Shown here: in pieces, positions 1 to 37,974 of the stretch | How the letters are laid out: the number at the start of each line of letters is the position of its first letter | How positions within the stretch are numbered: position 1 is the stretch's first letter | Assembly (NCBI RefSeq): GCF_024220515.1 | Contig: NZ_JAMXOT010000135.1 | Location: 1 to 37,974, forward strand | DNA from: Oscillatoria sp. HE19RPO | Lineage (GTDB): Bacteria > Cyanobacteriota > Cyanobacteriia > Cyanobacteriales > Laspinemataceae | DNA length: 37,974 nt | Reading direction: 5' to 3' | Program-made: the position numbers and the translations under genes | Notes under the pieces: generated by a model | What the model was told of the DNA's origin: nothing | What the model saw: the letters and a program-made list of their open reading frames with translations, nothing else | Database searches by the model: none

Positions 1-215
<215 letters not shown>

Positions 216-218
216 CTA

Positions 219-2489
219 TCATCCTGAGACTGCAATAATGCGGGCCAGGAAGAATGCCCAGGTCGTCACAATACCTCCTAAGAGATAGTGAGCAACCCCA
301 ACCGCACGTCCTTGAATGATACTCAGAGCGCGAGGCTGAATTGCCGGGGCAACTTTCAGTTTGTTATGTGCCCAGACGATTGATTCAATCAGTTCTTGCC
401 AGTAGCCGCGACCGCTGAACAGGAACATCAGGCTGAATGCCCACACAAAGTGAGCGCCGAGGAACAGCAGACCGTAAGCGGATAAGGCAGTTCCGTAGGA
501 TTGAATCACCTGAGAGGCTTGCGCCCACAGGAAGTCGCGCAACCAACCATTAATGGTGATCGAGCTTTGGGCAAAGTTACCGCCGGTAATATGAGCGACG
601 GTGCCATCGGGAGACACTGCACCCCACACATCGGACTGCATTTTCCAGCTAAAGTGGAAAATCACGATGGAGAGGGAGTTGTACATCCAGAACAGACCGA
701 GGAACACATGGTCCCAACCGGAAACTTGACAGGTGCCGCCACGACCGGGGCCGTCGCAAGGGAAGCGGAAGCCGAGTTCGCTCTTATCTGGAATCAGACG
801 AGAGTTACGGGCAAACAGAACCCCTTTGAGCAGGATTAAAACGGTAACGTGAATCGTGAAAGCGTGGATGTGGTGAATCAGGAAGTCTGCGGTACCGAGG
901 GTAATCGGCATCATAGCAACCTTTCCACCAACCGCGACCACATCTCCACCGAAGGCGAAGCTAGCCGGGGCTAGAGCGTTCGGAGCGGTGTTACCGGGAG
1001 CCAGTAAGTGCAGGTTTTGCACCCATTGGGCAAAGATAGGCTGAAGTTGAATGGCCGAGTCCGAGAACATATCTTGGGGACGACCAAAGGCTCTCATGGT
1101 GTCGTTGTGAACGTACAACCCGAAGCTATGGAAGCCCAGGAACATACAGACCCAGTTCAGGTGAGAGATGATGGCATCACGGTGACGCAGGACGCGATCG
1201 AGCAAGTTGTTGACGTTCTTGGCTGGATCGTAGTCGCGCACCATGAAGATGGATGCGTGAGCACCTGCACCAACAATCAGGAAGCCGCCAATCCACATAT
1301 GGTGAGTGAACAGGGACAACTGAGTTGGATAGTCGGTGGCAATGTATGGATACGGAGGCATCGAATACATATGATGGGCCACGATAATGCTCAGGGACCC
1401 CATCATTGCCAGGTTAATGGCGAGTTGCGCGTGCCAGGAGGTGGTCAGGATTTCGTAGAGACCCTTGTGGCCTTCACCAGTGAAAGGACCTTTATGGGCT
1501 TCCAACATTTCCTTCATGCTGTGACCGATGCCCCAGTTGGTCCGGTACATATGGCCTGCGATGATGAACAGAACGGCGATCGCCAAGTGATGGTGTGCCG
1601 TGTCAGTCAACCACAAACCGCCGGTAACGGGGTTCAAGCCACCTTTGAAGGTGAGGAAGTCGCTATAAACGCCCCAGTTGAGGGTGAAGAACGGAATTAC
1701 TCCCTTGAAGAATCCCCAATCCACGCTCGGATATAGCTGGGTCATCAAGCTCGGGTTCAAAATGAACTCGTGGGGTAAGGGAATGTCTTTCGCATTCACC
1801 CCAGAATCCAGGAGCTTGTTGATCGGCAAAGAGACGTGAATTTGGTGACCCGCCCAGCCCAAAGAGCCGAGACCGAGTAATCCTGCCAGGTGATGGTTCA
1901 TCATCGACTCCACGTTCTGGAACCATTCCAGTTTGGGAGCGCGTTTGTGATAATGGAACCAACCGGCGAACAGCATCAGCGCTGCCATCACCAATCCACC
2001 GATCGCGGTGCAGTAGAGTTGAAACTCATTGGTGATACCAGAGGCACGCCACAACTGGAATAAGCCAGAGGTGATCTGAATACCGTGGAATCCACCGCCA
2101 ACGTTGGCGTTTAAAATTTCTTGTCCGAAGATCGGCCAGACCACTTGTGCACTGGGTTTAATGCCAGTCGGGTCGCTCAGCCATGCTTCATAGTTGGAAA
2201 ATTTGGCACCGTGGAAATAGGCACCGCTTAACCAAATGAAGATTACAGCCAGGTGGCCGAAGTGTGCGCTAAAAATTTTGCGCGATACGTCTTCTAAATC
2301 GCTGGTGTGACTATCGAAATCATGAGCATTAGCGTGCAGGTTCCAAATCCAAGTGGTGGTTTTGGGCCCGCGAGACAAGGTACGGTCAAAGTGACCCGGT
2401 TTGGCCCACTTCTCGAATGAGGTGGGAACGGGATCTTTATCCACCGTTACCTTGACTTTTGCCTCTCGCTCTGGAGGGCTAATCGTCAT
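219..2489 (-). CDS. psaA: Photosystem I P700 chlorophyll a apoprotein A1 (PsaA)
   Basis: PsaA is the other half of the photosystem I reaction-centre heterodimer in the thylakoid membrane. The 756-residue product has the family's length and begins [14 protein letters not shown]. The FX cluster loop [12 protein letters not shown] is intact, with ligand cysteines C578 and C587. Many membrane helices with conserved histidines follow the family pattern, for example [19 protein letters not shown] and [18 protein letters not shown]. An in-frame ATG at 2513 would add eight residues, but AGGAG at 2497-2501 sits seven bases before the ATG at 2489 and the known PsaA N-terminus starts there, so 2489 is chosen. 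It is followed directly by psaB. A leader of over 200 bases probably separates the promoter from the start. Confidence 0.98.
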
Positions 2490-3099
2490 CGAGACTCTCC
2501 TCTCTCTAGACAAGGACCTAATTTACATTCCACCCAAGGTGTTGCTTTGACACAACGGTTCACTACCAAAGGTGAGTGTTGGGTGGCTTACAACTTTTTA
2601 AAAAACCTTTTAAGGGTTCTTAAGTTTGTTAGTTTAATCCAAACTCGGAGTTTTGTGTAGTAACCGCTCTAAAAATCCAGCAAAATGCTGGTCTGTCGAG
2701 CAAGACAACCTTAGTGGCTTCTGTTCGTGCATTATAAGGCCACCTCGGTTATCTGAATGCACTGCTTAACAATAATTCAAATTAGCCACAATTTAATCGG
2801 GGATTGGCTTTGTATTTCAAACTCTTGGGAAAAAGTCAAGAGGTTTTGGCATAAATTAACATAACTTAATACTTGCCTCGAATCGGTGCTAGGCGATGTA
2901 ACTGGCGTACAATTGCAAGATGAGGGGATGTCAGGATTCGGGCGGTTTCCAGGGCATTTAAACCGGGACTCGGATTGTCTGCTTTCACCGCTGCGATCGC
3001 CTTTCATCTTCTTATTTGGGCAAATGGCCCATCATTGGTTTTATTTATGGAAAGACTTAACAAGTTTTCATGGTTGATCTCATATAGGAGAATTGCTAA
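2490..3099. other. Divergent intergenic region between psaA and the lipoprotein gene
   Basis: This 610-base gap separates the minus-strand psaAB operon from the plus-strand lipoprotein gene and must hold both promoters. The psaA side is AT-rich and contains the candidate -10 at 2731-2736. Two short overlapping ORFs here (2777-3007 minus, 2886-3077 plus) show no protein-like features and are not called. An AGGAG ribosome site at 3086-3090 belongs to the next gene. Nothing else is recognisable. Confidence 0.6.
2731..2736 (-). promoter_or_regulatory. Candidate -10 element for the psaAB operon
   Basis: The minus strand reads TATAAT exactly at 2736-2731, in the region upstream of psaA. Transcription from it would begin near 2724 and give a leader of about 235 bases, in keeping with the long psaA leaders known in cyanobacteria. 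No good -35 hexamer stands 16-18 bases upstream, which would suit a regulated light-responsive promoter. Positional inference only. Confidence 0.4.
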
Positions 3100-4569
3100 G
3101 TGTTAGGTAGAAATTCGCGATCGCCGATTGTCAAATCGTTACTCTGTGCGATCGCCGCCATCATTGTCCTCTTGGGCTTAGGGGCCTGTAGCGATCGCAT
3201 CGAAGCCCCCCCCAACGTCGAAGCCTCCCAAGCCGTCCTGATCGACAGCGAGTCCCAAATCTCCGAAGTCTCCCCCCCGGAAGAAATTCAAAAACTCCGA
3301 CTCGCCTTAGACCCCTATCAACCTCAAGTCCAGATCTTAAGCCCCAAACCCGGGGAAGTCTTGGAGGATAGTACCGTTGCCGTCCAACTCCAAGTACGGG
3401 ATTTGCCCCTGTTCAAAAATCAGGACCTCGGCTTGGGACCCCACCTCCATCTCTTTTTAGACCACCATCCCTATCAAGCCATTTATGATGTCAGGGAACC
3501 CATCCTCTTAACTGACCTAGAACCAGGGACCCACACTCTCCGAGTCTTCGCCTCCCGTCCCTGGTATGAAAGCTTTAAAAACGAAGGGGCATACGCCCAA
3601 ACCACCTTTCATTTGTTTGCCCCCAGCGAGGACAACCAACCGGATCCCACTAAACCCTTACTCACCTACAGCAGTCCTCAAGGGAGTTATGGTGCAGAAC
3701 CGATTATGCTGGACTTCTACTTGACCAATGCCCCATTACACCTCGTCGCCCAAGAAAACGCCACGGATGAAATAGCCGACTGGCGGATTCGGGTCACGAT
3801 TAATGGAGAAAGCTTTGTACTCGATCGCTGGGACCCGATTTATCTGAAAGGATTTAAGAAAGGGAAAAACTGGGTCAAGGTGGAATTCCTGGATGAGAAA
3901 GGCAATCCCGTCAACAATGAATTTAATACCACAGTCCAGGCGATCGACTATCAACCGAAGGGCAAAGATACCTTATCCCGGTTAGTCCGGGGGGACCTGA
4001 AAGCCGAAAAGGCGATCGTTATTGTAGACCCCACCTATAACCCACCTCCGGAACCCACACCAGAACCTACACCGGAACCTACCCCAGAACCCACCCCAGA
4101 ACCCACCCCAGAACCCACCCCAGAACCTACCCCAGAACCCACCCCGGAACCTACACCGGAACCTACACCGGAACCCACCCCGGAACCTACACCGGAACCC
4201 GAGTCTTTGCTGCCCCTACCGGAACCGGAAGAGATGCCGGTAGAAGTGGTCCCCGAGGAATATTTGCCGATGCCGGAGACTGTGGCCCCAACACCCACCG
4301 AAGAATCAGCGGAACTGGTCCCCGAGGAAGTCCAACCGGAACCTGAAGTTGTGGAACCGGCTGCAAAACCTGTGAGGCGATCGCGATGGGATCAACTGCG
4401 CGATCGCTTCCGTCGTCCCACTCCAGAACCCGCCACCCCCGTAGTGCCGGAACCGCAAGTCGTGCCAGAAGTGATCTCAGAACCGAGTGAGACCGAACCC
4501 CTAGAACTCACCCCAGAACCGGCCCCAACGGAAAGTGAGGTAGAGCCGATCCTCCAACCCATCGAATAA
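3100..4569 (+). CDS. Proline-rich cyanobacterial lipoprotein with PEPT repeat
   Basis: Function unknown. The 489-residue product starts with a lipoprotein signal: basic residues, a hydrophobic stretch (residues 12-27) and lipobox LGAC with Cys30, so it should be lipid-anchored on the outer face of a membrane. Residues about 45-310 are a globular region with beta-strand-like segments (QVQILSPKPGEVL, TVAVQLQVRDLPL). Residues about 317-367 are roughly a dozen PEPT units, a stiff extended arm that could span periplasm or cell wall. The rest is acidic and proline-rich, broken by a basic patch around RRSRWDQLRDRFRR. The GTG start at 3100 is preceded by AGGAG at 3086-3090 and places the signal peptide correctly. 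It is monocistronic and closed by the terminator at 4603-4628. The repeat DNA could vary in copy number between strains. Confidence 0.8.
   Translation: MLGRNSRSPIVKSLLCAIAAIIVLLGLGACSDRIEAPPNVEASQAVLIDSESQISEVSPPEEIQKLRLALDPYQPQVQILSPKPGEVLEDSTVAVQLQVRDLPLFKNQDLGLGPHLHLFLDHHPYQAIYDVREPILLTDLEPGTHTLRVFASRPWYESFKNEGAYAQTTFHLFAPSEDNQPDPTKPLLTYSSPQGSYGAEPIMLDFYLTNAPLHLVAQENATDEIADWRIRVTINGESFVLDRWDPIYLKGFKKGKNWVKVEFLDEKGNPVNNEFNTTVQAIDYQPKGKDTLSRLVRGDLKAEKAIVIVDPTYNPPPEPTPEPTPEPTPEPTPEPTPEPTPEPTPEPTPEPTPEPTPEPTPEPTPEPESLLPLPEPEEMPVEVVPEEYLPMPETVAPTPTEESAELVPEEVQPEPEVVEPAAKPVRRSRWDQLRDRFRRPTPEPATPVVPEPQVVPEVISEPSETEPLELTPEPAPTESEVEPILQPIE
4045..4200 (+). repeat. Tandem 12-bp repeat coding for PEPT units
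   Basis: About a dozen near-identical copies of a 12-base unit (forms of CCAGAACCCACC) encode the PEPT arm of the lipoprotein. Variation is mostly at third positions, so selection on the protein is likely. Shadow ORFs of glycine/valine repeats on the other strand come from this array. Confidence 0.85.
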
Positions 4570-4602
4570 CTGGCAGTTGATCTTTGAGTTGGTCTATAAT
4601 AG

Positions 4603-4628
4603 AAAAAGCCCGCTTAAGCGGGCTTTTT
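4603..4628 (+). terminator. Rho-independent terminator after the lipoprotein gene
   Basis: GCCCGC (4608-4613) pairs with GCGGGC (4618-4623) around a TTAA loop, with five As before and five Ts after. It lies 34 bases after the lipoprotein stop. The flanking A and T runs make it potentially bidirectional. Confidence 0.9.
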
Positions 4629-4848
4629 GATTAAGTAAGATAAAGTGAGGAAATTGGTTTCTCGCTTAAATGCAGGCAACTGGACAGTGTTCAGTTTTGT
4701 ATAAACCTGAGTCGGTTGTTCTTGGGGCCAAAAAAACTGGACTACCATCAAAACAAAACAGCCCATAAACACTTGACAAAATTCCTCTAGGTCAAAGAGT
4801 CATACAAAAGAAGGCAATACTAAAAAATACCTTTGCGGGGGAAAGGCA

Positions 4849-4864
4849 TTATCTAATTAGATAA
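4849..4864. promoter_or_regulatory. Perfect 16-bp palindrome, possible operator
   Basis: TTATCTAATTAGATAA reads the same on both strands. It is isolated in a long intergenic region, about 220 bases after the upstream terminator and 940 bases before the next gene. The size and symmetry suit a dimeric regulator, but no promoter or target gene can be tied to it. Confidence 0.3.
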
Positions 4865-5658
4865 CCCAGATTGTCCAAGTTAAGATAAGTTTAATTCCGG
4901 TCCAATAATAATGACATCACTTTAGCTGTTGGTGCGTTGATTCGTTTTGAATAGAATGACTGATTTACCCCTGAAGACAGTGGAGGCGAAATTCACCACA
5001 ATTTTCCTCCCTTAGCGGTCCCTTGTTTTGCAAAATTCGGGTGACTTGAATCGGGGTAACGAAACAACTGTTCTGATAAACAGAACCACTTTCTGAGCGG
5101 TAGGGTGGAGGGTCAGCATCGCCTAATTTATTCGCAAAATTGTAGCATATTTATAGCCAAAATCATTAAATTGTTAGATTTTTTGGAAATCAACTTGTAA
5201 GAAAATTGATTGGACTGGGTTTTAAACTCAAACCGCAAGGCAGAACCGAGCTAAATCAGTAAAAATACTGAAGCAAGTATTTGATTCTGAGAGTTACAAT
5301 GAAAGTAGGGGTTTATAGGGGTAAAATTAACCTGGAGTCTGTGGGGTGGGTCTCAAATCATTTATAGAATTCGTCACTTTGTTGATCGTGTAGGGAGTGA
5401 ACGAAGGGTCATAGTAGGAGGGAGAGTCTGTACTTGCATAGGATCCACCAACCCGGATCCCAAAGATGGCCAATTGGCCCTGACTGGATGAAGTTTTGAG
5501 CCACTGGATTGAAAGTTATACCCAATCTTCAAACCGGAACAGAGTCAGATAGGGGTTGTCTGAAAATCTACACCCCGATCGGGAGGAGATCTATACCTCA
5601 GTTAGGTTAAAAGGGCAAAGTCTAGCTATATCTTGAGTTGTAAATTCTAAATTTCGTA

Positions 5659-5687
5659 TTGACGATCCCAATAATTATTGGCATAAC
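5659..5687 (+). promoter_or_regulatory. Candidate promoter with palindromic operator for the DUF928-CHAT-kinase genes
   Basis: TTGACG at 5659-5664 and CATAAC at 5682-5687 are 17 bases apart, a sigma-70-like arrangement. The spacer contains a perfect 14-bp palindrome CCAATAATTATTGG (5668-5681) exactly between the two hexamers, where a bound protein would block RNA polymerase. Transcription would start near 5694, leaving about 110 bases of leader before the ATG at 5804. Confidence 0.45.
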
Positions 5688-5732
5688 AGAAAGGGTAGCT
5701 TTTATTACCCGTATTAAAGTTAGGCTCGACAA

Positions 5733-5750
5733 TCTTCCCCCCGGGGAAGA
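5733..5750 (+). promoter_or_regulatory. GC-rich hairpin in the leader of the DUF928 gene
   Basis: TCTTCCCC and GGGGAAGA form an 8-bp stem with a 2-base CC loop, about 55 bases before the start codon. No T run follows, so it is not a classical terminator; it may stabilise the transcript or affect translation. Confidence 0.35.
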
Positions 5751-5803
5751 GGGTGTTAGGGGCGATCGCGATTATTTGATGAGATGAAGGGAGCTTCCGT
5801 ATT

Positions 5804-6598
5804 ATGCTTTGGAACAAATCGTTTAAACAAGTTACCACATTTTCAGTGGCGTTATGTGTGGGAATGGTCATGAGTCCGGGTCTGAATTTGCAGGCGCAGG
5901 CTCAAAATGAACCGGATTCCCTCTCTCCAACCACTGGGGGTCCTTGGTTACTGAGTCAATCATTCACGCCACCGGATCGCGGGGCCCCGGAACGGACGGC
6001 AGAAGGCGGCACTAGAGGCTGTGGAACCTATCGATCGGGCCAAAAACCTTTGACAGCCTTAACCCCCGGTGATGCGATGCCCTTGACGTTGGCCGAACAC
6101 CCCACATTTTACTGGTATGTACCCACATCAGGCCCCCAAACCTTAGAGTTTGAATTGGTGGAGGGGGATAATGAGGAGAATGTGGTTTATCAAGCCAAAA
6201 TCCAGATTCCCCAAGGGGGGATTATTAGTCACAGTTTACCTGTGGATGATACGACCAGCCTAAATCCGGGGAAAAGTTATCATTGGTACTTAAAGATGGT
6301 CTGCGATGCGAGCGATCGCACCGGGGATATTGTGGTGGATGGCTGGATCGAACGAGTGGAACCGGATGAAACCATTGCCCTAGAACTCAAAAATGCCAAA
6401 ACACCGAGCAGTCGGGTTTCGATCTATGCTCGGGAAGGGATTTGGCATGATGCTCTGAGCATTCTGGCTCAAATGCGCCGGGATAATCCCGAGGATACCG
6501 TCCTGTTTGCCCGGTGGCAACAGTTTCTTGATTCTGTGGAATTGGGGGACTTCGCAACAGAACCCCTTGTAGATGCGACTCAAATCAGTCAGGAGTAA
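5804..6598 (+). CDS. DUF928 domain secreted protein
   Basis: This 264-residue protein matches the cyanobacterial DUF928 family, whose role is unknown. An N-terminal signal peptide is visible (basic start, hydrophobic core FSVALCVGMVMSPGL, then QAQAQ as a probable cleavage area near residue 34). The family signature PPDRGAPERTAEGGTRGCG lies at about residues 60-78, followed by a beta-rich region with FYWYVPTSGPQTLEFELV and YHWYLKMVCD. The ATG at 5804 has AAGGGAG about 10 bases upstream. Only four bases separate its stop from the ATG of the CHAT-haemagglutinin gene, so they are translated from one message. DUF928 genes are often found beside CHAT and CHASE2 genes in cyanobacteria, which suggests a shared role in export or surface display; this is inference. 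Confidence 0.88.
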   Translation: MLWNKSFKQVTTFSVALCVGMVMSPGLNLQAQAQNEPDSLSPTTGGPWLLSQSFTPPDRGAPERTAEGGTRGCGTYRSGQKPLTALTPGDAMPLTLAEHPTFYWYVPTSGPQTLEFELVEGDNEENVVYQAKIQIPQGGIISHSLPVDDTTSLNPGKSYHWYLKMVCDASDRTGDIVVDGWIERVEPDETIALELKNAKTPSSRVSIYAREGIWHDALSILAQMRRDNPEDTVLFARWQQFLDSVELGDFATEPLVDATQISQE

Positions 6599-6602
6599 TG
6601 GC

Positions 6603-9600
6603 ATGAAGTCATCATGGGTAATGGGCCCAAGTACCCTATTGGCCGTAGTTTGTTGGTGGGGCGTTTTCCTAGAAGCGGGAAGGACTCAATCGATAATTCC
6701 CGCTGTGGATGGAACCGGGACCCAAGTTACCCATGATGGCGATCGCTTTGATATCCAGGGGGGTAGTCGCTCCAGTGATGGCTCCAATCTCTTCCACAGT
6801 TTCGATCGCTTTGGTTTAGACGCGGGTCAAACGGCTAACTTTTGGGCAAATCCCGACATCCAGAATATCTTCACTCGGGTTGTCGGGGGCAACCCTTCTT
6901 TAATTCAGGGGCTGCTACAAGTCAGCGGCAGCCAATCCAATCTATACTTAATCAACCCGGCAGGTATCCTCTTTGGTCCTACAGCTCAGTTAAACCTCAC
7001 GGGGTCTTTTTTTGCCACCACTGCCAACTCGCTCGGATTCAACTCTGGAGCGAGTTTTGATGTATTGGGAAGCTCTTCCTATCACAGCCTCACCGGGTCC
7101 CCCAATCAGTTTTATTTTACTCAATCTCAAGCTGGAAGTATTGTCAATGCCGGAGATTTGACCGTTGGCAGCGGGGAACATCTTACCCTACTGGGGGGAA
7201 CGGTTTTAAATACGGGAACCTTAACCGCCCCTGGGGGCAACATTACCATCGCCAGTGTCCCCGGACCCCATCGCGTGCGCTTGTCTCAAGAAGGAATGCT
7301 GCTGAGTCTGGAATTCCAGGCGATCGCCCCTAGTGCCGAGATGGGAATTTCTCCCCTCCAGTTACCCCAACTGCTCACGGAAGGAAATCTCACTCAGGGA
7401 CACGCCCGAGGTGCCGTGGTGAATCCTGATGGCACGATTACCTTAACGGGTTCAAATTTATCCTGGGCCCCAGAGTCAGGAACCACCATTGTCAGCGGTG
7501 AGATTTCCGTTGCTGATGGGGTGCAAACGGGGGGAACCGTCACGATTTTAGGGGAAAAAATTGGGGCGATCGCCTCAACCCTCGATGCCTCTGGAGGCAA
7601 TGGCGGGGGCGAAGTCTATCTCGGTGGCGATTTCCAAGGCGGGAGTCGATTGCCTAGTGCCGATCGCACCTTAATCAGTCCCGATTCCACTATTCGAGTG
7701 GATGCCCTCAGTACCGGGAATGGGGGACGCGCCATTGTCTGGAGCGATCGCCTGAGCGGATTCTATGGCAACATTAGCGCCCGAGGCGGTTCCGACCCTT
7801 TTACTCCCTCCCAAAATGGCGGATTTGTAGAAGTTTCAGGCAAAGAGCACCTCATTTTTGAAGGCATCGTTGATGTCAGCGCCACCCACGGAAGTGTCGG
7901 AACCCTGCTCCTCGACCCGTTGAATATTATCATCTCTAATGATGAAGATGACCCCTCTAATGTAGGCGATTTACTGCCGAATATTTTAGCCGGTGAGGAC
8001 GATGAATTTGCCGAGGCCACTATTACAATTTCTGCCGAAACGCTTCAAAATCAAAGTGGCAATATCATCCTAGAAGCCACCAATGATATCCGAATTGCCA
8101 ATAATGTTGCCCTCGAATTTGTCCCCGGGGAAACCATTGTATTGCGGGCGGATGCCGACAACGAAGGAACCGGCGCTTTTTTGATGAATCCCTCCAGCCA
8201 GATCCAGGCTCAAGGGCGAAATATTGAGATTTTTGGAGCGAATATCACAGTTTCCACGATCGATACCTCCGCAGAAGAAGATGGGGGAAATATCTCCCTC
8301 ACCAGTAGCGATGGCAATATTCAAGCTCGTGAGCTAATTTCCCAGTCTACAGGTTCGGGGACTGGCGGAAATATTACCCTGCAAGCAGGAGGGACCGGGG
8401 CGATTAATATCCAACCGGGCAACTTAGATGCGTCTTCCGCATCTGGAGATGGCGGGACAATCACCCTAACAACTGAAACTGGGGATATTACCACGGGAGA
8501 GATTATCTCCAAATCTGATGGCGAGGGAACTGCCGGGGATATTATCCTGACGGCGGGAGGGACTGGGGCGATTAATGTTAGCCAAGGTAACGCGATTTTA
8601 GATGCGTCTTCCGGATCGGGGGATGGGGGAAGCATCACCCTGACGACTGAAACTGGGAATATTACAACCCGCACGATTGTTGCTAAATCCGATGGAGAGG
8701 GAAGCGGAGGAGAGATTAGTCTCAATGCCGCAGGGGAGGGAAGAATCATTATCCAAACTGGAAATGCTAGGATTGATGCATCTTCGGCCTCCGGCGATGG
8801 CGGGCTCATCGAACTGAATACCGAGGGCGGCGATATCACAAGCCAGGACCTGTCCACTAATTCTAATGCGACTCCGGGAAACATTAACCTGGATGCCAGC
8901 ACGGGAACCCTGCGCTTGGGAGGCAATATCAACACGAACAACCTCAATGTGAGAGCGAATGCGATTGAGGCTACGGGAAACATTGCCACGATCGGGCGCG
9001 GACGATTGGTCATAGAACCCGGTTCCGCAGATAGAAATGTGGCGGTCGCAGCACCGACGAACAATAATCTACCCAATGACACCTTGATCTTAAGCGATAA
9101 CCTGCTAAATGCCCTCACTAATCGCTTTAACTCGATTGTCATCGGGAGACCGGATAGTACCGGGAATGTAACTCTGTATAGCGCATTTAATTTCAATGCG
9201 CCAGTGACGATCGCCGGTGGAGAGACGCTCATAGGTCCCAACCAGGATACTAACTGGACCCTCACAGGCCCGGGCCGAGGCACTCTCAGCGGCTATGGCA
9301 ACGACATGAGGTTTGAAAATATTGAAAACTTGACTGGCGGTAGTGCCAGTGATACGTTTGTGTTTCGCGATGGGGCGCGCTTTGGCAGACTCGATGGTGC
9401 AGGAGGGAACGATCGCCTGGATTATTCCGATTATACTGGCGAAGTTACCGTTAATCTTCCCCAAAATATCGCCACGGGGACAAGCGGTGCCTTTAACATT
9501 GAAAATGTCACCCTGCCCGATGAAGAACCTGAACCCACTCCACCACCAGATGAAGAACCTGAACCCACTCCACCACCAGATGAAGAACCTGAACCCACTC

Positions 9601-11384
9601 CACCCCCGACGAACGAGGAGGACAACTTTTTTACCCCGGTGATCCAACCGGCCCCTAACATCGACCCCCTGCCCTTACCGCCTTCGCCATCCAGTACACC
9701 GGAAACCCCGATCCCTGAACCCAGTGTTCCGACTTCTCCGGAACCCGATATCAGTGAGCCCATTCCGGTGGCAGAACCCGCACCCACTCCGGTGGCAGAA
9801 CCCGCGCCCACTCCGGTGGCAGAACCCGCACCCACTCCGGTGGCAGAACCCGCACCCACTCCGGTGGCAGAACCCGCACCCACTCCGGTGGCAGAACCCG
9901 CGCCCACTCCGGTGGCGGAACCTGAGACTCAGGGTCCGGGGGGCTTACCTGAACCCCCGATCGCCACCCCAGTTCCAGCAGAACCCGCACTCATGAATGT
10001 TCCCTCCTTGACTGAAACGGGCTATCCTTGGACACCTTCCCTAGGCGATCGGTTTATGGGGTCGCCGGGACTTGAAGAAAGCAAAGAACGGTCTGTGTCT
10101 GATATTTTGACTCAACCAGCCATTCTCAACTTGAACAATCGCAGCGATATCGATCGCCTGCTAGATTCCGGGGAAATAGAACTGGCGATTGAAATGGGCG
10201 ATCGCGTGTTTAGTGAGGACTTTGAGGAATATTTAGGGCAGAATATTAATCTTCCTTATTTATCCTTTGAGGCCATTCAAAACAAGCTCAGAGAAATGGA
10301 AAACTTGACGGGCAAAAATGCCGGTCTGATTTATGTATTTTCTAGAAATGAGCAATTAGATTTAGTCTTAATTCCCCCTGTGGGCAAACCGATTTACAAA
10401 AGTGTTCCTGAAGCCAACCAAGCCGTCCTTTTCCAAGAATTGCAGCGTTTACAGGGAGAAATTGGCAATGTCGCCAGACGGCGCACAACCAGTTATTTAG
10501 CCCCGGCCCAGCAACTCTATCAATGGATTATTGCCCCCTTAGAACCGGACCTTAAACGCTTGGGAATTGAGACGACCATTTTTAGTATGGATGCGGGATT
10601 GCGGATGTTGCCCATTGCCGCCTTACATGATGGGGAGCAGTTTTTAGTCGAAAAATACAGCCTCACCTTAATTCCCAGCCTGCATTTAACCGATGCCCGT
10701 TATAGCAACTGGAAAAGTACCGAAGTGTTAGCGATGGGATTGTCAGAATTTTCTGACCAATATCCGTTACCCGCGGTGCCGGTAGAAATTGACACTATTG
10801 TTAATCAATTATGGCCCGGTACTGGCTTCCTGAATGAAGCCGTCACCCTGGATAAATTGAAAGAACTGCGCCAACAAGAACCGTTCGGGATCATTCACCT
10901 AGCGACCCACGGCCAATTTAACGCGGGAGCGCGAGATAACTCCTACCTCCAGTTATGGGGGGAAAAATTACACCTGGACCGGATGCAGCAGTTACAATGG
11001 AACGATCCGCCCGTAGAATTGTTAGTGCTATCCGCCTGTCGCACGGCCATCGGAGATTTAGAGGCGGAATTTGGCTTTGCTGGATTAGCGGTGCAAGCCG
11101 GGGTTAAATCAGCCTTAGCCAGTCTTTGGTACGCCAATGATGCGGGGACTTTGGGACTGATGAGCGAGTTTTACCAAAACTTGCGATCGGCCCCGATTAA
11201 GGCAGAGGCATTGAGGAGAGCACAAATCGCCATGATTGGCGGGACTGTGCATCTGGAAAATGGGGCCTTGGTCGGGTCGTTCGGAAACGTAGAACTCCCA
11301 CCGGAGCTTTCACGCCTCGGGAATCGAGAGTTAAGACACCCCTATTATTGGGCGGGTTTTACAATGATTGGCAGTCCCTGGTAG
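6603..11384 (+). CDS. Secreted filamentous-haemagglutinin-type protein with C-terminal CHAT caspase-like domain
   Basis: A 1593-residue multidomain protein. A hydrophobic segment (residues 11-22) is followed at about 31-260 by the two-partner-secretion/haemagglutinin N-terminal domain with the signature NLYLINPAGILFGPTAQL. A long beta-helix-like region follows, with at least three related repeats at about 590-740 (DASSGSGDGGSITLTTETG-like). A proline-rich linker at about 973-1110 holds three copies of PEPTPPPDEE and six of PVAEPAPT. The last 300 residues are a CHAT domain with catalytic dyad His1436 (HLATHG) and Cys1479 (LSACRT). CHAT proteins are caspase-family cysteine peptidases; here one is tied to a secretion module, so it may act outside the cytoplasm. 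The ATG at 6603 is chosen because AGGAG at 6591-6595 precedes it and an upstream in-frame start at 6573 would lie inside the DUF928 gene. No TpsB partner transporter is in the window. Confidence 0.92.
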   Translation: MKSSWVMGPSTLLAVVCWWGVFLEAGRTQSIIPAVDGTGTQVTHDGDRFDIQGGSRSSDGSNLFHSFDRFGLDAGQTANFWANPDIQNIFTRVVGGNPSLIQGLLQVSGSQSNLYLINPAGILFGPTAQLNLTGSFFATTANSLGFNSGASFDVLGSSSYHSLTGSPNQFYFTQSQAGSIVNAGDLTVGSGEHLTLLGGTVLNTGTLTAPGGNITIASVPGPHRVRLSQEGMLLSLEFQAIAPSAEMGISPLQLPQLLTEGNLTQGHARGAVVNPDGTITLTGSNLSWAPESGTTIVSGEISVADGVQTGGTVTILGEKIGAIASTLDASGGNGGGEVYLGGDFQGGSRLPSADRTLISPDSTIRVDALSTGNGGRAIVWSDRLSGFYGNISARGGSDPFTPSQNGGFVEVSGKEHLIFEGIVDVSATHGSVGTLLLDPLNIIISNDEDDPSNVGDLLPNILAGEDDEFAEATITISAETLQNQSGNIILEATNDIRIANNVALEFVPGETIVLRADADNEGTGAFLMNPSSQIQAQGRNIEIFGANITVSTIDTSAEEDGGNISLTSSDGNIQARELISQSTGSGTGGNITLQAGGTGAINIQPGNLDASSASGDGGTITLTTETGDITTGEIISKSDGEGTAGDIILTAGGTGAINVSQGNAILDASSGSGDGGSITLTTETGNITTRTIVAKSDGEGSGGEISLNAAGEGRIIIQTGNARIDASSASGDGGLIELNTEGGDITSQDLSTNSNATPGNINLDASTGTLRLGGNINTNNLNVRANAIEATGNIATIGRGRLVIEPGSADRNVAVAAPTNNNLPNDTLILSDNLLNALTNRFNSIVIGRPDSTGNVTLYSAFNFNAPVTIAGGETLIGPNQDTNWTLTGPGRGTLSGYGNDMRFENIENLTGGSASDTFVFRDGARFGRLDGAGGNDRLDYSDYTGEVTVNLPQNIATGTSGAFNIENVTLPDEEPEPTPPPDEEPEPTPPPDEEPEPTPPPTNEEDNFFTPVIQPAPNIDPLPLPPSPSSTPETPIPEPSVPTSPEPDISEPIPVAEPAPTPVAEPAPTPVAEPAPTPVAEPAPTPVAEPAPTPVAEPAPTPVAEPETQGPGGLPEPPIATPVPAEPALMNVPSLTETGYPWTPSLGDRFMGSPGLEESKERSVSDILTQPAILNLNNRSDIDRLLDSGEIELAIEMGDRVFSEDFEEYLGQNINLPYLSFEAIQNKLREMENLTGKNAGLIYVFSRNEQLDLVLIPPVGKPIYKSVPEANQAVLFQELQRLQGEIGNVARRRTTSYLAPAQQLYQWIIAPLEPDLKRLGIETTIFSMDAGLRMLPIAALHDGEQFLVEKYSLTLIPSLHLTDARYSNWKSTEVLAMGLSEFSDQYPLPAVPVEIDTIVNQLWPGTGFLNEAVTLDKLKELRQQEPFGIIHLATHGQFNAGARDNSYLQLWGEKLHLDRMQQLQWNDPPVELLVLSACRTAIGDLEAEFGFAGLAVQAGVKSALASLWYANDAGTLGLMSEFYQNLRSAPIKAEALRRAQIAMIGGTVHLENGALVGSFGNVELPPELSRLGNRELRHPYYWAGFTMIGSPW
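9519..9608 (+). repeat. Three tandem 30-bp repeats coding for DEEPEPTPPP
   Basis: The 30-base unit beginning GATGAAGAACCTGAACCCAC occurs three times in phase with the reading frame, nearly without change, within the proline-rich linker of the CHAT protein. Near-identity at DNA level points to recent expansion. Confidence 0.85.
9765..9908 (+). repeat. Six tandem 24-bp repeats coding for PVAEPAPT
   Basis: Six consecutive 24-base units starting CCGGTGGCAGAACCC, differing mainly at one third-position base, with a seventh degenerate copy after 9908. The units code for an extended proline/alanine spacer just before the CHAT portion. Copy number is likely to vary by slippage or recombination without breaking frame. 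Confidence 0.85.
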
Positions 11385-11456
11385 TAATTAAGAATTAGGA
11401 ATTGAGAATTGAACTTCTCGGCTGTCTTAATTCTTAATTCTTAATTCTTAATTCTT
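11385..11456. repeat. Heptamer repeat (TTAATTC) forming an imperfect hairpin between the CHAT and CHASE2 genes
   Basis: Four tandem TTAATTC-type units at about 11427-11455 face a degenerate copy of their complement at about 11386-11411, giving a stem of about 27 positions with three mismatches and a short loop containing TCTCGGCTGTC. Short heptamer repeats of this sort are common in cyanobacteria. Its place between two co-directional genes could lower expression of the downstream kinase or protect the upstream message. Confidence 0.6.
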
Positions 11457-11463
11457 ACATTCT

Positions 11464-13650
11464 ATGTGGGCCAAGGTTAAGCTAAAAATTTGGGAATGGC
11501 GCAGAGTGTCAATCCTCGCACCGACGGTAGCGGGATTGGTGATTTTGCTGCGAATGAGTGGGGTATTACAGGCACTGGAATTATCAACCCTAGATGTATT
11601 ATTTCAGCTTCGGCCTGTGCCGCCCCCCGACCCTCGGATTTTGATTATTGGAATTAATGAAAATGATTTGACTACTTTGGGAACCTGGCCGATCCCCGAT
11701 GATGTCCTGGCGGAATTACTTGAAAAAATCAAGGCCCAGGAACCGAGAGCGATCGGTTTAGATATCTATCGGGATTTGCCGGTAGAACCCGGGTTTGAGC
11801 AATTAAAAACGGTGTTGGAAACAACCCCGAATTTGATTGGAATTCGCAAAGTGGTAGGGAATCAACAGCAAGCGGAGATTGCACCGTCTCCCATTCTGAA
11901 TAGCCTCGAACAGGTGGGGGCGAATGATTTTCCCTGGGATATGGATAATAAAATTCGTCGTGGGTTTTTATATTTGAGCGATGAAGAGGGAACACTCGTC
12001 TTTAGCTTTGCTTTTAAGTTGGCCATGATTTATCTGGAGGGAGAAGGAATTGCTCCCCAGATGAAAGATGAGACTAGCATTGAATTAGGAAAAGCAGTAT
12101 TTTTCCCTTTTAGCGCTTATGATGGCGGTTACGTCCGCGCATCAGATGAAGGCTATCAAATTTTGTTAAATTATCGCGGACCCCAAGGGAGTTTTGAAAG
12201 CATCTCTTTGATGGATGTGTTAGAGAATCAAATTCCGCCGGATTTAATGCGCGATCGCATCGTGTTAATTGGTTCGACGGCCATTAGTCTGAAAGATTTT
12301 TCCTTAACGCCTTATAGTAATACCTTATCGGGCATTCCGGAAGCGATGGCGGGGATAGAAATTCATGCCAATCTGACCAGTCATCTGATTGCAACGGCCC
12401 TAGAGAGTGAATCAACCATTCACACCGCCTCTGAGGGGATAGAATGGCTGTGGATTTTTCTATGGGGGGTGATTGGCGCTGGATTTACCTGTCAGTGGCG
12501 AGATATTAAAGGGTTACCCTATATCTCTTTTCCCCGGACTGGGGTGATGATTTCCCTAGCCACCTTGGTATTAATCGTGACGGTTTATAGTGCGTTTAGA
12601 CTCAGTTGGTGGATTCCCCTTGTTCCTCCGTTGTTAGCGTTAATCGGGTCAGCGATTGCGACAATTGGTTATACGCTTTTAGAAAACCTCCAGTTGTCCT
12701 ATAAACAAATTGAAGAGTATTCGCGCACCTTAGAGGTGAAAGTCGAACAACGGACCGTGGAATTACGAGATAAAAATCAACAGCTTAAACTCACCCTGGA
12801 ACAGTTAAAAGCGGCTCAAAAACAAATGATTGCCCAGGAAAAATTGGCTTCTCTCGGTTCCCTGGCCGCAGGCATTGCTCATGAAATTAGAAATCCCCTC
12901 AACTTCGTCAATAACTTTGCTTCGATTTCCGTGGATTTAACCGAAGAACTGATTGAAGAACTGGATAATCCTCGGGAGAATTTAGAAGACTTAGATTTAG
13001 AATATCTCAATGAAACTTTGACAGACTTAAAAGATAGCGTGGTGGATATCAAACAGCATGGAGAAAGAATAGAAAAAATTGTTGAGGGAATGCTGCTGCT
13101 ATCTCAGGCTGAACGAGGCCAGCGATCGCGGGTCAATCTTCATGCGATCTTAAGTGAGGCCATTGAGTTAGCCTCCCACAATTACCAGAATAAAGACCCG
13201 AATTTTTCGATTGCGATCGAAACCGATTATGATGAAGCAATCAGTGAGATCTATATTGTACCCCAGGATATGAGCCGTGCCTTTCTGAATCTCGTCAATA
13301 ACGCCTGTTACGCCCTGTATGAGAAATACCAAGCTGATCCCGATGGATATCGCCCTACCCTCACAGTAAAAACCCGTACAAGCAGCGATCGCCCCACGGA
13401 ACCAGCAAGGGACCCCTGGGTAGAAATCCGGATTCGAGATAATGGTCCTGGGATTCCCGAAAACATCCTGGATCAAATCTTTAATCCATTTTTTACCACC
13501 AAACCTACGGGAGAAGGTACGGGTTTAGGTTTATCTCTAACATACGAAACCATCGTCGGACAGCATGGCGGACAGCTAGAGGTCAATAGTCACCCCGGAG
13601 ATCATACCGAATTTATGATTCTCTTACCCCAAGCCAACCCCTCTAACTAA
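11464..13650 (+). CDS. CHASE2-domain sensor histidine kinase
   Basis: A 728-residue membrane kinase. A first membrane helix (about residues 15-35) leads into an extracytoplasmic CHASE2 sensor domain (about 40-310; signature stretches TLDVLFQLRP, IIGINENDLTTLG, DRIVLIGSTAISLKD). Three helices follow at about 325-405, then a coiled coil (YSRTLEVKVEQRTVELRDKN). The HisKA domain carries phospho-accepting His473 in AAGIAHEIRNPLNF. The ATPase domain has N box LNLVNNACYAL, G1 IRDNGPGIP and G2 GEGTGLGLSL. No receiver domain is attached; the next gene supplies one. The start at 11464 has no obvious ribosome site, but it places the first membrane helix correctly. Its ligand is unknown; the location suggests it governs the preceding CHAT protein or shares its signal. 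Confidence 0.93.
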   Translation: MWAKVKLKIWEWRRVSILAPTVAGLVILLRMSGVLQALELSTLDVLFQLRPVPPPDPRILIIGINENDLTTLGTWPIPDDVLAELLEKIKAQEPRAIGLDIYRDLPVEPGFEQLKTVLETTPNLIGIRKVVGNQQQAEIAPSPILNSLEQVGANDFPWDMDNKIRRGFLYLSDEEGTLVFSFAFKLAMIYLEGEGIAPQMKDETSIELGKAVFFPFSAYDGGYVRASDEGYQILLNYRGPQGSFESISLMDVLENQIPPDLMRDRIVLIGSTAISLKDFSLTPYSNTLSGIPEAMAGIEIHANLTSHLIATALESESTIHTASEGIEWLWIFLWGVIGAGFTCQWRDIKGLPYISFPRTGVMISLATLVLIVTVYSAFRLSWWIPLVPPLLALIGSAIATIGYTLLENLQLSYKQIEEYSRTLEVKVEQRTVELRDKNQQLKLTLEQLKAAQKQMIAQEKLASLGSLAAGIAHEIRNPLNFVNNFASISVDLTEELIEELDNPRENLEDLDLEYLNETLTDLKDSVVDIKQHGERIEKIVEGMLLLSQAERGQRSRVNLHAILSEAIELASHNYQNKDPNFSIAIETDYDEAISEIYIVPQDMSRAFLNLVNNACYALYEKYQADPDGYRPTLTVKTRTSSDRPTEPARDPWVEIRIRDNGPGIPENILDQIFNPFFTTKPTGEGTGLGLSLTYETIVGQHGGQLEVNSHPGDHTEFMILLPQANPSN

Positions 13651-13692
13651 CCCCTTCAATTCATCCTTTAATCCCTATAATCGGAGTAAGCT

Positions 13693-14943
13693 ATGCCACC
13701 CAAAATTTTATTTGTAGATGATGAACCTTCCTTTGAAAAATTAATTAGAAGGCAATTTCGCAAGCAGATTCGCTCAGAACAATATGAATTTATATTTGCC
13801 GGGAATGGCGTAGAAGCCCTGGAAGCCTTACAAGATGATGCTGAAATTAGGGTGACCATCACTGATATTAATATGCCCCAAATGAATGGCCTAACCTTAC
13901 TCGAAAAAATCCGCGAACTCGATTCCAGCATCGAAACGGTAGTCGTGTCCGCCTACAGCGATATGAAAAATATTAGAACCGCCATGAATCGGGGGGCTTT
14001 TGACTTTCTGACTAAACCCATTGATTTTGAAGACTTAGAAATTACCATAAATCGAGCCTTAAGTGAAGTCCAAAAACTTAGGGAAGACCGCAAAAAACTA
14101 TTGGATGCTCAAACCCAAATGATCCAAAATGAAAAAATGACCGCTTTGGGTCAATTAGTGGCAGGGGTCGCCCATGAAATTAATAACCCTGTGGGGTTTA
14201 TTGCCAGTAATATTGAAATTGCTGAGGATTATATGAATGGACTCATTGAACTGATTCAGTCTTATCAAGGGAAATTTCCCGAACCGGGAGAAGATATTAC
14301 TGAGAAAATTCACGAAATTGACCTAGACTACATTGTGAATGACGTTCCCGAAGTGATTGCTTCCATGAAAGAAGGCAGCGATCGAATATGTTATTTGAGT
14401 AATTCATTACGGACCTTTTCCCGGTCTGATACAACCACAAAAATCCCGTTTAATATTCATGATGGCATCGATAGCACCCTGTTAATTTTAAAACATCGAT
14501 TAAAGTCTAGTGAAGTCAGACCCTCTATTGAAGTAAAAAAAGACTATGCGGAATTTTCTCCGGTAATTTGCTATCCGGGACAATTGAATCAGGTTTTTAT
14601 GAATTTAATTGCCAATGCTATTGATGCCCTAGATGAGGCCAGCGTCGGACGGGATTGGGCCGAAATGATGAAAAACCAGCCCAATATCATCACCATTCGC
14701 ACTTATCCGATTGAGGGCGATCGCGTGGCCATTTCCATTGCCGATAACGGTCCGGGGATGAGTGAGGAAGTGATGGCCCGAGTCTTTGAATACTTATATA
14801 CCACCAAACCCGTCGGTACCGGCACTGGCCTAGGCTTATACATTAGTCATCAAATTATCGCCGACAATCATGGAGGACAATTACGCTGTGTGAGTGCGCC
14901 AGGACAGGGAGCAGAATTTATTATTGAAATCCCGATGAAATAG
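13693..14943 (+). CDS. Hybrid response regulator/histidine kinase (receiver first)
   Basis: A 416-residue soluble protein. Residues about 4-120 are a receiver domain with acidic pair D9/D10, phospho-accepting Asp58 (ITDINMPQMNG) and Lys108 (FLTKPID). A helical linker leads to a HisKA domain with His161 (VAGVAHEINNPVGF), then an ATPase domain with N box MNLIANAIDAL, G1 IADNGPGM and G2 GTGTGLGL. It follows the CHASE2 kinase by 42 bases, with a GGAG ribosome site at 13683-13686. The likely phosphate path is CHASE2 His473 to Asp58, which would then switch this protein's own kinase; its output partner is not in the window. There is no DNA-binding domain, so any effect on transcription needs another protein. 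Assignment of domains is firm, the relay is inference. Confidence 0.92.
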   Translation: MPPKILFVDDEPSFEKLIRRQFRKQIRSEQYEFIFAGNGVEALEALQDDAEIRVTITDINMPQMNGLTLLEKIRELDSSIETVVVSAYSDMKNIRTAMNRGAFDFLTKPIDFEDLEITINRALSEVQKLREDRKKLLDAQTQMIQNEKMTALGQLVAGVAHEINNPVGFIASNIEIAEDYMNGLIELIQSYQGKFPEPGEDITEKIHEIDLDYIVNDVPEVIASMKEGSDRICYLSNSLRTFSRSDTTTKIPFNIHDGIDSTLLILKHRLKSSEVRPSIEVKKDYAEFSPVICYPGQLNQVFMNLIANAIDALDEASVGRDWAEMMKNQPNIITIRTYPIEGDRVAISIADNGPGMSEEVMARVFEYLYTTKPVGTGTGLGLYISHQIIADNHGGQLRCVSAPGQGAEFIIEIPMK

Positions 14944-14980
14944 GGGATCGCCTCCCCGGCCCTTCCATCCTGACTGTAGG

Positions 14981-14999
14981 GACAAGGCACTCCCTTGTC
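14981..14999. repeat. Short hairpin GACAAGG-CACTC-CCTTGTC
   Basis: A 7-bp stem with a 5-base loop lies 38 bases after the receiver-kinase stop. It resembles dispersed hairpin repeats common in cyanobacterial gaps. No T run follows, so use as a terminator is doubtful. Confidence 0.4.
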
Positions 15000-15017
15000 T
15001 TCCTCCCAGGATTGCTG

Positions 15018-15084
15018 AGAAACCGGGTTTCTCCAGAAAATCTGTAGCAATTAGCAGCAACTCTGAAGCAGAAACCCGGTTTCT
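15018..15084. repeat. Inverted pair of AGAAACCGGGTTTCT elements
   Basis: AGAAACCGGGTTTCT at 15018-15032 is matched by its exact reverse complement at 15070-15084, with a 37-base middle. Each half is itself nearly palindromic, so cruciform or alternative hairpins are possible. It looks like a dispersed intergenic element of filamentous cyanobacteria. Confidence 0.65.
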
Positions 15085-15094
15085 TGTCCTAGGC

Positions 15095-15262
15095 ATGAAA
15101 TTTGATACAGGCGTTCTAGGCGATCGCTGGGATGGGATCACCTCCCTTCAATTAGATGATCCCTATTATTCGGCGATCGACAATAGACTGACAAAATGCA
15201 AAGGAAAGCCCGGTCTTGTGATTGAAATCACAGACCCGGATCTGGATGATGTTAAATTTTAA
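15095..15262 (+). CDS. Possible small hypothetical protein, 55 residues
   Basis: An ATG at 15095 opens a 55-codon frame ending TAA at 15260-15262. The product starts MKFDTGVLGDRWDG and ends in an acidic tail EITDPDLDDVKF. Composition is protein-like, with mixed acidic and hydrophobic residues and a HIP1-type site within it, but no clear ribosome site precedes it and no family is recognised. It could be a remnant of a larger gene. Low certainty. Confidence 0.3.
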   Translation: MKFDTGVLGDRWDGITSLQLDDPYYSAIDNRLTKCKGKPGLVIEITDPDLDDVKF

Positions 15263-15388
15263 GTAAAGCCAAAATCAAAAGAGGTATTGTCAATAAAACT
15301 TCACAAATTTAGGCAAAAAAATATCGAGTAACGCCTACTCTCGGGCTAGGAGAATCATGAAAAAGACTTGTTTTAAAAATTTTTTAAA

Positions 15389-15416
15389 TATATTACAATT
15401 ATTTGATTGTAATATA
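15389..15416. promoter_or_regulatory. AT-rich inverted repeat with 11-bp arms upstream of the dynamin cluster
   Basis: TATATTACAAT (15389-15399) is the exact reverse complement of ATTGTAATATA (15406-15416), separated by six bases. It stands about 60 bases before the candidate first ORF of the dynamin cluster, which suits an operator or a leader hairpin. The following sequence has no T run. Confidence 0.45.
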
Positions 15417-15472
15417 AACCCATGAAAATGCGGTAAAATGTTTAATCTAAATGAAGGAGGTAAGTGAGTTAA

Positions 15473-15631
15473 ATGGTTTCCAGCAATATCCAATTTCTGA
15501 GGGAAATGAACTTGCCAGGATTGAGGAGAGAAGCGTACAATAAAAGCGGAAAAAGTGACCTGATTGGGAGCCAAATTTTTCAACCCAGGGTTGAAATTTA
15601 TTGTATAGAGAGGGTGAAGGCAGATGAATAA
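15473..15631 (+). CDS. Candidate 52-residue protein overlapping the dynamin-cluster membrane protein gene
   Basis: The ATG at 15473 is preceded by a near-ideal ribosome site AAGGAGGT at 15454-15461, with a rather long 12-base gap from the GGAGG core. The frame runs 52 codons, starting MVSSNIQFLREMNLPGLRR, and its stop overlaps the next gene by eight bases (stop at 15629-15631, next ATG at 15624), an arrangement typical of translational coupling. The product is small, basic in the middle and has no signal peptide or membrane helix. No family is recognised. It may be a true small protein or simply a leader peptide that loads ribosomes onto the next gene. Confidence 0.45.
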   Translation: MVSSNIQFLREMNLPGLRREAYNKSGKSDLIGSQIFQPRVEIYCIERVKADE

Positions 15632-15974
15632 CAAACGCAACCCAGACCCAGAAAAACAAAATCGGCAAAAGGAACTCGCAGAGCGAGAACGAGAAATTGC
15701 AGAGCGAGAGCGATCGCTGCGACTGCGGGAAATGGAGATGGAGCTATACAAAGGAGAACCTCCGCTATATCAAACCCTTAAAGAAGAACCCGTTGAATCG
15801 AAACTGCAACGCTGGGGAAGAAAACTCAAACGGGTGGGAAAGTATGCCCTGATGGTGGTGGTGGTGTTTGCCGCTGTTCGGGTGGGAACGATGGTGGCGA
15901 GTGCGGTGATTGTTGGGGCGATCGCTTGGGTCGGTTACAAACTTTTTTTTGACTCAGATAAACCTAATAAATAG
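15624..15974 (+). CDS. Small coiled-coil membrane protein in the dynamin cluster
   Basis: A 116-residue hypothetical protein. Residues about 12-42 form a strongly charged helix rich in ERE/AERER repeats, probably a coiled coil. A basic stretch (KLQRWGRKLKRVGK) precedes a long hydrophobic region, about residues 73-109, big enough for two short membrane helices or one long hairpin, and the C-terminus is short and charged. It would thus be membrane-anchored with a cytoplasmic coiled coil. It overlaps the 52-codon candidate ORF by eight bases and ends 11 bases before the first dynamin gene, so it is clearly part of that message. Given its place it may recruit or regulate the dynamins at the membrane; this is inference. 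The start at 15624 has AGAGGG nine bases upstream. Confidence 0.82.
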   Translation: MNNKRNPDPEKQNRQKELAEREREIAERERSLRLREMEMELYKGEPPLYQTLKEEPVESKLQRWGRKLKRVGKYALMVVVVFAAVRVGTMVASAVIVGAIAWVGYKLFFDSDKPNK

Positions 15975-15985
15975 AGGAAATACCA

Positions 15986-18070
15986 ATGGTTTATAAAATG
16001 GAAGCCGCAAGTTTTCTTAACAATTTGGAACGAGTGGCTCAAGTCCGATTTGAGGTCGCTGCCTGTCTTGAACGAATGGTTGACTTATTAGAAACTGACG
16101 AATCTCAAGGGGATAAAACCTCGGGAAAGCTGGGATTAGAAAGCAACATCGCGGACCTGACTCTCGGAAGCAAAAATTTACGGCAGGGGGTGTTTAGACT
16201 ATTGGTTCTGGGCGACATGAAGCGAGGAAAAAGCACCTTTTTAAATGCTTTAATTGGAGAGAATCTATTACCAGCAGATGTGAATCCCTGTACGGCATTG
16301 CTCACGGTGTTACGCTACGGAAAACAGAAAACCGTGACGGTTTACTTCAAAGAGGGCAAACCTCCAGAACGGTTAGATTTTCCTACCTTCAAGGAGCGTT
16401 ATACCATTAACCCAGAAGAGGCAAAAACCCTAGAACAGGAGAAAAAGTTAGCCTTTCCTGATGTGAACTATGCTGTGGTTGAATATCCCTTAGCATTACT
16501 GGAAAAGGGCATTGAAATTGTGGACAGTCCGGGGCTGAATGATACGGAAGCGCGGAATGAAATGTCCCTTAATTATATCAATAACTGTCATGGAATTTTG
16601 TTCGTACTCCGCGCGGGTCAGCCCGTGACTTTAGAGGAGCGCCGCTATTTGGATAATTATATCAAAGGGCGGGGATTAACGGTTTTCTTCCTGATTAATG
16701 CTTGGGATGAAATTAGCAAGGGACTGATTGACCCGGATGATACAGAGGAACTCCAAGAAGCAGAGGAAAAACTGCGGCAGGTGTTTCATAGCAATTTGGC
16801 TGATTATTGTCAGGTGGATGGCTATGATCTGTATCCTGAACGAGTGTTTGAAATTTCTTCACTTGAGGCATTGCGGCGACGAGTGAAAGACCCGGAGCAA
16901 TCCTTAGAAGGGACGGGATTTCCCGAGTTTATGGGGGCGATTAATACCTTTTTGACGGAAGAAAGAGCGGTAGCTCAAATGCGGCAAGCGCGAACTTTAG
17001 CGCGCCAGAGTACCGATCGCGTGCGGGAGGCGATCGCCCGTCGGATTCCTTTACTCGATCGCGATGTCAACGAATTGAAAGCGCGGATTTCCTCCGTAGA
17101 ACCGGAATTCGAGAAACTCAATGACATCCGCGATCGCTTCTCCGATGAAATTAAAAGCATCCGGGATCAGAAAGCGCGGGGAATTTCTGAGTCATTTCGC
17201 GCCTACATTCTCAATCTTGGCACCACGTTTGAAGCCGATTTTTTACGATATCAACCGGATTTAGGATTTTTTGAATCCTTAAACCAAGGCAAACGGGAAG
17301 CATTTAATGCCGCATTCAAACAGGCATTTGAACAATACCTGAATGATAAAATCACCGCCTGGGAAAAGACCGCTAACCAAGAAATGCAGGAGGCTTTTAA
17401 CCAGCTTGCCAAGCGCGCATCCGAGTATGGTTCAGCCTATAGTCGCATCACCCAGACGATGACTGATAAATTAATTGGTCAACAGATTTATACCCGCAGC
17501 GATTTCAATTCAGAAGACGAGTCCCCCACCTGGGCGAGTTGGGCAATGGGATTAGTTTCTCTGGCAACGGGTAACATCGCAGGGGTCTTTTTAGCAAGTG
17601 CAGGATTTGACTGGAAAAACATTCTCGTTAACTCCCTGTCGGTGATTGGTATCTATAGCTTTTTAGCCATTTTTTCGATTCCAGTTCTGTTAACTGGACC
17701 CCTGGGAATCTTGCTCGTGGGATTAGGCGTGGGTGCATTGCAGGCGGAACAAGGTCGCAAAGAATTGATTAAGGCGACAAAAAAAGAGCTGATTAAATAT
17801 CTACCTCAAATCGCAGAAGAACAGTGGCAAGTCATTCATCAAGCGATTACGGACTGTTTTGATACTTATGACCGCGAAGTTCTAAACCGACTGAATGATG
17901 ACATAAAATCTCGTCGGATGGAATTAGATAACTTGCTCCAACAAAAGCAATCCCGAGAAATTAATCGAGACAGCGAGTTAAAGCGCCTGCAAAAACTAGA
18001 GGCAGACATCATCTCAGAATGCCGGACCGTTACCCGGGTTTATGAGTCCTTAATTTCATACAATGGCTGA
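15986..18070 (+). CDS. Bacterial dynamin-like protein A (BDLP1 type)
   Basis: A 694-residue GTPase closely resembling Nostoc punctiforme BDLP1, the structurally studied bacterial dynamin that coats and reshapes membranes. GTPase motifs are complete: P-loop GDMKRGKST with Lys82, switch threonine Thr103 (NPCTALLT), G3 DSPG at 180-183, and NAWD at 238-241. Long helices (neck and trunk) follow. A hydrophobic paddle at about 515-590 (MGLVSLATGNIAGVFLASAG, then SFLAIFSIPVLLTGPLGILL) should insert into membrane, and a helical C-terminus returns to the neck. AGAGGA lies seven bases before the ATG at 15986. A second ATG at 15998 aligns better with paralogue B, but the longer form matches BDLP1 numbering as I recall it (P-loop lysine 82). 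The 11-base spacing to the preceding gene indicates co-transcription. Confidence 0.95.
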   Translation: MVYKMEAASFLNNLERVAQVRFEVAACLERMVDLLETDESQGDKTSGKLGLESNIADLTLGSKNLRQGVFRLLVLGDMKRGKSTFLNALIGENLLPADVNPCTALLTVLRYGKQKTVTVYFKEGKPPERLDFPTFKERYTINPEEAKTLEQEKKLAFPDVNYAVVEYPLALLEKGIEIVDSPGLNDTEARNEMSLNYINNCHGILFVLRAGQPVTLEERRYLDNYIKGRGLTVFFLINAWDEISKGLIDPDDTEELQEAEEKLRQVFHSNLADYCQVDGYDLYPERVFEISSLEALRRRVKDPEQSLEGTGFPEFMGAINTFLTEERAVAQMRQARTLARQSTDRVREAIARRIPLLDRDVNELKARISSVEPEFEKLNDIRDRFSDEIKSIRDQKARGISESFRAYILNLGTTFEADFLRYQPDLGFFESLNQGKREAFNAAFKQAFEQYLNDKITAWEKTANQEMQEAFNQLAKRASEYGSAYSRITQTMTDKLIGQQIYTRSDFNSEDESPTWASWAMGLVSLATGNIAGVFLASAGFDWKNILVNSLSVIGIYSFLAIFSIPVLLTGPLGILLVGLGVGALQAEQGRKELIKATKKELIKYLPQIAEEQWQVIHQAITDCFDTYDREVLNRLNDDIKSRRMELDNLLQQKQSREINRDSELKRLQKLEADIISECRTVTRVYESLISYNG

Positions 18071-18195
18071 AATAGCATCCGGTTTGTAGAGCCTTTTTGT
18101 CCGGGTCTCGTTTTCAGGTCGGGAAAAGACACAGAAGGACTGCGATCGGGTAAACTTGATTCACCGATATTCCCTTAATCAGCAAGAGCTATAAA

Positions 18196-20262
18196 ATGGA
18201 AACCAAAAGTTTTCTTACGAATTTAGAGCGGGTCGCCGAAGTGCGAGCAGATGTGGCTAATGCGTTCAGCAAGATAGCCGATATTTTGAAAGAAGCTGAA
18301 ACAGCAGGCGGTAACAAATCTGGGCAATTGGGCTTAGATCGAGAAATTGAAGATACTCAGAAAGCCAGCCAAAATTTACGGCATGGGGTCTTCCGGTTGC
18401 TGGTTTTGGGAGATATGAAGCGGGGTAAAAGTACGTTTCTCAATGCGTTAATTGGAGAGAATATCTTACCCAGTGATGTCAACCCTTGTACCGCCCTGCT
18501 GACCGTGTTGCGCTACGGACCAGAAAAGAAGGTGACGGTCTATTTCAAGGATGGAAAAAGTCCCCAAGAGCTAGATTTTAAGAGCTTTAAACAGAACTAC
18601 ACCATCCCTCCCTCAGAAGCGAAACAACTAGAACAGAACCAGCAACAAGCGTTTCCGGATGTAGATTATGCGGTGTTAGAGTACCCGCTATCCTTACTGC
18701 AAAAAGGGGTGGAAATTGTTGATAGTCCTGGGTTGAATGATACGGAATCGCGCAATGAATTGTCTTTAGGGTATATTAACAATTGCCACGCGATTTTATT
18801 TGTGATGAGGGCATCACAACCTTGCACCCTGGGAGAACGCCGCTATTTGGAGAATTATATTAAGGGGCGGGGATTGAGTGTGTTCTTCCTGATTAATGCT
18901 TGGGATCAGGTGCGCGAGAGTTTAATCGACCCGGATGATGAGGAAGAATTGCAGGATTCCGAGAGCCGATTGCGGCAAGTTTTTAAGGCAAATTTGGCGG
19001 AATATTGTGTGGTAGATGGGCATGATATTTATGAGGAACGGGTGTTTGAAATTTCAGCAATTCAAGCGTTGAGACGACGGATCAAGGATGCAGTCGCCTC
19101 GTTAGAGGGAACGGGATTTCCCAACTTTTTAGGGGCGCTGAATGCATTTTTAACTCAGGAACGGGCGGTTTCTGAATTGCGGCAGGCGCGAACTTTAGCG
19201 CGTCAAACCTCGACCCGAGTGCGGGAGGCGATCGCCCGCCGGATTCCGTTATTAGATGGGGATGTGAATGAGTTAAAGCAGCGGATTAGTTCCGTAGAAC
19301 CGGAGTTTAAGGCTTTAACGAATATTCGCGATCGCTTCAAGGATGAAATTAAACAGGTTCGAGATAGCAAAGCGCGGGCGATCGCCGATTCATTCCGCAC
19401 CTATGTTCTCAACTTAGGCAATACCTTTGAAAGCGATTTCTTAACCTATCAACCGGATATCAAATTTGGAGACTTCATCGACAAAGGCAAACGCGAGAAC
19501 TTTGAAGCCCGATTCCGGCAGGCATTTGAGCAGTACATTAATGATAAATTATCCGCTTGGAGCCTCACCGCCGAACAAGAGATGAATGGGGCGTTCATCC
19601 AATTAGCCCAAAGTGCCTCCCAGTACGGCTCTGACTACACCAAAGTCACCACTAAAATTACCGAAAAACTCACCGGACAAAAAATCCATCCCGGTAGCAA
19701 CAGTTTACCAGAAGATAGCTCTCCCGCCTGGGCAAATTGGGCAATGGGATTAGTTTCATTAGCCACAGGCAATCTAGCAGGAGCCGCCCTCATGGGAGCC
19801 GGTTTCGACTGGAAAAATATCCTGTTAAATATGGTAGCCGTGATTGGAATTAGTGCGGCAATTTCCACCGTGTTTGGGATTATTTTGGGGCCGATTACTT
19901 TAGCACTGGTGGGCTTAGGTGTTGGGTTATTTCAGGCCGATCGCGCTCGCATAGAAGTGGTCAAGGTAACCAAAAAAGAACTGGTCAAATATCTGCCCCA
20001 AGTCGCCGAGGAACAGTGGCAGCCGATTCACGATGCGGTTAAAGAGTGCTTTGATGCTTATGACCGCGAAGTGACTCAACGCATCGATGATGATATCAAA
20101 TCCCGTCAAGCAGAATTAGATAATTTGCTGTCACAAAAGGAATCCCATGAAATTAATCGGGTCAGTGAATTAGACCGACTCAAAAAGTTAGAGGCTGATG
20201 TCAGTTTGGAGGCGCGAAATATTGAGAGCGAATATCAGGATTTACTGATTGCTGTAGGTTGA
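18196..20262 (+). CDS. Bacterial dynamin-like protein B (BDLP1 type, paralogue)
   Basis: A 688-residue paralogue of the preceding gene, alike over its whole length. It has P-loop GDMKRGKST with Lys78, Thr99, DSPG at 176-179 and NAWD at 234-237, and its own hydrophobic paddle (MGLVSLATGNLAGAALMGAG; IISAVFG-like stretch; LGPITLALVGLGVGLFQAD). The two differ most in the paddle and the early stalk, as expected if they bind distinct lipids or form a hetero-oligomer. The gap between them is 125 bases, long enough for a separate promoter, though none is clear. Both starts lie in the same short motif TATAAAATGGAA. Dynamins often occur as side-by-side pairs in bacteria. A tandem-repeat array begins immediately after the stop. 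Confidence 0.95.
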   Translation: METKSFLTNLERVAEVRADVANAFSKIADILKEAETAGGNKSGQLGLDREIEDTQKASQNLRHGVFRLLVLGDMKRGKSTFLNALIGENILPSDVNPCTALLTVLRYGPEKKVTVYFKDGKSPQELDFKSFKQNYTIPPSEAKQLEQNQQQAFPDVDYAVLEYPLSLLQKGVEIVDSPGLNDTESRNELSLGYINNCHAILFVMRASQPCTLGERRYLENYIKGRGLSVFFLINAWDQVRESLIDPDDEEELQDSESRLRQVFKANLAEYCVVDGHDIYEERVFEISAIQALRRRIKDAVASLEGTGFPNFLGALNAFLTQERAVSELRQARTLARQTSTRVREAIARRIPLLDGDVNELKQRISSVEPEFKALTNIRDRFKDEIKQVRDSKARAIADSFRTYVLNLGNTFESDFLTYQPDIKFGDFIDKGKRENFEARFRQAFEQYINDKLSAWSLTAEQEMNGAFIQLAQSASQYGSDYTKVTTKITEKLTGQKIHPGSNSLPEDSSPAWANWAMGLVSLATGNLAGAALMGAGFDWKNILLNMVAVIGISAAISTVFGIILGPITLALVGLGVGLFQADRARIEVVKVTKKELVKYLPQVAEEQWQPIHDAVKECFDAYDREVTQRIDDDIKSRQAELDNLLSQKESHEINRVSELDRLKKLEADVSLEARNIESEYQDLLIAVG

Positions 20263-20505
20263 GAGACCTAACCCCCCGGCCCCCTTCCCTAGGAGGGCAG
20301 GGGGAGCAAGAGGGTCTAGGGACGAAGAGACCTAACCCCCCGGCCCCCTTCCCTAGGAGGGCAGGGGGAGCAAGAGGGTCTAGGGACGAAGAGACCTAAC
20401 CCCCCGGCCCCCTTCCCTAGCAGGGCAGGGGGAGCAAGAGGGTCTAGGGACCAAGAGACCTAACCCCCCGGCCCCCTTCCCTAGCAGGGCAGGGGGAGCA
20501 AGAGG
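20263..20505. repeat. 64-bp tandem repeat, nearly four copies
   Basis: Copies begin with GAGACCTAACCCCCCGGCCC at 20263, 20327, 20391 and 20455, exactly 64 bases apart; the fourth is cut after about 51 bases. Each contains a hairpin-like core CCCCCTTCCCTAGGAGGGCAGGGGG. Copies differ by single changes (AGGAGG versus AGCAGG, GACGAA versus GACCAA). It begins at the first base after the dynamin B stop codon. Confidence 0.95.
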
Positions 20506-20547
20506 TTAGTTATTGTCAAGGATGAAATTTTACTCACGAGATCACTC

Positions 20548-20967
20548 ATGGATAAACTACAACCTAGAAAAGAGGACCGACACATCCAGGAAGGTCGTCA
20601 CAATATTGTGATTGGACAAAAGGTAAGTTCAGATAAAGTGCAGCAAGCCAGGACATTCCGCCGTCAGATGACAGAAGAAGAGAAAATTTTATGGCAATAC
20701 CTGCGTGCTAATCGATTAAATGGCTGGCACTTTCGGCGACAACAGATTATTGATGGATTTATTACAGATTTCTATTGCCACGCTGCTGGATTAGTGGTAG
20801 AAGTCGATGGAAAAACTCATGAAAAGCAAATGGAATATGATTTAGAACGTGACCAAATTATCACTAGCCGTAACCTGCGTGTGCTACGAATAAAAAATGA
20901 GGAAATTAGAGAAAATATTGATCGGGTGATTATGCGTATTGCAGCAGCCTGTCAAGAAGAAACTTAA
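20548..20967 (+). CDS. DUF559 endonuclease-like protein
   Basis: A 139-residue protein of the DUF559 family, related to Vsr-like and PD-(D/E)XK nuclease folds. Family features are visible from about residue 33: ARTFRRQMTEEEKILWQYLR, then GWHFRRQQIIDGFITDFYCH, VVEVDGKTHEKQ and LRVLRIKNEEI. The putative metal-binding acidic residues are the Asp of ITDFY and the Glu/Asp of EVDG. The first 30 residues are a variable charged extension. Such genes are often mobile or repeat-associated. It lies between two unrelated tandem-repeat arrays within the dynamin cluster and may be an insertion rather than a functional partner. No strong ribosome site stands before 20548. Confidence 0.87.
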   Translation: MDKLQPRKEDRHIQEGRHNIVIGQKVSSDKVQQARTFRRQMTEEEKILWQYLRANRLNGWHFRRQQIIDGFITDFYCHAAGLVVEVDGKTHEKQMEYDLERDQIITSRNLRVLRIKNEEIRENIDRVIMRIAAACQEET

Positions 20968-21329
20968 CCAGCAAAACCCCTTCTCACTCCTCCAAAAGCA
21001 CTTGCTTTCCAGAAGAGAGAACTCAGGAATTAATGTCTTTTCCGCAACCGGGAAAATTACCAATGAACTAATATCATCCCCCTACCAGCAATCAAAAAAT
21101 TTCCTCATTCTCCCGATTCTCCCTCTCCTCGTAGGAGAGGGGCGGGGAGAGGTCCCTCCGCAATCCAAAGCGTTCCTCATTCTCCCTCTCCTCGTAGGAG
21201 AGGGCCGGGGAGAGGTCCCTCCGCAATCCAAAGCGTTCCTCATTCTCCCTCTCCTCGTAGGAGAGGGCCGGGGAGAGGTCCCTCCGCAATCCAAAGCGTT
21301 CCTTAAAATTGTTAACCCGAGGCAAAAAG
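20968..21329. other. Intergenic stretch with 63-bp tandem array before dynamin C
   Basis: No gene is supported here; reading frames on both strands across 21082-21325 come from the repeat itself. The first 130 bases are unremarkable and the rest is the tandem array listed separately, followed by the GAGG ribosome site of the next gene at 21319-21322. Confidence 0.7.
21101..21303. repeat. 63-bp tandem repeat, three copies
   Basis: Copies start TTCCTCATTCTCCC at 21101, 21173 and 21236; the second and third are 63 bases apart and the first carries a nine-base insertion. Each includes CCTCTCCTCGTAGGAGAGG, a hairpin, and GGTCCCTCCGCAATCC. It is unrelated in sequence to the 64-bp array on the other side of the DUF559 gene. 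Confidence 0.92.
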
Positions 21330-23000
21330 ATGCAGCAGGAAATTTATCAAGATGTAGTCAGGAATATCAGGGCAGCATTAGGGGCATTAGAACTGGATAA
21401 AAGTTTACCCCTGTATCAAGATAGCCTGACCATTTGCGAAGCGTTGGAAAATCCGGGCTTTCGGATTGCCGTTTTTGGTCCTTTTAATTATGGCAAATCT
21501 ACCTTGCTCAATGCTTTGCTGGGACAGCGGACTTTGCCAATTGATTTAATTCCGACAACGGGGGCGGCAATTCATGTTAAATATGGGGAAGAACTGAGCG
21601 CTAAAATTACTTTAAAGGATGGACAGGTAATCAGCGATCGCGGGACGGCTATCCTCAAGCAATATGCTATTTTAGACCAAGACCGCCGGATGCGAAATGA
21701 TGTCGCTCAGGTGGAGGTGTTCTGTCCCCATTCTTTCCTGCAAATTGGGGTAGAATTTTTGGATTTGCCGGGAACCAATGACCGGGAAGAACAGGATAAT
21801 CTAGTCAGAAACCAACTGTTAAGCGCTGATTTAGTAGTGCAGGTACTGGATGCTCGTAAGTTGATGACCCTGGGAGAACGGGAAAATCTCCGGGATTGGC
21901 TGCTCGATCGCGGGATTGAAACGGTGGTATTTGCGGTCAATTTTATGAACTTAATGGACCCTGATGACCAAAAAGAAGTGTCCAGTCGGATGCGGTTTGT
22001 GGCGGAAAGTTTTCGCTCCAATTTGCCTCCAGGAATTAGTAATTTGTATCGAGTTGATGCTTTACCAGCCCTCAGAGCAAGACTAAAAGGGGATGCGGCA
22101 GCAGCACAGATGACAGGACTACCGATGTTTGAATCGGCGCTGCAAAGTATTGTGGCATTTCATCAAGAAAAAACTGCCAATTGGTTGCCGCGCTTAGAGG
22201 CGATCGCCGCTCAAATCTGCCAGTCTCTCACGGCAAAACTGGAAGGGGTAACTACTGAGTTAGCCGTTGCTGAAGAAAAACAGGCCAATAAAATTCAGTT
22301 GCAACAGAAGGCGGAAAAACTGATTAAACAGGGGTTTGAGGGGAGCGTTTCTGATTTGCAAAGTAAGCTGTATTTACCGAACCTGTTAAAACGATATGAA
22401 CTAGAGGCGATCGCTGCACTCCAACAGGGTCAATTTCGCACCTGGGAAACGCAATCTTTTCAACCGGCAATGGTTCAATATCAGCAAGAAATTACCAATT
22501 GGGTGAATAAAGCTTGTGAGTTTTTTAATCACCCTCACCCTGGAGTATTAACCCTGAAATTTCCTGACTCTCCCTCTGTCACCGTTACCCAAACTCCCTC
22601 TACTCCTAAGTCGCCAAAACGTGCCAGCGCTATCCCGGGGGAGAAGACATTGGATTGGCTATTAGAAAGTCCTGTGGGCAATACGGTGGCTCGCAGTGCT
22701 TATTATATCTTGAATCGAATTGTTGAACCCAATTCATCCACCCCCGCCACTCCTGCCACTCCTGTGAACTCTCCTGATTTACAAACGATCTATAAAAAAG
22801 CGGTGGAGGATTATCTGACGAGGTTCAGTGAAGCGGCTTTTTTGACTCTGCAAGACTATGAAAAAATAGCCTTGTCTGTGATTCAATTTCAACCACCGAA
22901 GCCCTCATCCGAAATGATAAAACAGCGCCATCAAATTCAGTTTTTACAGAATGTATTGAATGCGTTAACTCAGGATGTGCAGTCTTTGAAAGAAACTTGA
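21330..23000 (+). CDS. Dynamin-family GTPase C (short form)
   Basis: A 556-residue GTPase, shorter and quite different from A and B. It has P-loop GPFNYGKST (residues 50-58), switch threonines at IPTTG, and G3 DLPG at 145-148; the G4 position is unusual (AVNFMNLMD instead of a clear N/TKxD). A long helical region follows (about 280-400). The C-terminal part has a low-complexity stretch (TPSTPKSPKR; TPATPATPVNSP) and no obvious transmembrane paddle, so membrane binding would have to be peripheral or through partners. ATG 21330 is preferred to a TTG at 21309 because GAGG lies seven bases before it. It precedes the J-domain gene by 79 bases. Large-with-small dynamin groupings exist in other bacteria, so a joint complex with A and B is plausible but unproven. 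Confidence 0.88.
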   Translation: MQQEIYQDVVRNIRAALGALELDKSLPLYQDSLTICEALENPGFRIAVFGPFNYGKSTLLNALLGQRTLPIDLIPTTGAAIHVKYGEELSAKITLKDGQVISDRGTAILKQYAILDQDRRMRNDVAQVEVFCPHSFLQIGVEFLDLPGTNDREEQDNLVRNQLLSADLVVQVLDARKLMTLGERENLRDWLLDRGIETVVFAVNFMNLMDPDDQKEVSSRMRFVAESFRSNLPPGISNLYRVDALPALRARLKGDAAAAQMTGLPMFESALQSIVAFHQEKTANWLPRLEAIAAQICQSLTAKLEGVTTELAVAEEKQANKIQLQQKAEKLIKQGFEGSVSDLQSKLYLPNLLKRYELEAIAALQQGQFRTWETQSFQPAMVQYQQEITNWVNKACEFFNHPHPGVLTLKFPDSPSVTVTQTPSTPKSPKRASAIPGEKTLDWLLESPVGNTVARSAYYILNRIVEPNSSTPATPATPVNSPDLQTIYKKAVEDYLTRFSEAAFLTLQDYEKIALSVIQFQPPKPSSEMIKQRHQIQFLQNVLNALTQDVQSLKET

Positions 23001-23079
23001 ATTTACGGGAAAGTGAAGGAGTGCTATTCGGATATGGGCTAACCCCGCTGGGGCAAATTCAACTGAGGAGGTTTTGGGA

Positions 23080-23418
23080 ATGATTGACCCGTTGGAAGCC
23101 AAATTTCAAGCATGGGAAATGGATGCAGAATTGGCCAAGCTGAAACAGATGAACTTGCGATCGCCTCCCGATGCCACAAATTCCCCTACCCCAACACCCC
23201 CGCCACCTGTCAGCGATAAAATCGCTCGGTTTTACAAAATCCTCGGACTGAACTCCAATGCTTCGTTGAAAGAGGTGAAACAAGCTTATCGAGCTTTACT
23301 GAAAAAATGGCATCCGGATTTATTTTATGATAATCCCGAACAGCAAAAAAAGGCTCAGGAAGTCATCCAAAAAATGAACGAAGTTTATGATAAAATATGT
23401 GCTGAAGTACGAGATTAA
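23080..23418 (+). CDS. J-domain protein (DnaJ-like co-chaperone)
   Basis: A 112-residue protein. Residues 1-28 form a short helix (MIDPLEAKFQAWEMDAELAK), 29-44 a proline-rich linker, and 50-110 a J domain with FYKILGLNSNASLKEVKQAY, the essential HPD motif at 78-80 (KKWHPDLF) and a closing helix. The J domain is thus C-terminal, and no zinc-finger or substrate domain is present. It should stimulate an Hsp70; the N-terminal helix may choose the client. ATG 23080 is fixed by TGAGGAGG at 23064-23071. As the last gene of the dynamin cluster it may help assemble or disassemble dynamin polymers, much as auxilin-type J proteins act on clathrin coats; this parallel is speculative. Confidence 0.88.
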   Translation: MIDPLEAKFQAWEMDAELAKLKQMNLRSPPDATNSPTPTPPPPVSDKIARFYKILGLNSNASLKEVKQAYRALLKKWHPDLFYDNPEQQKKAQEVIQKMNEVYDKICAEVRD

Positions 23419-23504
23419 AGGTACTATATTGTCAAGTTTTTAGTAACCTAATCTCAGAGTGATTCTATTGCCGCAATCCATTAAATAGAGTCGTTTTAAA
23501 AAAT

Positions 23505-24563
23505 ATGTTCAATCGATTCCAGCCCCTGAAACTGTTATTTTTAAGACTCATCCAGGCCATTGCTCTGGTCTTGCTCTATAGCTATCTTCTATTTTTAGCC
23601 ATTTATGTTGTTTTAAGGCTGATTTTTTGGGATGAACTTTGGATTGTGGCCTTGATTGGTATTCTCATTCCTTGGATTCTGTTTCCCCTGTTTCTCATCC
23701 CGGGAATTGCTGGGTTAATTCTCCGACAAAAAAGATTGACGATCGCCTCTTCCATCGTTTGCTTAATCCTGATAGGTTGGTTGCATTCAACCTATTGGTC
23801 CCCTAAACCCGCCTCGATCGCGGATGATGCCTTAACGGTCAAAATCTTATCCCTGAATCTAACTTGGCATAGTACCAAAACTGAGAGTTTAGTGGAGTTA
23901 CTGCAATCCGAAACGCCGGATATTGTTTTATTGCAAGAAACCACGAAACGAAACACCCATAAAGTTGTCCCTTATGTGGAAGAATTATACCCCTACACCT
24001 TTTTTGGAAATCGAGTTGGGATGTTTAGTCGATATCCCATCGTAGACAAAAAAATGATTCACCTGGCGGAACTCGAAGAATTTCAGCAACGGGCAATTGT
24101 AGACATTGAAGGGCAGCCCGTTGTGGTGTATAATGTGCAAACCATTGCCCCTTGGATTCGGCCTCAACCCTGGATCGGAAATCTGACGATTCCCACCTAC
24201 GAATACGGCGATCGCAATCTCCAAATTGCTGATTTAATCGATCGCATCCACCAAGAAACCCTACCCGTGATTGCTGCTGGCGATTTTAATCTCACCGATA
24301 CATCTCAAGATTACCGACGGTTACAAACTGTCATGGAAGATGCTTACAAACACTCTGGGTATGGGTTTGGATTTACTTGGCCTTATGGATGGCCTTTAAG
24401 TGACTTGATTAAACAGATTAACTGGAGACTCACCCATCCCCTGTTCAGAATTGATCAGATTTGGTACTCTGCCGAGTGGAGTGCAACATCGAGTCAGGTT
24501 TTACCCCCTACAGGTTCGGAACATCTCCCCATAGAGGCATCTGTTACACTCCAACTGGACTAA
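23505..24563 (+). CDS. Membrane-anchored endonuclease/exonuclease/phosphatase family protein
   Basis: A 352-residue protein with about three membrane helices in the first 100 residues (LIQAIALVLLYSYLLFLAIY, LWIVALIGILIPWILFPLFL, a third near SSIVCLILIGWL) and a C-terminal EEP metallohydrolase domain. EEP motifs are in order: SLNLTW, DIVLLQET with the metal-binding Glu, YNVQT, AAGDFN, RIDQIWYS and the terminal SEHLPI with the catalytic His. Substrates of this superfamily include nucleic acids, phospholipids and phosphorylated small molecules; membrane anchoring with the active domain beyond it suggests action on lipids or extracytoplasmic substrates. It follows the J-domain gene by 86 bases and could be a later member of that message, but no coupling is seen. 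Confidence 0.86.
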   Translation: MFNRFQPLKLLFLRLIQAIALVLLYSYLLFLAIYVVLRLIFWDELWIVALIGILIPWILFPLFLIPGIAGLILRQKRLTIASSIVCLILIGWLHSTYWSPKPASIADDALTVKILSLNLTWHSTKTESLVELLQSETPDIVLLQETTKRNTHKVVPYVEELYPYTFFGNRVGMFSRYPIVDKKMIHLAELEEFQQRAIVDIEGQPVVVYNVQTIAPWIRPQPWIGNLTIPTYEYGDRNLQIADLIDRIHQETLPVIAAGDFNLTDTSQDYRRLQTVMEDAYKHSGYGFGFTWPYGWPLSDLIKQINWRLTHPLFRIDQIWYSAEWSATSSQVLPPTGSEHLPIEASVTLQLD

Positions 24564-24592
24564 GTTTTCATCACAGGATCACTTCCCCTGTT

Positions 24593-25252
24593 TTACCACG
24601 GTAACACTTCGCCATTGGCGTGCCAAAACGTACCGGAATTATCCAGGGTGAGATGATCCAGGCGCTGAATGATACCATGCGCTGCTTCCCCGGTAGAAAT
24701 TCCCGTAAAATCCGTCATTCGGGTCTGAACTAACCCGGGATGTACAATCCCGACCGCGATTTTGCGAGGTTTCAAATCGATCGCCAGGGATTTCCCGGCC
24801 ATACTGACAGCGACTTTCGACATCCGATACCCATAATAACCCCCGGAACTATTATCCTCAATGGAACCCATGCGACTGGTGACAATCCCAATCTTGGACC
24901 CCTGAGAGAGCAACGGGAGTAGTGCCTGAGTCACCCGCAATGTTCCCAAGGCATTGACTTCAAACTGCCGTTGAATGCTGTCAAAATCCAGGCGATCAAG
25001 GCTGTCTGCTTCTAAAATACCCGCATTATTGACCAACACATCCAAGGATATCCCCTGCAATCGCTGCACCAGTTCTTTGAGGGTTTGACTCGAAGTAATA
25101 TCAATTCCAGTTTCGACGCGAATCCCTAATGCATCTAACTCCGGGGAGGACTGACGGCAAACGGCGATCGCCTGGTCCCCTCGTTCCTGTAACTGCTGGC
25201 ACAAGGCTAACCCAATGCCGCGTGCAGTTCCTGTGACTAAATAAGTTGCCAT
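24593..25252 (-). CDS. Short-chain dehydrogenase/reductase (SDR)
   Basis: A 219-residue classical SDR-fold oxidoreductase. The NAD(P) site TGTARGIG is at residues 7-14, NNAG follows near residue 75, the catalytic Ser lies in VTSRMGS, and the Tyr/Lys pair in YGYRMSK. It is slightly short for the family (usually about 250). The end LVQTRMTDFTG fits SDRs of the CsgA/short type, acting on unknown carbonyl or hydroxyl substrates in the cytoplasm. It converges on the EEP gene with only 29 bases between stops and no clear terminator. Substrate cannot be told from sequence. Confidence 0.9.
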   Translation of the reverse strand: MATYLVTGTARGIGLALCQQLQERGDQAIAVCRQSSPELDALGIRVETGIDITSSQTLKELVQRLQGISLDVLVNNAGILEADSLDRLDFDSIQRQFEVNALGTLRVTQALLPLLSQGSKIGIVTSRMGSIEDNSSGGYYGYRMSKVAVSMAGKSLAIDLKPRKIAVGIVHPGLVQTRMTDFTGISTGEAAHGIIQRLDHLTLDNSGTFWHANGEVLPW

Positions 25253-25307
25253 GTTGGTAATCTATCTCACCCTAAATCATTCGCTCCCTATTTTAAATCA
25301 ATTTGAT

Positions 25308-25526
25308 TTATTCTTTGAGGGGCGCTTCCCCACCCTCTGAGTGCAATTCCTGACTCTCTCCTGTCTTCAGGGATTGAGCTAAGTTCGATAAAGGCTTAGA
25401 AGGATTAACATGGCGATCGCTGGGCAGTTTCGGATTTTTGATCACCATCCATTGACCCGTAATTGGGTCTCGATAAACCTCATAAGGATTTTGCCGCAAT
25501 TTTTGGGTGACTGTTGTCACTTCCAT
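25308..25526 (-). CDS. Small hypothetical protein, 72 residues
   Basis: A 72-residue protein beginning MEVTTVTQKLRQNPYEVYRD, followed by PITGQWMVIKNPKLPSDRH and a polar, disordered tail ending EGGEAPLKE. A purine-rich region with repeated GAGGAGAAG on the minus strand directly before the ATG gives a strong ribosome site. There is no signal peptide or membrane helix. It is upstream of and co-directional with the SDR gene, 55 bases apart, so they may be co-transcribed. No family recognised; the compact hydrophobic motif YEVYRDPITGQWMVI looks like a small conserved domain. Confidence 0.6.
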   Translation of the reverse strand: MEVTTVTQKLRQNPYEVYRDPITGQWMVIKNPKLPSDRHVNPSKPLSNLAQSLKTGESQELHSEGGEAPLKE

Positions 25527-25821
25527 TTCCTCTTCTCCTCTTCTCCTCGATTATCCCAGATGTTTATACGGAATGGGTTTAGACCATCTTTCAGCTAAAA
25601 TTTTGGACCCGATTAAATCCCGGGCAACAGTCCAAACATCCCCCCGTTTTACACAGCATTGATAGGGAACTCTTCAGAATGAAGTCACCCATTGATTCAG
25701 AACTGTTCCCCCTAACCGGAGTGAACAAAACTGTAATTCCTGGATCTCCCTCTTCTTTTTCCAGTTTCCTACCGTCGGGGAACCCTTGATGAGGAACTGT
25801 GCCACTTCTTAAGGGGGACCA

Positions 25822-25859
25822 GATTTAACCCGGGGTTTTTTAGAGTAGCGGGTTAAATC
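25822..25859. repeat. Stem-loop with perfect 11-bp arms
   Basis: GATTTAACCCG at 25822-25832 and CGGGTTAAATC at 25849-25859 are exact reverse complements with a 16-base loop that contains a T run. It is far from any gene start, so role is unknown; a spacer-separated operator or structured RNA element is possible. Confidence 0.45.
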
Positions 25860-26240
25860 ATCTATTGAGAGATGACCCGATGATGACCCGATGCACGGGT
25901 AGAATAATTTCACTGAAATAGAGCCTGATTGATTCCTTGATCCGATCAGGTGGGTAGAACCCGGAACAAATGCAGTAACCGCAGATTTAACTCGATCTTC
26001 CCTCTAGAGAGCGATCGCCCGAGTCATTCTCAGACCCCTCCCCTCCCAACAAGGAAAGCGGACAGGGCAGAAATTATTATAAAGATTATTTCACCCGATC
26101 GCATCCCATCTACAACTTCCTGCTGAAATTGGCTAAAAAAGCGTTAGGCTTATTTGGGTTATAACCTTAGGGGCGATCGGGGCATCCAGTGATGAGGGTT
26201 GTCACCCACCTCCCCCCCTCGCAACGCCCCCACTAAACTT

Positions 26241-26270
26241 TTGAAAACCATTACTGCTTTATTTTAATAA
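26241..26270 (+). promoter_or_regulatory. Weak candidate promoter for the WecA/MraY-type gene
   Basis: TTGAAA at 26241-26246 is followed after 18 bases by TAATAA (26265-26270), about 100 bases before the start codon. The match to consensus is partial. Confidence 0.3.
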
Positions 26271-26368
26271 ATCTTTCACTTTCATCCGTAGCTCGGTTCA
26301 GTTAAATGTAGTAAATGTAGGTAGAATTTGCCTGAGATGTTTTTTGTCTTGCAACTGAGTTTATTCTG

Positions 26369-27415
26369 ATGCCTTACCAGCTCTACCATCTGGTTGCTTT
26401 TATCGTCGCCGCCCTTGTTGTCCTTGCAACGACGCCGGTGGTCAAAAAAATTGGGATTAAAAGTGGCCGAGTTGATCTTCCCTCAGAACGCAAGGTACAC
26501 CGCCAGCCAATGGTGCGCTTGGGAGGCGTATCAATCTTCCTAGGGACAACCCTAGCCCTATTAATCGTCTGGTGGATGGGTGGATTTGGCGTCTTGCCCA
26601 CTCCAAAAGAGTACGAAATTTGGGGCCTCACCCTAGGCGGCCTTGCCTTTTTCGCGATCGGACTTGCTGACGATTTATACGGACTCTCTCCGTTGTTACG
26701 ACTCCTATTACAAACCATCTGTGCTAGTGGGGCTTGGGCAGTCGGGGTTCAAATTGAATTTTTAACCATTCCCTTTCTGGGATTAGTTAAATTCCCTGAC
26801 TTGATTAGCTATCCCATCACCGTGATCTGGCTGGTTGGTATGACCAATGCCATTAACTGGATCGATGGATTAGATGGTTTGGCGGCAGGTGTTTCTGGCA
26901 TTGCCGCCTTAGTCATGCTCATGGTGAGTCTGTTTATGCATCAACCCGCCGCCGCGTTGATTGCCGCTGCCTTAGCCGGTGCCACCTTGGGCTTCCTCCG
27001 GTACAACTTTAATCCGGCCCAAATTTTCATGGGGGATGGTGGCTCCTATTTTATTGGCTTCACCCTGGCGGGGGTCGGGGTAGTGGGTTTGGTGAAAACC
27101 ACGGCTGTTACGGCGGTGGTTCTGCCTTATATCATTCTAGCGGTGCCGATTTTGGATATGTCAGCGGTGATTGTCGATCGCATTCGCAATGGCAAATCTC
27201 CCTTTACCGCCGATAAACGCCATCTGCACCACCGTCTCCTTGAAGCGGGACTCTCCCATCGCTTAACCGTTCTGTTTATTTACGCCCTAACCATTTGGGT
27301 CGGTAGTATAGCCTTGGCATTTGCCGGGATTCCCAGTGGCATCGCCTACGCTTTTGCGGCAACGGCTTTACTCAGCTATGCCAGTTGGAAGGTGAAGAAA
27401 CACGCGAGGTTATAA
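26369..27415 (+). CDS. WecA/MraY-family polyprenyl-phosphate sugar-1-phosphate transferase
   Basis: A 348-residue polytopic membrane enzyme with about ten helices. It moves a sugar-1-phosphate (usually N-acetylglucosamine or a relative) from a UDP-sugar to undecaprenyl phosphate, starting cell-envelope polysaccharide synthesis. Family motifs are clear: KVHRQPMVRLGG after the first helix, LADDLYGLSP with the magnesium-binding DD, NAINWIDGLDGLAAG, FMGDGGSYFIGF, and cytoplasmic-loop histidines in ADKRHLHHRLLEAG. The last motif favours the WecA branch over MraY, which is the muramyl enzyme. The ATG at 26369 lies right at the first helix. The next gene, cinA, starts 64 bases later. The sugar specificity cannot be told. 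Confidence 0.92.
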   Translation: MPYQLYHLVAFIVAALVVLATTPVVKKIGIKSGRVDLPSERKVHRQPMVRLGGVSIFLGTTLALLIVWWMGGFGVLPTPKEYEIWGLTLGGLAFFAIGLADDLYGLSPLLRLLLQTICASGAWAVGVQIEFLTIPFLGLVKFPDLISYPITVIWLVGMTNAINWIDGLDGLAAGVSGIAALVMLMVSLFMHQPAAALIAAALAGATLGFLRYNFNPAQIFMGDGGSYFIGFTLAGVGVVGLVKTTAVTAVVLPYIILAVPILDMSAVIVDRIRNGKSPFTADKRHLHHRLLEAGLSHRLTVLFIYALTIWVGSIALAFAGIPSGIAYAFAATALLSYASWKVKKHARL

Positions 27416-27479
27416 CCCTGAACCCGGGAACAGTCACGCCCCTGCCTGTCTATCATGTAAACTCTATTTTCAAACATTC

Positions 27480-28736
27480 ATGAGTGCTGAGATTATTTGT
27501 GTTGGCACAGAATTGCTGTTAGGAGATATTCTTAACAGCAACTCTCAATTTTTAGCGAAACAACTGGCGGGACTGGGTATCCCTCATTATTTTCAAACCG
27601 TGGTCGGGGACAATCCAGACCGCATTAAACAGGTGGTGGCGATCGCCGTTGAGCGTTCTGCCCAAATTCTCATCTTTACCGGCGGTCTCGGCCCCACCCC
27701 CGATGACCTCACCCACGAAACCCTCGCGGCTTGTTTTGGGGTGGAAATGGTCCAAAGACCGGACATTCTCGAAGGTCTGATCCAAAAATATGCCTCTCGC
27801 GGTCGGCCTATGGCACTCAGCAATCGCAAACAAGCCTCAATTCCTGCCGGTGCGGAGATTTTACCCAATCCCCTCGGCACGGCCCCGGGCATCATCTGGC
27901 AGCCTCGCCCTAATTTGACGATTTTGACCTTTCCTGGAGTTCCCAAGGAAATGTACCGAATGTGGCAAGAAACGGCTGTCCCGTACCTGAAAGCCCAAGG
28001 CTGGGGTCAGGATATTATCTACAGTCGAATGTTGAAATTTTGGGGCGTTTCTGAGTCGGTTTTAGCGGAAAAAGTGGCTCCGTTACTGGATTTGACCAAT
28101 CCCACGGTGGCTCCTTATGCCCTCAATGGTGAGGTCAGACTCCGGGTTTCCGCCCGCGCCTCCAATGAAACCGCAGCACAAGCAGCGATCGCCCCAGTGC
28201 AGCAACAGATTCAAGTGATCGCTGGATTTGACTATTTTGGGTATGACCAGGATACCCTCGCTTCAGTGGTGGGTGAGTTACTCCTCCAACAGGGCCAAAC
28301 CCTCGCCGTGGCCGAATCCTGTACCGGGGGAAGTATCGGCAGTCTCCTCACCGCCATTTCCGGCAGTTCTCGCTATTTCTTAGGCGGGGTGATTGCTTAT
28401 GACAATTCGGTAAAAATCGGGCTTCTGGATGTCAACTCAGCGGATTTAGCCCGGGAAGGTGCTGTCAGTGACATTGTGGCTCAACAAATGGCCCTCGGGG
28501 TCCGCGCTAAATTAGGTGCAACTTGGGGTCTGAGTGTGACGGGGATTGCGGGTCCTGGCGGTGGCAGCGAGACCAAACCTGTGGGGTTAGTTTATATCGG
28601 GTTAGCTGGACCCAACCGTGAGGTGGAAAGTTTTGAATTCCGCTTGAGCGCGTTCCAAGAAAGGGACTTGATTCGTCATTACAGCGCCGAAAGTGCTCTG
28701 GACTGCCTCAGAAGAAAAATGTTAAGAATAGCTTAA
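27480..28736 (+). CDS. cinA: CinA-like protein with NMN amidohydrolase domain
   Basis: A 418-residue protein of the competence/damage-inducible CinA family. The N-terminal half is a molybdopterin-binding-like (MoaB/MocF) domain with ICVGTELLLGDILNSNSQ and FTGGLGPTPDDLT. The C-terminal part is the PncC nicotinamide-mononucleotide deamidase domain (LAVAESCTGGSIGSLLTAI, VTGIAGPGGGSETKPVGLVY), which recycles NMN to nicotinate mononucleotide. Full-length two-domain form is usual in cyanobacteria. No strong ribosome site is seen, but the start gives the standard N-terminus. The stop overlaps an inverted repeat at 28718-28740. Confidence 0.95.
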   Translation: MSAEIICVGTELLLGDILNSNSQFLAKQLAGLGIPHYFQTVVGDNPDRIKQVVAIAVERSAQILIFTGGLGPTPDDLTHETLAACFGVEMVQRPDILEGLIQKYASRGRPMALSNRKQASIPAGAEILPNPLGTAPGIIWQPRPNLTILTFPGVPKEMYRMWQETAVPYLKAQGWGQDIIYSRMLKFWGVSESVLAEKVAPLLDLTNPTVAPYALNGEVRLRVSARASNETAAQAAIAPVQQQIQVIAGFDYFGYDQDTLASVVGELLLQQGQTLAVAESCTGGSIGSLLTAISGSSRYFLGGVIAYDNSVKIGLLDVNSADLAREGAVSDIVAQQMALGVRAKLGATWGLSVTGIAGPGGGSETKPVGLVYIGLAGPNREVESFEFRLSAFQERDLIRHYSAESALDCLRRKMLRIA

Positions 28737-28740
28737 CATT
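28718..28740 (+). terminator. Hairpin spanning the cinA stop
   Basis: AATGTTAAG (28718-28726) and CTTAACATT (28732-28740) form a 9-bp stem with a 5-base loop, containing the stop codon. A second hairpin, AGACGCTA-CCTG-TAGCGTCT, follows at 28757-28776. Neither has a long T tail, so termination may be partial. Confidence 0.45.
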
Positions 28741-28756
28741 CTTAATATTTGTGACA

Positions 28757-28776
28757 AGACGCTACCTGTAGCGTCT
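28757..28776 (+). terminator. Second hairpin after cinA
   Basis: Eight-bp perfect stem AGACGCTA/TAGCGTCT with CCTG loop, 20 bases after the cinA stop and followed by GGATTTTC. Probable transcription terminator or message-end stabiliser. Confidence 0.5.
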
Positions 28777-28993
28777 GGATTTTCAAAAATTCCTACATAT
28801 AGGGAGTGGCCTGAGCTAACGGCCTGGGGCCGATCCCCAAAAGGCGGTTTTGTACGGTTGAGTGTACTTGCTCATTTCTCAGGATTCGTTATGATCAAAG
28901 AAACAGAGTGATTCCAATTCTGTGACAGACGGCACTCAGAAACTGCCGTCAAGTAGTAGAGCGATAGCCTGGACTCAAGGAGCTGTCTTTTCA

Positions 28994-29131
28994 ATGGATT
29001 ATATAGATAACCTAATCGACAAATTAAAAGAATGGGCGCGCAAAATTATTGAGGCCCTTCTCGGTCCAGAGGCAGAACCGGAACCGGAACCGATTCCTAT
29101 TCCAGTCAACGAACCCCGTCGGCGTCGGTAA
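28994..29131 (+). CDS. Small amphipathic-helix protein, 45 residues
   Basis: ATG at 28994 is preceded by AAGGAG at 28977-28982. The product starts MDYIDNLIDKLKEWARKII, an amphipathic helix, and ends with an acidic/proline stretch (EAEPEPEPIPIP) and a basic tail RRRR. A longer frame from a GTG at 28922 exists but lacks a ribosome site, so the short form is chosen. Helix plus acidic/basic tail could attach to membrane or nucleic acid. It is 32 bases before aroQ and may be co-transcribed. No known family recognised. Confidence 0.55.
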   Translation: MDYIDNLIDKLKEWARKIIEALLGPEAEPEPEPIPIPVNEPRRRR

Positions 29132-29163
29132 ATTTATAGTGTTAAAGGCGTAGGCATCTGCGA

Positions 29164-29616
29164 TTGCTGAATATATTGGTACTGCACGGACCAAACTTAA
29201 ATCTCCTGGGTCAACGAGAGCCAGGAGTCTATGGTAGCGCGACGTTAGAAGATATTAATCGCTTGCTGGAAACAGAGGCCCAGGCTTTGCAAGTGAAGCT
29301 GTCTGCGTTGCAATCCAATCATGAGGGGGTACTGGTTGATGCGATCCATGCCGCCAGGGACCAGCACTCAGGTCTGTTGATTAATGCTGGGGCTTATACT
29401 CATACGAGTGTGGCCATCCGAGATGCGATCGCCGGGGTTAATCTTCCCACCGTGGAGGTTCACCTGAGCAATATTTATCGCCGTGAACCGTTTCGCCATC
29501 ACTCCTATATTGCGGCGATCGCCATCGGGCAAATTAGCGGGTTTGGTCCCGATAGTTATCGCCTGGGACTTCAGGCGTTGGTCCATCATCTCCGAGAAAA
29601 CAACCCATCCGGTTAA
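29164..29616 (+). CDS. aroQ: Type II 3-dehydroquinate dehydratase
   Basis: A 150-residue enzyme of the shikimate pathway, converting 3-dehydroquinate to 3-dehydroshikimate; the type II enzyme is a dodecamer. Signature residues are present: [21 protein letters not shown] with the lid Arg/Tyr, [22 protein letters not shown] and [19 protein letters not shown] with the catalytic His. The start is TTG at 29164, giving the canonical [12 protein letters not shown]-terminus; no ATG lies in frame nearby and the ribosome site is weak, so initiation may be poor. Full length for the family. Confidence 0.95.
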
Positions 29617-29837
29617 TCTCCCCCTGATGGGGATTTCTTCCGAGAGGTGGGCGGCACTTCAGTCCCATCTCTCATCTTTACGATCGGGCGATCGGCTTTT
29701 ACTGTTGTGCTTTTTATTTACTCAATATATTGCAGATTGCCAACATCAGATTAATATATAGAGCATTCAAGATACCAGACCCTCTTAAAAATCTATGGCT
29801 ATCAAAAAAGTGATGAATTAGCAGATTCTCGAACAGG

Positions 29838-29910
29838 ACTTAAGCCTAAATACCTAAATGTAGCGCTATCCCAGGGACTTCCCCCTACATTTAGGTATTT
29901 AGGCTTAAGT
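29838..29910. repeat. Perfect inverted repeat with 26-bp arms
   Basis: Bases 29838-29863 and 29885-29910 are exact reverse complements (the left arm starts ACTTAAGCCTAAATACC), around a 21-base loop. An RNA from either strand would fold into a very stable rod. Arms this long and perfect are more than a terminator needs and suggest a non-autonomous mobile element of the MITE/REP kind or a structured RNA. Confidence 0.9.
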
Positions 29911-29961
29911 ACCCTTTGTCTGGGGTTCAATATAAAATTTCCTTAATCCCTTCCCTAAAAG

Positions 29962-29991
29962 TTAAAGAAATGTTACAAAAGCAGGCATAAT
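29962..29991 (+). promoter_or_regulatory. Candidate promoter for ndhD
   Basis: TTAAAG at 29962-29967 and CATAAT at 29986-29991 are 18 bases apart; transcription would start near 29998, about 44 bases before the ndhD ATG. The -35 match is weak. Confidence 0.35.
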
Positions 29992-30041
29992 AGGTTCAAG
30001 ATTAATCCCCTGGCCCCTTTAAAAAGAGAAAAATCACTGCA

Positions 30042-31733
30042 ATGCTTGCTGATTCATTTCCTTGGTTAACTACTATATTTGCTCTGCCCCTAGTGGCGGC
30101 CTTACTGGTTCCAGTGATCCCCGATCGCGATGGAAACGTATTGCGCTGGTATGCAACCGGCGTGGCGATCGCCGACTTCGCCCTGATGTGCCTCCTCTTC
30201 TGGCAACATTACGATCCCCAGATTTCCGGCTTTCAACTCGTCGAACAATTTAGCTGGATTCCCCAACTCGGCATCAGTTGGACCGTCTCCGTCGATGGCA
30301 TCTCCATGCCCTTGGTCCTCCTAGCCGGATTCGTCACCAGCATGGCCCTGCTGTCCGCATGGCAAGTAGACCGCAAACCGCGAATGTTCTACTTCCTGAT
30401 GCTGGTGTTATATGCAGCCCAGGTGGGGGTATTCATCGCCCAAGACCTGCTGCTATTCTTCATCATGTGGGAAATCGAACTCGTCCCCGTCTATCTCCTC
30501 GTCTGTATCTGGGGCGGACCGAAACGGCAATATGCTGCTATCAAATTTCTACTCTACACCGCAGCAGCCTCCATCTTTATTCTAATTGCCGGACTCGCTT
30601 TAGCCCTCTCTGGACCCGGCCCTGTTTCTTTTGATATTGCAGATATCGCCTTAAAAGAGTTCCCCTTGGCCCTGCAACTGCCCCTTTATGCGGGTTTATT
30701 AATTGCCTTTGGCGTCAAACTCGCTGCCTTCCCCTTCCATACCTGGCTGCCTGACGCCCACGGCGAAGCATCCGCCCCCGTGTCCATGATTTTGGCTGGG
30801 GTGTTATTAAAAATGGGTGCGTATGGATTAATGCGAATGAACATGGGATTACTGCCCGATGCTCATGTTTATTTTGCCCCGGTTTTGGTCACCTTGGGAG
30901 TGGTTAATATTGTTTACGGGGCCTTAACTTCCTTTGCCCAAACCAACATGAAACGGCGACTGGCTTACTCGTCCGTTTCCCACATGGGATTTGTGTTAAT
31001 TGGGATTGCCTCCTTCACCGATTTAGGGATTAATGGGGCGATGTTGCAGATGATTTCCCACGGATTAATTGCCTCGGTGTTGTTTTTCTTAACTGGGGTA
31101 ACTTACGACAGAACTCATACCATGACCATGCAAGATATGGGGGGAATTGGGATTTTCATGCCCAAAGTTTTTGCCCTCTATACTGCCGGTGCAATGGCAT
31201 CTCTGGCCCTACCGGGAATGAGTGGATTTGCCAGTGAGGTGACGGTCTTTATTGGGATTGCCACCAGTGATTTTTATAGCTTGACTTTCCGGATTGCTGT
31301 GGTCTTTCTGGCGGCCATTGGGGTGATTTTAACCCCGATTTATTTGCTGTCGATGGTCCGCCAAGTGTTTCACGGGTCCTTCTACGGGTCGAAGGAAATT
31401 CCGGCTTGTGACATCACGGATCCGGAGTTACGGGAAGACTTCATTGAAAACCAAGCGGCAGTTTGTTTTGGGACGAATTGTATCTTACCGGGAGAAGCGG
31501 CGTTTATTGATAGTCGCCCTCGGGAAGTAGCGATCGCCTTGAGTTTTTTGGTAGCGATCGTGGCGATCGGTTGTTATCCCAAAATTGCCATGCAGGTGTA
31601 TGACAATACCACCGTGGCGATTAATAGCGTAGCGACCCAAGCCTACGCCCAGGTGCGATCGGGCGAAACCATCGGCTTCAAGGCACCCAGCCTCACCCCA
31701 ATGGCAAAAATCGCCGAATTCACTCCAGATTAA
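30042..31733 (+). CDS. ndhD: NAD(P)H-quinone oxidoreductase chain 4 (NdhD)
   Basis: A 563-residue antiporter-like membrane subunit of the cyanobacterial NDH-1 complex, which takes electrons from ferredoxin to plastoquinone and pumps protons in respiration and cyclic photosynthetic flow; other NdhD forms serve carbon-dioxide uptake. It has about 14 helices. Hallmarks are the helix with the key glutamate ([15 protein letters not shown]), [20 protein letters not shown] with proton-path lysine, [18 protein letters not shown] and [18 protein letters not shown]-like helix 12. It stands alone here, with its own terminator. Which of the several NdhD types it is cannot be decided safely; the sequence looks like the ferredoxin-linked NdhD1/D2 group. 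Confidence 0.95.
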
Positions 31734-31778
31734 TCGAATAAGCATTCTGCTCAAACCCCATTTAAGGGGTAAAATCAT

Positions 31779-31820
31779 GAAAATGCGGGTATCTTGCTAC
31801 AGTGAGATACCCGCATTTTC
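31779..31820 (+). terminator. Strong hairpin terminator after ndhD
   Basis: GAAAATGCGGGTATCT (31779-31794) pairs perfectly with AGATACCCGCATTTTC (31805-31820) around a 10-base loop. The base of the stem provides A and T runs, giving a bidirectional terminator 45 bases after the ndhD stop. Confidence 0.85.
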
Positions 31821-31892
31821 TAATGGTTCTGGAGATTAGAGAACTCCAAAAAATAAAATCTCCAAAACGTTCGTTCGTAGTAGCCCCGTCAA

Positions 31893-31942
31893 TGTAGGGG
31901 CGCAATGCTTGCGCCCAAGGGCGCAAGCATTGCGCCCCTACA
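31893..31942. repeat. Nearly perfect 50-base palindromic element
   Basis: Two 24-base arms (31893-31916 and 31919-31942) are exact reverse complements with only two bases between them; the core reads GCAATGCTTGCGCCC and its complement. This matches the style of the GTAGGGGCG...CGCCCCTAC hairpin family scattered through cyanobacterial genomes. It sits between the converging ndhD and GDSL hydrolase genes. Confidence 0.9.
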
Positions 31943-31985
31943 CATATCAGTTTAACGGTTGGATGATTTATATTTTGCAAACCCC

Positions 31986-33326
31986 TTAGAGAATCACCTT
32001 CACCAATTGAGATAAGTCAGTCACGGTTTTAAGGGCGGTATCGGCAATAATTTGATGACTCACAGTGGTGGGATGGACGTCATCCCAATATAGGAAAGTA
32101 TTGGGGTCACTTCCGGGGGATTGTAGGGCGGGGTCAGTGACATTTGTAAATCCGTATTGATTCGGATTGGCGATCGCATCATTGACCAATCCATTAACAT
32201 CAACCAGAATAATATTGATATTTGGGTTTTGGTCCAAATTAGCCATTGCTGCGGCTAAGGCTGCATTATGAGCATTCGACAGTTGGGAGAGAAATTGCTG
32301 CGCTTGCGGTCCCCGATTTCTGACTCCGGGAGTCTTACCCAAGTCCGGGAGGTTCATCACCATAAAATTGCGAGCCCCATCATTTGCCAGTTGAGTCACC
32401 GCATTCACGACATTATTCACCGGAATATTGATATCCGTCACCCCAGCTTCCAGGTAATCATTGGAACCCGCCCAAATTGTGTAAAGTCCATTCGGATTCG
32501 AGGTCGGCGTTTGGGCGAGAAAAGCATTGATTTGGGTTTGCAAACCCGGTAAACTAGGTAACTCAGGATTTCGCAAATTCACGATATTAAGCTCTCCACT
32601 GGTTGCCCCCCCCAAAGCAATATTGGTTTGGGGATTCACCGCTAACCCGAGACGAGAGGGAAGAAGTTCTGACCAGACGGGTCCATTACTAAATCTGCCA
32701 TTGTCATAAAGGGATTCTGGGGGAAATAATCCCAGGGTTAAGGCAAACAAATTCCCATCATCAGAAAGGCTGTCGCCGAAGACATACATTTCATTAAACA
32801 AGCGACGAGGCAGACGACCCTCAGACTGACCGAAATTGATAAAATGGGCGATCGCTGTCGTCTCTCCTCGGGAAACCACCTCAGCAACCCCAGGGTTTTG
32901 TTCCAGATAATAACGCCGATCAAAAAAGGCGACGGGACTGCGACCTTCCTGGGCCCCAAATGTGATATAGTGAGCGAAGAAACCTGTCAGCGGGTCTTGA
33001 CGAACCGCCTCGGCTACATCGGGATTGGTTTGGGCGTAAAAGTTGGTATTAAAAAAGGGAGTTGGATCTCGACCTTCCCGGTGTCCGAAATTAATAAAAT
33101 GGTCAAACGCCGTCAGATTGGGGGAAATCGCAGCCGCTACATCAGGATTTTGAGAGAGATAGTAATCCGTCTGAAACAACGCACTCGGGTCCCGGTTTTC
33201 TTGGTCTCCAAACGCAAAAAAGTGCTGGGCCGCACTACTAAATATCCCATTGGCAACGGCTGCGGCTACATCAGAATTTCGGGACAAATAAAACCCTTCG
33301 TCAAATAGGGTCATTGCAGATAACAT
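31986..33326 (-). CDS. GDSL/SGNH lipase-esterase-like protein with four N-terminal repeats
   Basis: A 446-residue protein. Residues about 7-175 are four repeats of about 43 residues, each with the pattern YYLSQNPDVAAAV then HFINFGHREGRDP. The rest is an SGNH hydrolase domain: FGDSLSDDGN with nucleophile Ser186, a conserved Asn block GGATSG, GSNDY, and a final DDVHPT with the Asp/His pair. The FGDSLSDDGN form resembles secreted lipases and haemolysin-like phospholipases, so ester hydrolysis of lipids or acetylated sugars is likely. No signal peptide is seen; the repeats may act as an export or surface-binding part, as DVAAAV-type repeats are also found in other bacterial secreted proteins. M5 at 33314 is an alternative start; AGGAG lies upstream of 33326. 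Confidence 0.88.
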   Translation of the reverse strand: MLSAMTLFDEGFYLSRNSDVAAAVANGIFSSAAQHFFAFGDQENRDPSALFQTDYYLSQNPDVAAAISPNLTAFDHFINFGHREGRDPTPFFNTNFYAQTNPDVAEAVRQDPLTGFFAHYITFGAQEGRSPVAFFDRRYYLEQNPGVAEVVSRGETTAIAHFINFGQSEGRLPRRLFNEMYVFGDSLSDDGNLFALTLGLFPPESLYDNGRFSNGPVWSELLPSRLGLAVNPQTNIALGGATSGELNIVNLRNPELPSLPGLQTQINAFLAQTPTSNPNGLYTIWAGSNDYLEAGVTDINIPVNNVVNAVTQLANDGARNFMVMNLPDLGKTPGVRNRGPQAQQFLSQLSNAHNAALAAAMANLDQNPNINIILVDVNGLVNDAIANPNQYGFTNVTDPALQSPGSDPNTFLYWDDVHPTTVSHQIIADTALKTVTDLSQLVKVIL

Positions 33327-33506
33327 AGGTTCCAGTTACTCCTACAACAGGGTAAATCAGATTTTTTAAAGATCTAGGGTTATCCTAACCTACAAATGGG
33401 GTTTTTAGGAAATTTGCCTTAGAGGATTGTATAAGTAGTAGCTTCAAGGGTTGCATCACCAACCCGCGTAGTTAGGTTGAAGCATCTGACGAGAAGAGTG
33501 ACGCCC

Positions 33507-33752
33507 CTACTCGTTGCCTAAACTATGCAAAAAGTCCGCGAGTAACAGTTGGTTCTGAAAAGTGGCACGGATTGAATCTCCATTGTTATAATCAATCACC
33601 ACCTCAAACCGTTGAAAATCACCTTTAGGGTTTTTTAAGTCTAGGGTTTTGAGGGAGGCGATCGCCTCTTGCGGGCGAGTAAACTCATAGCGGGTTCCGA
33701 CTAAAAAGGTAAGTTGTAAGTCCTGAATCTTTTCGAGAAATACGCACAGAGT
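33507..33752 (-). pseudogene. Small protein frame lacking a normal start (81 codons)
   Basis: On the minus strand an open frame runs from just after a stop at 33755-33753 to TAG at 33509-33507. It encodes a convincing protein: LEKIQDLQLTFLVGTRYEF, a middle with ASLKTLDLKNPKGDFQRFE, then VVIDYNNGDSIRATFQNQL and LLADFLHSLGNE. Alternating hydrophobic pattern and codon use look coding, and a HIP1 site lies within it. There is no in-frame ATG, GTG or TTG near its beginning; CTG at 33749 follows AGGA and could start it. An ATG at 33781 in another frame stops after seven codons, which suits a frameshifted original start. Family unknown. Either a decayed gene or one using an unusual start. Confidence 0.5.
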
Positions 33753-33803
33753 CTATCCTAATTAAGGGAATTCCACCTCATAAAATTTCTCTGTTAATAG
33801 CTT

Positions 33804-33831
33804 GAAGGGCACGGCTTCTGCCGTGTCCTTC
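33804..33831 (-). terminator. Hairpin after the phosphofructokinase gene
   Basis: GAAGGGCACGGC (33804-33815) pairs with GCCGTGTCCTTC (33820-33831) with one wobble pair and a TTCT loop, nine bases after the pfk stop on the minus strand. It resembles a dispersed hairpin repeat; no T run follows, so terminator activity is only likely by position. Confidence 0.45.
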
Positions 33832-33839
33832 AGAGGGGT

Positions 33840-36119
33840 TCACCCGTGAGTTGGGGGTGCAGTGTGAGCGAGGATTTTGCCGATTTCAGCGGTTTCCATC
33901 CACCATTGTTCTTTAGGGCGTTGGTGTTCTTTGTCTACCATGCGCGGAATCATGCCTAGGTCAATAAATCGCACATTCCCGGCTTCGGTTCCCATAAAAG
34001 CCCCGGTGGGTGTAGGTCTTTGGGCTTGTTCGATGAGAAAGTCGAGACCGATCGCCGAGAAGCGGGTGGCTTGGATGCGATCGAAGGGGGTGGGGTCGCC
34101 GCCTTGTTGCAGATGGCCTAAAATGGCTTCTCTCACTTGAAATACTTCTTTTCCTTCTTCCGCAAACAAATCACAGATAAAGTCGCTATCATACACCGGA
34201 TGGGCATTTTCATTACAGATAATTAAACCCACTCGTTTCCCTTGTTTAAATCCAGAAATCAGGGTAGAGAGGTCGGATTGCAAGTCAGTGAGAGCCACCC
34301 CTTCCTCATTAATATACACCCGTTCCGCCCCAGTTGCCAAGCCACTCATCACCGCTAAATAGCCGCAGTATCGTCCCATCACTTTCACTAAAAAACAGCG
34401 GTTGGAAGCAACCGCAGATTGCTTGATTTTATCCACCGCTTCGATGATATTATTCAAAGCCGTATCGGCCCCAATACTCAGTTCACACCCTGGGAGATTA
34501 TTGTTAATCGAGGCAGGAATACAGAGGATGGGGATGTTGAAGGCGGGGAAGGTTTCACATTGGGAATAGAGTTGATAGGCGGCTTGATAGCCACTCCACC
34601 CGCCAATAATCAACAGTCCATTAATGTCATGGCGTTCGATTTGACGGGCGATCGCATAAAAGTCTTTGCTTTGGGGAATCTTGCGGCTAGTCCCCAACTC
34701 AGAACCGCCCGTCGTCGCCCATCCTCGCACACTTAACCAGTTTAATTCTTTAATGTGTCCCTCAATTAAGCCGCGAAATCCATGTTCGACCCCTAACATC
34801 GTATGTCCTTTGTCGATCGCCAGTCGGACAGCAGCGCGCACAGCGGTATTCATTCCTGGGGCGGTTGCGCCACAGTTGAGGATAGCGAATCTCAAGGGTT
34901 TGCCTTCCCGGGGTTCGGGGGTACTGGGTTTAGCTTGCATCAGGGTATGCAAAATTTGATAGGCATTTTTGAAGTTCTCTCCCCGCAAATCCATCGCTTT
35001 GGCGTAATCTCCATCGGCGATCGCCTGACTCACCGCATGGGTTTGTTCCACACAATGCATCAACGGCGCTTGATAAACCCGATTTCCCCGCATTCCAATC
35101 AGCACGGATTCGCTGTCTGGGGTGGCCGTTTGAAAGGCATTAACCGCCGCATGACCTAACAAAGTGCTTAAATTGCGGTCAAATGCCGTGGGCGACCCTC
35201 CCCGTTGCACATGGCCTAAAATCGTGACTCGCGCATCTTCCCCGAGTTTTTCTTCCAACACTTGTCGCACATATTCACAAGAAATCGGGTTGCCGAGACG
35301 GTCTTTCGCACCTTCGGCGACAATCACAATGGTATCCCGACGCCCGGATTCTCGACCCGCTTGGAGCACTTGGCACATTTTTTCCTCCCAGCAATCCCCC
35401 TCGGGAGGACATTCGGGAATCAATACCCAGTCTGCACCCGTGGCTAATGCCCCCATTAACGCCAGATAGCCGCAATGCCGTCCCATCACTTCCACGACAA
35501 AGGTGCGTTGATGACTGGCAGCAGTCGAGGAAATCGAGTCTACGGCTTCGGTTAAGCGGTGGAGGGCGGTATCGGTCCCGATCGTCATGTCACTGCCATA
35601 CATATCATTATCAATGGATGCCGCTAATCCGACAATGGTTAAGTGGCGGTGACGTTCGGCAACTTCGGCCTCAATCTCACCTCGTTCTAAAAGTTCTGCG
35701 ACTAATTCCGGCCATTCACTGCGGAACAAGTGAGCGCCTGTGAGACTGCCATCCCCCCCGATCGCCACTAATCCATCAATATCATTGGCTAACAGATTCC
35801 GAACCGCCTGCAACCGGCCTTCCCTTGTCCGAAACTGGGCCGATCGCGCCGTTCCGATGATTGTCCCCCCTTTATGCAAGATTCCCGCCACGTCATACCA
35901 ATGGAGTTGGCGAATACAAGCCTCCGCATCCGGGGCCACACGGCGCGGGTTTTCTAGGTCGCATTGTCCCCCCTCCACCATCCCCTGATAGCCTTCATAA
36001 ATGGCAAATACATCAATTCCCTGGGCGATCGCCGACCGAACCACGGACCTAACCGCAGCATTCATTCCCGGCGAGTCTCCCCCACTGGTTAATACGCCTA
36101 GTCTTTTTCTCTGATGCAT
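33840..36119 (-). CDS. pfkA: Double-length 6-phosphofructokinase with degenerate second half
   Basis: A 759-residue protein made of two phosphofructokinase units; ordinary bacterial enzymes are about 320-360. The first half (about 1-385) has all expected catalytic features: TSGGDSPGMN, GGDGS at 121-125, SIDND at 168-172 with catalytic Asp170, MGRHCGYLAL and LGHVQRGGSP. It should phosphorylate fructose 6-phosphate with ATP or pyrophosphate; GGDGS favours ATP. The second half (about 410-759) keeps the fold (NCGATAPGMN, MGRYCGYLAVMS, LGHLQQGGDP) but GGDGS has become GGWSG and the catalytic motif SINNN (537-541) has both Asp replaced by Asn. This split into catalytic and regulatory halves parallels eukaryotic phosphofructokinases. 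AAGGAG lies six bases before the ATG. It would catalyse the committed glycolytic step. Confidence 0.95.
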   Translation of the reverse strand: MHQRKRLGVLTSGGDSPGMNAAVRSVVRSAIAQGIDVFAIYEGYQGMVEGGQCDLENPRRVAPDAEACIRQLHWYDVAGILHKGGTIIGTARSAQFRTREGRLQAVRNLLANDIDGLVAIGGDGSLTGAHLFRSEWPELVAELLERGEIEAEVAERHRHLTIVGLAASIDNDMYGSDMTIGTDTALHRLTEAVDSISSTAASHQRTFVVEVMGRHCGYLALMGALATGADWVLIPECPPEGDCWEEKMCQVLQAGRESGRRDTIVIVAEGAKDRLGNPISCEYVRQVLEEKLGEDARVTILGHVQRGGSPTAFDRNLSTLLGHAAVNAFQTATPDSESVLIGMRGNRVYQAPLMHCVEQTHAVSQAIADGDYAKAMDLRGENFKNAYQILHTLMQAKPSTPEPREGKPLRFAILNCGATAPGMNTAVRAAVRLAIDKGHTMLGVEHGFRGLIEGHIKELNWLSVRGWATTGGSELGTSRKIPQSKDFYAIARQIERHDINGLLIIGGWSGYQAAYQLYSQCETFPAFNIPILCIPASINNNLPGCELSIGADTALNNIIEAVDKIKQSAVASNRCFLVKVMGRYCGYLAVMSGLATGAERVYINEEGVALTDLQSDLSTLISGFKQGKRVGLIICNENAHPVYDSDFICDLFAEEGKEVFQVREAILGHLQQGGDPTPFDRIQATRFSAIGLDFLIEQAQRPTPTGAFMGTEAGNVRFIDLGMIPRMVDKEHQRPKEQWWMETAEIGKILAHTAPPTHG

Positions 36120-36296
36120 GAACTTCTCCTTAAGTTAGGGTTGATTCGATGAACTTGAACCGGCAAGATTCCAGAACTTTATCTTGCATTTTAAAATTTA
36201 ACTGGCTTTTTTAGTTTGGTGGGGCCGGGGGTTTGGTGATGATTTTTTCATATTTTTTAATAAATTTGGGGTGATATTGAGCAGAAGTGGGGAGGA

Positions 36297-36470
36297 AACG
36301 ACTGAAGTCGTGACGTTGAACAAGAGGGATAACGACTGAAGTCGTGACGTTGAACAAGAGGGATAACGACTGAAGTCGTGACGTTGAACAAGAGGGATAA
36401 CGACTGAAGTCGTGACGTTGAACATTGACAAGATAACGACTGAAGTCGTGACGTTGAACAAGAACGTTGA
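36297..36470. repeat. Five tandem 34-bp repeats with palindromic core ACGACTGAAGTCGT
   Basis: Copies of AACGACTGAAGTCGTGACG begin at 36297, 36331, 36365, 36399 and 36435 (period 34, last step 36). Each carries a hairpin ACGAC-TGAA-GTCGT. The same core in reverse orientation appears in the array at 37646-37730, on the other side of the gene at 36580-37605. Confidence 0.93.
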
Positions 36471-36507
36471 ACTGTGCCGATTTCGTGATTCTGCGGATCA
36501 TAGGGAC

Positions 36508-36530
36508 AAAAAAAAGGCGGCAATGCCGCC
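36508..36530 (-). terminator. Terminator of the dihydroorotate dehydrogenase-like gene
   Basis: On the minus strand GGCGGC-ATT-GCCGCC is followed by eight Ts (complement of 36508-36515). It lies 49 bases after the stop of the 36580-37605 gene; a textbook intrinsic terminator. Confidence 0.9.
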
Positions 36531-36579
36531 AGATGGGGATTTCCTGACATTGGGAAAATAAGTCAGGGGAGAAAATTGC

Positions 36580-37605
36580 TTAGACAGTGGAAGCGGTGAC
36601 GATCGCCTGATCGTAATCGAAACTTTGAATCACTTTCATGTATTGCGCCCGTTCATAGGCACTGCGATCGGCCACATTCATCTGACTCATGGTCCCGATC
36701 GCCTGTTTCACCGAGTGATATTCATGTTCCTCTAACCACTCCACCAGTTCCCGTTCAATTTCCCGCAGATGTCCGATGCCGTGGCGCAACAGGGGAGAAC
36801 AGACTTGGGTCACTTTCGCCCCCACCATCAACATTTTCACCGCATCCCGTCCTTTTTGAATGCCCGTGGTTGCGGCAAGGTCAGCATTGATGCGACCATA
36901 GAGCAATCCCAGCCAGCGCATGGGGAGTAGGGATTCCTGATGATTGCTCAACACGAGATGGGGCCACACTTCCAGTTCTTCCGGGGAAATATCCGCCTGC
37001 ATGAAGCGGTTAAACAAAATTAACCCATTGGCACCGGCTTGATCCAGGCGCATCGCCATATTTCCTAAATTGGTGAAAAATGGGCTAAGTTTCACCGCCA
37101 GGGGAATGGTGACATCCGCGCGCACCGCTTCTACAATGGAGAGATAATCTTCCTCAATTTGCGCCCCGGTGAGGTCAGCATCCGTGGGGATACTATAGAT
37201 ATTTAATTCCAAAGCATCCGCCCCAGCTTCCTGGATTTGTTGAGAATAATCCACCCAATCGCCCAAGGTAGAACCATTCAACGAGGCAATAATCGGAATT
37301 CCCACACTCTCTTTCGCTTGGCGAATATGTTCCAGATAAGTTTCCGGTCCCACATGATAGGTATCGGGCTCAGGGAAATAAGTGAGGGCTTCTGCAAAAC
37401 TTTCGGTATGGGAAATCGTGTGATGATGGAGTTCGTGTTGTTCAATTTTGAGTTGTTCGGCAAAGATACTATGGAGGACTATTGCCCCTGCGCCTGCATC
37501 TTCTAACCGTTTGATGTTGTCTAAATCTTCGGTTAGGGGTGCGGCAGCCGATGGCATTAAGGGGGATTTCAGTTGTAAGCCGAGATATTCTGTACTCAGA
37601 TCCAT
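36580..37605 (-). CDS. Dihydroorotate dehydrogenase-like flavoprotein
   Basis: A 341-residue TIM-barrel protein of the dihydroorotate dehydrogenase-like family. The start MDLSTEYLGLQLKSPLMPSA and motifs IIASLNGST, LELNIYS, LAVKLSPFF and FNRFMQ match FMN-binding enzymes of this family, and the end TTGIQKGRDAVKMLMVGAK contains the usual phosphate-binding region. The NxSCPN motif of class 1 enzymes is replaced by LNIYSIP, so orotate synthesis is doubtful; the true substrate is unknown. Such genes in cyanobacteria are often near pyruvate:ferredoxin oxidoreductase, but the upstream neighbour is outside the window. AGGAG at 37617-37621 precedes the ATG by 11 bases. The gene is flanked on both sides by related tandem arrays. 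Confidence 0.9.
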   Translation of the reverse strand: MDLSTEYLGLQLKSPLMPSAAAPLTEDLDNIKRLEDAGAGAIVLHSIFAEQLKIEQHELHHHTISHTESFAEALTYFPEPDTYHVGPETYLEHIRQAKESVGIPIIASLNGSTLGDWVDYSQQIQEAGADALELNIYSIPTDADLTGAQIEEDYLSIVEAVRADVTIPLAVKLSPFFTNLGNMAMRLDQAGANGLILFNRFMQADISPEELEVWPHLVLSNHQESLLPMRWLGLLYGRINADLAATTGIQKGRDAVKMLMVGAKVTQVCSPLLRHGIGHLREIERELVEWLEEHEYHSVKQAIGTMSQMNVADRSAYERAQYMKVIQSFDYDQAIVTASTV

Positions 37606-37645
37606 TATGTTATGTTCTCCTGTTATGGAAATGGGAGAGATTTTT

Positions 37646-37730
37646 GTAGTAACGACTTCAGTCGTTCTCTTTGTTCGTAGTAACGACTTCAGTCGTTCTC
37701 TTTGTTCGTAGTAACGACTTCAGTCGTTAT
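37646..37730. repeat. Three tandem 31-bp repeats with core AACGACTTCAGTCGTT
   Basis: The core AACGACTTCAGTCGTT occurs at 37651, 37682 and 37713, with linker CTCTTTGTTCGTAGT between. It is the reverse complement of the core in the 36297-36470 array, while the linker differs. It lies in the upstream region of the 37605 gene. Confidence 0.93.
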
Positions 37731-37771
37731 TTCCGGTATGGGTGAAATATAATTTCTTCCTCATACTCTTG

Positions 37772-37974
37772 AGAAGAACCCCACCCTAGCCCTCCCCTTG
37801 CCAAGGGGAGGGGACCGGATTAGCCTGATATCTTGGGAAGAACCCCACCCTAACCCTCCCCTTGCTAAGGGGAGGGGACCGGACTGGATTAGCCCGCGCA
37901 GGCGGGCTTTGTTCGTGTAGCCCCAGGCTTTAGCCTGCGGGGGCACAGGGAAGAACCCCACCCTAACCCTCCCC
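37772..37974. repeat. Direct repeats of GAAGAACCCCACCCTA-CCCTCCCC with hairpins
   Basis: Blocks starting GAAGAACCCCACCCTA lie at about 37772, 37831 and 37951, the last cut by the window edge. The first two carry a hairpin CCTCCCCTTG-CCAAGGGGAGG or its variant, then GGACCGGA. Between them and the third is a hairpin AGCCCGC-GCAG-GCGGGCT at 37891-37908 followed by TTT, and another around CCCCAGGCTTTAGCCTGCGGGG. Typical dispersed cyanobacterial repeats. Confidence 0.85.

Follow-up and report, generated by a model that had tools for sequence, protein, structure and literature searches.

A conserved cluster of co-directional genes for a small membrane protein (P1), two BDLP1-type dynamins (BDLP A and BDLP B), a further dynamin (C) and a J-domain protein (J) was identified in the window, the whole 37,974-nucleotide stretch of DNA that was analysed. 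The source genome comprises 7.67 Mb, and the genus name Laspinema apparently applies to it and its congeners. On balance, P1, A/B, C and J probably form a conserved cyanobacterial membrane-remodelling module, in which a dedicated J protein would load Hsp70 to aid the cycle of a dynamin hetero-oligomer. The linkage of the genes is well supported, and we infer the Hsp70 mechanism. The module genes lie linked on one strand and show purifying selection. The cluster is a real, conserved unit; its core has partly been published, and systems of this kind have been outlined before. This analysis adds a separate J gene, an apparent double association of J with C, the P1 partner, and a helix shared by J and a TIGR04376 protein; no account of these four was found in the available text of the open-access PMC literature.

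Gene content of the locus

Six convincing co-directional genes are present in the cluster (Table 1). The initial annotation had counted seven frames; the seventh (20939-21400) is the sole other long co-directional open reading frame, and it was taken as spurious, with three tandem copies of a 63-bp repeat inside it. Three dynamin-family GTPases with intact P-loops had also been annotated, and these are visible in the translations, each well above the Dynamin_N cut-off of 27 bits. The J-protein gene was likewise confirmed, with a DnaJ score above the cut-off of 27.8 bits and the HPD motif kept. The J reading frame begins 79 bp past C with an ATG, and the motif GAGGAGG lies eight bases ahead of it. 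The repeat between B and the DUF559 gene contains a 29-bp piece in four exact copies.

Table 1. Features of the dynamin cluster, numbered by position in the window.
Feature	Position	Strand	Description
P1, putative membrane partner	15624..15974	+	ORF; 116 aa; charged coiled-coil-like N-terminus, hydrophobic C-terminal part
BDLP A, BDLP1-type dynamin	15986..18070	+	694 aa; Dynamin_N 109 bits, PF21808 598 bits
BDLP B, BDLP1-type dynamin	18196..20262	+	688 aa; Dynamin_N 117 bits, PF21808 618 bits, 2j68 1051 bits
Tandem repeat between B and DUF559	20262..20505	.	64 bp x 3.8; outside the system
DUF559 nuclease-like gene	20548..20967	+	PF04480 118.5 bits
Tandem repeat between DUF559 and C	21116..21303	.	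63 bp x 3.0; inside ORF 20939-21400
C, dynamin	21330..23000	+	556 aa; Dynamin_N 90 bits; no J domain of its own
J protein	23080..23418	+	112 aa; DnaJ 51.8 bits; helix motif at ~4-25, Pro-rich linker, J domain with HPD

BDLP A and B are 66% identical, and both carry a Dynamin_N G domain with a P-loop together with the full bacterial dynamin helical domain PF21808, the features of BDLP1-type proteins. The match of B to Nostoc BDLP1 (2j68) spans residues 3-684, and that of C is confined to residues 31-298, at 91 bits. The predicted structure of C (mean pLDDT 78.9, pTM 0.59) shows a G domain and long helices, with low confidence at 420-480. Among solved structures it was matched best by BDLP 2j69 and 2j68, at TM-scores that were low over the whole chain (0.29-0.37). 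Over the dynamin part, C is 47-51% identical to five C-J fusion proteins of a family (f33) that we take to be Nostocales, and its position and strand are alike. A C-terminal DnaJ-like domain, which is a trait of BDLP2, is absent from C, and J forms a separate open reading frame. Lying downstream of a BDLP1-type gene and orthologous to the Nostocales partner, C is the cyanobacterial dynamin known as BDLP2 or Tandem A, which accompanies BDLP1 on its downstream side. It had been annotated as a divergent third dynamin; it is instead the usual partner of BDLP1.

A strict P-loop pattern was found in 63/74 C proteins, with only the G-start form counted. The hydrophobic tip segment of C (19-residue hydropathy of at least 1.0) is kept in 9/9 fusions, 53/55 other C proteins and 0/7 Laspinema proteins, with 3/74 rows left out as the segment was too short. 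As the tip is weak in Laspinema, C would depend there on A/B or P1 for access to the membrane.

P1 has a peak 19-aa hydropathy of 2.29, and a strong hydrophobic segment (19-residue hydropathy of at least 1.6) is present in all 31 P1 proteins. Its score against DUF3040 was 24.5 bits, just below the cut-off of 24.7, and that name was not used.

Conservation of the cluster in cyanobacteria

C was detected at E<=1e-90 in 34/99 relatives (best 14 candidates per genome scored, so that a single absence may be a miss), and BDLP1-type dynamins were detected at E<=1e-100 in 34/99 (best 11 candidates scored, with the same proviso). The two occurred together in 33 genomes. One genome (G076) has a BDLP without C, and another (G078) has C without a BDLP at E<=1e-100, the adjacent dynamin being 27% identical to B. 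Gene order was examined in 76 annotated stretches (the window and 75 others), 74 of which hold C. A BDLP lies within 3 kb upstream of C on the same strand in 45/74 and anywhere in the stretch in 48/74, counts in which loci cut by contig ends were scored as misses and 9/74 stretches hold less than 3 kb upstream. Different families share the order P1-BDLP-(BDLP)-C, and two lineages have J next to C or fused with it; the grouping proposed in the initial annotation thus held when checked in other cyanobacteria.

The profile of P1 gave 26 matches of at least 64 bits in the 99 relatives, followed by 24 at 43 bits or less. Among the 23 matches of at least 88 bits, 21 lie within ~1 kb of a BDLP, of C or, in one genome (G053), of a dynamin fragment; the exceptions, G069 and G072, are both without a BDLP at E<=1e-100. 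Three further matches scored ~65 bits, one of which (G030) adjoins a BDLP. P1 was found on the strand of C in 31/74 C-bearing stretches. P1 is thus tightly linked to these dynamins, and its earlier description as their small membrane partner is borne out at the level of linkage.

The DUF559 gene lies between B and C in four genus members (G000, G004, G005, G007) and not in G002, G003 and G006. Since it is missing from the locus in 3/7, it was rejected as a component of the system, in which it had initially been included, and is regarded as a passenger. Mean pairwise dN/dS in the genus was 0.056 for B, 0.089 for A (7 genomes), 0.149 for C, 0.172 for P1 and 0.234 for DUF559 (4 genomes). J was the least constrained core gene, with a mean of 0.294 (range 0.17-0.64); it is constrained, yet less so than the other cluster genes.

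A membrane-type protein of ~180 aa, without a Pfam match in the one member scanned, is encoded on the strand of C no more than four genes upstream of it in nine stretches.

Distribution and history of the J module

J is a separate gene directly behind C in all seven genus members that have C, and its matches in six genus members are 77-84% identical. The eighth member (G001, 92% complete) showed neither C at E<=1e-10 nor a full-length J match. By contrast with this separate arrangement, the J module of the f33 family is fused to C in one open frame in 9/9 C-bearing genomes (708-783 aa), and Dynamin_N and DnaJ both exceeded the Pfam cut-off within a single frame in 3/3 of the fusions scanned. 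Records of Dolichospermum, Nostoc and Calothrix also show the J module in the frame of C.

With a profile of the J module, scores of at least 150 bits were reached in 12/388 class genomes, and the score then dropped to 86 bits. The 12 comprise that of the window, the nine fusions, G026 and G432, and the module is tied to C, beside or fused, in 10/12. No J module was found at 150 bits in 40/50 C-bearing class genomes, and the dynamins therefore do not generally require J; in these class-wide searches the best 3 candidates per genome were scored for C and the best 12 for J, and a single absence may be a miss. G432, which is not among the 50 C-bearing genomes, has a single 268-aa frame in which P1 runs on into the linker and J of C, and neither BDLP nor C lies in between. 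This frame could stem from a genuine in-frame deletion or from an error in the assembly.

The annotated stretches contain 16 C-linked J modules (7 adjacent, 9 fused), and as all 16 fall in two lineages, the linkage counts are not independent. A tree was built from 61 J domains over 63 columns (70 sequences before identical ones were collapsed); in it, the 24 J modules formed one clade with support of 97/92 against 37 other cyanobacterial J domains, which were the best-scoring ones and not a random sample. When 74 C proteins were compared in a tree, the fusions and the Laspinema proteins each came out as one clade, set apart behind starred branches, and placing the J label on this tree requires two changes; the tree was a quick one with SH-aLRT support only and long-branch warnings. 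The simplest reading of these sequence trees is that J joined C in two separate associations, and one early association followed by many losses may be the alternative history.

Chaperone mechanism, alternatives and known systems

In the mechanism that we favour, A and B would assemble on the membrane via their hydrophobic tips, and C would co-assemble with A/B as a hetero-oligomer, by analogy with the Campylobacter DLP pair. P1 would act as a small membrane receptor or anchor. J would recruit Hsp70 (DnaK) to the polymer, acting in cis in the Nostocales fusions and in trans in the present genome, and ATP-driven pulling by Hsp70 would disassemble or reset the polymer after GTP hydrolysis. No Hsp70 gene was present among the annotated genes of the cluster. 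The fusion of J to a dynamin in related bacteria, next to its separate form here, points to a role of chaperones in recycling bacterial dynamins. The action of auxilin on clathrin would provide a parallel for J and Hsp70 on a dynamin polymer. The Hsp70 step would also be analogous to that of HSP70B/CDJ2/CGE1 in Chlamydomonas, which assemble and disassemble VIPP1 according to the available text of PMC10602608; this system, likened by description, likewise has a dedicated J protein for a membrane-remodelling polymer, albeit an ESCRT-III-like one and not a dynamin.

J carries a DnaJ domain with HPD and no other DnaJ domains, as expected of a J-domain protein, but a J domain need not mean Hsp70, because the DnaJ domain of the cyanobacterial ZipN seems to bind FtsZ (PMC7766704, in the text available). 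The same source describes that domain as required for, and likely mediating, localisation to the Z-ring; ZipN-FtsZ is likened to the present system by description, as a cyanobacterial DnaJ-like domain attached to a GTPase polymer, which is FtsZ in that case. It favours a docking role for J: the module may mainly couple C to BDLP1 as a docking or assembly domain, comparable to the assembly domain of Cj-DLP1, and its binding of Hsp70 may be of secondary importance or have been lost. An additional role of this kind has already been proposed for the Nostoc protein (PMC6104087, part of the text), and a conserved helix precedes the J domain. On the other hand, HPD was present in 18/18 J modules examined and invariant in eight J sequences (H78, P79, D80), whereas a domain with a role in assembly only could dispense with it, and J is encoded as a separate gene in Laspinema. 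Docking as the primary function is thus a tentative possibility.

The helix lies in a conserved stretch in which E6, F9, E13, E17 and K22 are invariant. In the model of a fusion protein, it was predicted at 627-651 (block pLDDT 56-76), apart from the J domain at 669-737 (blocks mostly 87-95). The Eisenberg moment at 100 degrees was no higher than that of shuffles in three sequences, and an amphipathic membrane helix was rejected. An NCBIfam search matched the helix to the C-terminus of TIGR04376 (E 1.9e-4). A profile of the helix built without the TIGR04376 protein recovered that protein in the source genome at E 6.3e-4 and gave no further significant match there besides J itself (next E 1.5). 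A search of PDB sequences with the TIGR04376 protein gave Vipp1 (sll0617) as the first four matches, at E 0.0037 to 0.064. The protein had no PspA match in Pfam, and its gene was not listed in a search of the source genome with PF04012 (PspA_IM30) up to E 10; membership of the PspA family was therefore rejected, and a weak sequence likeness to Vipp1 remains. The sharing of the J helix with the C-terminus of this distantly Vipp1-like protein is a suggestive link only, drawn from sequence comparison. It could mean that a J module with this docking helix is a general Hsp70 loader for membrane-remodelling polymers, recruited twice to C (as a neighbouring gene in Laspinema and as a fusion in Nostocales) and joined once to P1 (G432), giving Hsp70-driven recycling of the dynamin coat, a reading that we regard as doubtful.

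J could also assist folding in general or serve as a co-chaperone under stress, its position by C providing co-expression only. J modules do occur without C or a BDLP: that of G026 lies adjacent to an FKBP-type isomerase gene, and a shorter J relative in G056, broken by a TAA, lies near DM13 and DUF815/AAA genes. The module is, however, tied to the same dynamin in two lineages, in one of them as a fusion in every C-bearing genome, and a general helper appears quite unlikely. An anti-phage system related to Eleos (LeoA/LeoBC) is very improbable. When seven window proteins were scanned with PADLOC, for which no cut-off was given, A, B and C weakly matched LeoA (52-58 bits) and LeoBC, and DUF559 weakly matched mREase_II and DpdF; against this, the NCBIfam LeoA model NF041922 matched B only, with 19.9 bits where the cut-off is 325, which does not place it in LeoA. 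The neighbouring genes of the locus are constant within the genus, and constant but different in f33, unlike those of a mobile defence island. With only distant Leo matches from PADLOC and NCBIfam, a defence system was rejected. Chance grouping, to which the passenger DUF559 lends a little colour, has a negligible probability and is refuted by the order conserved in relatives across many families, the fusion and the phyletic co-occurrence.

Returning to the chaperone-assisted module, the combination of a co-chaperone with paired dynamins had been annotated as not described, which proved incorrect. Most bacterial DLPs are paired according to Liu et al. 2018 (PMC6104087, available text), where the Nostoc punctiforme DLP gene next to BDLP1 (B2IZD2) is said to encode a DnaJ-like domain at its C-terminal end, for which binding to DnaK and dimerisation with BDLP1 are both considered possible. 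BDLP1 in tandem with BDLP2 is also reported in the text available from PMC4159319, and cyanobacterial Tandem A/B BDLP clades, together with a distinct clade of BDLPs encoded beside DnaK, in that of PMC5827413. The Nostoc pair of BDLP1 and B2IZD2 (BDLP2) is alike by description, in that a BDLP1-type gene stands beside that of another dynamin with a DnaJ-like domain attached; it differs from the present cluster, in which J is separate, two BDLP1-type genes are present and the tip of C is weakly hydrophobic. The two-gene tandems of PMC5827413 are also alike, but the link of dynamin to Hsp70 is made there in a different set of BDLPs; the word DnaJ does not occur in its main text as available, and its section 7 holds neither a P1-like gene nor a separate J gene. 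In the accessible parts of PMC4164004 and PMC7350238, 'J-domain' occurs in reference titles only. Campylobacter Cj-DLP1/DLP2 are encoded by adjacent dynamin genes, as here, and their products form a membrane-tethering hetero-tetramer, whereas a hetero-oligomer of the present proteins is putative; no J protein is named for that pair in the available text of PMC6104087.

The P1 gene is not mentioned in the portions available of PMC6104087 or PMC4159319, and P1 is a candidate membrane partner for a structurally known bacterial dynamin. As J stands apart from the dynamin in one genus and is fused to it in another lineage, Hsp70-assisted recycling is testable both in trans and in cis. At one Nostocales locus (L107), the B that adjoins the C-J fusion matches 2j68 at 1329 bits.

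Dynamin C and its upstream neighbour

Dynamin C (window 21330-23000) has lost its hydrophobic tip segment in each of the seven genus members with a C gene; of the 64 C proteins measured from outside the genus, 62 retain it. In nine stretches, a gene upstream of C and co-directional with it encodes a conserved membrane-type protein of ~180 aa. No Pfam match was identified in the one member of this protein group that was scanned.

The J module in other contexts

The helix motif at the start of the J protein also forms the C-terminal end of a TIGR04376 coiled-coil protein, distantly similar to Vipp1, in the window's genome. In genome G432, a 268-aa open frame starts as P1, the small putative membrane protein, and continues into C's linker and J domain, with no BDLP or C between the two parts at this locus. 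This frame is either a natural fusion through an in-frame deletion or an assembly fault. The J module (helix motif, proline-rich linker and J domain) stands alone in genome G026, next to an FKBP-type isomerase gene; a search of that genome at E<=1e-100 found no BDLP1-type dynamins.

Coordinates of the features discussed
Feature	Location	Strand	Remarks
Membrane-type protein, ~180 aa	L096:11322-11918 and 8 other loci	same as C	conserved
TIGR04376 coiled-coil protein	L216:1447-2073		contig C323, window's genome
P1 + linker/J-domain open frame	L174:4884-5690	(-)	G432, 268 aa
Stand-alone J module	L102:10031-10982		G026; adjoins FKBP-type isomerase gene
GC-rich tandem repeat	window 20262-20505		64 bp x 3.8
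GC-rich tandem repeat	window 21116-21303		63 bp x 3.0
1603-aa protein	window 6573-11384		label by eye from sequence

Other features of the window

The DUF559 gene between B and C is bracketed by two GC-rich tandem repeats, which differ from each other. Elsewhere, the 1603-aa protein resembles, by eye, a filamentous-haemagglutinin-like secreted repeat protein, and its C-terminal end appears to be a CHAT-like domain.
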